Assembly (NCBI GenBank): GCA_020439745.1
Contig: JAGQSC010000015.1
Span: forward strand, 186,001 to 250,000
From: Acidobacteriota bacterium
GTDB taxonomy: Bacteria > Acidobacteriota > Holophagae > Acanthopleuribacterales > Acanthopleuribacteraceae
Direction of reading: 5' to 3'
Length of the DNA: 64,000 bases
Shown here piece after piece: positions 1 through 64,000 of the stretch; within the stretch, counting starts at the first letter, position 1, and each line of letters opens with the position of its first letter. The notes under the pieces were generated by a model. It was given only the letters and a program-made list of their open reading frames with translations. It did not search any database and was not told the origin of the DNA. Both the position numbers and the translations under genes were made by a program.

Positions 1-83
1 AGGGAACGCTGAAGGTCATGGTGACGATCTTCGGGCGATCAACGCCCGTCGAACTCAGCTTCCACGAAGTCGAAAAGATTTGA
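1..83 (+). CDS. nusG: Transcription antitermination factor NusG, C-terminal end (partial)
   Basis: The reading frame entering from the left edge ends GTLKVMVTIFGRSTPVELSF-HEVEKI-stop, which is the KOW-domain tail of NusG. The pattern of a VxxFGRxTPVEL strand followed by a short xVEKI end is typical of the family. NusG binds RNA polymerase and links it to Rho or to the ribosome (family knowledge). Only about 26 codons lie in the window. The stop is 9 bases before rplK, which fits the common secE-nusG-rplK-rplA order. Confidence 0.88.
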   Translation, partial: GTLKVMVTIFGRSTPVELSFHEVEKI

Positions 84-92
84 GGTTAAGCC

Positions 93-521
93 ATGGCAAA
101 GAAAATCACAGGTTACATCAAACTCCAACTTCCTAGCTCGCAGGCCACGCCAGCCCCACCAGTGGGCCCGGCACTCGGCCAGCATGGCGTGAACATCATG
201 GAGTTCGTCAAAGCGTTCAATGCTCGTACCGCCCAAAACCCCGGCCTTATCGTGCCCGTGGTGATCACGGTGTACGCCGACCGCTCATTTACATTTGATA
301 TCAAAACACCACCAGCCGGCGTTTTGATCAAGAAGGCGCTGGGTCTCGCCAGCGGTTCAGCTGAGCCCAACAAGAAAAAAGTGGGCAAGCTCACTCAAGC
401 ACAAATCACTGACATAGCTCAGACAAAAATGCCCGATTTGAACACGACCGACATCGAAGCCGCAAAGCGCATGATCGCAGGATCAGCGCGTTCCATGGGT
501 GTCGAGGTTGAGCGCGCTTAA
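93..521 (+). CDS. rplK: 50S ribosomal protein L11
   Basis: 142 residues, the usual L11 length. The N-terminal domain has the [20 protein letters not shown] segment followed by [12 protein letters not shown], the proline-rich linker and 23S GTPase-centre contact region of L11. The C-terminal RNA-binding domain contains [15 protein letters not shown] and ends [12 protein letters not shown]11 helps form the GTPase-associated centre of the large subunit and is needed for RelA activation in many bacteria (family knowledge). It starts 9 bases after nusG and is followed 76 bases later by rplA, so the two are probably co-transcribed. Confidence 0.97.
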
Positions 522-530
522 TTGGGAATC

Positions 531-561
531 TGTTGCGGTGGTCACCACTCCTACAGCAACA
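531..561 (+). promoter_or_regulatory. Possible hairpin in the rplK-rplA spacer
   Basis: The 76-base spacer contains tgttgc (531-536) able to pair with gcaaca (556-561). Inside it lies a smaller palindrome, ggtgg-tca-ccact (537-549). Ribosomal protein L1 represses its own operon by binding mRNA in several bacteria, so an operator is possible. I could not match the loop bases to the known L1 site, so the role is open. The ribosome binding site aaggagg lies just downstream at 587-593. Confidence 0.3.
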
Positions 562-597
562 GTATCACCGAGTGGGAGAGTCTAAGAAGGAGGTTGT

Positions 598-1296
598 ATG
601 CCCCGTAGAAGCAAAAGGTATCAGAATTCTGCCTCCAAACTTGGTGCTCGTCCTTATGATCTCACCGAAGGGATCGATCTGTTAAAGAATATGGACTCAG
701 CCAAGTTTGATGAGACTGTAGAATTGGCCATGAGGCTAGGCGTTGACCCACGTCGCGCCGACCAAATGGTCCGCGGTACCGTGCAGCTGCCTCACGGAAC
801 AGGTAAAACCAAGCGCGTCTTGGTGATTGCCGACGGAGAGCGGCTGAATGAGGCGAAGGAAGCGGGTGCCGACATCGTTGCCGGAGAGGAAATCGTCGAC
901 CAGATTCTGGGCGGGTTCCTTGACTTCGATGCTGTCGTCGCGACGCCTCCAACCATGCGTTTCGTCGGGAAACTTGGCAAGGTGTTGGGTCCACGAGGAT
1001 TAATGCCGAACCCTAAAACGGGTACGGTGACCATGGATGTCGCAAACGCTGTCCAGGAGATCAAGGCCGGTAAAGTGGCCTATAAGGTCGACAAGACAGG
1101 CATCGTTCACGCACCCATCGGCAAAAAATCATTCAGCAGCCAACAACTAGTCGAGAACGCGAACGCCCTGATCGCCAGCGTTACCCGGGCCAAGCCCAGC
1201 GGTGCCAAAGGCAAATACATCAAGAGTATCCACCTCAGTTCAACCATGAGTCCTGGCGTCGAAATCGATGCCATGGCAACTGCGGTTGTAGCGTAA
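598..1296 (+). CDS. rplA: 50S ribosomal protein L1
   Basis: 232 residues, standard for bacterial L1. Diagnostic segments include [20 protein letters not shown] near the N-terminus, [14 protein letters not shown] in the second domain, the hinge [15 protein letters not shown], and the C-terminal [19 protein letters not shown]1 forms the mobile stalk that helps release deacylated tRNA from the E site and is often a translational autorepressor (family knowledge). The ATG is preceded by a strong ribosome binding site, aaggaggttgt. Only 10 bases separate it from rplJ. Confidence 0.97.
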
Positions 1297-1306
1297 GGAG
1301 CACCCT

Positions 1307-1825
1307 ATGGATAAGCAAACCAAACGCGACATCGTCGATCAACTCAAGGCTGAACTCCAGGGAGTCGATTCGATCTTCCTGTGTAATTTCAAGGGCATGA
1401 CGGTCGAAAAAGACACGAACTTGCGCCGCGACATCCGCGCGCATGGTTCCACCTATCGCGTCGTCAAGAATACGCTGTTGAAACTGGCATTTGCCGATTC
1501 GGAATTTGCACAGCTCAACGATCAACTCGTCGGCAACACGGCCATGGCATATCACGAAGAGGATATCGTCGGCCTTGCCAAACTGATTGCCAAAGCGGCG
1601 AAGGACAACGAAAAGTTTGAATTCAAAGCTGGCATCGTTCAGGGTCAAGTCATTGATCTAAAGCAATTGGAAACCCTCGCTAACCTGCCCTCCAAAGAGC
1701 AGTTGGTTTCCAAGCTGATGTATCTGATGAACTACCCGATCCAAGGTCTTGCCACCGCTTTGAACGGAATCGTTCGAAACTTCGTGGTTGTGCTCGACCA
1801 GGTAAAACAACAAAAAGAACAATAA
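1307..1825 (+). CDS. rplJ: 50S ribosomal protein L10
   Basis: 172 residues, normal for L10. The N-terminal domain contains DSIFLCNFKGMTVEKDTNLR followed by YRVVKNTLLKLA, the conserved rRNA-binding part. The C-terminal helix carries the sites for L7/L12 dimers (family knowledge). L10 anchors the L7/L12 stalk next to the L11 site. It starts 10 bases after rplA. The long mRNA leader used for L10 autoregulation in enterobacteria therefore has no room here; any control must act inside rplA or at another place. rplL follows after 29 bases. Confidence 0.96.
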   Translation: MDKQTKRDIVDQLKAELQGVDSIFLCNFKGMTVEKDTNLRRDIRAHGSTYRVVKNTLLKLAFADSEFAQLNDQLVGNTAMAYHEEDIVGLAKLIAKAAKDNEKFEFKAGIVQGQVIDLKQLETLANLPSKEQLVSKLMYLMNYPIQGLATALNGIVRNFVVVLDQVKQQKEQ

Positions 1826-1854
1826 ACTGAAGGGTTTGAGAAGGAGTTGGAACC

Positions 1855-2238
1855 ATGGCTACGTTGACCAAAACCGAACTCATTGAACAGATCAAGGGCA
1901 TGACCGTCCTTGAACTCGCTGAATTGGTGAAGGCACTTGAAGAAGAATTTGGTGTATCTGCTGCAGCTGCGACTGTAGCTGCACCCGCAGCAGCTGCTGG
2001 TGGCGATACTGCCGCAGCTGAAGAGCAAACCGAATTCGACGTGATCCTGGAAGGCGCAGGCGAAAAGAAGATCGAAGTGATCAAAGTCGTTCGCGCCATC
2101 ACGGGTCTTGGCTTGAAAGAAGCGAAAGCTTTGGTAGACGGTGCACCGGGTGCGGTGAAAGAACAAGTCTCCAAAGAAGAAGCTGCCGACATCAAGGCGA
2201 AACTGGAAGAAGCTGGCGCAACCGTAAACCTGAAATAA
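1855..2238 (+). CDS. rplL: 50S ribosomal protein L7/L12
   Basis: 127 residues. The N-terminal dimerisation helix ([20 protein letters not shown]) is followed by an Ala-rich hinge of about residues 37-60 and the globular C-terminal domain with [20 protein letters not shown] and [21 protein letters not shown]7/L12 dimers recruit translational GTPases to the ribosome (family knowledge). The ribosome binding site gaaggag lies 8 bases before the ATG. A perfect 10-bp hairpin follows the stop codon and probably sets the ratio of stalk protein to RNA polymerase transcripts. Confidence 0.97.
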
Positions 2239-2266
2239 GGAAACGGTTCACGTCACAAACAAGAAA

Positions 2267-2290
2267 GTCCGGGAACTTCGGTTCCCGGAC
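2267..2290 (+). terminator. Hairpin after rplL, likely attenuator or RNA-processing site
   Basis: The bases gtccgggaac-ttcg-gttcccggac form a perfect 10-bp stem closed by a UUCG tetraloop, 29 bases after the rplL stop. No T-run follows, so it is probably not a full intrinsic terminator. In E. coli the rplL-rpoB spacer holds a partial terminator and an RNase III site; a similar role is inferred here. Confidence 0.65.
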
Positions 2291-2410
2291 AATCACTGCA
2301 GAACTTTCTTTCAGCAACGGTATCAAAGATTAACAAAGACGCATCAAATCAGGAAATTCAATGCCAGCCGGTCGCACATTGTGCGTATCGGTCTTTTTGC
2401 GTCTAGGCAC

Positions 2411-2430
2411 AGCCCTGTTATGACAGGGTT
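2411..2430 (+). promoter_or_regulatory. Hairpin upstream of the rpoB ribosome binding site
   Basis: The bases agccctgt-tatg-acagggtt form an 8-bp stem (one G-U pair) ending 27 bases before the rpoB ATG. The rpoB ribosome binding site aggag (2442-2446) lies just after it. The spacer of 218 bases also has a short cgcac-att-gtgcg hairpin (2373-2385) followed by gtcttttt. Gene-poor and structured, this spacer may tune rpoBC expression. Confidence 0.4.
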
Positions 2431-2456
2431 CAGTATGACATCAGGAGCATGAGGCC

Positions 2457-5400
2457 ATGGGAAGCAACGAAAACGTGTACCGCAAACGCCACGATTTTTC
2501 AAAGATACAGACATCGATTCCCGTCCCTAATCTAATCAACATCCAAATGTCCTCCTACGAGGGGTTCCTACAAATGAATCGCCTCACCAACGAACGCGAG
2601 GACACCGGACTCAAAGCAGTTTTCGAGTCACTTTTCCCCATTTCTGACTTCAAAGAAACCTGCTCGTTGGAGTTTGTGGATTACACCATCGGGACCTGGG
2701 AATGCAAATGCGGACGTTTACAGGGAATTCACCACAACCGAACGTCTTGCACCAATTGCGCCCATATGATTACGTCCGATCAGGACTCTGGCCAGCACCT
2801 CGTATGCCCAAAATGCGGCACCGGAAACGAAAACCAAAGAGCATTATGCGATGTTTGTGGTACCTCGGTTCGCCTCAAAGTCAAGTACTCCGTGGACGAG
2901 TGTCGCGAGCGCGGTCTCACGTTTGACGCACCCTTGAAAGTCACCGTCCGACTGGTCGTATGGGATAAAGACGAAGAGAATCCGGATGCGACGCCCTTTC
3001 CACGCGACATCAAGGAACAAGAAGTCTATTTCGGTGACTTGCCTTTGATGACCGACCAGGGAACTTTCATTATCAATGGCACCGAACGCGTGATCGTGTC
3101 ACAAATGCATCGTTCACCAGGCGTCTTCTATTCGGCCGGCGATGACAAGACCCTCTACAACGCTCAGATCATTCCATACCGCGGTAGCTGGGTCGAATTT
3201 GAAGTGGACAGCAAGAACATGCTGTATGTGCGCATCGACCGCAAACGCAAATTTCTGGGCACCACGTTCATTCGAGCGCTTGGATGCATCGATTCTGAGA
3301 TCAACACCAGTGAATCCATTCTCAGAAAATTCATGACCCCCTACGAAGCCAAAGCCAAAGACGGCATGTTGATGATTGGCCATTACCCTGCAGCCATTGG
3401 TTCCAAGGTGGCAGCCAATATTGAAGACGAAAACGGTGAGATCATCGCCTCTGAAGGCAAGAAGATCACACGCAGTCTGCAACGCACGCTCAAGAAAGCC
3501 GGCCACGACTGGGTACCCATTCAGTGGGATACCGCTCCCCAGGTGGTGTTGATCCGCGACGTGATTAACCATGAAACCGGTGAAATCATTGCCGAAGCCA
3601 ACACGCCACTCACCGAGGATCTGGTCATGCGCTGCCTGGAAGAAGGCATGGACGAGTTCCAAGTGTTCTTCACCGAGTACGATAACTGCGGTGCGTTCAT
3701 TCATGAGTCACTGGCCAAGGATACGGTCAAAACCCCTGAAGAAGCATTGGTTGAAATCTACCGCAAAATGCGTCCCGGCGATCCACCCACGGTGGAAAGC
3801 TCGCGCAAACTGTTTTTACAAATGTTTTTCGACCCCCAACGCTATGATTTCTCAAGGGTTGGACGCCTAAAGTTCAACACCAAGTTGGACCTCACTTCAG
3901 ACTTGGAACAGCGCATTCTGACCCCAGAAGATTTCTACGCAACCATTGGTTACCTGTTGAAGTTGCCAAGAAACGTCGGACAAGTGGATGACATCGATCA
4001 CCTGGGCAATCGCCGCGTGCGCTCCGTAGGAGAACTCCTTGAGAACCAGTTGCGAGTAGGATTGGTGCGCATGCAACGGGCCATCAAAGAAAAGATGAGC
4101 CTCTACCATGACCTGAACACCATCATGCCCCACGAACTGATCAACGCGAAGCCTGTGATGGCCTCCGTAAAAGAGTTCTTCGGCTCCAGTCAGCTGTCTC
4201 AGTTCATGGACCAGACCAACCCGCTCTCGGAAATCACTCACAAACGCCGCTTGTCGGCGCTGGGTCCTGGCGGTCTCAGCCGAGAGCGTGCAGGATTCGA
4301 AGTTCGCGACGTTCACACCTCACACTACGGCCGAATCTGCCCCATTGAGACTCCTGAAGGTCCCAATATCGGCTTGATCTCGTCGTTGAGCTGCTTTGCC
4401 AAAATCAACGAGTACGGTTTCATTGAGTCTCCCTACTACCGGGTTATTGATGGCCAAGTGATCCGCGAAGTACGTATCTTAAGTCCCGGTGATTCAAGCT
4501 ACGAGATCGATCAAATCGTTTCCTTGAAAGAAGTCACCGACACCAACGAAAAACTGGCCTCCAAGAAAAAGAAAACGGCCCGTTTTGAGCACTATGCACA
4601 TTACTTGAGTGCTTGGGAAGAAGACCGTTATGTGATTGCACAGGCCAACGCACCCTTGAATGATGATCATATGCTCATTCAAGAGCAGGTCAACTCTCGC
4701 TGTGGCGGCCAGTTCAAGCTGTTTCCACGAGAGTCCATTAACTATATCGACGTGTCTCCCAAACAGGTGGTATCGGTTGCTGCCTCGTTGATTCCATTCT
4801 TGGAAAACGACGATGCCAACCGCGCACTGATGGGATCCAACATGCAACGCCAAGCTGTGCCCCTGTTCAAGACAGAGGCACCTTTGGTCGGTACGGGTAT
4901 GGAGTACATTGCCGCTCGCGACTCTGGTGCCACCGTGATTTGCCGAAATAACGGTTGGGTAGAGTCCGTCGACGCGGAACGCGTGGTGATCCGTATCGAA
5001 GGGGAATCTACTGCAGCGGCCAAAGCCCGTGATTTTGGCGTGGACGTTTACTACCTATCCAAATTCCGCCGTTCCAACCAGAACACCTGTTTCAATCAGA
5101 AACCGCTGGTCAAACGTGGTGATTTTGTCGCCAAAGGTCAAGTCTTGGCCGATGGTGCGTGCACCGATAAGGGCGAACTGGCACTGGGCAAAAATATCCT
5201 TGTCGCCTTCATGCCGTGGCGCGGTTACAACTTTGAGGACGCCATCCTGATCTCCGAAAAGGTCGTCAAGGAAGACGTTTATACCTCGATCCACATCGAG
5301 GAGTTCGAGATCGAGTCACGCGATACGAAGCTGGGCCCCGAAGATATCACCCGTGACATTCCCAACATGAGTGAAGAATTCCTCAAGGACCTCGATGATG

Positions 5401-6773
5401 CCGGTATTATCCGCATCGGCGCATCGATCAAGCCGGGCAGCATCCTGGTGGGTAAAGTAACGCCTAAGGGCGAAACGCAACTCACGCCTGAAGAAAAGCT
5501 GCTGCGCGCTATTTTCGGTGAAAAAGCTGGCGACGTTCGAGATGCGTCTCTTTACTGCCCGCCGGGCATTGAAGGTACCGTCGTGGATGTCAAGATCTTC
5601 TCACGCAAAGGTGTGGACAAAGACACGCGCTCCATTCAAATCGAAGAAGAGCAAACCATCAAATTGAAACGCGATTTGGACGACCAAATCAACATCATCC
5701 GCAATCAGGGTCTGAAGCAGATTCTTGGTCAATTAGACGGCACGGAAGCGTTGGATGACGTTTTTGATCCGTCAAACGGTCAGGTCATCTGCAAGGCTGG
5801 TGCAAAACTTGACGCCGACAAAATCAACCATCTTGAATATGCGGATGCCAAGCGTATTGAAGTGGCCGATCCACGCGTACAGTTGGAGATCGCCAACATC
5901 TCTTCTCGCATCAATCAACAGGAAGAGGTCGCCAAACAGGGCTACGACGAAGACGTTGAAAAGCTCAAGCGCGGCGACGAACTGCCCCCGGGTGTCATCA
6001 AGCTGGTGAAAGTCTATGTGGCCGTGAAACGCAAACTGCAGGTTGGTGACAAGATGGCTGGCCGACATGGCAACAAGGGCGTCGTTTCGCTGATCGTACC
6101 TGAAGAAGACATGCCCTACCTGCCCGATGGCCAACCCGTGGACATCGTGCTCAACCCCCTCGGCGTGCCTTCTCGTATGAACGTGGGTCAGATCCTCGAA
6201 ACTCACCTTGGTATGGCGGCGCGCAAACTCAACACCTTCTTCGCCACCCCGGTCTTCGACGGGGCCCGTGAAGCGGACATCAAGGCCTGGCTGGAACAAG
6301 CCAATCAGGATCCATCCGGAAAAACACCGTTGTTCGACGGCAAGACCGGCGACCAATTCGAGCAGCCCGTGACCGTGGGCATCATCTACATGCTCAAATT
6401 GCACCACTTGGTGGACAACAAGATTCACGCGCGTTCCATTGGCCCCTACTCCCTCATCACGCAGCAACCGTTGGGCGGTAAGGCTCAGTTTGGCGGTCAG
6501 CGTTTTGGTGAGATGGAGGTTTGGGCCCTCGAAGCTTATGGTGCCGCACATATCCTCCAAGAATTGCTCACGGTTAAGTCTGACGACGTTCAGGGTAGGA
6601 CCCGCATCTACGAAGCCATCGTCAAAGGCGAGCCCGTGCCGGAACCCGGAATTCCTGAATCGTTTAACGTTTTGGTGAAGGAGCTGCAAAGCCTTGGCCT
6701 GGACGTAGATTTGTTCAAACGCACCGAGCTTGAAGAAGCTCAAGCACAACAACAGGCCGTGATCGGTCAATAA
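2457..6773 (+). CDS. rpoB: DNA-directed RNA polymerase subunit beta
   Basis: 1438 residues, longer than the ~1340 of E. coli. Core signatures are intact: [39 protein letters not shown], the rifampicin-pocket stretch [19 protein letters not shown] with [14 protein letters not shown], and the C-terminal [20 protein letters not shown]. The rifampicin-pocket residues look wild type ([19 protein letters not shown]). The oddity is an insertion of about residues 80-142 (2694-2882), between the [10 protein letters not shown] strand and the [13 protein letters not shown] strand that are almost adjacent in most bacteria. It has eight cysteines: C83, C85, C98, C101, C117, C120, C131 and C134. The start ATG has aggag 10 bases upstream. 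It is coupled to rpoC, 32 bases downstream. Confidence 0.98.
2694..2882 (+). other. Cysteine-rich, probably zinc-binding insertion in RpoB
   Basis: Residues ~80-142 of RpoB hold two four-cysteine clusters. The first is C83-x-C85-x12-C98-x2-C101, introduced by WECKCG. The second is C117-x2-C120-x10-C131-x2-C134, with CPKCG and CDVCG knuckles. Both look like zinc ribbons. The first has exactly the spacing of the N-terminal zinc-binding domain of RpoC in this same operon (WECLCG; C70, C72, C85, C88). I believe related acidobacterial RpoB proteins may carry something similar, but this is from memory and unchecked. Confidence 0.8.
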
Positions 6774-6805
6774 CGCCAAGAGCACAAAGAGAGGAAGTAC
6801 CGCAG

Positions 6806-10996
<4,191 letters not shown>

Positions 10997-11028
10997 TCCT
11001 CGTTAGACAACTTTGTGGTCATGAACGT

Positions 11029-11063
11029 AATAGGGAGTGTTACCGCACTCCCTATTCGCTTTT
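11029..11063 (+). terminator. Intrinsic terminator of the rpoBC operon
   Basis: aatagggagtg (11029-11039) pairs perfectly with cactccctatt (11046-11056) around a 6-base loop, followed by cgctttt. It starts 33 bases after the rpoC stop. Its T-run ends one base before the ribosome binding site of the next gene, so that gene is either transcribed by read-through or from a promoter inside rpoC. Confidence 0.85.
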
Positions 11064-11074
11064 CAGGAGGCAGT

Positions 11075-11509
11075 TTGAAAAACCGCGCATTCTCGTTGAT
11101 GGAAGTGTTGATTGTCCTGGTTATCTTGGGGCTGTTGATTTCTCTCGTAGCTCCGCGCGCCTTGGAACGGCTTCACAAAGCCAAGTACCAAACATCCATC
11201 ATCAACCTCAAAGCCATTGCCAACGCCATGGAACAGTACCAAACAGAGCATGGCAAATACCCGGTTTTTAACAGTTGGACCGAAGTCTCGGCACCACAGA
11301 GTCCATTGCGCGAATATGTCACGGAAATTCCAACAGGCGACAATTGGGGACGACCTTTTCACGCCAAGTCATCAGAAACCGACTATTTGTTTTCAGGCGA
11401 GGCGATCCCCAAACCCAAGATGGCTCTTGAGTATCCGGCTTACAGCTTTGTCCCGGGCCCCACTCAGTTGAAAGGCACCAATCCACAAAGGCCACCGCAA
11501 CAAGAATAG
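11075..11509 (+). CDS. GspG-like type II/IV pseudopilin (paralogue 1)
   Basis: 144 residues from a TTG start that has a perfect aggagg 4 bases upstream; this start is preferred over an upstream ATG inside the terminator hairpin. The N-terminus is a class III prepilin signal: a short basic leader LKNRA, then FSLMEVLIVLVILGLLISLV, with the invariant Glu at +5. Cleavage would fall after Ala (usual Gly or Ala) by prepilin peptidase, which is not in this window. The soluble part has YQTEHGKYPVFNSW, DNWGRPF and PAYSFVPG, like GspG-type minor pilins. A paralogue of the same length lies at 15939-16373. It ends 4 bases before a convergent ABC permease gene. Major-pilin function is not excluded. Confidence 0.82.
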   Translation: MKNRAFSLMEVLIVLVILGLLISLVAPRALERLHKAKYQTSIINLKAIANAMEQYQTEHGKYPVFNSWTEVSAPQSPLREYVTEIPTGDNWGRPFHAKSSETDYLFSGEAIPKPKMALEYPAYSFVPGPTQLKGTNPQRPPQQE

Positions 11510-11513
11510 TGGG

Positions 11514-12320
11514 TCACCCTGAAGCGTCGCTCCCGGACAAGACAATCTCAAACTGAATCAAGTACCAGGCCATGTAGGTGATCGCCAAAGCACCGATCAG
11601 TAGAAACACAAGCATGTTCATCATCAAAGACCCCGGTTCAATGGGAGCCAACGTGAAGATTGCTTGAGGAAGCGAATCAAACGAACTGGCCAACATTCGA
11701 TACTTGATACTCAACGCGTTTACCTTATCGAAGGGAATCAGCGCAAAGACGTTGTCAAAGATCAACCAGACAACCGAACCTAGAATTGCGAATCGCCGCC
11801 AGGTTGTGCCCAAACACGACACCACGCCCATACACGCCAGGAGACCACCACTGAGGAACAAGCAGGCTCCAATCAACACAGGGATCTTGGCAAACAGGTC
11901 ACCAAACTGGAAGATCATGCCTTCCAAGTAGACAAATATCGTACAGACAATGACGACGCCCGCCGCCACGATGTAGTGACCAAGAAATCTTCCTGCGGCC
12001 ACGACAGCCGGGTGAATCGGTCTCGTCAAGGTGTAGGTGATATTACGTGTTTCGACCTCGTCATTGATCACACCCAAACCCAGGAATATGGCCACCAACG
12101 GCACAAACAAAGAAGCGTAGTACGAGCTGAGAAACTGCAGGAACAAGCCATAGGGCGTCATATTGATATGGAGCCCAACAACCCAGAGAAAAACCTGAAT
12201 ACTTGGCAGCAGACCAACGATCGTAAGGACAATCGTCGATTTTCGGCGCAGCATACGTTGTGCCGTGATGATGGAAAGAGTCCAAAGCATTTTAAGGTGA
12301 GTCAATTCAGATTCCTTCAC
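11514..12320 (-). CDS. ABC-2 type transporter permease (second pair)
   Basis: 268 residues with about six hydrophobic segments, starting near residue 26 (IVLTIVGLLPSIQVFLWVVG) and ending with a segment around LVFLLIGALAITYMAWYL. The segment FLGLGVINDEVETRNITYTLT then TRPIHPAVVAAGR is typical of ABC-2 membrane proteins, in which a cytoplasmic loop after TM2 contacts the ATPase. It is the last gene of a four-gene operon and follows its ATPase by 11 bases. The exported substrate is not evident. Gene ends face the pseudopilin gene with a 4-base gap. Confidence 0.83.
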   Translation of the reverse strand: MKESELTHLKMLWTLSIITAQRMLRRKSTIVLTIVGLLPSIQVFLWVVGLHINMTPYGLFLQFLSSYYASLFVPLVAIFLGLGVINDEVETRNITYTLTRPIHPAVVAAGRFLGHYIVAAGVVIVCTIFVYLEGMIFQFGDLFAKIPVLIGACLFLSGGLLACMGVVSCLGTTWRRFAILGSVVWLIFDNVFALIPFDKVNALSIKYRMLASSFDSLPQAIFTLAPIEPGSLMMNMLVFLLIGALAITYMAWYLIQFEIVLSGSDASG

Positions 12321-12331
12321 AGGTGCCCCTT

Positions 12332-13255
12332 TTAATGAACCAAGTACTTAAAGACAGCTTCCATGTCTTCGTCTTCAGCATGAAGTCTTTCGATCTCAAT
12401 GTCCTGTTGTTTGAGAATGCGCGGTAGGTCTTCAAAAAACTGGTTTTGACGACGGGTGAACACTGTCAATCGGTCCTTTTGATCGTCACTCAGTTCGATC
12501 CGAACCACATGCTCGCAATCCAACAGCGCCTTGCTGAGTTGCCGAGGATCGCTTACGGTCATTTCCAGTTGGAGCGGGTGGTCATGAAGGAGCTCGCGGA
12601 TTTCATACACGTTCCCCCGCGCCCGTAACTGCCCCTGATTGATCACCACCATCTCTTTGGTCAACATCTCAACTTCATGCAGGATGTGCGATGAAACCAC
12701 GATCGACACACCCTGACTCCCCAGATCACGAATGATGTCTGCTACCAGCGAGCGACTGCTGGCATCCAGTCCAGACATGGGCTCGTCAAGGAATAAGACC
12801 TTGGGGTTGTGTGCGAAACTCTGGGCAATTCGCAATTTCTGCCTCATGCCTTTTGAGTATCCGCCCACGCGCTTATTCTGTGCACCTACTAGGTCGAACA
12901 TCGACAAAAGCTCATCGCAGCGTCTCTGAGCATCCCTTGTTTCCCAGCCATGTAGCCGCAACATGCATGTGAGGAACTGACGGCCATTGAATTCATCCCA
13001 AAGAGCATCTTGCTCCGGGCAAAGGCCAATGGATGAATACAATCGATGGTCACCGATGTATTCACGACCCAATACACTCACAGAACCAAGGCTCGGTCGT
13101 AATTGCCCCGCCATCAACTTGAGTAACGTCGACTTGCCTGCCCCATTGGGACCCAACAAGCCAAGAATACCGGGCCCCACTTCCAGGGACACGTCGTTGA
13201 GCGCGGATACCTCGCCGTACCATTTGGAGACGTTTTGCACATCAATCATGGTCAT
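12332..13255 (-). CDS. ABC transporter ATP-binding protein (second pair)
   Basis: 307 residues from an ATG that overlaps the stop codon of the upstream permease gene (ATGA), giving MTMIDVQNVSKWYGEVSALN. A longer frame exists upstream but the coupled ATG is more likely. Walker A is GPNGAGKST, the signature is YSKGMRQKLRIAQ, and Walker B is VLFLDEPMSGLDA. The D-loop and switch histidine (VVSSHILHEVEML) are present. The C-terminal ~80 residues form the extension seen in ABC-2 exporter ATPases. It would energise the permease encoded next. Confidence 0.9.
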   Translation of the reverse strand: MTMIDVQNVSKWYGEVSALNDVSLEVGPGILGLLGPNGAGKSTLLKLMAGQLRPSLGSVSVLGREYIGDHRLYSSIGLCPEQDALWDEFNGRQFLTCMLRLHGWETRDAQRRCDELLSMFDLVGAQNKRVGGYSKGMRQKLRIAQSFAHNPKVLFLDEPMSGLDASSRSLVADIIRDLGSQGVSIVVSSHILHEVEMLTKEMVVINQGQLRARGNVYEIRELLHDHPLQLEMTVSDPRQLSKALLDCEHVVRIELSDDQKDRLTVFTRRQNQFFEDLPRILKQQDIEIERLHAEDEDMEAVFKYLVH

Positions 13256-14175
13256 TTCACCACCTCTACCGGTCTTGTATTTCGGACCATGATCCATACA
13301 AAAATCAGACAAACTACGGTCAAGTCCACCAGCTGCCAAGCAAGCAGGCTCGACGAGAAGCTCTCCCAGGTATAAAGGGAGTCAATGATGTTCAGAATGC
13401 CCTTAGACCAGGAGAGCCCGGCAATCACGTCTCGGCTGCCGAAGATGAGTCGAAGGAAAAAGGCCCCCACCGACGAAAACAACATGAAGCCCAGGAACGA
13501 AATAGACGCCATATAGGGTTTCGAAAAGCAGGACGAGAAAAACAGGATAAAGGTACCGAGAGAAGCGGTGAGCACCAGCCACACTAAGCCGGCCGAGATG
13601 GGAATGGTCCAAGCATCCCGCATGAATGCCGTAAAGTCTGAGGAAAACAACACACCCAACACAAGCATGAGGGCTGAAGGTACCAGTGTGACCAGGGCAA
13701 CAATGCCAGACACGGCCAAATACTTGCCAAGCAGATAGTCTCGCGTGACCACTGCCTTGGAAAAATAGACTTGCATGGCATTGGCGGCCTTGTCCTTGGC
13801 GATGAGTTGGGCGCCATAGAACATGAGTGCCAAAACCGTGAATCCCAACGCGGGTCTGGCGACCAAATTCGCATGTACTGTTGCCTCACTGAATTGGGCC
13901 AAATACTCGCCCAACTGCTCACCGATCATGCGCATGAAATCCATCTTCGCCAGGCTGGCTGCCTGATGTTTGACAAACACCGCAAAGATAATGAACGCAT
14001 AATATATCACCAGGTAAATGATGAAGATAAATCGACCCAAGCACCCTGAACTGGAAACCACATTACGCAATCCAGCTTCGCCAATCAACGCCCACGAGGG
14101 AGCGGAAGGGACGCGATCGCCTTCCCACTTTTCATAACCGGTATCAAAAATCTGGCTTCGATTTTCAGACTGCAT
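13252..14175 (-). CDS. ABC-2 type transporter permease (first pair)
   Basis: 307 residues. A hydrophilic N-terminus (FDTGYEKWEGDRVPS) precedes a first membrane segment at FIFIIYLVIYYAFIIFAVFV. A large external loop follows, then about five more segments, including FTVLALMFYGAQLIAKDKA and LAVSGIVALVTLVPSALMLV. The RDYLLGKYLA motif matches ABC-2 permeases. It overlaps the upstream ATPase gene by 11 bases and the next ATPase by 4 bases, indicating tight translational coupling. The N-terminal Y-x-x-W-x-G-x-R element recurs in ABC permeases of unknown substrate in many Gram-negatives. Confidence 0.83.
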   Translation of the reverse strand: MQSENRSQIFDTGYEKWEGDRVPSAPSWALIGEAGLRNVVSSSGCLGRFIFIIYLVIYYAFIIFAVFVKHQAASLAKMDFMRMIGEQLGEYLAQFSEATVHANLVARPALGFTVLALMFYGAQLIAKDKAANAMQVYFSKAVVTRDYLLGKYLAVSGIVALVTLVPSALMLVLGVLFSSDFTAFMRDAWTIPISAGLVWLVLTASLGTFILFFSSCFSKPYMASISFLGFMLFSSVGAFFLRLIFGSRDVIAGLSWSKGILNIIDSLYTWESFSSSLLAWQLVDLTVVCLIFVWIMVRNTRPVEVVK

Positions 14176-15103
14176 GGGCCAATTCCTTTTCTAGGTCCAC
14201 ATACTTGCGATAGACTTCCTCAACCGTGAAATTGCGCGGCACCAACTGTCGAATCTGGATGCCTTCAGTGATCAGTATTTCAAAAAGATCCCTGGGCTTC
14301 ACCGGTTGCCGAAGCAAGACTTCAAAAGACGGCTCGCGACTATGGCGGTTCTGTACTTCAATCCCTTTGCTTTTTAACGTATTAACCGCTCGTTCCACAT
14401 CGGGACTGACTCGGAGCAAATACCGATCGGCTTCACCGGCACACAGGTCACGGATATATCCTTCGGTTTTCACCTGACCGTCTTTGAGGATGACCAGGTA
14501 TTCGGTACAACGCTCCACATCGCGCATCAGGTGGGACGAAAGCACAATACAACGGTTTTCAATCTCAGCGATCTCACGAATCAGATCCAACATTTCTTCC
14601 CGTCCATCGGGGTCGAGCCCGTTGGTGGGTTCGTCCAAAAACAACAGATAGGGATCGTGAACAATGGCCTGGGCCAATTTGAGCCGTTGCTTCATGCCCG
14701 TGGAATAGGTGTCCAGTTTGCGGTACCGCGCTTCGTCAAGACCTACCAGGTACAGCACGCGATGCGCCCGCTTGAAGGCGTCCCTGCGGCTCATGCCATT
14801 GAGTTGCGCGCAATAGCTCACATACTGGATGGCATTGAAGCCTGGTATCAGACACTCGCTTTCAGGCATGTAGCCCACATATTGTCGTATGCGTTTATCG
14901 CGGCTAGACAAGTCAAAATGCATGAACCTTCCCCGACCTGAGTCTGGTTTGATGAGGCCCAGAATCGCTTTGATCAAAGTGCTCTTACCTGCACCGTTAG
15001 GGCCCAACAGGCCAATTGAAGTAACAGGCAGTTTCAAACTGATACTATTCAACGCGCGAAACGACCCGTAGTTAACCGTGTAGTTCTCGATTTCAAGAAT
15101 CAA
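14165..15103 (-). CDS. ABC transporter ATP-binding protein (first pair)
   Basis: 312 residues. Walker A GPNGAGKST, signature YSTGMKQRLKLAQA, Walker B YLLFLDEPTNGLDP and switch histidine VLSSHLMRDVE are all present, so it should be active. It is the first gene of the exporter operon (ATPase-permease-ATPase-permease). The two ATPases are only distantly alike outside these motifs, so the operon encodes two half-systems or one four-subunit complex. It diverges from tlyA across an 80-base gap that must hold both promoters; I saw no convincing promoter match there. Confidence 0.9.
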   Translation of the reverse strand: MILEIENYTVNYGSFRALNSISLKLPVTSIGLLGPNGAGKSTLIKAILGLIKPDSGRGRFMHFDLSSRDKRIRQYVGYMPESECLIPGFNAIQYVSYCAQLNGMSRRDAFKRAHRVLYLVGLDEARYRKLDTYSTGMKQRLKLAQAIVHDPYLLFLDEPTNGLDPDGREEMLDLIREIAEIENRCIVLSSHLMRDVERCTEYLVILKDGQVKTEGYIRDLCAGEADRYLLRVSPDVERAVNTLKSKGIEVQNRHSREPSFEVLLRQPVKPRDLFEILITEGIQIRQLVPRNFTVEEVYRKYVDLEKELAHAV

Positions 15104-15183
15104 TTGTTCTCTCTCCTAGCATTGCCATTGAAGGACTGATACGTTTGAAGTAGGGTTTTCGTTGAGTAAGACTTACCATTTTC

Positions 15184-15942
15184 TTGGCAGGGAACCAAGT
15201 GCAACGATCGAAGAAACGCCGAATTGACCAATTACTATGCGAATTAGGGCTCGCTGAGAATGCGGACGCTGCCCAACGTATGGTTATGGCGGGTACCGTC
15301 GTGGCCGGGACACATCGAGTTGACAAGCCAGGCACACTGATTGATCCAGCAACTCCCATTCGGCTGAAAGAGCAAAAGCAATTTGTCAGTCGTGCCGGCG
15401 ACAAGTTGCGGGCTGCACTGGACGCTTTCCCAATCGACGTCAGCGGTCGGGTTGCGTTGGATATCGGCGCGTCTACAGGAGGATTTTCGGACTGTCTGCT
15501 GCAAGCAGGTGTTGCTCGCGTGTATGCGCTCGATGTGGGCAAGGGTTTGTTAGACATACGTCTGCGCCGAGATCCAAGAGTGGTGACACTGGAGGGCGTC
15601 CATGCACGGAACCTCAGCAAGGACCTCGTGCCCGATGCCATTGACCTAGCCACAGCGGACGTGTCGTTCACAAGTCTCAGGCATGTGCTCCCACCGGTGT
15701 TTAAGCTTATGAAAAATAGGGGCGATCTAATCCTACTCTTTAAACCCCAATTCGAAGCACCCAAAAACAAAGTGGATACAGGCGGCGTGGTTTCCGATCA
15801 TCAGTTAAGACAAGACCTACTAGCCTCGTTTGCTACTTGGCTCAAACGCCAGGGACTCTCCATACGCCAACACATTGACTCCCCTGTCTTGGGAAGGAAA
15901 AGTGGCAATGTGGAGATGCTGCTGTGGGTGCGTTTCGACTAG
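15184..15942 (+). CDS. tlyA: TlyA-family 2'-O-methyltransferase (S4 and FtsJ-like domains)
   Basis: 252 residues. An N-terminal S4 RNA-binding domain (RRIDQLLCELGLAENADAAQ to KEQKQFVSRAGDKL) joins an FtsJ-like methyltransferase domain with SAM motif ALDIGASTGGFSDCLLQ and catalytic-type residues in KPQFEAPK. TlyA methylates 16S and/or 23S rRNA cytidines and was once called a hemolysin (family knowledge). The start is TTG at 15184; an in-frame GTG at 15199 has a slightly better upstream purine stretch and could be the true start. Its TAG stop overlaps the stop codon of the convergent pseudopilin gene in the palindrome CTAG. Confidence 0.88.
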   Translation: MAGNQVQRSKKRRIDQLLCELGLAENADAAQRMVMAGTVVAGTHRVDKPGTLIDPATPIRLKEQKQFVSRAGDKLRAALDAFPIDVSGRVALDIGASTGGFSDCLLQAGVARVYALDVGKGLLDIRLRRDPRVVTLEGVHARNLSKDLVPDAIDLATADVSFTSLRHVLPPVFKLMKNRGDLILLFKPQFEAPKNKVDTGGVVSDHQLRQDLLASFATWLKRQGLSIRQHIDSPVLGRKSGNVEMLLWVRFD

Positions 15943-16373
15943 CTTTCTTTTTTGCCTTTTTGGGTGAACTTTGCACCGGTTTTGAACGAGTAGTCTGGGT
16001 AGTTAGACACCAGTTTCTTGTTGAAACTGATAATACTCATGCCCTTAAGTTCGTAGGTCGTCCCATCGCATTGACCTTGGAACGGGCGTCCGAATGCATC
16101 TTGTGCAGGTATTTTCTCGACATACCCTTCAGTCACAAGAGGACTGTCAGGAACAGCCAACTGAGACCAGTTTTCAAAAACAGGAAAACGGCCCGTTTCG
16201 AGGTAGTGTTTTTCCATCGCATCCGATACTGACTTCAACTGCATCACCGATTTCTCGTATTTCACTTTACCTTCACTCGCATGATAAACGGGCAGCACGA
16301 ACGACAATGCCAATGCAACGACGCAAATCGCAATCGCCACGTCAATGAGTCCAATTCCTCTCCTGTTTACCAT
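15939..16373 (-). CDS. GspG-like pseudopilin with atypical signal (paralogue 2)
   Basis: 144 residues from an ATG preceded by agaggtagctac; 21 further codons upstream lack a ribosome binding site and are excluded. The leader MVNRRG is followed by IGLIDVAIAICVVALALSFV, so the residue after the cleavage Gly is Ile rather than Phe or Met, and position +5 is Asp rather than Glu. The soluble part has YLETGRFPVFENW, DAFGRPFQ and YPDYSFKTG, matching paralogue 1 block for block. It lies just downstream of pilR and has a candidate sigma-54 promoter at 16403-16418. It may be a minor pilin or pilus-tip subunit. Confidence 0.8.
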   Translation of the reverse strand: MVNRRGIGLIDVAIAICVVALALSFVLPVYHASEGKVKYEKSVMQLKSVSDAMEKHYLETGRFPVFENWSQLAVPDSPLVTEGYVEKIPAQDAFGRPFQGQCDGTTYELKGMSIISFNKKLVSNYPDYSFKTGAKFTQKGKKES

Positions 16374-16402
16374 GTAGCTACCTCTTTTCCTGAATTCAAA
16401 AC

Positions 16403-16418
16403 AGCACTCATTGTACCA
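16403..16418 (-). promoter_or_regulatory. Candidate sigma-54 (RpoN) promoter of the pseudopilin gene
   Basis: Read on the minus strand, TGGTAC-aatga-GTGCT fits the sigma-54 consensus TGGCAC-N5-TTGCW with two mismatches and the required GG/GC spacing. The start site would fall near 16392, about 19 bases before the ATG and just upstream of its ribosome binding site. The upstream neighbour, PilR, is a sigma-54-dependent activator, which makes the match more credible. Confidence 0.55.
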
Positions 16419-16460
16419 AATCGCACACGCATACAACGAAAAAATTGTGTATCGACCAGA

Positions 16461-17852
16461 TTACCCATCATATTTGCCTGCCTCACGCGCTTTGGTCAGA
16501 TAGTATCGAAACGAACGAAACGACATGCCCAACAACTCACAAGACTTGGTTTGGACCCCGTCAGCACGCTCCAAGCTAGCCACCATATATTGGAGTCTCA
16601 GGTCATCCAGAAATCCTTCCAAGTCCATGCCGTTTTCAGGAATATGGATTCGCATGCGTTCCTGGCCTCTGGTTGATGCAGCGATTTTGGGCGAGAGATG
16701 TTCCACGTCAATTATTGGGCCGGGCGTCAAAACTACGAGACGCTCAACCGTGTTCTCCAATTCACGTACATTGCCCGGCCAATCATAATTCTCAAGATGG
16801 TGAATGGCAGCCGGTGTAATTTCCTTGGTTCCTTCACCCAGTCGTTCGCAACACAACTTAAGGAAGTGATGGAACAGCAAGGGAATATCCTCAGGTCTTT
16901 CACGAAGCGGGGGGACCTCAATGGGGATCACATTGATTCGATAATAGAGATCTTCACGAAACCGCCCTTCCTTGACCTCCTGTTCCAAATTGCGATTGGT
17001 TGCAGCAAGGATACGCACATCCACATCAACTTCCTCGGTACCGCCTACCCTTCGAATGGTTCGTTCTTGAAGTGTCCTGAGTAGCTTTACCTGCATCGGC
17101 ACGGGCATCTCCCCAATTTCATCCAAAAAGATGATGCCACGGTGAGCCGTTTCGAACAGTCCTGTCTTGCGCCGGTCAGCTCCTGTAAAGGCACCCTTTT
17201 CATAGCCGAAGAGTTCGCTTTCAAAAAGATTTTCTGGCAAGGCACCACAGTTCACGGAAACAAAGGGTTTGTCTTTGCGGTTTGATCTTTGATGAATCAT
17301 GCGCATGATCATTTCTTTGCCGGTACCAGATTCGCCGGTCACCAGTACGGTTGTATCCATTTGCGCGACGCGATTGATCATGGCCACGATACGCGCCATG
17401 GGCGTGGAGGTGAAGATGAGATCGCGTCCCTTTTGTGCCTGTTCGAGTTGTTCTCGCAGCGCACGGTTCTCCGCAACCAGACTCCGTGTACGAAGATTGT
17501 TGCGGACGACAATCTTCACTTCATCCACGTTAAAGGGTTTGGACAGGTAGTCTGCAGCGCCGAGTTTCATGGCCTCGACCGCAGTTTCCGCCGAGGCGTA
17601 TGCGGTCATCATGATGACCGGTGCGTCGGGATCTCGCTGTTTGGCCGTCCGCAACACGTCCAGTCCCGTACCATCACCAAGGCGCATATCTGAAAGAATA
17701 AGATCGTAGGAATCGGTCGTAAGCTTTTGACACGCTTCCTGAACGCCATCCGCTACTTGCACACGATGACCTTCGCGCTCGAGCGTCAACGCAAAGAATC
17801 GTCGCATGCTTTCTTCGTCGTCAACGACCAGTATCTGCGCCTTCGGCTCCAT
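16461..17852 (-). CDS. pilR: PilR-like sigma-54-dependent response regulator
   Basis: 463 residues with NtrC-type architecture. The receiver domain (1-120) has DDEE at 11-14, phosphoacceptor Asp55 (LILSDMRLGDG) and the switch Lys in LSKPFNVDE. The AAA+ domain has Walker A GESGTGKE, the sigma-54 contact loop GAFTGA, Walker B IIFLDEIGEMP and arginine-finger region REDLYYRINV. The C-terminal helix-turn-helix is near residues 430-455 (KSCELLGMSFRSFRYYL). PilR activates pilin transcription with RpoN (family knowledge). The start ATG overlaps the end of the kinase gene by 32 bases. A nearby candidate target is the pseudopilin promoter downstream. Confidence 0.9.
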   Translation of the reverse strand: MEPKAQILVVDDEESMRRFFALTLEREGHRVQVADGVQEACQKLTTDSYDLILSDMRLGDGTGLDVLRTAKQRDPDAPVIMMTAYASAETAVEAMKLGAADYLSKPFNVDEVKIVVRNNLRTRSLVAENRALREQLEQAQKGRDLIFTSTPMARIVAMINRVAQMDTTVLVTGESGTGKEMIMRMIHQRSNRKDKPFVSVNCGALPENLFESELFGYEKGAFTGADRRKTGLFETAHRGIIFLDEIGEMPVPMQVKLLRTLQERTIRRVGGTEEVDVDVRILAATNRNLEQEVKEGRFREDLYYRINVIPIEVPPLRERPEDIPLLFHHFLKLCCERLGEGTKEITPAAIHHLENYDWPGNVRELENTVERLVVLTPGPIIDVEHLSPKIAASTRGQERMRIHIPENGMDLEGFLDDLRLQYMVASLERADGVQTKSCELLGMSFRSFRYYLTKAREAGKYDG

Positions 17853-19452
17853 GGCTTATCTCTTTATAGAAGGGGAAATACACATTGACGGTGGTACCCT
17901 TATTCAATTCGCTAAGTACTTCGATTCTACCACGATGGATCTGAACGATTTCGTACACGATACTCATGCCCAAACCACTGCCACCCTTACGAAAACTCTG
18001 GAAGGGCGTGAACAGATCGGCCAATTGTTCCTCGGACATCCCGCAGCCGTAATCCCTTACTGAAAAAAGAACTTCATCCCCCCTTACGTCAAACTCCACT
18101 CGCACGCGTCCGCCCGACCTTGAAGCCTGACCGGCATTGCGCACGATATTCCAAAACAGCTGTTGAAGTTTAGCTTGATCTCCCAGAATACACGCATCTG
18201 CCTGAATCGTCTCCACTTCCAACGTGAGCTGTCTAATGACTTCATCCTTAGCTGCCAAAAGGCAAAACTCACGAAACACGACAATAAGATTCAACTCACG
18301 CATGTCTGCTGGACCGGGGGGCCTGGAATACTCGAGAAACGTGGAAATGATGTCGTTGAGACGGTTTGATTCTTTTTCGACAATGTCCATCAGTTCTTCG
18401 GCGTCCCGGTCTTCAGGGACAAACTCACGCAAGACTTGAATACTCCCTTTGATTGATGCCAATGGATTCCGGATCTCGTGGGCAACCCCTGCGGCCACTC
18501 TACCTACGGCAGCCATTTTGTCTTTGAACCGATGCTCTTGCTCCATGCTCTTAATCTCGGTTAGGTCCTGAAACACTGCCAAGTACCCAGTTTTTGTGGG
18601 CTGAAACTCCAAAGGACTGTATGAGACCCCTATCAGGCGTTCTTCATCATCAATGTGCAGCCAAACTTCCGTTCGCTGCGGCCAATTCAGTTTTTGCTCC
18701 GCGAGATTGAGGTCAATCCCCAAAACGTCGGCAGCATTCAAGCCAAGTAACTGACTATTATCCTGTTGCAGTAGGCGGCCAGCCATTTGATTGGCAAATC
18801 TAATCACCCCCCGTTCATCGGTTGTCACCAAACCCGAATGCATGTTGTCGATAATCCGATTGCGCATCTCTTTGAGCCATCTGATGTTTTGTTCCTTGAT
18901 ACGCAACGCACTGGTCGTGCCTCGATAGGCTTCCTGCATCAGTGCAGAAACCAAGGCCGTGACGAAAAAGATCACGAATTGGCTGGCCATGAAATAGGCC
19001 TCCTCTTCGGGTAGCAGCGACGAGGTGATGTTGATGCCTTCCAAGGGGGGGATCAAGGTGACCGTGGTATAGAGCATGACGAAGCAAAGAACCGTCAGAA
19101 TATAGATACTAATCTTTGACACAAAAATGGCGCCCAAAGGGATGATGACCAGATAGGACAAAGAAAGATTGGAATGTACACCGCCGGTCATCCAAACCAG
19201 CGCGCTGATCACCATGGCGTCGGCGATCAAGGATCCCACCACCCAACGCCCTATGATGCGGCTATCCAAACGGAACTTGATCACGGCCCAGTAATAACAC
19301 CAGCTTGCCACACTTACGAATGCGATCGTCAGCAAGAACGGAAGGGCAGGCAGCACGCGGAACCCAATCAACCAAGCCAAGAGTTGATACACCAAAGCCA
19401 AACAGACCAAAATGGCCCGGAACATACTTAAGGAAAGTGCGCGGCGAGCCAC
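17821..19452 (-). CDS. pilS: PilS-like sensor histidine kinase
   Basis: 543 residues. About six membrane helices occupy residues 12-172. A PAS domain follows (about 200-300; NMHSGLVTTDERGVIRFANQ). The dimerisation helix has the phosphorylated His325 in AGVAHEIRNPLASIKGS. The ATPase domain has N-box FWNIVRNAGQAS, G1 VRDYGCGMSEEQL and G2 GGSGLGMSIVYEIV. This is the layout of PilS, partner of PilR. The first possible start is GTG at 19452, without a clear ribosome binding site; an ATG 27 bases later is an alternative. It is the fourth gene of the pilBTCSR block. Confidence 0.88.
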   Translation of the reverse strand: MARRALSLSMFRAILVCLALVYQLLAWLIGFRVLPALPFLLTIAFVSVASWCYYWAVIKFRLDSRIIGRWVVGSLIADAMVISALVWMTGGVHSNLSLSYLVIIPLGAIFVSKISIYILTVLCFVMLYTTVTLIPPLEGINITSSLLPEEEAYFMASQFVIFFVTALVSALMQEAYRGTTSALRIKEQNIRWLKEMRNRIIDNMHSGLVTTDERGVIRFANQMAGRLLQQDNSQLLGLNAADVLGIDLNLAEQKLNWPQRTEVWLHIDDEERLIGVSYSPLEFQPTKTGYLAVFQDLTEIKSMEQEHRFKDKMAAVGRVAAGVAHEIRNPLASIKGSIQVLREFVPEDRDAEELMDIVEKESNRLNDIISTFLEYSRPPGPADMRELNLIVVFREFCLLAAKDEVIRQLTLEVETIQADACILGDQAKLQQLFWNIVRNAGQASRSGGRVRVEFDVRGDEVLFSVRDYGCGMSEEQLADLFTPFQSFRKGGSGLGMSIVYEIVQIHRGRIEVLSELNKGTTVNVYFPFYKEISHGAEGADTGR

Positions 19453-19482
19453 TACAATGACCGCGCCGCGCTTTGTGGCCTC

Positions 19483-20685
19483 TTATCCGACCGCACTTGC
19501 CATGGTGAAGATGGGCAAGTATAGCGATACAACGATGAAACCGATCACTACACCTAGGAAAATGATAAGGACGGGTTCCAACAAACTCATAAGGCCGGCA
19601 ACTGCTACATCTACCTCATCCTCGTAGAAGTCAGCGATCTTAGAAAGCATCGTATCAAGGGCACCTGTATGCTCACCGACGCCAATCATGGACACCACCA
19701 TGGAAGGGAACCAGGGCGATTTGCCCAAGGGTTCGGTAATAGTCTTACCCTCTTCAACATCTTTCCTGACTTCCATGAGTGAATCTTCAATGACGGCGTT
19801 GCCCGAAGTTCGCGCGGTAATTTCGAGTCCATCCAGAATTGGCACACCCGATGAGATGAGCGTGGCCAAAGTGCGACAAAACCGTGCGATTGCGATTTTT
19901 TGCAACAACATACCCATCACGGGGACCTTCAAAAGGATACGGTCCATGACACGCCTACCATGGTAAGTGTCGTGATACTTTCGCAAGACGAAAATCAGAC
20001 CGATAAATGCGGCAATGATAAACAGCAAGTACGTTTCAATAAACTTAGATGCTGCAATCGTGATCTGCGTGATCGCAGGCAATTTCATGCCAGCATTTTC
20101 GAACATGGCAGTAAAGGTGGGAATAACCTTGTACATGATCAACATGACAATACCCAAAGCCACGACAACAATTACTGAGGGATAAATCATGGCGGATCTT
20201 ACTTGGGCTTTCAGTTTTACAGCCTTCTCGATGTAGATTGAAAGTCGTTCCAGAATCTGATCGAGAATACCGCCAGCCTCACCAGCAGCAACCATGTTCA
20301 CATACAGCTGGTCAAAAGCCTTTGGATGTTTTCGCATGGCATCTGACAGCGTCGCGCCTGCTTCCACATCGCCCCTTGTTTGGGCAATCATCGATGCAAA
20401 CCTCTTGTTTTTCTGCTGAGAACCAAGGATCTCCAAACATTGGATTAGAGGAAGGCCTGCATCAATCATGACTGAAAACTGTCTTGTAAATACAGCAACG
20501 TCCTTTTCTTTGACCCCACCACCAATACTGGGCAACTTGAATTCTTTGCCCTCTTCGCGAACCTGTGTGGGCGTGATTTGTCGCTGGCGAAGCAATACCT
20601 CTGCTTCTTCTCTGGACTTGGCTGCGATGACACCGCGCTGAACCTGCCCGGTCCGCGTTTTTCCTTTCCAAACAAACTTCGCCAT
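19483..20685 (-). CDS. pilC: Type IV pilus inner-membrane platform protein PilC
   Basis: 400 residues with two repeated T2SSF domains. The N-terminal part carries KFVWKGKTRTGQVQRGVIAA, then DVAVFTRQFSVMIDAGLPL and the first transmembrane helix near VIVVVALGIVMLIMYKVIP. The second T2SSF repeat (IARFCRTLATLISSGVPILD) ends with a last helix near VLIIFLGVVIGFIVVSLYLP. PilC transmits ATPase motion to pilin assembly (family knowledge). A strong aggtttcccc-type purine stretch (gggaggttt) precedes the ATG. It lies 23 bases after pilT. Confidence 0.94.
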   Translation of the reverse strand: MAKFVWKGKTRTGQVQRGVIAAKSREEAEVLLRQRQITPTQVREEGKEFKLPSIGGGVKEKDVAVFTRQFSVMIDAGLPLIQCLEILGSQQKNKRFASMIAQTRGDVEAGATLSDAMRKHPKAFDQLYVNMVAAGEAGGILDQILERLSIYIEKAVKLKAQVRSAMIYPSVIVVVALGIVMLIMYKVIPTFTAMFENAGMKLPAITQITIAASKFIETYLLFIIAAFIGLIFVLRKYHDTYHGRRVMDRILLKVPVMGMLLQKIAIARFCRTLATLISSGVPILDGLEITARTSGNAVIEDSLMEVRKDVEEGKTITEPLGKSPWFPSMVVSMIGVGEHTGALDTMLSKIADFYEDEVDVAVAGLMSLLEPVLIIFLGVVIGFIVVSLYLPIFTMASAVG

Positions 20686-20708
20686 GGGGAAACCTCCCGT
20701 CGCCGTAC

Positions 20709-21836
20709 TTAAGTGTACCTAATCTTTGGGTTGCGGTCCGAAGCTGAGAATTCAGCCTCCAACAAACCCGCGCCACGTTCAATCATCTCTTTCAACTCTT
20801 CTTGGTTGGATGACATGTTGAGCGCAACTTCTAATGTGATTTGTTTCTTGAAATAGGCCGTTGCGAGCGCTTGGTTGAACGTCTGCATGCCGTGACGCAT
20901 CTGGCCTGTTTGCATGGTTGAATAGATCTGGTGAATCTTGTCTTCGCGAATCAAGTTCCGCACCGCTGAATTAGGGATGAGTACTTCCATAATCAACACG
21001 CGGCCTCTACCGCTGGCCCTGGGTAACAGCGTTTGACACATGATGGCTTCCAGAGCCAAGCTCAATTGGGCCCGCACTTGAGCTTGCTGGTGGCCGGGAA
21101 ACGCGTCGATCAAACGGTTGATCGTTTCGGGTGCGGAGTTTGTATGCAGCGTCGCTAAGGTCAAGTGGCCCGTTTCAGCAATGGTGATTGCCGTTTCCAT
21201 GGTCTCCAAATCACGCATTTCACCCACCAGCACCACATCAGGGTCTTGGCGTAGGGCAGAACGCAAGGCAGCGGCAAACGAATGGGTATCTGCGTGGATC
21301 TCGCGTTGATTCACCAGGGCTTTTTTGTGAGAGTGCAAATATTCCACCGGATCTTCGATGGTGATGATATGCAGATGCTTTTCAGAATTGATCTTGTCGA
21401 GCATCGCGGCCAATGTGGTGGATTTCCCTGAACCCGTAGGGCCAGTCACCAACACCAGACCTCGCGGCTTCTCACATATCTTCTCAACGACGGCAGGCAA
21501 CCCCAATTCCCGCATGCTGGGTATGACGTGGGGAATGGAACGGAACGCGCCACCAATGGCACCTCTCTGATTATAGACGTTGGCACGAAATCGGGAGAGG
21601 CCTTTAACACCAAAGGAGAAGTCAATCTCAAGATCTTCTTCGAGTCGGTGTTTCTGTGCATCGGTTAGTACCGAATAGCACAGCTGCTTGGTTTCGCTGG
21701 GCGTAAGGGGCGGTAGTTTGAGAGGAATCAATCGACCATCCACCCTTATCTGAGGAGGCGAGTTGGTCGTGATGTGAAGATCTGAACCACCTTGTTCCAC
21801 CATGGTCTTTAGCAATTGCGACAGGGTTATCGACAT
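20709..21836 (-). CDS. pilT: Type IV pilus retraction ATPase PilT
   Basis: 375 residues, a typical PilT. The N-terminal PAS-like domain contains GGSDLHITTNSPPQIRVDGR. Walker A is VTGPTGSGKSTTLAAMLD, the Asp box is IITIEDPVEYLH, Walker B is DPDVVLVGEMRD, and the His box is TGHLTLATLHTN. The PilT hallmark needed for retraction appears as AVRNLIRE (usual AIRNLIRE), followed by YSTMQTGQMRHGMQTFNQAL. Its presence argues for a retractile T4P rather than a pure type II secretion system. It lies 10 bases after pilB. Confidence 0.95.
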   Translation of the reverse strand: MSITLSQLLKTMVEQGGSDLHITTNSPPQIRVDGRLIPLKLPPLTPSETKQLCYSVLTDAQKHRLEEDLEIDFSFGVKGLSRFRANVYNQRGAIGGAFRSIPHVIPSMRELGLPAVVEKICEKPRGLVLVTGPTGSGKSTTLAAMLDKINSEKHLHIITIEDPVEYLHSHKKALVNQREIHADTHSFAAALRSALRQDPDVVLVGEMRDLETMETAITIAETGHLTLATLHTNSAPETINRLIDAFPGHQQAQVRAQLSLALEAIMCQTLLPRASGRGRVLIMEVLIPNSAVRNLIREDKIHQIYSTMQTGQMRHGMQTFNQALATAYFKKQITLEVALNMSSNQEELKEMIERGAGLLEAEFSASDRNPKIRYT

Positions 21837-21846
21837 GTCCGCTCCC

Positions 21847-23562
21847 TCATAGCACGGTCTCTTTTACGACCTCTTCGATCGTTGTTTGACCAAGCATGAT
21901 CTTCGAGATACCACTTCGTCTCAGCGTAACCATGCCATCTTCAATAGCTTGCTCGCGGAGTTCCACCGAGTTGGCTCCTGTGAGAATCAATTCCCTTAAC
22001 GGGTCGGATACTTCCATCACTTCAAAAAGACCCACACGGCCTTTACATCCCGTTTGGTTGCAAGTGGGACAGCCTTGGCCTTCGAATATCTCAACAGCAT
22101 CTGCTTCGTCATCACTAAACCCCACATCCGTTAGAGCCTTGCGTGGCAAGCTGATCACTTGTCGACATTCCTTACACACTCGGCGGACCAGACGCTGAGC
22201 GCAGATGAGATGGACTGATGTGGCAACCAGGAAGGGTTCGATACCCATGTTCATCAAACGGTTGATGGTGCTGGGGGCATCGTTTGTATGAAGTGTACTC
22301 AATACTAAGTGGCCCGTGAGACTGGCCTTGATGGCAATTTCGGCGGTCTCGAAATCACGAATCTCTCCCACCAAAACGATATTGGGATCCTGGCGTAGAA
22401 ACGATCGAAGGGCTGCGGCAAAATTAAGCCCAATCTGATCTTTCATCTGCACCTGATTTATACCCGCCATATTGAATTCGACCGGGTCTTCGGCGGTCAT
22501 GATATTGGTAGTCGGAGTGTTTAATTGCTGGATCGCACTATACAGGGTGTTTGTCTTGCCACTGCCCGTGGGGCCCGTGACCAGAACCATGCCCCAAGGG
22601 CGATGGATGGCACGAGTGAACTTATCCAATGATTCGCGCTCAAAACCCAGCTTTGTCATATCCAACATCAGCTTGTCTGAATCGAGTAAGCGCATCACGA
22701 TTTTTTCGCCGAACAGGCAAGGCAGCACGGACACGCGATAGTCCAACTCTTTTCGCCGCCCATCCAAATTCATCTTGAGCTTGATGCGCCCGTCTTGAGG
22801 CAATCGTTTTTCTGAAATATCCAGCTTCGACATGATCTTGACGCGGCTAATGATGGCATCTCGCATACGCAATGGTGGCGTCATTTGCTCGTGTAGTAGT
22901 CCGTCGATTCGGTATCTAACTCGGAACTCTTTTTCGTACGGTTCGATGTGAATATCGCTGGCACCCTTGCGCACTGCATCCGTAAGAATGATGTTCACAA
23001 GCTTGACCACAGGTGCATCTTCTGAAGACGATTCGAGGGTGTTGACGTCCACATCGGCATCTTCCTCAATCACCTCGAGATCCGACGCATCTTCTTCGAA
23101 CTCAATGTCATCCATGACTTTCTTAAGTTCAAGAGCCGTTGTCGAGCCGTAGTACTTATCAATGGCCTCTCGCAGTGCCAGTTCACTGGTAACCACTGGC
23201 TCTATGTTGTAGCCGGTCATGAACTTGATATCGTCCATGGCGAACACATTGGAGGGGTCGGTCATGGCCAGCGTCAAAGTGGCCCCGGTTCGGCTGATCG
23301 GCAGCACTTGATACTTTTGCGCGACGTCGGCTGGAATGAGTTTGATAATCTCGCGATCGATTTCAAACACCGATAAGTTAATAGCTGGCACACCATATTG
23401 CTGGCTGAGGAATTGGGTAATCTCGTCCTCTTTGACATAACCCAATTTGATCAATGTGTAACCCAGTCGACCACCGTGTTCGTTCTGGACGGATATAGCC
23501 TCAGTAAGCTGTTCCTTGCTGATGAGCTTGGAACTAACGAGGAGCTCGCCTAACTTGCTCAC
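21847..23562 (-). CDS. pilB: Type IV pilus extension ATPase PilB with MshEN-type N-domain
   Basis: 571 residues. Residues 3-55 hold two 24-residue MshEN motifs (KLGxxLx10LxxxIxxQ and RLGxxLx10IxxxLxxQ) separated by exactly five residues; this signature binds c-di-GMP in known homologues. The ATPase core has Walker A GPTGSGKTNTLYSAIQ, Walker B NIVLVGEIRD and a His box LVLSTLHTND. A four-cysteine zinc site (VCKECRQ and CPTCNQTGCKGRVG) sits near residues 460-505. PilB drives pilus extension at the inner membrane. It starts the pilBTCSR block after a 182-base gap that contains a possible promoter. Confidence 0.95.
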   Translation of the reverse strand: MSKLGELLVSSKLISKEQLTEAISVQNEHGGRLGYTLIKLGYVKEDEITQFLSQQYGVPAINLSVFEIDREIIKLIPADVAQKYQVLPISRTGATLTLAMTDPSNVFAMDDIKFMTGYNIEPVVTSELALREAIDKYYGSTTALELKKVMDDIEFEEDASDLEVIEEDADVDVNTLESSSEDAPVVKLVNIILTDAVRKGASDIHIEPYEKEFRVRYRIDGLLHEQMTPPLRMRDAIISRVKIMSKLDISEKRLPQDGRIKLKMNLDGRRKELDYRVSVLPCLFGEKIVMRLLDSDKLMLDMTKLGFERESLDKFTRAIHRPWGMVLVTGPTGSGKTNTLYSAIQQLNTPTTNIMTAEDPVEFNMAGINQVQMKDQIGLNFAAALRSFLRQDPNIVLVGEIRDFETAEIAIKASLTGHLVLSTLHTNDAPSTINRLMNMGIEPFLVATSVHLICAQRLVRRVCKECRQVISLPRKALTDVGFSDDEADAVEIFEGQGCPTCNQTGCKGRVGLFEVMEVSDPLRELILTGANSVELREQAIEDGMVTLRRSGISKIMLGQTTIEEVVKETVL

Positions 23563-23616
23563 TCAGCCTCCAATGTCGCGTATTACTATCCCAAGACTAA
23601 TGATTCCCACTAAAAA

Positions 23617-23627
23617 AGTCAATTATA
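23617..23627 (-). promoter_or_regulatory. Possible promoter elements upstream of pilB
   Basis: The 182-base gap between aroK and pilB holds, on the minus strand, a perfect TATAAT (23627-23622), 60 bases before the pilB ATG, and an overlapping TTGACT (23622-23617). They cannot serve as the -10 and -35 of one promoter. TATAAT lacks a good -35, and TTGACT lacks a good -10 (TAGTCT at 17 bp). An independent promoter is plausible but the exact one is unclear. No sigma-54 match was found here. Confidence 0.3.
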
Positions 23628-23744
23628 AGCTTATGATGCCACACTTCCGCATGCAATGCTTGATATGCATGTAACCCCTTCCTTATCAATACCTTGAAGT
23701 ACTCACAAAGGCTGCCTTGTTGCGATTCCGTAAAACGTCAATGT

Positions 23745-24254
23745 TTACCAAACAAACTGTTTTCGGAGTGTGGTTCCCAGTCTTCTGATCAGATAATTCG
23801 CAAGCGGCTCCACGGGCATACAGACATGAGGCGCGCGCACAACGACATCGCATGCACGATACACAGGTCGTCTCTGTCTGTACAGATTTCTCAATCGCCA
23901 TGATTGAGAGAGGGGCCTTTCGTGACTTCGGGCCAAGCGCTGTTCAATCACGAACAGTGGTACGTCCAGAAAGACAGTCACAGCGTTTCGGAATAGCCAG
24001 ACTCTGGCGGAAGGATGAGTCAACGTTCCACCCCCCAAGGCAAGCAGTGCGCCCGCATCCACGCGCTTGAGCGCAGTCAATTCGATCTCTCGAAAAGCCA
24101 ACTCACCAAATCGCGCGAATATTTCGGCTATTTGCATCTTGGTGTCGCGTTCGATGACTTGATCCAAATCCACAAACCGCCGACCCATCTTTTGAGCGAG
24201 ATGTTTGCCGAGACTACTTTTGCCACACCCCATAAATCCGGCTAGTGCGATCAT
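23745..24254 (-). CDS. aroK: Shikimate kinase
   Basis: 169 residues. The P-loop is GFMGCGKSSLG (residues 6-16), the shikimate-binding Asp is in FVDLDQVIE, and the conserved arginine is in FREIE. GGGTL is the substrate-binding glycine loop, and the lid region is RPLSQSWRLRNLYRQRRPVY. It phosphorylates shikimate in aromatic amino acid synthesis. Its ATG follows directly after the accC stop with no gap, so translation is coupled. In gammaproteobacteria aroK lies right after pilMNOPQ; here it still belongs to the pil transcript but with five genes inserted between. Confidence 0.92.
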   Translation of the reverse strand: MIALAGFMGCGKSSLGKHLAQKMGRRFVDLDQVIERDTKMQIAEIFARFGELAFREIELTALKRVDAGALLALGGGTLTHPSARVWLFRNAVTVFLDVPLFVIEQRLARSHERPLSQSWRLRNLYRQRRPVYRACDVVVRAPHVCMPVEPLANYLIRRLGTTLRKQFVW

Positions 24255-25604
24255 CTACCAACTCACGCGATTGAGAAAGTCCTCCATGAAACGGGTTGAA
24301 AACTCTCCCTTCAAGAATTGAGGATCATCCAATATCTTGAGGTGTAGGGGAATACTTGTCGAGATTCCTTCGAGAACGGTCATACTCAACGCGCGCCTCA
24401 TCCTGGCGACCGCCTCTTGTCTGTCACCACCATGAACCATCACTTTTCCGACCATCGAGTCATAGGTTGGCGGAACGCGATAGCCGCCATAAGCAGCTGA
24501 GTCAATGCGGACACCGGGGCCCCCAGGGGGATGAAAGTGTTCGATCAAACCCGGTGAAGGCCTAAACGATTGAGGATCCTCTGCATTGATGCGGCATTCA
24601 ATAGCATGTCCCTGGAGCACAATGTCCTTTTGCTTCAGAGTCAACTCGCATCCCGAAGCGATCATGAGCTGCCATTTCACCAGGTCTACCCCAGTTACCA
24701 GTTCAGTAATCCCGTGCTCTACTTGGATACGCGTGTTCATTTCCATGAAATAGAAGGAACCGTCGTCATCCAAAAGGAACTCGATTGTGCCTGCGTTATT
24801 GTAGTTTGTTGCCTTAGCCGCCAGGACCGCCGCATCACCCATGGTTTTGCGCTGGGAAGACGTCAATGCGGGAGAGGGAGCCTCTTCAATAATCTTTTGG
24901 TGACGTCGTTGAATACTGCATTCTCTTTCACCGAGGTGAATCGCATGACCAAACTTGTCTCCGAGAATCTGCACTTCAATATGGCGTGGATTGGTCAGGT
25001 ACTTTTCGATGTATACCTCACCATTTCCGAAAGCAATTTCGGCCTCAGATTGGGCCGTTGCAATGGCATTTTCTAGCTCGTCTTCTGATCGGACGATTCG
25101 CATGCCGCGTCCTCCGCCACCTGCACTGGCTTTGACAATCACGGGCATACCAATTTTCTTCGCTACTTTGACCGCAGTTTCGAAATCGCTAACGGGTCCG
25201 TCAGAGCCAGGCAGGACAGGCACTCCCGCCTCCATCATGACTTTTCGGGCCTGGGCCTTGTCTCCCATCATTCTTACTGTTTGCGCCGAAGGGCCCACGA
25301 AACACAAGTTGCAGGACTCCGCGACCTCAATAAAATGCGCATTTTCCGACAAAAACCCGTATCCCGGATGAATCGCTTCTGCTCCAGTGATTTCAGCAGC
25401 CGAAATAATCGCAGGTATATTCAAATAGCTCTGAGACGAGGGCGCGGGGCCAATACAGACATCTTCATCCGCAAAACGGCGATGGAGCGCATATCGATCA
25501 GCTTCTGAATAAACAGCAACTGTCTTGATACCCAAATCACGGCAAGCCCAAATCACGCGAAGCGCAATCTCACCGCGGTTGGCAATCAGTACTTTTTCAA
25601 ACAT
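24255..25604 (-). CDS. accC: Acetyl-CoA carboxylase, biotin carboxylase subunit
   Basis: 449 residues, the typical AccC size. The N-terminal domain starts [17 protein letters not shown] and includes [13 protein letters not shown]. The ATP-grasp domain has [32 protein letters not shown] and the catalytic stretch [18 protein letters not shown]. It carboxylates biotin on AccB in the first step of fatty-acid synthesis. It starts 2 bases after accB. One point differs from the common motif: QVEHGITE replaces QVEHPVTE. Carboxyltransferase subunits AccA and AccD are not in the window. Confidence 0.96.
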
Positions 25605-25606
25605 GA

Positions 25607-26047
25607 TCAGCTAGTCTTAATCGCAAAAAGTTTCTGTCCAAACTCAACCGGCTGCGCGTTTTCCACAAGACAACTGACAACCTCACCCGCTACATCGCAT
25701 TGAATCTCGTTCATCAGTTTCATGGCTTCGATGATGCACAATGTCTGACCTGAACTGACACGCGATCCGACGCGTACAAACGCATCGGCCTTCGGATTCG
25801 GCGCGGAATAGTAGGTACCCACGATGGGCGATGTGACGTAATGCAACGACTCATCTTCAACGGGCTCGGGAGCGGCGGCCACTTGAATGGCGGCCTGGGG
25901 TGCTGGCGAGGCTCCAGACGTCACTTCTACACTGCCTGCACGCCCACGGACCAACTTAAACTCAAAGCCCTCTCGTTTGATCTTCAAACGATCGAGATCA
26001 CTTTTCGAGAAAAGCTCGATCAACTCCCTGATCTCTTGAAAATCCAT
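25607..26047 (-). CDS. accB: Biotin carboxyl carrier protein of acetyl-CoA carboxylase
   Basis: 146 residues. An N-terminal helix ([20 protein letters not shown]) leads to an Ala/Pro-rich linker at about 45-65. The biotinyl domain follows, with [15 protein letters not shown] and the biotinylation site EAMKLMNE (Lys110). It carries the carboxyl group between AccC and the carboxyltransferase. It is co-transcribed with accC (2-base gap). A 73-base gap separates it from the roadblock gene upstream; the gap shows no clear terminator, so the pil and acc genes may share a transcript. Confidence 0.95.
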
Positions 26048-26120
26048 GCGTCAACCCCAATCTCACCGAACAACTGTGCCGAATCTTAGCTTGTCCCGCC
26101 TAAATGTCAAGCAAACACAG

Positions 26121-26471
26121 CTACTCGATGATGTTGTGACATTCTAATGATTTCACGCGCAAAAGGTACTTGAGTTTTCCGGTCCAGTTTTCCTTGCTGC
26201 AAATACCCATCAGAAAATACTCGTCATTGACCATCTGGATGACCACGGTCTTTTCACCATATGCAAACACCAGGTGCTTTAGCTCACCAGACTCAAGTTC
26301 CGCCCCAAATCTGTGACAATCACGCACCAGGTTAGCGGCCTCAACGACCATCAATTCGTCTTCATCTCTCTGTGCCAACTTCGACACGGTAATTCCGTCC
26401 GTGGCGGCAAGGATGACGTTCTGTAAGCCCTTCATTCGATTTGCCACATCACTAATTAACTCATGAAACAT
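26121..26471 (-). CDS. Roadblock/LC7-domain protein (MglB-like)
   Basis: 116 residues forming one roadblock fold: an N-terminal helix (MFHELISDVANRMKGLQNV), a strand-turn-strand (VILAATDGITVSKL), a central helix (MVVEAANLVRDCHRF), and C-terminal strands (LVFAYGEKTVVIQMVNDEYF) then FLMGICSK. Roadblock proteins of the MglB type act on small Ras-like GTPases and set cell polarity of T4P in myxobacteria (family knowledge). No MglA-type GTPase is in the window. It overlaps the TPR gene by 11 bases and lies in the pil locus, so a role in pilus placement or control is inferred. Confidence 0.75.
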   Translation of the reverse strand: MFHELISDVANRMKGLQNVILAATDGITVSKLAQRDEDELMVVEAANLVRDCHRFGAELESGELKHLVFAYGEKTVVIQMVNDEYFLMGICSKENWTGKLKYLLRVKSLECHNIIE

Positions 26472-27699
26472 GGTGGTGTTCCTTTAAACGTTTCAACCAG
26501 GCGCTCAAATAGCGTACCTTACGTTGTGGCTCAGATTCAATATCCAGAGCATTTCTCACTCTCAGGAGTGCTGCGTCCGTCTTTTCGCTAGGACCGTTGT
26601 GACGTCGCAACCGACGCAACATGGCCTCAGCCTCCTCCAGATGTCCCTGTTGTTCATAAACTCCGGCTAACGTGACTGAATCGTTTTCCTGCAGAACACC
26701 GGCCTCATCATCCGCATCATCGCCTAATGCATCCCCATCCCATTCAGCAACTGGGGATGCCACCGGTTCATCGTCCTCAATCGAAGCTCGATGGCCCACC
26801 AAATCGGCCATGATCTCGGCCGCCTCGTCTTGCGAAGGCGCTTCTATTTCAAATCCGTCGCTGGCATCGCCAGAATCGTCTAACCACAGATCGTCAGGCT
26901 CATTGCCTGTTGCCTCTACCGCGTCAAGGGGATCGTCGGCCTCGGCAACATCCAGTCCGTCTGCCACATCTTCCCAGCTGGTACCCCAGTCGCCCGAGTC
27001 GTCACTATCCGCTTCCACTACCGCCTCATCCTCATCGAGAACGACTCGGTCTTGGTCAAACGCCTCATAGGTGCGTTCAGGTAGAACATGATCATCGACA
27101 GATATTTCTAATGACTCCTCGACGTCTACGCCTGAAGAATGATCGAGCCGACGAATCTTATCTGCGCCACCTACCAACAAAGCCTTGTCATCACCGCCAT
27201 AAGAAAGATCGGAAGCATCTAACCCCACTACTTCGATCTCAGCGGCGGGAGCCTCTGGCTCTTCCTCTACTGGCGCCACAATCTCTTCTGCCTTGGGTTC
27301 TTCGCCTGCCCGAGCGCGATCGAGAAGTTCTTGAACCTCTTCGCTAAGATCGAACATCGCTAACTGTTCGAACATCGCCACGGCGATAGCCTTGTCTCCC
27401 CGTTCAAGCGCCATTTCGCCTAGTCCCCTTAGCGCATGCACATTATCGGGGACAACTTGGATCACACGACGGAATTCGGATTCAGCTTCGTCCAATCGTT
27501 GCATGCTCCAAAGTACACGACCATAACAAACCCTTGCGGGTATGTAGCTCGGATGAAACGCAAGCCCTTTCTCACATACATCCAACGCCTCACCTAATCG
27601 ATCCACCTTTCGCAACTCTTCAGCCAAACGCAAAAAGACCCGAGATTTCGGGTCTTCCTGCAACTGACGTTCTAGTGAATCAATCAGATAATCATTCAA
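26461..27699 (-). CDS. Acidic TPR protein of the pil locus
   Basis: 412 residues from a TTG start that overlaps the preceding stop (TTGA) and has ggag 8 bases upstream. Residues 1-130 form about three TPR units (KSRVFLRLAEELRKVDRLGE, then ARVCYGRVLWSMQRLDEAE and HALRGLGEMALERGDKAIA). Residues 135-345 are very acidic and low in complexity, with many Asp, Glu and Ala residues. The C-terminus has another TPR-like pair (VTLAGVYEQQGHLEEAEAML). It has no signal peptide, so it is cytoplasmic. Placement between an outer-membrane-type lipoprotein and a roadblock protein suggests a scaffold for pilus control. The exact function is unknown. Confidence 0.72.
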   Translation of the reverse strand: MNDYLIDSLERQLQEDPKSRVFLRLAEELRKVDRLGEALDVCEKGLAFHPSYIPARVCYGRVLWSMQRLDEAESEFRRVIQVVPDNVHALRGLGEMALERGDKAIAVAMFEQLAMFDLSEEVQELLDRARAGEEPKAEEIVAPVEEEPEAPAAEIEVVGLDASDLSYGGDDKALLVGGADKIRRLDHSSGVDVEESLEISVDDHVLPERTYEAFDQDRVVLDEDEAVVEADSDDSGDWGTSWEDVADGLDVAEADDPLDAVEATGNEPDDLWLDDSGDASDGFEIEAPSQDEAAEIMADLVGHRASIEDDEPVASPVAEWDGDALGDDADDEAGVLQENDSVTLAGVYEQQGHLEEAEAMLRRLRRHNGPSEKTDAALLRVRNALDIESEPQRKVRYLSAWLKRLKEHHHVS

Positions 27700-30392
27700 T
27701 TCACAGACTCCACCGTGAGTAGGAGCTGTAAATCTTCTTCCGTATTGTCTTCATCGAAGGCCATTACGTTGATGAAGTAGTTTCTTCGATCCCCATCAAG
27801 GATTGGTAGGTTTAGTGTTGTCCCGGTATCTGCGCGGAAACTTTCAACATCAAAGACGAAGTACCATCTAGATACACCATCTGTCACCGGTGAAGGTTCT
27901 GCACCTGCAGAGGTATCCTCACCCGGAAAGTCGAAGTAGCCGCCAAACAAGCACTCACCAAAGTTCTCATTGTCATTTAAAGGAATGATGAAGTTGCGGT
28001 CAAAGTCCAAATCGGCGATACGGCCGGGATCTGTGCTTCCATGCTGCAAATCCATGACCACCGACAGCAGTGGCGCCGGAATCGTCAAAGCGTGGTCTAC
28101 AAAGAACGCACCCGCTACTGTGTTCAGCGTGCCAGTGTAGTTCAAGTAGAACGAGATCCTCTGTGTCGGATCGACAATCCCCATTCCGTTGTTGTACATG
28201 CCGTTGTGAGCAAATCGAATGGTACCATCGGTATCGATGAGGTAATTCACACGGAAGACCACACTGGTGGACTGAGGCTCACCGACCAGAAGTTCGGTCA
28301 CCTTAATCAAGAACACCACCGCATCATCGGTGCTATCCGGATCATCTTGATAGCGGACCGTGATGTCTCCGCGACCTGTACCCACCGATCCTTGCGTATA
28401 GTCGGTGGACCCATTCAATGTGCCGCCAAAATCACCGGCGATGATTGAAACCTCCCAACGGAGGTCTTGGGTATCGGGGTCAAAAATTGTGAAGCTCAAC
28501 ACACCGTCCTGGCCAGGTAACAAATCGCCACCAGGATTGCCCGGTGTAAAGGCGACATTGGTTATGGTTGGCGCATTATCGGTGCGTCTGCCGGTGGTAT
28601 TGAATGTGATCAGAGAAATCGTGCGGTTGCCATTCCCTGAGTAGCCGTAATCATCATCGTCGTACGCGGATATTTCGAAGGTCAGGAACCCGTTCAGGCT
28701 GCCCTGAGAATCGTTAAAAGTGACAGTTGCGTCCCCATGGCCCGTAGGGATCAGACCAAACGATGGACCGTAGATCGCGCTGTCACCGGCCACCAAAAAG
28801 ACCGTCCAAGAAGAAGGTCGGTTTTCTGGATCGTCGATACGGAAAGAGAATGCACCTTCATCTCCGTTGTCAATGCTCGCGCCCGGAGCGATGTTCGTGA
28901 TGGTGATGGTCGGTGGCAGGTTCACCTCTTCGTCACCCACGGTTACGGTCAGAGACGTGCTGACAATGGGCTCGCCACCCACACCAGTCGCCACCAAAGT
29001 GAATGTGTTGGCTCCCAGTCGATTAAGCGGCGGAGAAAGGAAACTTTCCCGACCTGTGACGTCCTTCACTTGACCGTTAATGGGCAACAGTTCCACTTTT
29101 TCATAATCGCCTGATACTTTCCAAAAGAAGGCCACCTGCTGATAGCGTGGAACGTTGGTGTGGGATACAGAGAAGAATTCAATCACCGGATCTTGAGGAC
29201 CGCCCCTACCTGCCACGGTCAACTCTTGATCGAGAAATCGAGTGTCTTCCGAACTGTTAAACACCTTGCTTGCTTTGAGGATAGGTCGCACGGTGGCATC
29301 CGGGACGATGCTGACAGAATCGAAACTCAAATCCTTGTCCGAAAAATCGACCGGCACCCCACTAAAACTCTCCGGCAAGATACCCAACGACGAAGGCTGA
29401 TTGGAAACAACCCAGGTCAAAGTAGCTGCGTCACCGACAAACAAGGAATATCGATCGGCAAAAAACTCATCGATGGTTACATCGGCATCACTCGGTGCGC
29501 CTCGGTCAAAGACGGTTACCGAATCAATACCGCCCGTGCTGAGCGATGATCCAAAGAAATTGCCCACCACCAAAAGCGCATTCGGGAACTGAACGGAACC
29601 GGTTTGCTCGTCAAACAAGGAAGCGAGGAAACTTGTATTTTGCCTAAAAACGCCTACTGGAAAATCGGTACCAAACAGGTTGACCGAATCACCAAATGGC
29701 GTCACAAGCGTGCCACCCAGTACGGTACCCGAGGTTGTCCAAGAAGCCAGCCAGTCATTACCCAAGGCCACAGAATCGGCATAGTTAAAAGAAACAATAG
29801 ACGGAATCAGTTCATCCGTGGGCTCAAATACCCCACAAAGAATGGTGAATGATGTGCTTGTCGTCATCGCATCGCCCGCTTCCGAATGGGCGTTGATCTT
29901 GATCGTGACGCGAAATTCAACTGGATCCGGGCTTGAACGGAAGGCCTGCCCAAAATCGCTGTAGAGTTTTTGAAAAGTCGTGACGATGGGAATCTCAAAT
30001 GTTCTGCTGGAGTTTCCGCCGAACACAGAAATACTTAAACCCAAGGGCCCCGAGTTTGTGGTCAGGTTTGGCGAACCCCCATCAATGCGTTGAAACGTCA
30101 TTTCATAGTTGTCGAGGACCGCGGTCGCTACGGACGGTTCAAGCGCAAAATTCGTACCTCGGGCAATTTCCACTTCCAGAGAGCCAGTCGTGGCTTCGAC
30201 CGACTTGATCATCTCTACCTCAATGTAGTTGCCTGCTCCGCCGACAGTTCCACCGTCCATGGTTGCAGAAAGAAAAACGATATCGCGTTGATCATTTCCG
30301 CCTCCACCACAACCAATGAGTAACGCCAGCATCGCTAGAGTCGGCGCTACGATAAACGATTTTTCTTTCTTTCGATTGATCGATTTCCACAT
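27696..30392 (-). CDS. Large lipoprotein with Ig-like repeats, pil locus
   Basis: 898 residues from an ATG preceded by taagaggtgg; four upstream GTG/GTT codons are likely not translated. The leader is basic then hydrophobic and ends in a lipobox, LLIGC, with Cys28, followed by a Gly-run. The body is rich in beta-strand sequence. Two ~110-residue repeats near 470-690 share FTPGNPGG/IAPGASID, DGVLSFTIFDP/EGAFSFRIDDPE and FLVAGD/SIIAGDF, resembling bacterial Ig-like folds. Adjacent to pilQ (28 bases downstream of it) and coupled to the TPR gene, it may be an outer-membrane or cell-surface pilus factor. I do not recognise the family, and it is not PilY1 by length or motif. Confidence 0.72.
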   Translation of the reverse strand: MWKSINRKKEKSFIVAPTLAMLALLIGCGGGGNDQRDIVFLSATMDGGTVGGAGNYIEVEMIKSVEATTGSLEVEIARGTNFALEPSVATAVLDNYEMTFQRIDGGSPNLTTNSGPLGLSISVFGGNSSRTFEIPIVTTFQKLYSDFGQAFRSSPDPVEFRVTIKINAHSEAGDAMTTSTSFTILCGVFEPTDELIPSIVSFNYADSVALGNDWLASWTTSGTVLGGTLVTPFGDSVNLFGTDFPVGVFRQNTSFLASLFDEQTGSVQFPNALLVVGNFFGSSLSTGGIDSVTVFDRGAPSDADVTIDEFFADRYSLFVGDAATLTWVVSNQPSSLGILPESFSGVPVDFSDKDLSFDSVSIVPDATVRPILKASKVFNSSEDTRFLDQELTVAGRGGPQDPVIEFFSVSHTNVPRYQQVAFFWKVSGDYEKVELLPINGQVKDVTGRESFLSPPLNRLGANTFTLVATGVGGEPIVSTSLTVTVGDEEVNLPPTITITNIAPGASIDNGDEGAFSFRIDDPENRPSSWTVFLVAGDSAIYGPSFGLIPTGHGDATVTFNDSQGSLNGFLTFEISAYDDDDYGYSGNGNRTISLITFNTTGRRTDNAPTITNVAFTPGNPGGDLLPGQDGVLSFTIFDPDTQDLRWEVSIIAGDFGGTLNGSTDYTQGSVGTGRGDITVRYQDDPDSTDDAVVFLIKVTELLVGEPQSTSVVFRVNYLIDTDGTIRFAHNGMYNNGMGIVDPTQRISFYLNYTGTLNTVAGAFFVDHALTIPAPLLSVVMDLQHGSTDPGRIADLDFDRNFIIPLNDNENFGECLFGGYFDFPGEDTSAGAEPSPVTDGVSRWYFVFDVESFRADTGTTLNLPILDGDRRNYFINVMAFDEDNTEEDLQLLLTVESVN

Positions 30393-30420
30393 ATTAACCA
30401 CCACCTCTTAGCAAGCGCCT

Positions 30421-33054
30421 TTAGTACTTAACAATTCTTGGCGTGATGAAGATCAACAACTCTTGGTTCTGAAGTTGTTTGTTATCACTACCAAACAGAT
30501 GCTTGACAATAGGTATCCTGCGCAAGCCTGGAATACCCACTGAAGAATCCTGTTCACTGAGCACAAAGATACCGCCAATCACCGCGGTTCCCCCGTCCTT
30601 CACCAGCACGCGAGTTTCGGCCCGTCTCACATTGATGACGGGGTTACCAAGAACCGTTCTGGTGAAGTCTGCTTCAGACTTATCCACCACCAAATCCATG
30701 ATAATCGTCTTCTCGTTCGTCACCTGCGGTGTTACTTCGAGTTCCAACACGGCATCAATGTAACGCACGGTAATCGTTCCCCGTTGCTCAGTCTGTGTCG
30801 GTATTCTTTGTCCATTCTTAATGACCGCTGTCTTATTGTTTTGAGTGATGACTTTCGGCGCCGATATGATCTGGCCGTTGCCCTCGCTCTCTAACATCTG
30901 TAAAGAAATATCCAATTGGAATGTATTGAGAAAATTCCCGAAACTCAGGCCAATGCCTGAAGGCGATTCGGAAATCACCGGGAAGTTCACGGCGTACCCA
31001 CCGGCGAGACCGCCAGGTGAGTTACGACCAAAGTTTGGGCCACCTACGCCAATACGGTTAGGGAAGGTGACGCCAGTGTCGGTACCTGATTCAGGACTGT
31101 ATTCAGCGTCGAGGCCCCATTGAATACCCAATTCTCGAATAAAACGCTTGGTGGTTTCCACGATTCGCGCTTCAATGGCGACCTGAGGTACCCGCGTATC
31201 CAACCTGCGTATCAAGGTCCGGATGGCCACCATACGCTTGGGAATATCCTCGATAATCAGGGTATTCGTCCGTTCGTCGAAAAGGATGGTCCCTCTCGGC
31301 GAAAGATACTGTTCAATGATCGGCACCACTTCCTTCACCTTGGCATAACTCAAGGGGAAAGTCACCGTTTCGGGCGGAACGCTCAACTCGCGTTCCAGCA
31401 AGAGGGCGCGACGCTGCTCCGCCTCATCCTTGAACTTGGCAGTCGTGGCCACGCGAAGCACGCCATTTTCAAATTCCCAGTCCAGGTTCGCATTTCGCAG
31501 AATGATATCCATTGCCTGGTCCCAGGGAATGTTGCGGAAGCTATAGGTTGCTTTTAGTTTCTGTACCGATGGATCCACATACAAATTGATACCAACCTGG
31601 TCCGCCAAGAAACGCAGTAAATCGACCACGTTGGCGTCTTTGACATCGATTTTCTGGATCTCAAATCCACGATACTTGCCTTGACCGCCATCGATTCGTT
31701 CGTAGCTATCATCCTGCATAGACTCGACTTCATCGAAAAGAGACTGTTGTTGCGGTTCCGCAAAATCTTCCTGCATCGACCTGGCTTCACCGAGACTCAT
31801 TGAATCTGCGATGGCGCGGTCTGTAATTTCAATGGGCTTCACGGAGCCATGCGTTCTTTTCACCGTCTTCATTTGGTCGTAGAACGAGTCAGACGAACCG
31901 AATTCAGCCAATTCCTGGTCAATATCTGAGGCCAGGTCGAAAGCGGGTTTGGGTGTGACTTCCTCAGGTTCCATGGAGGCGGCAGCGATCTCGGGAGTCG
32001 CAGCGATCTCCACCGTCTCGACGGGCACCTCATAGGTTTCCATGGGTCCATCAGAATTCGCCGCTACAGACTCTTCGCCAACCGTGGTTTCCGCGGGAAG
32101 ATCCATCGCCTCCGGCTCCTCGGCAACGATTTCTGCCACTTCAATGACCATCGTTGGGGCTTCTTCGACCGTCTCGTTTCCATTGGATACGTTGGCGTCA
32201 ACGGCAAGCGTAGGCATTCGGCCTATGTCACCGGGTTGTGAAGCGTACCATACTCGAGCTCCGTACTCCGTAGCCTCGAATTGAATGTTCACGCCTTCCA
32301 CTGCCAAGTCCAGCACCATGCGAGCGATGGGCTCTGGGTGCACCTGGAATTGCCGCACGCGGACACCTTCCACGAGCTGTGAAGACACGTTGAGATCGCC
32401 TTCTAAAAGCGAACTGCTGACACCCTTCAGATTCAACGCATAGCGAGGGGGGTTATCCAGACGAAAATCGCTCAGTGCGACGTCACCGCTCACATAGACG
32501 TCTACGAAACCGGACTGATCATCGCCTGTAACCGTCACTTGATGCAATTTTTGCAGACCTTCAACCCCACGAAGTGACTGGGGTTCAACCGCTGCCATTT
32601 CTGTGGACGCCCCTTGTGACTCAGTTTCCATCGGCGTGGCGATCACCATGTCAGTATGGTCGCCGCCCTGTTCGAGAAACAAAACAAGCTGCCCTGGGTC
32701 ACTGTCATACAAGTCATATTGAACGCCAGGCCTAAAAGTAAAATGCACGCTGACGCCACGATGAGAGTCGGGATCCAACGGGACTTGACGCACCTGTTCG
32801 ACCAACTCGACATCCAGTTGATCAAAGTCATACAGACTGATCACGCCCGGGAAGTCCAGGGTCAGAACACCCTCAGCGGGATTGATCGCGAAAAACTGAA
32901 GTTTCTCCGCACCTTCATACTTGATCACGATGGAGGCCTTGTCGCCGTAGGTCATCGTCTTGACTTCGCGAATCGTTACTTCAGCGCTCAAGAAGGCACA
33001 AGCAAGTGCGCAGGCCAACAATCCATTCATCTTCGAAATCTTCTTGCTCCTCAT
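30421..33054 (-). CDS. pilQ: Type IV pilus secretin PilQ
   Basis: 877 residues. A signal peptide (KMNGLLACALACAFLSA) leads to two AMIN domains (about 25-130 and 170-285), which bind peptidoglycan in homologues. A Glu-rich linker covers about 290-430. A short STN/N0-like domain has FEIQKIDVKDANVVDLLRFL and YSFRNIPWDQAMDIILRN, then the N1 domain with TNTLIIEDIPKRMVAIRTLI. The secretin pore covers about 640-875, with VPQVAIEARIVETTKRFIRE and GGTAVIGGIFVLSEQD, ending LLIFITPRIVKY. It forms the outer-membrane channel for the pilus. It is 3 bases after pilP. Confidence 0.95.
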   Translation of the reverse strand: MRSKKISKMNGLLACALACAFLSAEVTIREVKTMTYGDKASIVIKYEGAEKLQFFAINPAEGVLTLDFPGVISLYDFDQLDVELVEQVRQVPLDPDSHRGVSVHFTFRPGVQYDLYDSDPGQLVLFLEQGGDHTDMVIATPMETESQGASTEMAAVEPQSLRGVEGLQKLHQVTVTGDDQSGFVDVYVSGDVALSDFRLDNPPRYALNLKGVSSSLLEGDLNVSSQLVEGVRVRQFQVHPEPIARMVLDLAVEGVNIQFEATEYGARVWYASQPGDIGRMPTLAVDANVSNGNETVEEAPTMVIEVAEIVAEEPEAMDLPAETTVGEESVAANSDGPMETYEVPVETVEIAATPEIAAASMEPEEVTPKPAFDLASDIDQELAEFGSSDSFYDQMKTVKRTHGSVKPIEITDRAIADSMSLGEARSMQEDFAEPQQQSLFDEVESMQDDSYERIDGGQGKYRGFEIQKIDVKDANVVDLLRFLADQVGINLYVDPSVQKLKATYSFRNIPWDQAMDIILRNANLDWEFENGVLRVATTAKFKDEAEQRRALLLERELSVPPETVTFPLSYAKVKEVVPIIEQYLSPRGTILFDERTNTLIIEDIPKRMVAIRTLIRRLDTRVPQVAIEARIVETTKRFIRELGIQWGLDAEYSPESGTDTGVTFPNRIGVGGPNFGRNSPGGLAGGYAVNFPVISESPSGIGLSFGNFLNTFQLDISLQMLESEGNGQIISAPKVITQNNKTAVIKNGQRIPTQTEQRGTITVRYIDAVLELEVTPQVTNEKTIIMDLVVDKSEADFTRTVLGNPVINVRRAETRVLVKDGGTAVIGGIFVLSEQDSSVGIPGLRRIPIVKHLFGSDNKQLQNQELLIFITPRIVKY

Positions 33055-33057
33055 AAC

Positions 33058-33585
33058 TTACTCCTCACCACGGTGAAGTTCCAACAAGATCTCACGGTGG
33101 GCCAACTCTTGTGAATCGTCGTCAATGTACTGTTTAAACAAGACAGTCTTGTCGTCAATGTTGATGAGGTCGCCGTCCTGAAACTTGTCTCCAGTGCGGA
33201 ACCACTTATACTGACCGTTCTCACCACCCACCTCAAAAATGGCCCAATAACCCGTTCTCGCTTCAAGATAGATACCTTTGAGCACGAGTTCGTGAATCAT
33301 TTCTTGAAATCGATTGGGATCGACATCACGAGGTCTGTTCTTACGAGCTTCCTCTTGCTCTTTTGCGATGTCAAACGGCGACTTGAAGGGATCTCGCGGT
33401 TTTTCCTCATTCTCATCCCTGCGTGGACTGTATGTCACACCACCAGTAATAGGCTCTTCAGTGGCTTCGCCTTCGGCAGCCACATCCGTCGCAGGCGGCG
33501 CCTCTTCCGTTTGCGCAGCCGCGGGAAGCACTAAAAAACCGAGCAGCATGAGCCAGATGAACAAGGAAGTTTTCTTAAACATCAT
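33058..33585 (-). CDS. pilP: Pilus assembly protein PilP
   Basis: 175 residues. An N-terminal signal peptide (LFIWLMLLGFLVLPAAAQ) has no lipobox Cys, unlike Pseudomonas PilP, so it is probably a soluble periplasmic protein or uncleaved. Residues ~30-60 are acidic and disordered. The family mark RDPFKSPFD is present near residue 65. The C-terminal HR/beta domain has LVLKGIYLEARTGYWAIFEV and TGDKFQDGDLINI. PilP links the PilNO inner-membrane complex to the PilQ secretin. It follows pilO by 9 bases and precedes pilQ. Confidence 0.85.
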   Translation of the reverse strand: MMFKKTSLFIWLMLLGFLVLPAAAQTEEAPPATDVAAEGEATEEPITGGVTYSPRRDENEEKPRDPFKSPFDIAKEQEEARKNRPRDVDPNRFQEMIHELVLKGIYLEARTGYWAIFEVGGENGQYKWFRTGDKFQDGDLINIDDKTVLFKQYIDDDSQELAHREILLELHRGEE

Positions 33586-33594
33586 TTCCCCCCA

Positions 33595-34224
33595 TCACCG
33601 CTTTCGCTTCTTCTTGGCATTCGGGTCAATACCTTGGCGTTCCATTTTCTTGGCCTCAACCTGCTTCTTGAGCTCTTCTTCGGTCGGCTCTTGGTATGTA
33701 AAGATCGAGAGTAGAAAGGCCGAGTCTAGTGAATACGCAGGGTTTTCCTTGTTTTTTGATACATGCAAACCCTTCACGTTGATGATGCGAGGATAATTGC
33801 TCAACTTGGCGAAAAAATTACCTAAATCGTGGTAGTTTCCGCGCACAAAAATGGTAAATGGGTGCTCGAGAATCACATCGTCGCGAACGGGATTGTTGGC
33901 CGAGAATGTCTCAACTTCCAAGCCATGCTCATTCGCGTATCTGCGGATGTCCTGGAGAAACTTGGGCTTGTTGACTTCGACCGGCAAGATCTTTTTCAAT
34001 CGTTCGAGTTGCGCCTTGAGGTGATTCATCTCCTCTTCAAGCGTGGCTGCATACTTCTGGATCGCTTTTGCTTCTGCTATTTGCAGATCCAGCTCTTGAA
34101 TATCCTTGTTCAGTTTCTCGATCCTGGCATGCGTATCTTTGAAAAACACCAACTCGCCAAGGACAATGACTATCAAAACGATTGCGACCCCGACGCCAAA
34201 CTGCTGAATGCGCGTAAGTTTCAT
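33595..34224 (-). CDS. pilO: Pilus assembly protein PilO
   Basis: 209 residues. One transmembrane helix near residues 9-28 (FGVGVAIVLIVIVLGELVFF), a coiled coil of ~30-85 (IEKLNKDIQELDLQIAEAK to LERLKKILPVEVNKPKFLQD), and a C-terminal ferredoxin-like domain with FTIFVRGNYHDLGNFFAKL and RIINVKGLHV. PilO pairs with PilN in the inner membrane and aligns the pilus machine. The ATG overlaps the pilN stop by 4 bases (ATGA). The C-terminal tail ends with KKKRKR, an unusually basic end. Confidence 0.92.
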   Translation of the reverse strand: MKLTRIQQFGVGVAIVLIVIVLGELVFFKDTHARIEKLNKDIQELDLQIAEAKAIQKYAATLEEEMNHLKAQLERLKKILPVEVNKPKFLQDIRRYANEHGLEVETFSANNPVRDDVILEHPFTIFVRGNYHDLGNFFAKLSNYPRIINVKGLHVSKNKENPAYSLDSAFLLSIFTYQEPTEEELKKQVEAKKMERQGIDPNAKKKRKR

Positions 34225-34910
34225 GGCGATCCCTCCTGGCCCACTTTCTTCTCGGCCGCGGCCTTCTCTCCGCCGCTTGTCGTCTTGAAGAAGATCGTAA
34301 ACAGAAATTCGCCCTGCACATCACCTTTTTCCTGTTCAATGACCGTGTTTAAGGAACCATCGGTGTAGCGAGGAATGGCAAACAATCGATTGGCAAGGGT
34401 ACTGGCTGCATCGATGGTTTTCGAATAGCCCGTGATCTTAAACATATTTGGCGCCCCGGGATTTGATCCGGGGTTAAACACTGCCTGTCCAGGACCCGGC
34501 TTTTCCACCAAACGCTTGTCGTAACCTTGCTCAATCGTGGCTAAATAGATCGAGCTCGGTGTATTGTTGAACACATCTTCCAAGAGCTTTACGGGCCCTT
34601 GTCGTCGGTCACGAAGCTGACTGATCTTCTGGATTTTCTCGTTCAAAAGCTCCTTTTGAACCTCGTAGTCCAGCTGCAAGTCCTTCCACTTCTCAACGGC
34701 TTTGTACTCTTTTTCTTTATTTGTTTTGGTCGTCTGCAATGCCGTTCGTTCGTTATTCAACATCGTTCGGCGGACCATAAAGACGATCAATGCCAGGGCC
34801 ACAAAAGCGATCAAGACAATATTTTCTTGAAGCTCGGAATACTGGGCTGTTGATTTCGCCGCTTTTGGCGCGGACGCCTTGCGTTCTGCAATAAGGTTAA
34901 TGCGAATCAT
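34221..34910 (-). CDS. pilN: Pilus assembly protein PilN
   Basis: 229 residues. The extreme N-terminus MIRINLIAER matches the conserved PilN motif that binds PilM. One transmembrane helix is at about 30-46 (IVLIAFVALALIVFMV), a coiled coil follows (TNKEKEYKAVEKWKDLQLDY), and the C-terminal domain carries LEDVFNNTPSSIYLATIEQG and MFKITGYSKTIDAASTLAN. It forms a heterodimer with PilO. It starts 1 base after the pilM stop. Confidence 0.92.
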   Translation of the reverse strand: MIRINLIAERKASAPKAAKSTAQYSELQENIVLIAFVALALIVFMVRRTMLNNERTALQTTKTNKEKEYKAVEKWKDLQLDYEVQKELLNEKIQKISQLRDRRQGPVKLLEDVFNNTPSSIYLATIEQGYDKRLVEKPGPGQAVFNPGSNPGAPNMFKITGYSKTIDAASTLANRLFAIPRYTDGSLNTVIEQEKGDVQGEFLFTIFFKTTSGGEKAAAEKKVGQEGSP

Positions 34911-34911
34911 G

Positions 34912-35979
34912 TCATTTGTCTCCCGGCTTACGCATGGCCAGACCGACCGCGATAGAACAACTAGCCCTCAAGTCTTGAATGGTTTGAGGATTGAATTGCT
35001 TGTCGCTGATACTGACGTTTTGAAAAGGGTTAAGCATTTCCACGGGTGCTTCAAATCGTTCCGAGAGATAGGTGTCCAGATTCAGGATGCGTGAACCGCC
35101 GCCACTCAGGAAAATGCGGTTGATCCGATCTGCCGAGGTCGTCGCCTTGAAAAAATCAAAGGTTTTCTGAACCTCAACACCTAAATCGCCAGTGACACTT
35201 TTTAGAATGGGTGCGACGCGTTCAAAACTAACACCCGCCGCTGATTCTCCGCGTTTCAACATCTCCGCAGTATCGTAATCAACCCCCAGCTCTTTCTGAA
35301 TCGCATCGGTATAGAGGTTGCCACCGATCGAGATGTCCCGCCAGAAGATGGATGTCCCACCTTGCAGAATATTGATGTTCATGACCGAAGCACCGATATT
35401 GACCAGAGCGGTCACTTGCAACTCCGACAACTCATAATTCTCAGTGAGTGAGTTTTGCAATGCAAACGAATCCACGTCCACGACGACAGGGTTCTTGCCC
35501 GCCTGCTGAACCACACTCACATACTCAGAGACCTTTTCTTTTTTGGCGGCGACCAAGAGAACATCCATGTTCCCGTCACCACGATCCACATCATTGAGTA
35601 TTTGATAGTCTAAATGCACGTCATCAATATCAAATGGGATATAACTCTCTGCTTCCCACATGATCGACTCTGACAGCTCGTCATCGGACATATAAGCCAT
35701 GGTGATCTTTTTAATGATCACGGAGTGCCCCGATACGGCAATAGCTACATCCGACGTTTTGATCTTGCTTTCATTGAAGAGCCGCACAATCGCATCGACC
35801 ACCATGGTCGAGTCCATGATCGATCCGTCGACAATGGCTTCAGGCGACAATGGCGCCACGCCTAAGTTCATCAACTTCCAACTGCGCCCCGTCTTCGAAA
35901 GGGGTTTCAATTCAACAAGCTTGACAGAACTGGAACCGATATCTAACCCCACCAAGCCCTTGGTCTTTCCAAAAAGCAC
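34912..35979 (-). CDS. pilM: Pilus assembly ATPase-like protein PilM
   Basis: 355 residues from a GTG start that has an aaaggggg ribosome binding site upstream. The actin/FtsA-like fold is shown by GLVGLDIGSSSVKLVELKPL near the N-terminus (phosphate 1), TALVNIGASVMNINILQGG (phosphate 2) and IFLSGGGSRILNLDTYLSER (adenosine motif). Internal segments MWEAESYIPFDIDDVHLDYQ and QNSLTENYELSE match PilM. It is the cytoplasmic ring protein that binds the PilN N-terminus. It is the first gene of the pilMNOPQ block; the 354-base upstream region holds several operator-like repeats. Confidence 0.95.
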   Translation of the reverse strand: MLFGKTKGLVGLDIGSSSVKLVELKPLSKTGRSWKLMNLGVAPLSPEAIVDGSIMDSTMVVDAIVRLFNESKIKTSDVAIAVSGHSVIIKKITMAYMSDDELSESIMWEAESYIPFDIDDVHLDYQILNDVDRGDGNMDVLLVAAKKEKVSEYVSVVQQAGKNPVVVDVDSFALQNSLTENYELSELQVTALVNIGASVMNINILQGGTSIFWRDISIGGNLYTDAIQKELGVDYDTAEMLKRGESAAGVSFERVAPILKSVTGDLGVEVQKTFDFFKATTSADRINRIFLSGGGSRILNLDTYLSERFEAPVEMLNPFQNVSISDKQFNPQTIQDLRASCSIAVGLAMRKPGDK

Positions 35980-36057
35980 TTCGGCCCCCTTTCATAGTTT
36001 CAATGGCCTTTACAGTCGATACTGTCCGAATTTTATCTAAAAGCTAACACCTTAATT

Positions 36058-36088
36058 ATTTAATAGTCAAGCGATAAAACTATTAAAT
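36058..36088. promoter_or_regulatory. AT-rich 10-bp inverted repeat upstream of pilM
   Basis: atttaatagt (36058-36067) is repeated in reverse as actattaaat (36079-36088), with an 11-base gap; a nested gcgat/atcgc pair (36071-36075 and 36090-36094) overlaps it. On the minus strand a TTGACT (36070-36065), a possible -35 element of pilM, lies inside it. No good -10 sits 17 bp away. It may be an operator. Confidence 0.4.
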
Positions 36089-36126
36089 GATCGCACAATG
36101 ATAGTTTAATTCGAGGAGATATTTCA

Positions 36127-36148
36127 ACTTTCCCAGGATACTTTCCCA
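36127..36148. repeat. Tandem 9-bp direct repeat in the pilM upstream region
   Basis: actttccca occurs at 36127-36135 and 36140-36148, a 13-base period. Tandem half-sites at a set spacing often mark activator binding. The function is unknown. It sits between the CRP-type palindrome and pilM. Confidence 0.4.
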
Positions 36149-36229
36149 CGCGTAGACTTTGTTTTGCAGACCCATGGGTCAATAAGTGTGGTTGTGCATT
36201 GGCTGATAGCACCGCAATCAGGGGGTTTA

Positions 36230-36245
36230 TGTGATCGAAATCACA
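36230..36245. promoter_or_regulatory. Perfect CRP-type palindrome upstream of pilM
   Basis: TGTGA-tcgaaa-TCACA matches the E. coli CRP consensus half-sites and 6-base spacer exactly; the flanking a and t extend the palindrome to 18 bp. It is about 250 bases upstream of the pilM start and 88 bases past the end of the phosphatase gene. The rest of the 354-base gap shows no gene. A CRP/FNR-family regulator is not in the window. Regulation of pilus genes by CRP-type factors is known elsewhere. Confidence 0.55.
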
Positions 36246-36333
36246 TCGGTGGATTATCGTGATGGCTCATTCGTACACTATCTCATTGTGGAGCAATCAT
36301 ACTAAGGTCAGGCTTGGGGTTTTGCCAGTTTGG

Positions 36334-37119
36334 TTAACGTTCAGAAGGGGCGAATTCACCGACGCGGATAAGTGTCACTGTGATGTTGTCGTCACCGCCT
36401 TTTTCTTTGGCGGCCTCAATGAGTTGATGATTCAAGTCGTCCAACGCGCCTCGTGCTCCGGTTCGGACGATCGCTTCGATCTCGTTGTCAGCCAACATGG
36501 AGTTCAATCCATCTGAGCACAACAACAAGACATCGGTTGCATAAAGATCCATTTCAAGCGTATCAATACGGATGTCCGCACCACTACCCAGAGCTTGGGT
36601 AATCACATTGCGAAACGGGTGATTTCGCGCATGTTCGAGGGTGATAAACCCCTGTTTCAACTGCTCGTTGACCCAACTGTGATCGGAGGTCAGTGGTTTT
36701 AGTTCGTTGTTGCGATACAGGTACGCACGCGAATCGCCCACATGCGCGATACAGCACTTGCCGCGGATAATCAGGGCCGCCACAATGGTCGTACCCATAC
36801 CGCGGCATTCATTGTAGTCTCGAGTCGCTTTGCGAATCTTTTCATTGGCGTTATGAATGGCGAACTTGAGTTTGTTGGCCATCAACGAAATTTTGGGGTC
36901 GTAGTTGTCGGGCCAAGTCCAGCCCTCATCAAATCGAGCGGCTTGGATCACATCTTCAATTTCTTCGACCGCAAGGCGACTGGCAACCTCGCCGGCTGCG
37001 TGCCCGCCCATGCCATCGGCCACCACGAAAAGGCCCATCTCAGAGTTTGAACAAAAATTGTCTTCGTTGATCCGGCGCTTATTGCCGACGTCGGTACTTA
37101 CGAAGGCCTCATAGTTCAC
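36334..37119 (-). CDS. PP2C-type serine/threonine phosphatase
   Basis: 261 residues from a GTG that overlaps the upstream stop (GTGA). All PP2C motifs are seen: STDVGNKRRINEDNF, FVVADGMGGHAAGE (metal Asp), MGTTIVAALI, CIAHVGDSRAYLY, DVLLLCSDGLNSMLAD and the closing GGDDNITVTLIRVG. It needs two metal ions and removes phosphate from Ser/Thr (family knowledge). No Hanks-type kinase is in the window. It is translationally coupled to the J-domain gene. Its 3' end is close to the pilM regulatory region. Confidence 0.93.
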   Translation of the reverse strand: MNYEAFVSTDVGNKRRINEDNFCSNSEMGLFVVADGMGGHAAGEVASRLAVEEIEDVIQAARFDEGWTWPDNYDPKISLMANKLKFAIHNANEKIRKATRDYNECRGMGTTIVAALIIRGKCCIAHVGDSRAYLYRNNELKPLTSDHSWVNEQLKQGFITLEHARNHPFRNVITQALGSGADIRIDTLEMDLYATDVLLLCSDGLNSMLADNEIEAIVRTGARGALDDLNHQLIEAAKEKGGDDNITVTLIRVGEFAPSER

Positions 37120-37781
37120 GAGTTGTCCCCGCGAAAACGATCAAACAATGACGAGAACAAACCACCCTTTTTCCCCGCGTCCGGCGAAACGACAGCTTGC
37201 AGTTCCAGGGCCTCCGGGTCATCAGGCACCAATTCAATAAGACGATCAATCACAGGTCGAGCTCGAACTGTTAAACCGAATTCAAGGAGCGCTCGGCTAT
37301 AGGACTTTAGGTAACGCGCATTGAATGCGTCCAACTCACATGCCCGCTGCAAGCTGTCCAAACCCGACTTTCGCCGTCGTGGCAGTCGGATTTCCGCGAT
37401 ACCCTTGTAATAATGTGCCTCAGCTGTTTCTTTGACAAAAATCGCTCGCGCGAGCAGGTCGGAAGCCAATTCGAATTGTTTTTGATTGTATTTTGCGACG
37501 CCAGCTCGAAGCGCCTGTTGGTACTGTGCTTCCGTATTACTCTCTTCAGCCGCAGCGGATACGCCAACTGGCGTCAATGTCTTGTCGTACTCCTTGCGAA
37601 GGCGTTCGTCTTTCAGCGTGTTATAAGCCTTCACAATGAGCTGATACTCTTTTTCTGCACGCTCCCGTTCTTTGTCTTTGAAGCGATCCGGGTGCATCTT
37701 CCGCGACAATTCGCGAAAGGCATGGTGAATTTCGGATGGGCTGCAATTTCTCGCCACGCCCAATAACTTATAGTGATCCAT
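37116..37781 (-). CDS. J-domain (DnaJ-like) protein with C-terminal TPR-type region
   Basis: 221 residues. The J domain occupies about residues 1-70 (MDHYKLLGVARNCSPSEIHH, then FRELSRKMHPDRFKD with the HPD tripeptide that triggers DnaK). It lacks the Gly/Phe and zinc-finger parts of DnaJ. Residues 85-200 form helical pairs of TPR type (YQQALRAGVAKYNQKQFELA, and EAHYYKGIAEIRLPRRRKSG). The C-terminus ends SLFDRFRGDNS. It probably directs DnaK to a specific client. It overlaps the phosphatase start by 4 bases and sits downstream of the unknown 347-residue gene with a 65-base gap. Confidence 0.85.
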   Translation of the reverse strand: MDHYKLLGVARNCSPSEIHHAFRELSRKMHPDRFKDKERERAEKEYQLIVKAYNTLKDERLRKEYDKTLTPVGVSAAAEESNTEAQYQQALRAGVAKYNQKQFELASDLLARAIFVKETAEAHYYKGIAEIRLPRRRKSGLDSLQRACELDAFNARYLKSYSRALLEFGLTVRARPVIDRLIELVPDDPEALELQAVVSPDAGKKGGLFSSLFDRFRGDNS

Positions 37782-37846
37782 GGACTTCCAGCATGCAGTT
37801 CATTAATTGGAACTCTAACCGTACCACGAGGATTTTGTCAATCGCG

Positions 37847-38890
37847 TCATTTTCCAGTTCGAGCCATGCGTTTTGCCATCTTTCGCAATACTTCAGGAAC
37901 GTTCTTATCCATCTGTAAGAACTTGAGATCGCGCTGAGTCAAGCGAGACAGGAATTTGGTTGTAAAGGCCAAAGGCGTCCTGGGGTTGCGCACCAAATTG
38001 TGAATGATTTTATAGTTCTTGGTCCATTCACGATTTAAGGCGATTAAGCGCAAGACGTCCGTTTGAACGTTTCGCAAGTTTGAGTAAAACTCAACTTCAG
38101 CCTCTGTAATTCTGGGCGACCGAATCGCAGCCGAGCAAACCAACTTGTTGGCGTCCCGAATGAGAATGCCACGCACTTCTCTATTCCCTTTGATGGCTGC
38201 TTGAACTTTCTGAGGCACCGACATGCGCGCAATCTGCTTCAACACGTTATGGCTGTCGTCCTCATCGCCTTTGATGTCTTGAATGAAGTCTTTTGACGAA
38301 AGCTTTTCATGCCCAAAAACAGCCACGAATTCCTTCGCTTCTTGCAGCGCCTGGCGCTCTACTTCTTCGATGGGAATGTCTTCAAGTTCTTCAGCAGGAG
38401 ATACCAGATCTTTTAGTAGTAAGCGTTCATAATCATCGAGTTTCTGCTTTTGGTTAATGGACAAGTGAGGGTTGTTGCGCAATGCATCAACAATTTCGGG
38501 TTCCTCAAGGATCTTGACCTGGTTGTTCACCACGAGGTCGAGAAATTCAGCTTCTACAGACGGGGCAACGTCTCGAAGTGTTTCTGCCCTTGTTTGATGA
38601 TTGAGCAGGGCAACAGCCTTGGCCGGCCCAGGCAGCGGGACTCGGTGCAGGTAGAAATCCAAAACATCCGGATCGCATGCCTTGTCTTCCAGAAACGTCT
38701 TGAACGCAGCTTCTGGCATGGTCTCCAAGGTTGAAAGTGCATCGGCAAAGAGGACATCGCGTTGTTTGACAATCAGGCAGATGGCCACAAACAGCTCTTC
38801 AGGTGGGACGGGCAAGAACCCGCGCACCAGTGCCTCACATGCATGATCAGGCAGTTCCCCTGCCCTAATTCGATCGACTACTGTTTCCAT
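37847..38890 (-). CDS. Conserved-looking protein of unknown function, helical
   Basis: 347 residues, no signal peptide or membrane segment. It is almost entirely helical, with HEAT-like turns: an acidic centre around IPIEEVERQALQEAKEFVAV, then a C-terminal repeat section where KLVCSAAIRSPRITEAEVEF, LRNVQTDVLRLIALN and IIHNLVRNPRTPLAFTTKFL recur like pairs of helices. The end is basic (MAKRMARTGK). I do not recognise the family. Its start overlaps the end of the RodZ-like gene by 26 bases, so the two are co-translated. The best guess is a protein-binding scaffold. Confidence 0.7.
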   Translation of the reverse strand: METVVDRIRAGELPDHACEALVRGFLPVPPEELFVAICLIVKQRDVLFADALSTLETMPEAAFKTFLEDKACDPDVLDFYLHRVPLPGPAKAVALLNHQTRAETLRDVAPSVEAEFLDLVVNNQVKILEEPEIVDALRNNPHLSINQKQKLDDYERLLLKDLVSPAEELEDIPIEEVERQALQEAKEFVAVFGHEKLSSKDFIQDIKGDEDDSHNVLKQIARMSVPQKVQAAIKGNREVRGILIRDANKLVCSAAIRSPRITEAEVEFYSNLRNVQTDVLRLIALNREWTKNYKIIHNLVRNPRTPLAFTTKFLSRLTQRDLKFLQMDKNVPEVLRKMAKRMARTGK

Positions 38891-39887
38891 CTGGTTCGTC
38901 CTTTCTGGACAAGGCGTTCATCAAAGATTGGCGTAACTCACCGGGCCTAAATTCAACGAGACTCAAAAAATGATGGCCTGGGGCTACCTGTCCTACAAAT
39001 TCCGTTTGGTCCTGTAGCGCCACCAACGCAACGTTACCCAAGCGCAGTGTCTGGTGATTTCCATAACGGTAGACTCTTAGCTCGCCAGCCCTCAAGATCC
39101 GCTTGGTCACCGTTTCACCATCGACCACGACTTCGACCCACACATCATCCAGCGCTTCTATCGCAAAAATCTCGTCCATGTTGGCGTGGCTTGCATTGAC
39201 CAAAGTAATCTCGGTCAATTCAGCCAAAGGCAACTGGGGTACAGCCGTAACCGGGCGATCATCGGGCACCGTCTCCAATTCATCTTTCACCTCGGCTGGA
39301 TCATCGTCGGCCTGGGTGACTTCCGCTGCGCTTTGCTCAAGGGCGGGCTCGGTTTCTAACGGCCATGGGTCCTCCTGCACAGATTCTTGCTCGGTGACGT
39401 CACCAACCGGTCTCTCATTACGATTGAAAACCGGCGAATTTCGCACCAAATAGCCAGTGACCGCCAAAAGCAACGCCATGATGGATCCAATGGTCAACAC
39501 GCCACGTCTCTGCAAGACCCGGAACTGGCGATCATCGCGTTTGGTTCGTTCTTGCTGGATCACAGATTGCGGCTTGATATTGAACTGCTCGTTGAACTGA
39601 GAGGCAATGATGTCTTCGTCCAAGCCCAAATACCGCGCATACGCGCGCACAAAATTACGCGTGTAGATGCCTCCGGGAAGTTGAGACAATTCATCTTGCT
39701 CCAATGCAATCAGGAACATCTTGGCAATTTTTGTATCCTCAACGATTTCATCCAAACTTATTTCCCGTTTGGTGCGCTCACGTTTGAGCATTTGCCCCAC
39801 ACTGGTGCGGTCTGAATCAAGATCTGCAGACTGATTGGTATCGCTACCAAACTGGGTCTTGGTTTTCTTGTCGCTCTTCTTAGCCAT
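38865..39887 (-). CDS. rodZ: RodZ-like membrane protein (helix-turn-helix, TM, DUF4115)
   Basis: 340 residues from an ATG with gaggtcgta just upstream; 13 codons further upstream were rejected. Residues 28-105 form an XRE-type helix-turn-helix of RodZ: SVGQMLKRERTKREISLDEI, PGGIYTRNFVRAYARYLGLD. One transmembrane helix lies at about 129-147 (GVLTIGSIMALLLAVTGYLV). A Pro/Glu-rich periplasmic linker follows, then a beta domain of DUF4115 type (DDVWVEVVVDGETVTKRILR). RodZ ties MreB to the cell-wall elongation machine. MreB is not in the window. It may be divergent from the small gene at 40035. Confidence 0.85.
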   Translation of the reverse strand: MAKKSDKKTKTQFGSDTNQSADLDSDRTSVGQMLKRERTKREISLDEIVEDTKIAKMFLIALEQDELSQLPGGIYTRNFVRAYARYLGLDEDIIASQFNEQFNIKPQSVIQQERTKRDDRQFRVLQRRGVLTIGSIMALLLAVTGYLVRNSPVFNRNERPVGDVTEQESVQEDPWPLETEPALEQSAAEVTQADDDPAEVKDELETVPDDRPVTAVPQLPLAELTEITLVNASHANMDEIFAIEALDDVWVEVVVDGETVTKRILRAGELRVYRYGNHQTLRLGNVALVALQDQTEFVGQVAPGHHFLSLVEFRPGELRQSLMNALSRKDEPDGNSSRSN

Positions 39888-40034
39888 TACGACCTCAAAA
39901 TGAAGCAGACACGCAACACCGATCAACTCATGCCCCGGGCCCTGCGTTATTTTAAAGCCATGCCGGGTTAAGCCTGCAAGTGAAAGTGTCCTTGTACTTG
40001 CCTTTGTCCCCTAACCGAAGAGACAATTACGGCC

Positions 40035-40445
40035 ATGGACCCTCTTTATCTGGACCTCAAAACCTGCACGGTTTCTGCCAACACAAAGGAGGCCGGTTTC
40101 GAATGGGCCTTTGTCGATCAGTGGCGCTCCGGTTACGCACTCGTTACATCCAAGGTTCATCACCCGGCAAGTATTTCCACGGATCAGGCGCTCGAATGGA
40201 TTGAGGCCGCTGAACGGGGAGAAATTTCGCTGGAAACCGTAACCAGACTGGCGCGTTTTCTGTTGGTTCCACAAGACGCGAACAGAAATCGGAGACTCAC
40301 ACTCGAACGCGCATGGTTCGCTCGTCAATTCTCCAACGAATCGTCCAAAAGCGGCCTGACCGCATTCGTACTTAAGGAACCGTTTCCGTTTAGGGATCAA
40401 CCGAAGCCAGAATTAAAGATGTTGCGGGCCTGGCTTGCGGGATAA
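40035..40445 (+). CDS. Small protein of unknown function
   Basis: 136 residues, soluble, no signal peptide. Features: an N-terminal hydrophilic part (FEWAFVDQWRSGYALVTSKV), a helical run (ALEWIEAAERGEISLETVTR) and a basic end (PKPELKMLRAWLAG). No ribosome binding site is clear before the ATG, so the start is uncertain. Its end overlaps the convergent nucleoside phosphorylase gene by 56 bases. An opposing frame on the minus strand over the same bases was judged a shadow, since this frame has the better codon pattern. The family is unknown to me. Confidence 0.55.
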   Translation: MDPLYLDLKTCTVSANTKEAGFEWAFVDQWRSGYALVTSKVHHPASISTDQALEWIEAAERGEISLETVTRLARFLLVPQDANRNRRLTLERAWFARQFSNESSKSGLTAFVLKEPFPFRDQPKPELKMLRAWLAG

Positions 40446-41688
40446 TGCCAAAATGCCGGCCCAGTAAGAGAGGATCAGCGTCCCCTGCTCGATCTCCAAA
40501 GACGTGCATCAATGGGTCACCTTTTTCGACCCTGTCCCCAATACCGACACGCAACATAAATCCCGCCATGGGATCGATACGGTCTTCTTTGGTCATCCGA
40601 CCAGCACCCAACGCCAACGCATCCAACGCCAGGCCGTGCCCATCTATGGTATCCACATAGCCGTCTTTCGGGGCTAAGACCGGCCTGGCATTTCCCCAAC
40701 CCAGATCGTCTTCAACCAGATGCTGAACCGCGGTCTTTTTGCCACCGCAAAAGGCGAGGTACCGCTTCAGGGATTCGAGTGCGGCTCCACGATCAATGGC
40801 GTTCATCAATTGGGCCCTTGGATCTGAAATTGAGGGGTCGTACATCAACAACATCCGAATAGCCAGCGCCTCGATCAATGAAGCCAATGGCGACTGCGGC
40901 CAGGATTTCAAATATTGCACCGCTTCCCATAGCTCGAGATAGTTTCCGATGGCGAAGCCAAGTGGTTCCGACATGCGAGAAATCACACCACCCACTTTGA
41001 CGCCGCCCAGTTCGCCAACTCGGCACAATGCGTGCGCCAATTCAGAAGCACTCGATTCGGTCTTCATGAATGCACTAGAGCCACATTTCACGTCCAGGCA
41101 CAAATGGGTGGCCCCACCGGCCAGCTTCTTCGACATGATGGAAGCTGTTATCAATGGGATCGAATCGACGGTACCGGTCACATCGCGCAGTGCGTAGAGT
41201 GCACGATCGGCGGGCGCGATTCGACTGGAAGGCTGTGCATTCACCCATCCCACCTCGTCCATCATCTTCATCAGGGTCGGTTCTGGCAACTCACACTGAA
41301 CGCCATCCAAAGACTCAAGTTTGTCAATGGTTCCACCGGTGAAGCCCAGTGCCCGCCCAGAAAGCATGGCTACCGGAACACCACATGCCGCGACTAAGGG
41401 TGCCAAGACCAGTGTGACTTTGTCGCCCACGCCGCCCGTTGAGTGTTTGTCGACGACAATGGGATGCTGATCATAATGGAGACGGTCGCCAGACGCGGTC
41501 ATGGCCTTGGTCAACAACCAGGACTCTTCAAAGGTCATTCCGTTCAATCTGATTGCCATGAGCAGCGATGCGGATTGATACAGGGGGATAGACTCATTAA
41601 CGACGCCATCGACCCAGAACTGAATCTGTGTTTCGTCTAAGGGCGCTTTATTTTTCTTTGCCTCGATGATCGAGAGCATGGACACCAC
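40390..41688 (-). CDS. deoA: Pyrimidine-nucleoside (thymidine) phosphorylase
   Basis: 432 residues. The N-terminal helical domain has QIQFWVDGVVNESIPLYQSA and SLLMAIRLNGMT. The phosphate/substrate region has VVDKHSTGGVGDKVTLVLAP and MLSGRALGFTGGTIDKLE, and a later block is LDVKCGSSAFMKTESSA. The family splits thymidine or uridine into base and deoxyribose/ribose-1-phosphate. The position is a GTG start at 41688 (or an ATG 9 bases later), right after the stop of the TPR gene upstream. The C-terminal domain retains ALDALALGAGRMTKEDRIDP. Substrate choice (Tdp versus Pdp) cannot be read from sequence alone. Confidence 0.92.
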   Translation of the reverse strand: MVSMLSIIEAKKNKAPLDETQIQFWVDGVVNESIPLYQSASLLMAIRLNGMTFEESWLLTKAMTASGDRLHYDQHPIVVDKHSTGGVGDKVTLVLAPLVAACGVPVAMLSGRALGFTGGTIDKLESLDGVQCELPEPTLMKMMDEVGWVNAQPSSRIAPADRALYALRDVTGTVDSIPLITASIMSKKLAGGATHLCLDVKCGSSAFMKTESSASELAHALCRVGELGGVKVGGVISRMSEPLGFAIGNYLELWEAVQYLKSWPQSPLASLIEALAIRMLLMYDPSISDPRAQLMNAIDRGAALESLKRYLAFCGGKKTAVQHLVEDDLGWGNARPVLAPKDGYVDTIDGHGLALDALALGAGRMTKEDRIDPMAGFMLRVGIGDRVEKGDPLMHVFGDRAGDADPLLLGRHFGIIPQARPATSLILASVDP

Positions 41689-41689
41689 G

Positions 41690-42436
41690 TCAAGATGCCT
41701 CGTCGCCAGCCAAACTCACGATTTCATCCAACATGGATTTAGCCTTCTGAAAAATAGGGGCCTGATCAGCCGGATCCGCATTTTCGTATTTGGCGACAAT
41801 GGCTTCCAGCTGTTCTCTGGCTGTGGCGTCATCACCCTGTTTTCGATAGCATTCCGCAATGCGGTACTTAGCCAGATCTTCGAAGTGGCTTCGACCTTCG
41901 GGTGAATTTATGACCCCGTTATAAAGGGTCAGTGCTTTTTCAGAATCGCCTTCGCCCAGGTAGTAATCGGCCAGTCCCATCTTGGCAAACAAGCCCATCA
42001 GCCCCCCGCTCCTGGACATATCCTCGTACATCTTCACCGCTTCCGCTTGACGGCCCAAGTTCACCAGAACGGCTACTTTGTGGAGTCGCGCCTGATCGGC
42101 AACAACGCCGGAATCCGAGGAAATCACCTCGTCCAGCTTGGCCAAGACGGCTTCATTCTTTTCTTTTTCGCTTTCGAATTTCACCTTGGCAAGCGGGTCA
42201 TCGATCGAGCGCAACAACATATCTTCTACTTCGTAAAGCGCCTGCGCGGATTTGTCGCTACGAACCTTTTGCCACTCGTACATCCCAATCGCCGCACCAA
42301 TGGCAACGAAGAAAGCCACGGCAGCCATGATGACTCGACTTCGATTCGCCTGGGCATACTTGATGCCACGCTCCATATAGGAGAGGAATTCATCTTCTTT
42401 GAGTAGTTCGCGTATTTCGTCTTTACGTTTTGTCAT
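41690..42436 (-). CDS. Membrane-anchored TPR protein (YfgM/TPR_21-like)
   Basis: 248 residues. A cytoplasmic N-terminus (KRKDEIRELLKEDEFLSYME) is followed by one transmembrane helix at about 35-52 (VIMAAVAFFVAIGAAIGMYE). The rest is periplasmic and made of TPR helices (GLFAKMGLADYYLGEGDSEK, LAKYRIAECYRKQGDDATAR). This is the layout of YfgM, a SecYEG-linked ancillary chaperone (family knowledge). It is 1 base ahead of the deoA frame. It diverges from the RND-type gene across a 145-base gap. Confidence 0.8.
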   Translation of the reverse strand: MTKRKDEIRELLKEDEFLSYMERGIKYAQANRSRVIMAAVAFFVAIGAAIGMYEWQKVRSDKSAQALYEVEDMLLRSIDDPLAKVKFESEKEKNEAVLAKLDEVISSDSGVVADQARLHKVAVLVNLGRQAEAVKMYEDMSRSGGLMGLFAKMGLADYYLGEGDSEKALTLYNGVINSPEGRSHFEDLAKYRIAECYRKQGDDATAREQLEAIVAKYENADPADQAPIFQKAKSMLDEIVSLAGDEAS

Positions 42437-42581
42437 TTCGTATCCTTGGTTGGGTTCGGCTGGCTAAGGCACGGCCGAATCATGGTGGAGCTGAGGGTGG
42501 CAACCGCCAAAAAACTTTTAACGCCACCGCGCGGTAGCATATGATACACGAATTGGTACCTAATCCAATAAAAACCTGACG

Positions 42582-44411
42582 GTGGAATCATTGGTCGTGG
42601 AACAGAAGATGGGGCAAATCCCCATTTATAAGGTGGGTGTGTCTCTAGGCCAATTGGTGCTGATCGGGTTTCTGGGGTTCAAAGCAGCGGGTCTAAAGCA
42701 GAACAACCTGATCTCGCACATCACAGGCGAGGCCCTGGACTATAACTATGCGGTTGTTGCCATCGAAGGAGCCGACAACACTCGGGCACGGCAGGTCCTG
42801 GATGAATTGGCTGCAAATCCTCATACCGTTCGAGCTCTCACACCATCTGTCCCAGCGTTTCCAGGCGTACCGCCTACAGTGAATGGCCCATTCTCGATTG
42901 GTTACTACACGATCAAAGACGTCAACAGTTCAACGTGGGTTCAGTCGGCTTTGACACGTCTAGAGCCCTTGGAGACGGGCGGAGTCACGACCCACATGAC
43001 CGGCGACGCAGCGATTAACTACTTCCTCGACCGGGAAAGCCAGAGCACCCGCCTGATTTTTGCTTGTTTGGTGTGTTTTGCGCTCCTATCCAGCTGGTTT
43101 GTGACACGGTCCATAGCAGGTGTGGCCGTCACAGCCATCTCAGTAGGCACACCTCTTGCCGCGACGATGGGCCTTTACGCGCTGCTGGGGTTTGAGCTCG
43201 ATCTGCTCACCAATCTGTTGCCGGTATTAATCCTAGTGTTGGGATTTGCCATGCATATGCATGTCTTTCTTGCAATTGCGCGATGCGGCTCTGTCAGGGA
43301 AGGACTGAAGCGAAAACTGAAAGCCAATTTCATCGTCACGGCCACCACGTCTGCCGGATTTTTGTCGCTGTTTCTTTCTCAGCTCCCTCCGATTCGAGTC
43401 TTGGGCATTTTCATGGCGATTTCCATGTGGTTGTGTTTGGGATCGGTTTATCTCACACACTGGTCCATCGGCTGGATGACGAAAGAACGGGCTGTCACCT
43501 TGCCAAGTCTCTGGCACCGTGTTACCCACCTGCTGAGAATACGGCCCCAACAAGGTCTTTGGGTTGGGGTCGGAGCTTGCGTGATCGTCGTCGGCGCCTT
43601 TTGTGTGTTGAGAACGCCTGTCCAATCGAATGGACTGTTCTATTTCCATGAGGACCATCCCGTACGGATCGCCAGTCAATTGCTTGCACCGATTACCGGG
43701 ATCTCTGCTCTGGAACTGGAACCGACCGTAGAGGGTCGAATCTCTCTAGGTGCGATCCGAAAAACAAAAGGTGTACGCTATGCGTTCTGGGTACCCCGTG
43801 AAAAACACATCGTCTTGATGGTCGATGCCATGGATGCCGAGACATTTGCTGCCTTTCAGACAAGTATTGCATCTTATGGCAAGATCTCAGGACCTTTGGT
43901 GCTGGTTTCTTCGTTTCAACAAAAACTCATTCGTTCGCTTACATCTAGCTTACTCGCATCAATTGCCTTAATCAGTTTGCTCTTAATGCTGGTGGTTCCA
44001 TTACCACTGGGACCTGCAGTCGCATGGCTACCAAACCTTTTTCCCTTGGGTTGCATGGGTATTGCCATGGCCCTGTTCGGCATTGAGATCAGTGTTGCAA
44101 CGGTCCTGGTCTTTTCGATCGCGTTCGGTATCGCTGTGGATGACACCATCCATTTGAGCGTGAAGTACTTGCAGTCCCAAGCAGAGAACCCGTGGCAGGA
44201 TGTGCTGCAGACCGAAGGGGTGGCCGTTCTAGTCACAAGTGTCATCCTAACCGTAGGGTTTGCTGCCGTTGGCTTGTCGCCATTCAAACCCTTATCCGAC
44301 TTTGGTAAGCTTTTATCAATCGGCATGATCACCGCCATGTTGGGGGACTTCTTGATCCTCCCGGCGATTCTGAAACACTACAAACGCCCGCAAAGGAGGA
44401 TCGACCCATGA
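42582..44411 (+). CDS. RND/MMPL-family exporter-like membrane protein
   Basis: 609 residues. An N-terminal helix (about 17-36) precedes a periplasmic loop of ~130 residues. Five helices follow, with LTNLLPVLILVLGFAMHMHV as the fourth-helix signature. A second periplasmic loop and five more helices come next. The last block has the RND motif FSIAFGIAVDDTIHLSVKYL. This is a short member of the superfamily that includes hopanoid exporter HpnN and MmpL. The start is GTG at 42582 (or GTG at 42597 or ATG at 42609); none has a strong ribosome binding site. A possible -10 (TATGAT, 42540-42545) sits upstream. The stop overlaps the bcp ATG. Confidence 0.87.
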   Translation: MESLVVEQKMGQIPIYKVGVSLGQLVLIGFLGFKAAGLKQNNLISHITGEALDYNYAVVAIEGADNTRARQVLDELAANPHTVRALTPSVPAFPGVPPTVNGPFSIGYYTIKDVNSSTWVQSALTRLEPLETGGVTTHMTGDAAINYFLDRESQSTRLIFACLVCFALLSSWFVTRSIAGVAVTAISVGTPLAATMGLYALLGFELDLLTNLLPVLILVLGFAMHMHVFLAIARCGSVREGLKRKLKANFIVTATTSAGFLSLFLSQLPPIRVLGIFMAISMWLCLGSVYLTHWSIGWMTKERAVTLPSLWHRVTHLLRIRPQQGLWVGVGACVIVVGAFCVLRTPVQSNGLFYFHEDHPVRIASQLLAPITGISALELEPTVEGRISLGAIRKTKGVRYAFWVPREKHIVLMVDAMDAETFAAFQTSIASYGKISGPLVLVSSFQQKLIRSLTSSLLASIALISLLLMLVVPLPLGPAVAWLPNLFPLGCMGIAMALFGIEISVATVLVFSIAFGIAVDDTIHLSVKYLQSQAENPWQDVLQTEGVAVLVTSVILTVGFAAVGLSPFKPLSDFGKLLSIGMITAMLGDFLILPAILKHYKRPQRRIDP

Positions 44412-44878
44412 TCAAAATTGGCGCGCCCGTCCCGGACATCACCTGCAAGAACCAGGATGGCCATGACGTCAAGCTATCCGACCTTCGAGGTAAAATTGTC
44501 GTCATCTATTTTTATCCCAAAGACAATACGCCGGGGTGTACCACCGAAGGACAAAATTTCCGTGACAACTATGCTTTGTTTCAAAACCACAACACGGAAG
44601 TCATCGGCGTGTCGCGAGACTCCGTTGCATCGCACAAAAAGTTCGCTGACAAACAATGTTTCCCATTTCCGTTGTGGTCTGACCCGCAAGAAGAGATGTG
44701 CCGAGCCTTCGATGTCATCCGGGAAAAGAAGCTCTACGGGCGTACCTTCATGGGGATCGAACGGTCCACGTTTATCATTGATCCCCACGGCAATTTGGCC
44801 AAGGAATATCGCAAGATCAAGCTAAAAGGTCACGTGGAACAGATGCTGAATGAGGTCACGGAACTCAATGCCCTCTAA
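44408..44878 (+). CDS. bcp: Thioredoxin-dependent peroxiredoxin Bcp
   Basis: 156 residues. The Bcp core is present: VIYFYPKDNTPGCTTEGQNF with peroxidatic Cys44. The usual resolving Cys five residues later is Gln49, so this is a 1-Cys or alternative 2-Cys type (Cys68 or Cys97 may take part). IGVSRDSVASHKKFADKQ and ERSTFIIDPHGN match the family. It reduces hydrogen peroxide and lipid hydroperoxides. Its ATG overlaps the stop of the RND gene (ATGA) with a strong aaaggagg site. The 3' end overlaps the convergent helicase gene by 14 bases. Confidence 0.92.
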   Translation: MIKIGAPVPDITCKNQDGHDVKLSDLRGKIVVIYFYPKDNTPGCTTEGQNFRDNYALFQNHNTEVIGVSRDSVASHKKFADKQCFPFPLWSDPQEEMCRAFDVIREKKLYGRTFMGIERSTFIIDPHGNLAKEYRKIKLKGHVEQMLNEVTELNAL

Positions 44879-47800
44879 TCAAAGCCAACATCTCGTCTAA
44901 TGTGAGTCGTGACGGCTGGTCCTGTCCGCTCAAGACGCCATCAATCACTTCCTTCTTGCGGTCGTGTATATGGAGAATGGCCTCCTCAATGGTGCCCTTG
45001 GCTATAAGACGATACACAGTAACCGCTTCAGTCTGACCGATGCGATGGGCTCGATCCGTGGCCTGCTCCTCCACCGCCGGATTCCACCATGGATCCATAT
45101 GAAACACGTAGTTCGCATGCGTTAGGTTAATTCCGGTACCGCCCGCCCTGAGCGAAACAAGAAATACCGGCACTTCTCCGCTCTGAAAACGCTTGATCAA
45201 CGTGTGGCGGTGTTTGACAGGCGTTTCTCCTGTCATCGTTAAATAGGGTACATGGATGCGATTGAGTTCCTTGGAAATAAGATCCAGGAATGATGTGAAC
45301 TGACTGAAAACCAGAGCGCGGTGAGATTCTGCTGCCATTTCCTGAATTAGTTGTGAAAACAAAGTTAGCTTAGAGGATTCCCCCCGATAGCGTTCGTCGA
45401 CCAAAGAAGGATGGCAAGCCAATTGGCGCAAGCGCAGGATGCCCGTCAAAACCCTCAACTTGATGTTGTCATCGTCGTTGTCGACCTGCCTCAAAATCCG
45501 GTTGCGCTCTTCGTTGTAACGGGCCATCTGCTGATCGTTCATCTCCACACGAACCACGATCTCAGTACGGTCGGGTAAATCTTCCAACACGTCTTGCTTG
45601 GTACGTCGCAAAATAAAGGGTTGAATGATCTGACGTAACGCTTCTAGCCGCAACATCTCTTGATCACGTGGCACAGGCGCCACAAAATTCTGCCGAAACG
45701 AACTCCAATCTCCTAAGACCGCGGGATCAACCATTCTGAAAATACTCCATAGTTCACCTAAGTGATTTTCCAAAGGCGTTCCAGTAAGGGCAAGTGTCCA
45801 TTTACGTTTCAATCTGGTTGCCGCCTGGGCGGTCTGCGAGAGCGCGTTCTTAATGAATTGCGCTTCGTCCAACAAAACGGTACCCCACGTTTTCTTGGTC
45901 AACAGCTCAATATCGCGCAACAGCAGCGCATAACTGACAATGAGAACATCGCCCTGCTTCAGTCGGCCAAGCCGTTTGCTCCGGCCCCCTTCCGCATGGA
46001 TCACAGGGTTCAAGCTGGGAGCAAAGCGTGTCATTTCCTCGCGCCAATTGAAAACAACACTTGCGGGGGCCACCACAAGCATGGGTCCTTGTTCGATCCT
46101 ATCCAGCAAAACGGCTAAGGCTTGAACCGTCTTACCCAACCCCATGTCATCCGCCAAACACACGCCGATTTCAAGGTCCGACATGCGCCGCAACCACCGG
46201 TACCCCTCCAGTTGGTAACCTCTCAACTCGGCTTTCAATAAGGGACTGGGCTCAAAGGTCTTTTGGTCCAACGCGCGCCAGCGCTCAATTTTCTGCGCGT
46301 ACGTGAGACTCCCGGTCCATTCGATCTCGTCGACATCTGCCAACACCGGGACGGCGGCATTCTTCAAGCGGACCCGCTTGCCATCGGGTTGAAGGGCAAA
46401 CTTCAATCGGATCAGTTGCTCTCGAAGTTGTGCATTAATCTGTAGCCACTCACGTGCGCCCACGGATACGTAGTTACCGGTTAAAGACTGTACATCGGCA
46501 AGCGATGCCCCATCCAATTCAAACGATTCATCTTCCGTCGTGAGGTAAATGCGCAGGTATCCCCGAGTATCCGTGTGCAAACGCAAACGAAGCGCTCTTT
46601 CTTGACGGTTGATCTTTGGTTTTCGCTTCAACCACTCTAACGGCCAGTCTTGTGTTTTCAGCCAATCGAGAATGGCAAAGGACGTATCCAGATCTCGAAC
46701 ATGCAGGTCCTGTTCACCGGCATCGCCAAACTCAACAGGGAATGAATCTTGAAACACAGACCTCAACTTCGACTCTTGGTCCAGTTGCCTTCGGATCAGT
46801 CCTCCGGACTCAGATGAAAGGTATTGAGTGTCGTCTTGCAACGTAAGCCGTTCACGCACGCCGCTATAACAAATGCGCTGCTTAAGGGTCAGGCCTTCAT
46901 GGGCGCTCAAATCCAGTAGCAAGACCAGCTTGGGAGTTTCGGTAGAAATCGCTTCATCGACTACGTTTGGCATCGCAAAAGAGACCGATGTTTGAAGCCG
47001 TTCCAGACGGTGAATGTTTCGCAACAGGTCGGCTCGCGACAATACCGGCTGATTCTCAAACGTCTCTCGTACCAACTGAGCCCGAAAGGGATCCACTTGG
47101 GCGATGACCAATTGGCCGGCAACCCGATCCATAAACAACATCCCACCTTCCACGTCGAAGACAGTCGTCTGTTTGGTGTCAAGTCCCTGAGGAGCCACAC
47201 AGAAGGCATATGTGTCGCCTTTCTGCTCAAATCGAAAATCGATCATGCCTGCTCGGACTTCAAGCACCTGGTCGCCCCACCACACTCTAGGATGCCCCAA
47301 CAAACTGAGCCAAAAGCCCCAAGGATATTTCTTAGCCGCTGGATAACTGGAATAGAAAACAACCTGTCGGAAATTTTTGAGGTACTCAAGTAGGGACCCA
47401 TCCGAGGCATCTACCGACCCCAATTTATAAGAGTCGTTCGCTGTGAACCGTCGGACTTTGGTGTAATCGCCATCGGCTGTTGCCCGCTCGACAGCTATCT
47501 CTGGTTCAAGCTGGCCATGACTCTCGAATATGTGCACAGAAAGCCGAAAGGGTGAAAAGGTCACCGCTGCCGCATTCAGGTACCGATCCAAGTATTCAAG
47601 TGGATCCGATTGTGGCAACAGGGGCTCATCCCGAATCAATTCTAAAGCCAGTCCCACCAAATGCTTGCACACAATGCCTCGCTTGCCGTTGGCACAATCA
47701 CACGCGCACCCTGCCAACACACCCGTCTCCAAATCAAAATCAAATCCAAGAGTCACTGGACGTGATTTGGCGGGCAGGTGTTTCGCTTGAATCTGATGAC

Positions 47801-47909
47801 CCTGATGTCGGATCTCAAAAACGAGCCCTTGTTTTCGGGTAGTGCTGACGAGTCGTTCGGGTACTTGCTCAACAAAGGCTCGGAGCACTTCAGCTGGACG
47901 AATATCCAT
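44865..47909 (-). CDS. SWIM-domain SNF2/Rad54-type helicase
   Basis: 1014 residues. A SWIM zinc finger near residues 88-106 has Cys-x-Cys-x8-Cys-x-His (CDCANGKRGIVCKHLV). A middle region of ~350 residues is of unknown fold. The SNF2 ATPase carries motif I DDMGLGKTVQALA, motif II LLDEAQFIKN, motif III LTGTPLENHLGELWS and the C-terminal lobe VFSQFTSFLDLISKEL, with motif VI EQATDRAHRIGQ. It is a DNA-dependent remodelling ATPase, probably in transcription or repair (family knowledge). It converges on bcp and is 24 bases after the epmB gene on the same strand. Confidence 0.94.
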   Translation of the reverse strand: MDIRPAEVLRAFVEQVPERLVSTTRKQGLVFEIRHQGHQIQAKHLPAKSRPVTLGFDFDLETGVLAGCACDCANGKRGIVCKHLVGLALELIRDEPLLPQSDPLEYLDRYLNAAAVTFSPFRLSVHIFESHGQLEPEIAVERATADGDYTKVRRFTANDSYKLGSVDASDGSLLEYLKNFRQVVFYSSYPAAKKYPWGFWLSLLGHPRVWWGDQVLEVRAGMIDFRFEQKGDTYAFCVAPQGLDTKQTTVFDVEGGMLFMDRVAGQLVIAQVDPFRAQLVRETFENQPVLSRADLLRNIHRLERLQTSVSFAMPNVVDEAISTETPKLVLLLDLSAHEGLTLKQRICYSGVRERLTLQDDTQYLSSESGGLIRRQLDQESKLRSVFQDSFPVEFGDAGEQDLHVRDLDTSFAILDWLKTQDWPLEWLKRKPKINRQERALRLRLHTDTRGYLRIYLTTEDESFELDGASLADVQSLTGNYVSVGAREWLQINAQLREQLIRLKFALQPDGKRVRLKNAAVPVLADVDEIEWTGSLTYAQKIERWRALDQKTFEPSPLLKAELRGYQLEGYRWLRRMSDLEIGVCLADDMGLGKTVQALAVLLDRIEQGPMLVVAPASVVFNWREEMTRFAPSLNPVIHAEGGRSKRLGRLKQGDVLIVSYALLLRDIELLTKKTWGTVLLDEAQFIKNALSQTAQAATRLKRKWTLALTGTPLENHLGELWSIFRMVDPAVLGDWSSFRQNFVAPVPRDQEMLRLEALRQIIQPFILRRTKQDVLEDLPDRTEIVVRVEMNDQQMARYNEERNRILRQVDNDDDNIKLRVLTGILRLRQLACHPSLVDERYRGESSKLTLFSQLIQEMAAESHRALVFSQFTSFLDLISKELNRIHVPYLTMTGETPVKHRHTLIKRFQSGEVPVFLVSLRAGGTGINLTHANYVFHMDPWWNPAVEEQATDRAHRIGQTEAVTVYRLIAKGTIEEAILHIHDRKKEVIDGVLSGQDQPSRLTLDEMLALIRGH

Positions 47910-47933
47910 GGAGGTGAATCTCTTGGCAGAGGG

Positions 47934-48962
47934 CTAAACGATGTCGCGAAAACGGGACACGTCTCCGCCGGGATGCTGGTAACCATACCACCCTTCGCCC
48001 AGGTCATCCAGATCCATGACAGGTACCTTGCCTTTTCCATCTGGCAGGTCGATGACATATGGAGGTGCTTGGGAACATTCAGCGCGCAACCCGTCATAAA
48101 TCTGCATGCCGCGTTCAATGGTCACACGAAACCGATCATTCCCGGCGACTCGGTCCGGGTGATGCAGATAATGACCTTCCACGCCGAGCTTTGACAATTG
48201 AAACCAGAGCTGTGCTTGGTCGACCACTGTATCGTTCACCCCCTTGAGCAGCACAGCCTGATTCAAAAGCGGCGTGCCTGCTTCTTGAAACAGAGCCGAA
48301 ATGCGTCTGCTTTCATGGGTCAATTCCTGATCATGATTGAAATGCGTCACCACTCTGAGGGGCAACCCCACGTCCAAGGCCAAGACCAACTGTTTGGTGA
48401 CCCTCTGCGGATAATGAACGGGGGCACGTGTATGAATTCTCCAGCGCGCAATGGCTGTTTCGTCCCGCAATCTGGAAGCGATCCGATTTAGTTCTGAATC
48501 GCTCAAAGTCAGCGGATCACCGCCGGAAAGGATCACCTCCTTGATCTCTGGATTGGCTTGTACATATCGAACCAGTTGATCCCATTGATCGGGCGTCATC
48601 GGACCCGTGGGCGGCTCATCGCGACGAAAGCAGAAACGGCAATAGAAATGGCAGCGCTTGGTCACAAGTACAATGATCCGATCCATGTGCTTTCGCACGA
48701 TAAAATCAAGGACCCTTTTGGCATGGTCACCCACCGGGTCAGTTAAGTCATTTGCATGGCTTCTCCATTCCTCCGGATCGGGCTTGCCCATTTTGGCAAT
48801 CGGATCGTCTTGGTCCTTGATCAAGTGGAAGTAATAGGCAGGCCAGACCACTGGAAACTGTTGCTTGGCGGCTTTCAGCCACGCTTGCGGGACCTGAAGT
48901 CGGTCTGCGATTCTAGCCCTCGAAACAGATCGATACACCCTGCTGTCAGGTTGCGTTGCCAA
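47934..48962 (-). CDS. epmB: EF-P (R)-beta-lysine 2,3-aminomutase (radical SAM), EpmB
   Basis: 342 residues from a TTG start with agggggtt upstream. The radical-SAM iron-sulfur cluster motif is C104-x3-C108-x2-C111 (KRCHFYCRFCFRR). The PLP-lysine region is DLPDGKGKVPVMDLDDLGE. Other marks are GGDPLTLSDSELNRI and RIHTRAPVHYPQRVT. Length and position beside efp and epmA favour EpmB over lysine fermentation KamA. It converts lysine to beta-lysine for EF-P modification. It is divergent from efp across a 95-base region. Confidence 0.9.
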   Translation of the reverse strand: MATQPDSRVYRSVSRARIADRLQVPQAWLKAAKQQFPVVWPAYYFHLIKDQDDPIAKMGKPDPEEWRSHANDLTDPVGDHAKRVLDFIVRKHMDRIIVLVTKRCHFYCRFCFRRDEPPTGPMTPDQWDQLVRYVQANPEIKEVILSGGDPLTLSDSELNRIASRLRDETAIARWRIHTRAPVHYPQRVTKQLVLALDVGLPLRVVTHFNHDQELTHESRRISALFQEAGTPLLNQAVLLKGVNDTVVDQAQLWFQLSKLGVEGHYLHHPDRVAGNDRFRVTIERGMQIYDGLRAECSQAPPYVIDLPDGKGKVPVMDLDDLGEGWYGYQHPGGDVSRFRDIV

Positions 48963-49057
48963 TTTTAACCCCCTAATTGCGGCCTGTTATCATAGAATAG
49001 GTCGGTTTGGCGTCCAATCGGCGGCCGTCACATCATCATCAAAGGTAAAAGGTAGAC

Positions 49058-49633
49058 ATGATTAGTACAGATAAATTTCGCAAAAAACTCAAAGTGGAAA
49101 TCGACGGCGAACCATGGATGATGATTGATGTGGAGCACGTGCGCCCAGGCAAAGGCCAAGGATTCACCAGAACCAAAATGAAGAACATGGTGACCGGTCA
49201 AGTGGTGGAACGCACGTATAAAAGCAACGAAACCCTGAATCCGGCGCGCATTGACGCGGCCACCATGCAGTATCTCTACCAAAACGGAGATGACTACTCA
49301 TTCATGAACACAGAAACCTATGATCAAGTGAATTTGACGGCTGAACAACTGGGTGATGTGGTCAATTACCTGTACGAGAACATGGAATGCGAAGTGGCCT
49401 TTTTCAACGGTATGCCTATCAGTTGCGATATGGCCAATTTTGTGGAGTTGGAGATCGTCGAATGTGAGCCCGGTATCAAAGGGAACACCGCCACCAACAC
49501 GCTCAAGCCGGCCATCGTAAGTAGCGGATACCGAGCCATGGTACCTCTTTTCGTAGAGCAAGGTGATTGGATTCGAATCGATACGCGTACAGGCGATTAC
49601 GTAGAACGTTGCAAGCGGCCGGAAGGTCGTTAA
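49058..49633 (+). CDS. efp: Translation elongation factor P
   Basis: 191 residues. Three OB/KOW-type domains in order. Domain I has the modification loop RPGKGQGF with Lys32 (E. coli Lys34), the site of beta-lysylation. FTRTKMKNMVTGQVVERTYK and DDYSFMNTETYDQVNL follow. The C-terminal domain ends VPLFVEQGDWIRIDTRTGDY. EF-P rescues ribosomes at polyproline stretches. A good ribosome binding site (aaaggtaaaaggt) precedes the ATG. One base separates its stop from the epmA start. Confidence 0.97.
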   Translation: MISTDKFRKKLKVEIDGEPWMMIDVEHVRPGKGQGFTRTKMKNMVTGQVVERTYKSNETLNPARIDAATMQYLYQNGDDYSFMNTETYDQVNLTAEQLGDVVNYLYENMECEVAFFNGMPISCDMANFVELEIVECEPGIKGNTATNTLKPAIVSSGYRAMVPLFVEQGDWIRIDTRTGDYVERCKRPEGR

Positions 49634-49634
49634 T

Positions 49635-50822
49635 TTGCCCGCTTGGATTGGCACTTTTCGCAACCGAACCCCCATCAATCAATTCAAGCAAAAAGGAACG
49701 GGACTGATCGCAGGACTGGCACGAACCGAACACGGGCGTTGGGTTCTCAGCGATGAGTCGGATTCCATCGAGTTGGAGATCAATTTGCCAACAGATGGAC
49801 CCGCCTATTGGTTGGCTATCCGCTTCGAGGGAGACGACTCTTGCGTGGTGTTCCAACAACCCGCATTGGGTCATTCAAACACAGAGGCTCTGGCTTCCCG
49901 GCGCCCATTTCATCGCCAAAGGGCAAAAATCATCGACGCCATGCGTCACTGGTTTCTACAACAGGGTTTCCTGGAAGTGACCACCCCTGTACGTGTGGAA
50001 ACCCCAGCCATAGAACCTTACCTGGATGCCTTACCGAGCCGTGATCAGTGGCTGCGAACGTCGCCCGAGTTGCATATGAAGCGCCTTTTGGCGGCAGGCC
50101 CTGAACCCCTATTCCAATTTGCGCCCAGCTTCCGCGATGAACCCAACAGCAAGCTCCACAGGAGTGAATTCACAATGCTGGAGTGGTACCGGCCATTTGC
50201 CGACCTGGAACATCTGATTGACGATGTATCGGGACTGCTTCAAGCGATTGCTCCCTTTTCCGAAAATCCCACATGGTTTTCAGCTAAGGTCGACGTGAAA
50301 ACGGTTCAAGGCATTTTCCTCGAAACCTGCGGTTTGGTTTTAGATGAGCGGATTGACACCTTAGCGGCCTACTGCGCTCAGAAACATATTCACACCCACG
50401 AAAGCGATACCTGGGACGACTTGTTCTTCCGGATCCTGCTCACCCAAATCGAGCCGAACCTGGGTGGGGAACGACCGCTTATCTTACGCGATTATCCCGC
50501 CTCACAAGCTGCACTTGCGAAGGTTGCGCTGCCTGGTGCCGGACTCCACACCTGCTACCGCTTTGAACTCTACGGCATGGGTGTGGAGTTGGCCAATGCG
50601 TTTTATGAAGTAACAGACCCTCAGGAACAGCTGGAACGAATCAGGCAGTCAACAGCCGAAAGGGCGGCGCTTGGCAAAGAGACGTTTCCACTGGACACAT
50701 CCTTCCTCCAAGCATTACAGGCTGGTTTGCCACCATGTGCCGGAATCGCTTTGGGTGTGGACCGATTAGTAATGTTGGCGCTTGGACAATCAGATCTTGC
50801 CCAACATTTGCACTTCCCCTAG
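49635..50822 (+). CDS. epmA: EF-P lysine lysyltransferase EpmA (GenX/PoxA) with N-terminal extension
   Basis: 395 residues from a TTG start one base after efp (ggaagg upstream). The class II aaRS-like catalytic core (about 85-395) has motif 2 FQFAPSFRDEPNSKLHRSEF with TMLEWYRPFADLE, and motif 3 GIALGVDRLVMLALGQ. E. coli EpmA has ~325 residues and lacks an N-terminal domain; here ~80 extra residues precede the core, with TGLIAGLARTEHGRWVLSDE and AYWLAIRFEGDDSCVVFQQP, looking like a small beta (OB-type) fold. It ligates beta-lysine to EF-P. Confidence 0.92.
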   Translation: MPAWIGTFRNRTPINQFKQKGTGLIAGLARTEHGRWVLSDESDSIELEINLPTDGPAYWLAIRFEGDDSCVVFQQPALGHSNTEALASRRPFHRQRAKIIDAMRHWFLQQGFLEVTTPVRVETPAIEPYLDALPSRDQWLRTSPELHMKRLLAAGPEPLFQFAPSFRDEPNSKLHRSEFTMLEWYRPFADLEHLIDDVSGLLQAIAPFSENPTWFSAKVDVKTVQGIFLETCGLVLDERIDTLAAYCAQKHIHTHESDTWDDLFFRILLTQIEPNLGGERPLILRDYPASQAALAKVALPGAGLHTCYRFELYGMGVELANAFYEVTDPQEQLERIRQSTAERAALGKETFPLDTSFLQALQAGLPPCAGIALGVDRLVMLALGQSDLAQHLHFP

Positions 50823-50884
50823 CTGGAACTCTGCCCGCAATTTCACGTAAAGTCGATCAAGAATCATGATTCGGGGTGGATATT

Positions 50885-51853
50885 ATGCATCTGTTGCTTG
50901 TGTTGTTTATGGGCGATTTCAAGATCAAAGAGGCACCTTTCTTTGATCCTCAGGCGCTGCGTATCGGTACCAACGGCACACTGATGGTACCCGATGCCTC
51001 GGAACATGTCGTGTTCGTGTTCGATGTGAACGGTCATCTGGTCAAACAGATTGGACGTCAAGGACAAGGGCCCGGCGAGTTCCAACACCCCACTGATGTC
51101 GGTGTGTTAAAGGACAGTCGCTTTGTGGTGGTGGATTCAGGCAATAGTCGCATTCAATTTTTCACTGCCGAAGGCAACTATGACACCTCGTTTCAACTCT
51201 CGGCGCACGGATTGGGACGCCTGCAGGTCTTGGAGGACCAAACACTACTGCTCACGGAAACCAATGGCTTCCAATTCAGTTTGAGGATGGGCGGCGGAGA
51301 CGAAGACCATCGCCGGCTTTTCTACGTTCACGACCTTAAAGGCCAACAACTCCGAGCTTTTGGCGACCTGATTGAACATGAAAATCCTTTTCTAGCCATA
51401 CAACTGAATCAGGGACCCATCGCGGTCTTCGGCAGCCGCATCTACAGTGCACGCACCTTGGAGAACAAGGTGCTGGCATTTGAAGGTGACCGTGTGAGCA
51501 CGATCCAATATCCCTTGACTTTTGTACCGGAGGAACCCCAAGCCGAAACGAAGTCCACCACCAATGCCAAGGGCGAAACATCCTTCTTCATGAGCGTTTC
51601 CATGGAACCTGTGTGTATGGGCATGTGCCTCGGCAAACCCGACCACCTCCTCATTTTGCGCGCAAACGGTCACCCCGCCCCTGATTCCGACGGTTCGTCA
51701 AGTACCCTGATTGAAGTGGATTTGAATGGCAACGTGACTCGTACTTTTGATGGCTCATATCTGGCCAGAGCAGTGGTCGCGTCCCCTGATCGGCGTTATG
51801 CGTATGTGCTCCATGAAGCGGATGATTGGACCATCACACGGATTGATTTGTAA
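50885..51853 (+). CDS. Six-bladed beta-propeller (NHL-like) protein
   Basis: 322 residues from an ATG 6 bases after ggggtgg; an in-frame GTG 9 bases earlier is less likely. The N-terminus MHLLLVLFMGDFK is only weakly hydrophobic, so export is uncertain. Blades carry the NHL pattern: IGRQGQGPGEFQHPTDVGVL with RFVVVDSGNSRIQFFTAEGN in the first two. Later blades have VIEVDLNGN-like strands (TLIEVDLNGNVTRTFDGSYL). Such propellers are often carriers or protein-binding modules in exported proteins of this phylum. No operon link is obvious; a hairpin follows the stop. Confidence 0.75.
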   Translation: MHLLLVLFMGDFKIKEAPFFDPQALRIGTNGTLMVPDASEHVVFVFDVNGHLVKQIGRQGQGPGEFQHPTDVGVLKDSRFVVVDSGNSRIQFFTAEGNYDTSFQLSAHGLGRLQVLEDQTLLLTETNGFQFSLRMGGGDEDHRRLFYVHDLKGQQLRAFGDLIEHENPFLAIQLNQGPIAVFGSRIYSARTLENKVLAFEGDRVSTIQYPLTFVPEEPQAETKSTTNAKGETSFFMSVSMEPVCMGMCLGKPDHLLILRANGHPAPDSDGSSSTLIEVDLNGNVTRTFDGSYLARAVVASPDRRYAYVLHEADDWTITRIDL

Positions 51854-51876
51854 GACCTAGCGCGAACTTGACAGAC

Positions 51877-51916
51877 GGAGCTCCCCCTCTCAGAATGCTC
51901 AGGCGAGGGAGGCTCC
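51877..51916 (+). promoter_or_regulatory. Hairpin that covers the ribosome binding site of the next gene
   Basis: ggagctccccctc (51877-51889) pairs with gagggaggctcc (51905-51916) with one bulge. The second arm contains the ribosome binding site gagggagg (51905-51912), 5 bases before a TTG start at 51918. The stem would therefore hide the site unless it is opened. It could also be a weak terminator of the propeller gene, but no T-run follows. Confidence 0.5.
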
Positions 51917-51917
51917 A

Positions 51918-52673
51918 TTGATCCATATCTGTATGCTGCTCTGTTGCATCTGGCCCGTCCAGGACGACTTCATCCGAAATCTCGCTTCAGGCAATCTAGA
52001 CCCGGCCACATTGAGCGATGCGCAGAAGAACCAGTTATTGGTGGCTTTGGCGCAAAGAGTGATCGAACTTGAAGCTGAGCGCACAAAACCGGCATCGGCT
52101 GATGCCGAACGATTGAAAAAGGCCACCGCGCTATTTGACCAGATCAAGCACCACTACACTGCACTGGAAATGGATCAGGCTGGGCTGAAGCTAGCGATGA
52201 TGGAAGCCCAATTCCCGGAAGTGAAGCAGACGCCCGCCTACACAAAAATCATGAATGAGTTCAACACCATTGGCATCGAAGCCGGTCCCCTTCAAGTGGC
52301 CAAATGGTATCAAGGCGCTATTACTTTTGATGATGTGGACGTTGTTTTGATCGTCTTCTGGGAGAGCTGGTGCCCCCACTGCCAGGAAGACTTGCCGCGC
52401 CTACAGAGAATCGCCGAACCGTTTGAGGAACAAGGATTCGTGATCCTGGGTCTGACACGTGTCGCTGAACCGGCCACCGACGAAAGTGTGTTGGGCTTCA
52501 TTACCGAATACGACATCCATTTCCCCATCGCCAGAGACACCGGCATCATGGCTCAGCGATTGGCAGCCACAGGGGTGCCGGCCGCTGCCTTCATCAAACA
52601 GGGCAAAGTCATCTGGCGTGCCACTCCAGACTTGATCACAGCCGAGACGATCGCAGCGGCTTTGCAGTATTAG
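51918..52673 (+). CDS. TlpA-like exported thioredoxin
   Basis: 251 residues from a TTG start with gagggagg upstream. A short N-terminal hydrophobic stretch (MIHICMLLCCIWPVQ) fits a signal peptide. Residues 20-110 are helical (QKNQLLVALAQRVIELEAER). The thioredoxin fold has WCPHC in LIVFWESWCPHCQEDLPRLQ, with a cis-Pro in ATGVPAAAFIKQGK. It would act on periplasmic disulfides or haem-protein maturation; the helical N-part is an extension not found in simple TlpA. It ends 75 bases before the delta-60 gene. Confidence 0.8.
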   Translation: MIHICMLLCCIWPVQDDFIRNLASGNLDPATLSDAQKNQLLVALAQRVIELEAERTKPASADAERLKKATALFDQIKHHYTALEMDQAGLKLAMMEAQFPEVKQTPAYTKIMNEFNTIGIEAGPLQVAKWYQGAITFDDVDVVLIVFWESWCPHCQEDLPRLQRIAEPFEEQGFVILGLTRVAEPATDESVLGFITEYDIHFPIARDTGIMAQRLAATGVPAAAFIKQGKVIWRATPDLITAETIAAALQY

Positions 52674-52709
52674 CGGGTGACACCTGAATCAATCTGGTCC
52701 CGTTTGGAG

Positions 52710-52715
52710 TATAAT
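52710..52715 (+). promoter_or_regulatory. Possible -10 element of the delta-60 repeat gene
   Basis: A perfect TATAAT lies 34 bases upstream of the ATG at 52749. The -35 region about 17-18 bases upstream is weak. The gene has its own short leader, so a dedicated promoter is reasonable. Confidence 0.35.
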
Positions 52716-52748
52716 TCACAAAAAATTCGGCTGGCCCAGGGGTCACAC

Positions 52749-54023
52749 ATGAAGATACTATGCATCGCATCCATCCTTTTGAGTTCACTGTGCCTGGCAG
52801 GTAATGGTGACCTGGATGTCACGTTCGACACAGACGGCAAGGTCACCACCGATTTCGCCGGTAACACAGACAATGCCTCTGCCGTGGCCATACAAGCGGA
52901 TGGGAAAATAGTGGTTGCGGGATACGATTCCAACGCGCAAGAGCCCGTATTGGCGCGTTATAACACCAATGGCAGTTTGGACACGTCCTTTGACACCGAC
53001 GGGAAAGTGATCACGCCAATTACTGGTAATCAGCAAATCCAGGCGATGGCAATTCAAGTCGACGGAAAGATTGTGGTTGCGGGTTTGTCCAACACCTCGG
53101 GTAGTTTTGATTTTCTAGCAATCCGCTACAACACCAATGGCAGCCTAGACACCTCATTTGATACCGATGGCATCGTCACCACAGACATGGGATCGTCTGG
53201 CAGTGATCAAGCGTTTGCCATTGCTATTCAGGCTGATGGAAAAATTGTATTGGGTGGATTTGCCAATGGCGGCGACTTCTGCGTGGTGCGGTATAACTCC
53301 AACGGCAGTCTCGACACGTCCTTTGATACCGACGGCATTGCCATCACCGATTTTGGCGGTAATGATCAGATCAAAGGCATCGCCATTCAGACTGATGGAA
53401 AGATAGTGGCCACGGGCTTTTCAAATGGAGCGGCCAACGACATCGCACTAGCGCGTTACAATACCAATGGCAGTCTGGACACTTCCTTTGACACCGACGG
53501 ACGGGTGACCACGGATGTTTCGGGCGGAAGCGATCAAGGTAGAAGCATCGCGCTTCAAAACGATGGAAAGATCGTCATAGCAGGCATCGCACCCGGAAGC
53601 GACATCATGTTGGCCCGTTACAACACCAATGGCAGTTTGGACACCTCCTTTGACACCGACGGCATTGTCACGACGGACATCAATTCCGGCTCCAATGATC
53701 AAGCTAATGAACTGATCATCCAAACTGATAACAAAGCGATAGTCGTTGGCTTGACCAACGCCAATGGAGCTCAATTCGATTTCTTCGCAGCACGTTACAC
53801 GACCGGCGGCGCATTGGACACATCTTTCAACGGAGACGGATTGGCGTTTGTGGATTTTAATGCGTCCAGCAACGACCAGGGTTTTTCAGTCGCCAAACAA
53901 GATGATGGGTACCTGGTTGTGGTAGGCCTGACGAATGCTCCAGGTACCTTTGATTTTGGTCTAGCCCGACTGGAAAACGACGACCCTGTTCCCGTTGAAT
54001 TGATGCAGTTCAGCGTGGATTGA
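52749..54023 (+). CDS. Exported delta-60 repeat protein
   Basis: 424 residues from the ATG after aggggtcacac; 24 upstream codons are excluded because a signal peptide (MKILCIASILLSSLCLAG) begins here. Residues 20-410 consist of about seven delta-60 repeats of ~55 residues, each with a LARYNTNGSLDTSFDTDG part and an AIQADGKIVVAG part. Such repeats form beta-propellers in exported proteins. The last repeat is diverged (TSFNGDGLA...). The C-terminus is PVELMQFSVD. The end overlaps the convergent kinase gene by 14 bases. Surface role is inferred. Confidence 0.85.
   Translation: MKILCIASILLSSLCLAGNGDLDVTFDTDGKVTTDFAGNTDNASAVAIQADGKIVVAGYDSNAQEPVLARYNTNGSLDTSFDTDGKVITPITGNQQIQAMAIQVDGKIVVAGLSNTSGSFDFLAIRYNTNGSLDTSFDTDGIVTTDMGSSGSDQAFAIAIQADGKIVLGGFANGGDFCVVRYNSNGSLDTSFDTDGIAITDFGGNDQIKGIAIQTDGKIVATGFSNGAANDIALARYNTNGSLDTSFDTDGRVTTDVSGGSDQGRSIALQNDGKIVIAGIAPGSDIMLARYNTNGSLDTSFDTDGIVTTDINSGSNDQANELIIQTDNKAIVVGLTNANGAQFDFFAARYTTGGALDTSFNGDGLAFVDFNASSNDQGFSVAKQDDGYLVVVGLTNAPGTFDFGLARLENDDPVPVELMQFSVD
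52956..53839 (+). repeat. Near-identical ~48-bp tandem repeats inside the delta-60 gene
   Basis: Six copies begin near 52956, 53122, 53288, 53454, 53615 and 53790, with a period of about 165 bp. The segment cgttacaacaccaatggcag and the tail tcctttgacaccgacgg recur with few changes in the first five; the last copy is diverged. DNA identity this high suggests recent expansion or gene conversion. Confidence 0.75.
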
Positions 54024-56208
54024 TCGTGCCGGATATTACGAACTGAGCGCCCACCTCAACCGGTCGCGTCGAGATTTCAAATCCCATTTCGGCTAAGGCA
54101 TTGGCGACATCGTGCAAACCCAGACCAAGCCGATCTGGTTTGGTGGTATAGCCCACATTAAATATTTGCGCACGGGCTTCGTCATGAATACCCGGTCCCG
54201 TATCGCTGAGGACCAAAATCATGCGACCTGATTCCTGTGTGAGGTGAATTTGGAGGCTGCGTTTCGAGTCGCTTACTTCATCTAGTGCTTCACAGATATT
54301 CTTAAACAACTCCAGCAACACGTACGTGAACTTAAATTTAGGGACCGAAAGCCCGCCGCAATCCTCCAACATCATGTGTAACTTGATCGCCTTCTGTTCA
54401 AAGAAGCTGCCGTACATGGACACTGCTTCCTCGATAATCGCTTGGATGGGTTGCTCAATTTCCTGAAATCCCCTTGATGTTCGTTGTTGTTGCACATGGA
54501 TCGTCTGTTGAAGAAGCCGCACACCGTCGCTCATCTGTGCGATTTGTGCGGTTACGTTTGATCGGTCTTGGCGGATAGCAGTCTGCAGTTTTGCGAAGGC
54601 TTCAAGCAAACTCGCTTGCTTTGGATCATTGTCATCTAAATAAGGACGCACCATTTCATGAACACGCGCAATTGACTTATCGAAAGGACGGCACATGATC
54701 TCGTGAACCAGACCTGCAGCAACGTTCACGCTGTTCAACGTATTGCCCACGTGGTGAAGGGTAGCTGAGGCAATGTCGGCCATACCCGATCGGTGCGCGT
54801 TCTCGATGAGCTGGAGCTGCGTTGCAGCCAAGTCCTGCTCCGTTTGTTTGAGCTCTACGGCTAATGCCACCTGTTCAGCGATTGGCACGAAGAACGCCCA
54901 ATCGTATTCGAGTCTACCGCGAACCAATAGCCACCCCAACGGCGCTTGTTTTCCGGGAAGACCCACGGCGGACCAACCATCCGTAAGAACCACTGGTTGA
55001 TCCGAGTCACATGATTCCAGATGTGAGGTCCATTCGCTCGCGTTTTCATGAGTGCTATAGACCACCTCTAGTTCACCTTTGTGTCGGCTCCTCAAGACGA
55101 GGGCGAAATCCTCAACCGCCACCTGGCTTAGAACCTTGCCAATGGCGCCACATAGATCGACGAGACTACCCTCCAAATGGATTGCGCTGGAAATACCATA
55201 CAGGACTGCCGTCAATGCCTGCTGACGCCTTAAATCCAGCTCGGACATCTTGCGAAGGTGAATATCCGTGATAATGCCATCAAGTTGATATGCCCCAGCT
55301 TCGTCGTGAAAAAACCGGCCTCTTTCCAGGACCCATCGATAGGATTTTCGACCGTGGTGTAGCCTGTATTCCACCTGGAAAGAGCGTTTGTCCAAAATTG
55401 CTTGATGGATCTCGCGGCGAACATGATCGCGATCGTCGGGATGAATCAATTCATCAAAGCACCGTGCATCAGATTCTTCCTCCAGAGAAAACCGCTTCCA
55501 ATGTCCCGCAAACTCATGGCACGGAATGCCACTGATCCGCTCCATTTGACGACTGATGAACCTGATCATCCCATTCAGATCCACGGAATAAACCGCGTCG
55601 TGGATGTTTTCGACCAGGTTTCGGTATTTACTTTCACTATCCCTGAGGCTGTCCTCATTTCGCTTGCGTTCAATCGCAAGGGCAACCTGTTCGGAAAACA
55701 TGCCTAGAATGGACTTGTCCTCGTGACTGTAGGCATTGACGCTTTCATAACTCTGAATGGCCATGACACCAATTGTCTGCTGGCGAATGATCAAAGGGAC
55801 CCCTAGCCAAACCTCCGGAGGCTTACCAGAGGGCGCGCTGCCAGTTTCAGCACAATGAGCCCACAACTGGTCTTTGGTCATAAGCAGAGGCGCGCCTGAC
55901 CGAATCACAATACCGGTCATGGAACCCTTGGTGTCTCCCAATACGTAGCTAAATTCGGCCCCCAGTTGGTTGGCCTTGTCGACGTAATATCGGCGATCCA
56001 CGGGATCAATATAGTAAGGAAATGAAACGGTGTCCGTTTCTTCATCATATAGTGCAATGTAGAAAATGCTCGCGTCCACCAAACGATTTAACGCGGCATG
56101 GATTTTCACAAACAAATCGTTGATGTTGTAGGTGGTGTTGACCGCATTGGAGATTTGGAACATCACCTGGTTCAACAGTTCCGATTTGGATTGCCTGAGA
56201 TCGGCCAT
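54010..56208 (-). CDS. Orphan GAF/PAS sensor histidine kinase
   Basis: 732 residues from the ATG of MADLRQSKSELL; the frame is open to 56370 but the upstream part looks non-coding. Domains: GAF about 10-190 (VDASIFYIALYDEETDTVSF, GVPLIIRQQTIGVMAIQSYE), PAS about 205-335 (NIHDAVYSVDLNGMIRFISR), a second GAF-like part, then the dimerisation box ADIASATLHHVGNTLNSVNV with the phosphorylated His. ATPase boxes are VLLELFKNICEALDE, LVLSDTGPGIHDEA and DRLGLGLHDVANAL. It has no membrane segment. No response regulator is adjacent, so it is an orphan cytoplasmic sensor. It ends inside the convergent delta-60 gene's 3' end. Confidence 0.87.
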   Translation of the reverse strand: MADLRQSKSELLNQVMFQISNAVNTTYNINDLFVKIHAALNRLVDASIFYIALYDEETDTVSFPYYIDPVDRRYYVDKANQLGAEFSYVLGDTKGSMTGIVIRSGAPLLMTKDQLWAHCAETGSAPSGKPPEVWLGVPLIIRQQTIGVMAIQSYESVNAYSHEDKSILGMFSEQVALAIERKRNEDSLRDSESKYRNLVENIHDAVYSVDLNGMIRFISRQMERISGIPCHEFAGHWKRFSLEEESDARCFDELIHPDDRDHVRREIHQAILDKRSFQVEYRLHHGRKSYRWVLERGRFFHDEAGAYQLDGIITDIHLRKMSELDLRRQQALTAVLYGISSAIHLEGSLVDLCGAIGKVLSQVAVEDFALVLRSRHKGELEVVYSTHENASEWTSHLESCDSDQPVVLTDGWSAVGLPGKQAPLGWLLVRGRLEYDWAFFVPIAEQVALAVELKQTEQDLAATQLQLIENAHRSGMADIASATLHHVGNTLNSVNVAAGLVHEIMCRPFDKSIARVHEMVRPYLDDNDPKQASLLEAFAKLQTAIRQDRSNVTAQIAQMSDGVRLLQQTIHVQQQRTSRGFQEIEQPIQAIIEEAVSMYGSFFEQKAIKLHMMLEDCGGLSVPKFKFTYVLLELFKNICEALDEVSDSKRSLQIHLTQESGRMILVLSDTGPGIHDEARAQIFNVGYTTKPDRLGLGLHDVANALAEMGFEISTRPVEVGAQFVISGTINPR

Positions 56209-56482
56209 GGCACAATCCCGCCCGCAAGATGCTTTGGTCAAAGGATTTCGTGGTTCAAGTCTATCGACAAACCCGGAACTGTCAAGCATCGACTCATGCC
56301 CATTGATACGCGTGACCGTGACAGGAGGTGGATAAAGGGTCGGTCTTCTCAAGGTCAACAAAGGCGACATGACCCGAAGTCAGCGCGATCCGCTTCTTGC
56401 AACAGTCTCCCCTTTTTCCCCAAAATCAGGGCTTATCCTGGCCATTACTTGTGACGATATGGAGAAAAAAAGAGGATGCCCT

Positions 56483-57529
56483 ATGTCTCGATCACTCACC
56501 CTCATTTTTGGCGTCATCTCCATACAAGCGCAAGTTGCATTCAACGATGCAGCCTTCGAAAGCTTCTGTATCTCCAACTACGATACCGACATGAATATGG
56601 AGATCAGCATGGCTGAAGCAGCTGCCGTGACCGGCGTGATGAATTGTTCCAACCTAGGAATTACCGATCTCACGGGTCTCGAAGCCTTCATCAACGTGGA
56701 GAACCTCAACTGCGCAGACAACCTGTTGACCTGGCTGCCGAGCTTGCCACCTCCACTGCTTACGCTGCGCTGCAACAACAATCCGCTTGAGTCCCTGCCC
56801 ACACTGCCCAGCTTGCTGGGAACACTCGTCGCCTACCAGTGTCAATTGACGTCGTTGCCCGCGATCCCTTCGAGTGTCTACGCGCTCATCGTTGCGAACA
56901 ACAGGATCACGGAGCTCCCACCTCTGCCATCCACAATGGACGTTCTCGACGTGTCGAACAACTGCTTAACCTCATTGCCCAGTGTACCCACAGGTGTATA
57001 TCAGTTGGGTTGCGGATACAACAAGTTAACCAGCCTTCCCCCTTTGCCCAATGCACTCGAGGTAATGAGTTGTAATCACAATTCACTGTCGAGTCTACCG
57101 GACCTGTCTGGCACGCAACTCGTGAGCCTGGAGGCATCCAGCAATTTACTCACCAGCCTGCCGGTCTTCCCTACAACCATTCAGTACGCCTACGCCTATG
57201 ACAACCGACTAATCACGATTCCCGACCTGACCGGCCTACCGGTCTTCACTGAACTTGCCTTAGCTCGTAACTTCATTGAAGACGTACCCGACTTGACGGG
57301 CTTAACAAGCCTTCAGATCCTGGACCTGAATAACAATTTCTTGGGGCCCGATGATTGCCCCAACATTGCGGCCGCCATTGCGTTACCCATGACTGTGTAT
57401 TACATGCAGCAAGGCCAGTTCGGCGCCTATTTCAGCGAGTTACCCCTATGGCCCGATTCGGAGTCCATCCAATTCTGGATCCCCCGCATCACCTCCAACG
57501 CTTATCTTTCGTTCCTTGACTGCCCGTAG
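56483..57529 (+). CDS. Exported leucine-rich-repeat protein
   Basis: 348 residues from the ATG after agaggatgccct; longer upstream options lack a ribosome binding site. The signal peptide is SLTLIFGVISIQAQ. An EF-hand-like segment (NYDTDMNMEISMAEAAAVTG) leads into about eight LRR units of ~20 residues (LTSLPAIPSSVYALIVANNR, LTSLPSVPTGVYQLGCGYNK). The last part includes LQILDLNNNFLGPDDCPNIA. The C-terminus carries the shared W-x5-[IV] motif (ELPLWPDSESIQFWIPRI). LRRs usually bind protein ligands. It lies 275 bases from the divergent kinase. Confidence 0.85.
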   Translation: MSRSLTLIFGVISIQAQVAFNDAAFESFCISNYDTDMNMEISMAEAAAVTGVMNCSNLGITDLTGLEAFINVENLNCADNLLTWLPSLPPPLLTLRCNNNPLESLPTLPSLLGTLVAYQCQLTSLPAIPSSVYALIVANNRITELPPLPSTMDVLDVSNNCLTSLPSVPTGVYQLGCGYNKLTSLPPLPNALEVMSCNHNSLSSLPDLSGTQLVSLEASSNLLTSLPVFPTTIQYAYAYDNRLITIPDLTGLPVFTELALARNFIEDVPDLTGLTSLQILDLNNNFLGPDDCPNIAAAIALPMTVYYMQQGQFGAYFSELPLWPDSESIQFWIPRITSNAYLSFLDCP

Positions 57530-57574
57530 GATCCGTCACATCAGGCGGTTTGGTATCTTCATGGGGACTCGCTT

Positions 57575-57583
57575 TGTTATGAT
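57575..57583 (+). promoter_or_regulatory. Extended -10 promoter, possible leaderless start
   Basis: tgtTATGAT is an extended -10 (TGn plus a hexamer with one mismatch). The start site would lie at about 57590, exactly the ATG of the next gene, and no ribosome binding site is seen. A leaderless mRNA is possible. Confidence 0.35.
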
Positions 57584-57589
57584 GCGGTG

Positions 57590-58399
57590 ATGTTCCCTGC
57601 CCCATCTTTACTTTTTGCATTGATCATCAACCATCCCCAAGACGGGTTGCAACTGCGGATGGATCAGGACCTTGCGGACGGGAAGCCGATTGTGATTCAC
57701 GTGACCGTGGCTTTATGTGACAACGTCAACCAAGGCATCATCCCGGTCCCATCGCATCTGGGTCATGGTCAGGACCCCAAGTCGAATCTCTATTGGGGTG
57801 CGCTATACGGCGTACGCACGCATCTCAGTCGCACCGCTGGATGGCAGAGACTGCAAGTGGCACAGCCCGGCGGTCCCATCCTTGAACGATGTCTTTTCTT
57901 CCAGACACTGGCCCGAGGGGACAAGGCCGTACCGGTCACCATCGTGGCTGACGCATGGGATGGGGCACACATCAAAGATGCCATCACGCGTTATCTCGAG
58001 CACTGTGCCGGAGCGGTACCTGAATCGATTGAGGTTGCGTCGAAGCACCTCAGCTTGGAAGCGGGCGGTGCATCCCACGTGCTGGCCTACATCGGTCACA
58101 ACGGTTTGATGGAGTTTGACGTGTCATCCCAGCCGTCAAAGGACAACCTAGCTCGCGGAGCGATCGCTTTGGCCTGTATGAGCCGTCTCTATTTCGAGGA
58201 ACTGATACCGGCCAGCCATACGCTGTTGTTGACCAATGGCCTCATGGCCCCTGAAGCTTACACGCTGGATGCCGCCATCCGTGCCTGTGTACAGGGTGCC
58301 GAAAGCGAGCAGATTGTACTGGCAGCCGCCACGGCCTACCACAAATACCAAAAATGCGGCATGACTGCGGCCAAGAACCTGTTCGTGAAACCTAAATAA
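57590..58399 (+). CDS. Conserved-looking protein of unknown function
   Basis: 269 residues from the ATG; a GTG directly precedes it in frame and could also be the start. There is no signal peptide. The front part has NQGIIPVPSHLGHGQDPKSN followed by LYWGALYGVRTHLSRTAGWQ. The middle has VTIVADAWDGAHIKDAITRY and SHVLAYIGHNGLMEF. The end has KYQKCGMTAAKNLFVKP. This pattern resembles a family of unknown proteins in diverse bacteria, by memory only. Candidate histidines and aspartates are present but no known catalytic motif was recognised. It is followed by a terminator-like hairpin. Confidence 0.62.
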   Translation: MFPAPSLLFALIINHPQDGLQLRMDQDLADGKPIVIHVTVALCDNVNQGIIPVPSHLGHGQDPKSNLYWGALYGVRTHLSRTAGWQRLQVAQPGGPILERCLFFQTLARGDKAVPVTIVADAWDGAHIKDAITRYLEHCAGAVPESIEVASKHLSLEAGGASHVLAYIGHNGLMEFDVSSQPSKDNLARGAIALACMSRLYFEELIPASHTLLLTNGLMAPEAYTLDAAIRACVQGAESEQIVLAAATAYHKYQKCGMTAAKNLFVKPK

Positions 58400-58486
58400 T
58401 TTCGCCGCGTTTAGAACACGGAACGAGCTGGCATTGACCTTGCCCTAAAGGGGTGATGTGGGGCGAAGGCGGCTTCCAATCGGTTC

Positions 58487-58514
58487 GGTCTCACATCTGG
58501 GAGACCTCTTTTCT
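58487..58514 (+). terminator. Possible terminator of the 57590-58399 gene
   Basis: ggtctc (58487-58492) pairs with gagacc (58501-58506) around an 8-base loop, followed by tcttttct. The stem is short (6 bp), so efficiency may be modest. It lies 88 bases past the stop codon and 30 bases before the FG-GAP gene. Confidence 0.45.
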
Positions 58515-58543
58515 CCCCAACCAGTGACAAGGAGACTACGGCA

Positions 58544-59719
58544 ATGCATTCTGTGTTTTTCTTCTGCTCCATGATGACCTTGGCGCAGCATATGGATATA
58601 TGGCTCTCCCAACCCTTCAATCCCAACAACTTTTTCCGGGAAGAGAACGGTATTTACACAGACAGTGGACAGGCGCTGGGAGATTCCTCGTCTTGGTCCA
58701 TCGGCGTGGGCGATGTGAACGGAGACGGCAGTTTGGATGTGGCGGTCGCCAACGATGGTGCCTGTTACGTGCACACCAACGACGGTACGGGCGTGTTTAC
58801 CAGAACATCTATATTCGGAGCCGGATTACCCGTCGGCCATTCCATTTCACTGGTCGATATGAACCTCGACGGAAACCTGGACATAGTCATGGCCACGCTC
58901 GTAAGCACGTTTAGCGGAGACAACCAGATCTTCATCAACGACGGCAGCGGTATCTTCACCACACCTACCGCCCTATTCGGGATGGCGAACACGCGATCCA
59001 TTGCCGTGGCCGACCTGAATGGCGATGACTACCCAGACGTGTTCGAAGCCAACCAAGGCGGCGAGCCCAATCGTGTCTGGTTCAACGACCAAACCGGCGT
59101 AGTCACAGACAGTAGCCAAATGCTTGGCACATCGTCCAGCTTTTCGGTGGCACTTGGCGACCTGGATGGCAACGGCAGCCTGGACGCCGTAGTGGCCAAT
59201 GATGGTCAACCCAATGTTGTTTGGTGGAACGATGGCTCGGGTCAGTTCACCTCCAGCCTAGCCCTGGGCGGCAGCGACAACTCAACCGCCGTTGCCTTGG
59301 GCGACCTGAATGGAGACACCTTCCCAGATGTCGTGTTCGGCCAGGACGGCGCCATTTCCGGAGCACCTTTGCTGGTCTACTGGAATGATGGCGTGGGAAA
59401 CCTGACGCTCTCATCTCAGGCCTTCCCCAGCCCGCGCACGCTTTCCGTTCATTTGGTTGATTTGAATCGCGATGGTCGCAAAGACATGGTTCTGGGGAAC
59501 ATCGGCGCTGACCACATCTGGCTCAACCAGGGCGGGAGTATGTTTCAGTTAACCGCCAACACCCTCAGCAGCGATTATTCATCCAGTGTATTTGGCGGTT
59601 TCTTCCGCACCACGAGATCTGAAGCCCAGGCACAATGGGCACAGAACTGGACCATCATCGACTTGTTACAATTCGACCGTCAACTCAAGGCCCTGGATGA
59701 ACCCACCCGCGGCCGCTAG
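58544..59719 (+). CDS. Exported FG-GAP/VCBS repeat protein
   Basis: 391 residues with a strong aaggag upstream of the ATG. The start MHSVFFFCSMMTLAQ is a short signal peptide. About six calcium-binding-type motifs recur at ~50-residue spacing: DVNGDGSLD, DMNLDGNLD, DLNGDDYPD, DLDGNGSLD, DLNGDTFPD and DLNRDGRKD. Each is preceded by VALGDL-like strands, as in a seven-bladed integrin-type propeller. The C-terminus has WAQNWTIIDLLQF, which fits the motif shared with the LRR and 60113 proteins. A surface adhesion or binding role is inferred. Confidence 0.87.
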   Translation: MHSVFFFCSMMTLAQHMDIWLSQPFNPNNFFREENGIYTDSGQALGDSSSWSIGVGDVNGDGSLDVAVANDGACYVHTNDGTGVFTRTSIFGAGLPVGHSISLVDMNLDGNLDIVMATLVSTFSGDNQIFINDGSGIFTTPTALFGMANTRSIAVADLNGDDYPDVFEANQGGEPNRVWFNDQTGVVTDSSQMLGTSSSFSVALGDLDGNGSLDAVVANDGQPNVVWWNDGSGQFTSSLALGGSDNSTAVALGDLNGDTFPDVVFGQDGAISGAPLLVYWNDGVGNLTLSSQAFPSPRTLSVHLVDLNRDGRKDMVLGNIGADHIWLNQGGSMFQLTANTLSSDYSSSVFGGFFRTTRSEAQAQWAQNWTIIDLLQFDRQLKALDEPTRGR

Positions 59720-59760
59720 GGAACATACACGAGCGATGAACACGCAGTCGATCCTGACCT

Positions 59761-59791
59761 GGCCCATTTGGTCCCTCGCGGGTCCTGGGCC
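59761..59791 (+). promoter_or_regulatory. Hairpin after the FG-GAP gene
   Basis: ggccca (59761-59766) pairs with tgggcc (59786-59791), and an inner ccc-tcgc-ggg stem is nested. No T-run follows. It overlaps the upstream end of the small membrane protein frame, which makes an early start of that frame less likely. Confidence 0.35.
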
Positions 59792-60022
59792 AAGGGTTGC
59801 CTGACGGCGAATCTGCCGATCTTTGTGTTCCCGCTCCTGATAAATCTGATTTCGCACGCCATGTTCTGGTTCATCGTTGTGGCAGCTATCTCCGTCGGTT
59901 TTTCCTGTTGGCGCTATTGGAATAAACGGGAAACCGCCTCCCTACAAGGCGCGCTTATTGGCGGCGCGCTGTTTGCACTGTTGTATGGCGCGTGTACAGG
60001 CGTCCTCTCCCAGGTAGTGTAG
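59768..60022 (+). CDS. Small membrane protein of unknown function
   Basis: Up to 84 residues from a TTG; GTG at 59825 or ATG at 59861 would give 65 or 53 residues. No start has a good ribosome binding site. Two hydrophobic helices are clear: about 18-47 (FVFPLLINLISHAMFWFIVV onward to AAISVGFSCW) and 59-78 (LQGALIGGALFALLYGACTG), joined by the basic loop RYWNKRE. It may be a real small protein of the envelope, but the evidence is only the hydrophobic pattern. The family is not recognised. Confidence 0.4.
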   Translation: MVPRGSWAKGCLTANLPIFVFPLLINLISHAMFWFIVVAAISVGFSCWRYWNKRETASLQGALIGGALFALLYGACTGVLSQVV

Positions 60023-60112
60023 GTGGATTGAATCCATTCGAATGAGTCCGTACAAACTCTGCGTTTTTTCTGAAATTCAAGTAAAATGCTACTGCTGATA
60101 GAGGGAGGTACC

Positions 60113-61552
60113 ATGCGACTGACACTGCTTGCGCTCGTGCTTGTCAGCGGAATTGCTCAAGCCAACGTCAACATCCAATCAAATCAAATGGTTGGGCGTA
60201 ACGGGTTCTTGTGCGAGCAAGCTGGATTGGTTCATTTCACAGTCACTGATAATGATTTTGACGGCGCAACTGCAGCTCAACCGATTTATATCCGACTTCG
60301 GTTACTTGAGGGACTTTCACTTTCAAATACTCTGGTTGATCTCGATTTGGCGGGTCATGTGCACGAGCCGATCTATTTGGCCGTTGCCATTGCTGATTCT
60401 GTCGACCCTTCGTCGGTTCAACTTACGATTGCGCCAGATGCGCTTGCCATTATCCGCTGGCGAGCAGGTGAGGATCAAATCTGGCTTCGACTGAATCAAT
60501 CATCTTCAAGCTGGATAGAAGTCGACGGCATCGCGCAAGCACCTAGTAGGGTCTTGCGTGTCACTTGGGTAATCGGGATTACCGGGCGCATCACGCACAT
60601 GTCCAACGAAAGTCGCTATTCGGTCGGCTTGGCCAATAGACCCGCGAATGCGCGGATTGGTTCTTCCTCCACAGTGGACAATCTGTTCGTATCGACGTTG
60701 TTATGTCTAGACACTACGCAACACACCATTCATCCTGATCCGACTGAATTACCTATCAGGACGTTTGAACTCCATTCGTACAATTCCGCCTTGGGCGTCA
60801 CATCAGCCACCAACACCGATGACATCATTCCTGGCGGTCAGACTCCCGCAAATTTCGGAGGCGATTACAGGAACATCCTGATCGAGGATGGATCGGCACA
60901 GGTTGAACTAACGCCAAATGCGCCTGGATTGGGTTTCACCTGTCACAATGCTTTCCCACTGAACAACCGTCTGCGTGGAAACATTTCCTTTCGTTACATT
61001 GCTTCCTGGCCATGGTTCGAGGGTTCAGAGGTAATACTGGAACGACCGAACGGTGTCAGTTATGGATTCCCTACCACTACGCCCTTTGTTGACAACAACG
61101 GTAGGCAAGGACACTACGTGGCGGGGAGTTTTCTGAAAGGGGGTCCATTGTCAGAGTCCACCAGCATCGCATTGGCCTACGATGACGAAGGGTACTCGAC
61201 AACGACTTCCGGCATTCGAATTGCCCACAAGATCCATGTTTTGCAAGCTTTTGGCAGCGCACCTCAGGCGGACTTCATCGGCGAAGTCGAGTCACTTATC
61301 GTGGGTGAGGACTGTGAACCCACAGGAGACGTGATATTAACTGTAACGATCCAAGCCGCTGATAACACGACTAAAGAAATTAGCGCCGGACCCTACACCG
61401 GATCTGATCAAAGTTGCGGACTATGTCAGACAACCACCGCATCGGGTTCCGTTGTTGTGGGTCGCTTTGCCACGTACTTTGAAAGTGAGCTACCACTCTG
61501 GCCAAGTCCACACCCTGTCTCACATTTTGTACAGCGGGTGAACCAACTATGA
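60113..61552 (+). CDS. Exported protein, first of three tandem paralogues
   Basis: 479 residues from the ATG after gagggaggtacc, a strong ribosome binding site. The signal peptide MRLTLLALVLVSGIAQA has an A-x-A end. The N-half (25-190) has the family core IIRWRAGEDQIWLRLNQSSS with SSWIEVDGIAQAP and VTWVIGITG. The C-half is beta-rich (LERPNGVSYGFPTTTPFV) and ends with the shared C-terminal motif (ELPLWPSPHPVSHFVQRV). Its stop overlaps the next paralogue's ATG (ATGA). A -10 like TAAAAT is at 60082-60087. The family is not one I recognise. Confidence 0.78.
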   Translation: MRLTLLALVLVSGIAQANVNIQSNQMVGRNGFLCEQAGLVHFTVTDNDFDGATAAQPIYIRLRLLEGLSLSNTLVDLDLAGHVHEPIYLAVAIADSVDPSSVQLTIAPDALAIIRWRAGEDQIWLRLNQSSSSWIEVDGIAQAPSRVLRVTWVIGITGRITHMSNESRYSVGLANRPANARIGSSSTVDNLFVSTLLCLDTTQHTIHPDPTELPIRTFELHSYNSALGVTSATNTDDIIPGGQTPANFGGDYRNILIEDGSAQVELTPNAPGLGFTCHNAFPLNNRLRGNISFRYIASWPWFEGSEVILERPNGVSYGFPTTTPFVDNNGRQGHYVAGSFLKGGPLSESTSIALAYDDEGYSTTTSGIRIAHKIHVLQAFGSAPQADFIGEVESLIVGEDCEPTGDVILTVTIQAADNTTKEISAGPYTGSDQSCGLCQTTTASGSVVVGRFATYFESELPLWPSPHPVSHFVQRVNQL

Positions 61553-62955
61553 AGCCGTATGCTTTAATCGCTCTACTCGCCATTCCAGCTATCGCGCAAG
61601 TCCATCTCAGGACGAACATACAAGATATTGCGTTCAACGGTGAATGCGAGGAGGCCGGAGCCGTAACATTCAGTGTTCAAAGTGATGAGTTTCCTTACGC
61701 CTCGCCCTCAAATCCGCTCTTCATCCGATTGGTGCTCTCCAATCAGGTGAAGCTCAGCCAAACTTTGGTGAACCTCGATGGGCCGGGAACATTCAACTTA
61801 CCAATTCAGATAGCAATGAGGCTGGACGGCATATCGAATTCAGCTACCATCCAAGCTCCGGCGGATACAGTCTCAATCGTTCGCTGGATAAGAGGAGAAC
61901 GCGCCATATGGATTCGGATCCAGCGTTCTTCGTCGTCTTGGCTGATCGATGGCGGCGTTCCCATCGGTCCTGGTCCGGAGCGATTCGTAGCTTTTACGGT
62001 TGGCGTGACAGCCAGAAACTCCTGGGCCCGCAATGTCCCTGAATTCCCCGAATATGCGAATCTACCAGCTAACAATCGGCCCGGCTCCGCTGTGTCCGGT
62101 GAAGAAGCCTCCGTGTCGACGCTGATTAACGTGGATCTGAGTGAGTCGGACCTGGTGCCCTGGCCATCGAGAAAAGCTGAGCTTTTTGTCCAACCTGAAT
62201 TGGTGAAAGCGGTATTCTCGGATGTGATTACCATGAGCGATCCAAACGAGATTGCATCAACTCAGGAAATGGCGATGTTCGACAACTGCACCACCAACGG
62301 TAGAGTAACCAATCTATGCGCATTCCCTGGAGGACCCGGAATAGATGTGACATACTCGCCCAACAGTGAACTATGCAAACCTGCAACCGGTGAATTGGTT
62401 TACCTTGAGACTGAAATCACCTTGTCGTTTCCCTCGTCTTGCTGGTACCGGAGTGCCCAACTGATGCTGGAAATAGATCCTGGCAGCGCATACGGATTTG
62501 AAACAGAGAGCTTAATCAGTGACCCAACACCAACGGACCTGTTTGAATGGTGGGGCAACGATCCCTTTGCAATGACACGTGAGATTTATCCCGTTCCAGG
62601 CGTTTCAGTGCTTGGTTCACCCTCGCTTGACGCCTATGCGCCTTTAGATGCGCCATTCATCACGACATCGCATGGTGATCGACTGTCAAAACAACTCATT
62701 ATTGAATACGACCGATTCACATGGTCACCAAGTCTGCAAATCCAGTTTCGTCTGGCTCAAAGCTACTTAGCGCTTCCTTCGGCTGCTGAAATACACGTGG
62801 CGTATGGCCATTCCTCCAACAGTGTCAGTGACTGGATTGGTGAAACTCCGTTTTCACATGCTCAAGACGGAGCGCCGCCCATCATGATTCAGGCAACAGA
62901 GCAAACCATCACAACGGGTTCTTGGATTCCTTGCTCAGGAGGTGGCAAGCAATGA
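61549..62955 (+). CDS. Exported protein, second of three tandem paralogues
   Basis: 468 residues. Start ATG overlaps the previous stop. The signal peptide is MKPYALIALLAIPAIAQ. The core is SIVRWIRGERAIWIRIQRSS, with SSWLIDGGVPIG and FTVGVTA, aligned with the first paralogue. The C-half has SELCKPATGELVYLETEITL and FPSSCWYRSAQLMLEIDPGS with GSAYGFETESLISDP, comparable to GVSYGFPTTTP in the first. Several cysteines (e.g. CTTNGRVTNLC) may form disulfides. It ends differently from the first (SWIPCSGGGKQ). It overlaps the third paralogue by 4 bases. Confidence 0.76.
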   Translation: MKPYALIALLAIPAIAQVHLRTNIQDIAFNGECEEAGAVTFSVQSDEFPYASPSNPLFIRLVLSNQVKLSQTLVNLDGPGTFNLPIQIAMRLDGISNSATIQAPADTVSIVRWIRGERAIWIRIQRSSSSWLIDGGVPIGPGPERFVAFTVGVTARNSWARNVPEFPEYANLPANNRPGSAVSGEEASVSTLINVDLSESDLVPWPSRKAELFVQPELVKAVFSDVITMSDPNEIASTQEMAMFDNCTTNGRVTNLCAFPGGPGIDVTYSPNSELCKPATGELVYLETEITLSFPSSCWYRSAQLMLEIDPGSAYGFETESLISDPTPTDLFEWWGNDPFAMTREIYPVPGVSVLGSPSLDAYAPLDAPFITTSHGDRLSKQLIIEYDRFTWSPSLQIQFRLAQSYLALPSAAEIHVAYGHSSNSVSDWIGETPFSHAQDGAPPIMIQATEQTITTGSWIPCSGGGKQ

Positions 62956-63695
62956 ATTTCATCCTCATGGCAGCAGTTTTCTTGGTTTCCGATTGGTTTT
63001 CAAACAAAAAGCCTTTACCCGCAAACGCAACCTACGCTGAGCTTGGTGCCGTTCGTCTTCTGATAGATCAGAATTCCTTTGGAATAGTTGGGAATGACGT
63101 TGTATTTGACGTTCGGCTGAAATTCACCGATGGCGCGATACTCAGCGAAACCTTTGTCGACATTGAGGGTAGCCCCCTGGGCCATCAACCGATCCATTTG
63201 GCAGTATTCACATCATCCGCAACGGATTGCCTGGTCACGGCACCATTCGATGCGGTTTCGATCGTGAGGTGGCGAGCTGGTGAGTCTGAAATCTGGGTGC
63301 GAATATCGCAGCCTTCTTCTGACTGGGTGGAGGTTTCAGGCGTCAGCAGTCCTCCAACAATTGTCTGCAATGTTTCTTGGTCTATCGGCCTGGGAGAGCC
63401 AGTAAACACCGGATTTCTGCTCCCAAAGTTCCTTCAATCCTTGTCCAATTTGTCGGGCAACTCAAGAAACGGAATAGATCCTATTGCATTGCCAATCCAG
63501 GTAAATACAATTGGATTGCCTGAAAGTGCCCGTATCGAATTGGCGACTACATGGATGATCAATTCTCAAGGCGTCACTACCGCAGCTTCAACTGCGGGCA
63601 TCGTACTTGGTGACCAGATTCACATGGGCGCAAGTAAATCCAGTTGCATGAATGCTGGGCTACTGCTCGGAGTCATCGATTCAAGTTTCGAATGA
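62952..63695 (+). CDS. Exported protein, third paralogue, shortened
   Basis: 247 residues from the ATG that overlaps the previous stop, with aggaggtggcaagca upstream. The hydrophobic start MNFILMAAVFLVSDWF is a signal peptide or anchor. The core SIVRWRAGESEIWVRISQPS with SSDWVEVSGVSSPPT and VSWSIGLG matches the others well. A later block GVTTAASTAGIVLGDQ aligns with GVTSATNTDDIIPGGQ of the first. The protein stops at about the middle of the others, so it is truncated or a natural short form; no remaining second half was seen downstream. Confidence 0.72.
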   Translation: MNFILMAAVFLVSDWFSNKKPLPANATYAELGAVRLLIDQNSFGIVGNDVVFDVRLKFTDGAILSETFVDIEGSPLGHQPIHLAVFTSSATDCLVTAPFDAVSIVRWRAGESEIWVRISQPSSDWVEVSGVSSPPTIVCNVSWSIGLGEPVNTGFLLPKFLQSLSNLSGNSRNGIDPIALPIQVNTIGLPESARIELATTWMINSQGVTTAASTAGIVLGDQIHMGASKSSCMNAGLLLGVIDSSFE

Positions 63696-63867
63696 ATCCT
63701 TGCTGACAAGATTTTGAAAAAGCGGGAAGGTTCGATTTGAACGTCACACCTTTTACAGGGAATAAAAACTGGATCGCGCATCGTGTACAAAGATACGATT
63801 CAACGCAGAACGCAGCGCGTGATGCGCCTCGTCCCTTTACCAGAAATTGAATCACCAGGAGGCATGA

Positions 63868-64000
63868 ATGTATTGGATCTCGATGGCCTGGCTCTTACTA
63901 CCGGCACTGCAGGACCATTCGCACGAGTTGCATTTGAACGAGGGACAGAAGTGGACGGCCAATCAAGCCACCCACGACGGAATGATTCAGCTACTCGCGC
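63868..64000 (+). CDS. N-terminus of an exported protein (cut by window edge)
   Basis: An aggagg at 63857-63862 lies 5 bases before an ATG at 63868. The frame stays open to the edge: MYWISMAWLLLPALQ is a plausible signal peptide, then DHSHELHLNEGQKW and THDGMIQLL. A second overlapping ATG at 63864 gives a frame with poorer character. The His-rich start after the signal may bind metal. The 172-base gap before it shows only a weak hairpin. Too short to identify. Confidence 0.55.
   Translation, partial: MYWISMAWLLLPALQDHSHELHLNEGQKWTANQATHDGMIQLLA

Follow-up and report, generated by a model that had tools for sequence, protein, structure and literature searches.

A probable CRP-type operator upstream of the type IV pilus genes pilMNOPQ in a genus of Acanthopleuribacteraceae

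The non-coding gap upstream of pilM contains an exact CRP-type palindrome that is also present upstream of pilM in a sister species, and pilus production in this genus is probably under CRP control. Judging from the sequence, the palindrome may serve as an operator linking pilMNOPQ to CRP, with a proximal promoter, P1, in front of the genes and, most likely, a second, distal one, P2, that CRP would activate. We tentatively give this reading a probability of about 0.45. In the proposed mechanism, a CRP protein (C6 CRP), putatively bound to cAMP, would occupy the operator at 36245-36230. Placed at about -41.5, it would recruit RNA polymerase to P2 in the manner of a class II activator. Transcription from P2 would start near 36196, and the leader of the resulting longer transcript would measure about 217 nt, while the P1 start near 36034 looks CRP-independent. 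We infer that CRP binds, that its ligand is cAMP, that its effect is activating and not repressing, and that P2 exists. A more specific proposal is that a genus-specific CRP-cAMP operator adds a CRP-activated second promoter to a constitutive one at pilMNOPQ, that pilus assembly follows cAMP, and that this wiring was gained in the genus. We consider it rather doubtful. It counts against the main reading that the exact pilM site is limited to the genus although the regulator is found in all seven family genomes.

Coordinates refer to the window, that is, the whole 64,000-nucleotide stretch of DNA analysed. It comes from a 5.1-Mb genome assembled into 65 contigs (G000), whose PilM is 95% identical to that of MAG OFTM365, 82% to that of Sulfidibacter corallicola and 78% to that of Acanthopleuribacter pedis, the nearest named relatives. 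Judging by these names, the genome is a member of the Acanthopleuribacteraceae (Acidobacteriota). The interval 35980-36333 coincides exactly with the 354-bp non-coding gap that separates pilM from a PP2C phosphatase gene; the two genes are on the minus strand. It contains, or is flanked by, the following features.

30421-35979, minus strand: pilMNOPQ, at the head of a more extensive run of type IV pilus genes
34912-35979, minus strand: pilM, GTG start, PilM_2 E 3e-76, head of pilMNOPQ
36041-36046, minus strand: P1 -10 TAGCTT; TG at 36049-36048 makes an extended -10; predicted start about 36034
36055-36091, no strand assigned: inverted repeat ATTTAATAGT / ACTATTAAAT over the P1 -35, perfect over 10 bp in the window
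36065-36070, minus strand: P1 -35 TTGACT, from the TTGAC-N19-TAnnnT alignment
36074-36110, minus strand: dyad ATTAAACTAT-N17-ATAGTTTTAT, directly upstream of the P1 -35, 9/10 paired
36127-36148, no strand assigned: tandem repeat ACTTTCCCA-N4-ACTTTCCCA, copies 36127-36135 and 36140-36148, 9 bp, period 13
36203-36211, minus strand: putative P2 extended -10 TGC-TATCAG, hexamer 36208-36203; start about 36196, CRP centre at -41.5
36230-36245, minus strand: CRP-type operator TGTGATTTCGATCACA, centre 36237.5, exact TGTGA-N6-TCACA, 10/10 letters
36334-37119, minus strand: PP2C-family phosphatase gene, PP2C E 3.4e-16, upstream neighbour of pilM

The identity of the pilus genes rests on Pfam matches for PilM (the value listed above), PilO (PilO, E 1e-25) and PilQ (Secretin, E 3e-44). 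The positions of pilN and pilP, for which Pfam gave no match, are assigned from gene order alone. Further downstream on the same strand, T2SSE ATPase matches lie at about 20910-23025, and PilC-, PilS- and PilR-like genes can be recognised when the translations are read by eye. Judging by their translations, aroK-, accC- and accB-like genes are located within the pilus run as well (23745-26047), in the section that separates the pilQ side from the pilB-like ATPase. The PP2C gene is found upstream of pilM in all six other family members examined; no match to it was obtained at this position in the 15 extra-family loci among the 21 loci searched.

The earlier note had described an exact TGTGA-N6-TCACA palindrome in the gap, far from pilM, and both observations hold. 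On the plus strand the site (36230-36245) reads TGTGATCGAAATCACA, and its arms, read directly, extend to ATGTGAT-N4-ATCACAT. It lies 88 bp past the PP2C stop codon, and 250 bp separate it from the pilM GTG (position -266). The competence sites of Vibrio are of the CRP-S type, whereas the site at the acidobacterial pilM is of the perfect type. Only one of 2000 dinucleotide shuffles of the gap produced an exact site. The next-best CRP-like match in the gap, at -229, has three mismatches. The window as a whole shows no enrichment for near-sites (4 with at most one mismatch against 2.9 expected), so the case for the palindrome rests on comparison between genomes. The sister species used for this purpose (L020/G001) is the one other genome of the same genus that was returned. 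It carries an exact TGTGA-N6-TCACA, TGTGAGCGCTATCACA, at -270 from the GTG, compared with -266 in the window.

Two promoters may be considered in relation to this site. P1 reads TTGACT-N18-TAGCTT in the window. The corresponding pattern, TTGAC-N19-TAnnnT with TG before the -10, begins 91-100 bp upstream of pilM in six of the seven family members; in the seventh (L042) the alignment shows the same core, one base shorter. Counting both strands, the window has two occurrences of the pattern, one of which is P1. Family members keep P1 whether or not they have the CRP site. P1 is predicted to be a separate, CRP-independent-looking sigma-70-type core promoter of pilM. Within the predicted P1 leader there is an ACAGT-N4-ACTGT hairpin (36012-36025, minus strand), which is partly kept in the sister species. 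The folding energy of the pilM leader is no better than that of shuffled sequences, and the idea of a riboswitch or another kind of RNA element in front of pilM was rejected, the sole Rfam match at E values up to 5 having scored 17 bits (E 2.1).

The centre of the CRP site lies at -203 from the P1 start in the window and at -198 in the sister species, which is too far for ordinary class I or class II contact. A CAP site at -61.5 defines class I and one at -41.5 class II (PMC7192510). CRP might instead act on P1 from about -200 by bending or looping the DNA, perhaps with the help of a factor at the AT-rich dyad next to the -35. This would agree with P1 being the only promoter kept across the family and with the presence of a conserved dyad between the CRP site and P1. 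There is also a precedent, since the Vfr footprint at fimU of Pseudomonas aeruginosa extends from -142 to -102, where AlgR is needed as well (PMC8787478). However, the two spacings, 203 and 198, are half a helical turn apart, and no second CRP-like site lies near P1 in the gap, the next best being the three-mismatch one at -229. We therefore regard looping as unlikely. The earlier note had offered looping or a start site further upstream as explanations of the distance. The spacing differs by 5 bp between the species when measured to P1 and by only 1 bp when measured to the putative P2 -10, so that the upstream start fits somewhat better than looping; neither is proven.

P2 was sought by scanning bases 20 to 94 from the CRP centre for -10 hexamers, with a score threshold of 5. 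In the window, TGC-TATCAG at base 30 is the only hexamer that scores at least 5 in the direction of pilM. The sister species has TATGAT at base 29, which would place CRP at -40.5; five bases further on, at base 34, TCGAAT scores equally. On the opposite strands, the score at the P2 spacing is 3. A score as good as that of P2 is reached at about 8% of the gap positions in the window and about 10% in the sister. A general class II architecture in the group was also considered, using 39 oriented CRP sites drawn from the 38 of 52 sites located outside ORFs, and was rejected: two of the 39 score at least 5 at class II spacing, both of them at pilM, and this number is equalled or exceeded at 22 of 106 offsets. 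When the pilM sites are excluded, none of the 37 remaining oriented sites has such a signal (0.79 expected), which lowers our confidence in P2. We tentatively put P2 forward as a proposal for the pilM promoter, not as a group-wide rule.

The position of the palindrome, 88 bp past the PP2C stop, would also allow a different role, in which CRP would act as a repressor or road-block limiting PP2C read-through into pilM. The consensus scan of the PP2C-pilM interval detected no intrinsic terminator or similar site after the PP2C gene, and regulators of the CRP family can be repressors as well as activators. A road-block would have no need for the spacing to a -10-like hexamer that is kept to within 1 bp in the two species, and we consider this role improbable.

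In the seven family genomes, exact TGTGA-N6-TCACA was found 47 times, compared with 5 for a reversed control pattern; in all ten genomes searched the numbers are 52 and 5. No exact site was found in G010 or G007, which are among the ten. The 52 exact sites comprise 31 intergenic ones, 7 at most 120 bp from an ORF start and 14 inside ORFs. By comparison, 2600 random positions in the same loci fell 429 times in intergenic regions, 274 times near an ORF start and 1897 times inside ORFs. These placements are approximate, as the ORFs were called by a longest-ORF gene caller. By these counts, the motif behaves as an operator genome-wide in the group. In the window genome, one exact site is located 84 bp upstream of the lpxC ORF (L155 3001-3016; G000 C51:46638-46653). 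CRP-type sites also occur upstream of a large sensor-like gene in both the window genome and the sister (L151 and L162, 3001-3016 in each). Reg_prop and GGDEF domains in the product of the former hint at a link between CRP and cyclic-di-GMP. The two adjoining sensor proteins match at only 22%, so that a shared CRP target is discounted here. Near pilB/pilT-type ATPase genes, no exact site was seen in 20 loci, taken from 23 matches in the two species; one 9/10 CRP-like site is found inside such a matched gene (L224).

The conservation of the pilM site may also reflect nothing but descent, the palindrome being functionless, arisen by chance and common to two close species. The exact copy at pilM is indeed present in only two species, and some exact sites of the window genome are inside ORFs, for example those for Pyr_redox_2 (L150) and for Rieske and ferric-reductase domains (L156). 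Against this, the window and sister sequences align poorly from the PP2C stop to about 130 bp before pilM, to the extent that MAFFT leaves the two sites unpaired. All ten specified letters are nevertheless kept and most of the spacer letters have changed, which supports a real site. The sister genome, of about 6.2 Mb, has only three exact sites, the one at pilM among them. As a control, the lpxC site of the window genome is not kept in the sister species, where the best match within 350 bp has three mismatches (G004 has a 9/10 match); common ancestry is therefore not enough to maintain such sites. A chance palindrome is accordingly a rather improbable explanation.

Beyond the genus, an exact site upstream of pilM is absent from the other five family members (L021, L022, L023, L024 and L042). 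The best substitutes are AGTGAGACGCGTCACA at -387 in L022 (G004), with 9/10 letters (P 0.007 against shuffles), and a 9/10 match at -603, near the PP2C end, in L021 (P 0.012). L023 and L024 reach 8/10 letters (P 0.12 and 0.20, respectively) and L042 reaches 7/10 (P 0.62). A wider test covered up to 600 bp of DNA upstream of pilM at 77 of 80 acidobacterial loci. Only one of these regions has an exact site, that of the sister species. In these regions TGTGA was not enriched over permuted palindromes, and phylum-wide conservation at pilM was rejected: the exact count of 1 compares with a mean of 0.07, and the count of 3 with at most one mismatch compares with a mean of 0.97 (rank 4 of 30). Since the exact copy is confined to two species of the same genus among those compared, the CRP site at pilM is a genus-level feature.

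According to the earlier note, a genome without a CRP-family regulator would refute its reading. This is not the case here: two proteins of the window genome contain HTH_Crp_2 (PF13545) above the cut-off, one of them with a CRP-type helix. The latter (C6:277203-277871, 223 aa) combines cNMP_binding (PF00027) with HTH_Crp_2, both above the cut-off, and contains the RSA motif stretch FGEMALLDEEPRSATV and the recognition helix SRETVSR. Compared with solved structures, its best matches are Crp/Fnr-family proteins (E about 5e-37), and it also matches catabolite gene activator protein 1i5z (E 1.8e-28) and Vfr 7ff8 (E 1.3e-26). An orthologue is present in all seven family genomes, with 64-87% identity in the six others, and SRETVSR is invariant in all seven. 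In E. coli CRP, Arg180, Glu181 and Arg185 read TGTGA, and the RSA motif accompanies cAMP as ligand. From these E. coli residues (SRETV-R), we take SRETVSR to be a CRP-type recognition helix. The C6 protein resembles E. coli CRP in its nucleotide-binding domain, RSA motif and SRETV-R helix, and class II spacing of the pilM site is possible. Guanylate_cyc domains (PF00211, class III cyclase), the product of which may be cAMP or cGMP, are found in all seven family genomes, and four are above the cut-off in the window genome. The second HTH_Crp_2 protein, a CRP/FNR paralogue (C51:137224-137793), is a very improbable owner of the site, because TSTETAIR, the sequence of its helix, does not include the Arg present in the CRP-type SRETVSR. 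Taken together, the conserved site, the matching regulator and the behaviour of the motif in ten genomes give the CRP-type reading of the earlier note good support at the level of sequence, and the C6 CRP probably binds the pilM site and matters there.

Control of type IV pili by CRP is already known from Pseudomonas (PMC8787478), Synechocystis (PMC2633013, PMC7690835) and Vibrio competence (PMC3380833). The pilM CRP site is probably a lineage-limited instance, in Acidobacteriota, of an arrangement known from Proteobacteria and cyanobacteria. The consensus of the E. coli CRP regulons, TGTGA-N6-TCACA, is identical to the pilM site (PMC2633013). Unlike in the E. coli regulons, the target here is an acidobacterial type IV pilus operon, and class II spacing is not general in the group. 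In Synechocystis PCC 6803, SyCRP1 is required for pilus biogenesis, and type IV pilus operons have putative CRP sites at -245 and -346 relative to their first codon; in the cyanobacterial study a TAN3T -10 box follows the CRP sites at a distance of about 22 bp (PMC2633013). Both the distant upstream palindrome and the geometry of the -10 spacing are similar to the palindrome and the putative P2 at pilM. However, the Synechocystis targets are slr1667-1668 and slr2015-2018, not pilMNOPQ (PMC2633013), and we liken the regulators without claiming orthology. Analogously, Vfr of P. aeruginosa, a cAMP-CRP-family protein, directly activates pilus genes via an upstream site, but its targets are the fimU operon and algZ, together with AlgR (PMC8787478); the term pilMNOPQ is absent from the main text of that paper. 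In the model for Vibrio cholerae, the competence genes require cAMP and CRP, and pilM is induced along with them. There, however, TfoX is needed, and the dependence on CRP was shown for pilA and comEA, apparently not for pilM (PMC3380833).

In the open-access literature we found, among the matches listed, no report of CRP control of type IV pili in Acidobacteriota, and the main text of the family genome paper (PMC8841776) does not mention pilus, pili, twitching or Crp. If correct, the proposed control would provide a testable second-messenger input for pilus production in the Acanthopleuribacteraceae, a family that includes animal-associated members (PMC8841776). It would also mean that a CRP regulon can be followed by sequence comparison in a little-studied group.

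The gap contains two further repeats described in the earlier note, and both are present: a 9-bp tandem direct repeat with a 13-base period (36127-36148) and a 10-bp AT-rich inverted repeat overlapping TTGACT (36070-36065, minus strand). The proposal that at least three factors could act here is not supported by the comparison with relatives. Among 1000 Markov copies of the gap, 2.6% contain a 9-bp direct repeat with a period no longer than 25, and none exists in the gaps of the six relatives, so the tandem repeat was rejected as a conserved operator. Perfect 10-bp inverted repeats with a gap of at most 20 were seen in 1% of 300 Markov copies. The sister species has not kept the right arm of the inverted repeat in the window, and this repeat therefore probably results from the upstream dyad combined with an AT-rich promoter. 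In a shifted register it may represent one further operator: the dyad at 36074-36110 is 10/10 paired in the sister (L164 5497-5533), with both arms kept and the middle changed. This dyad is a better candidate than the inverted repeat for a second operator or UP-type element. At about the same position, L021 and L023, which belong to two other genera, have different dyads of the AAAACGTT-A-AACGTTTT type. These near-perfect AAAACGTTAAACGTTTT-type dyads, with one change in L021, are located about 125-145 bp upstream of pilM, upstream of the -35, and are possibly the operator of another regulator.
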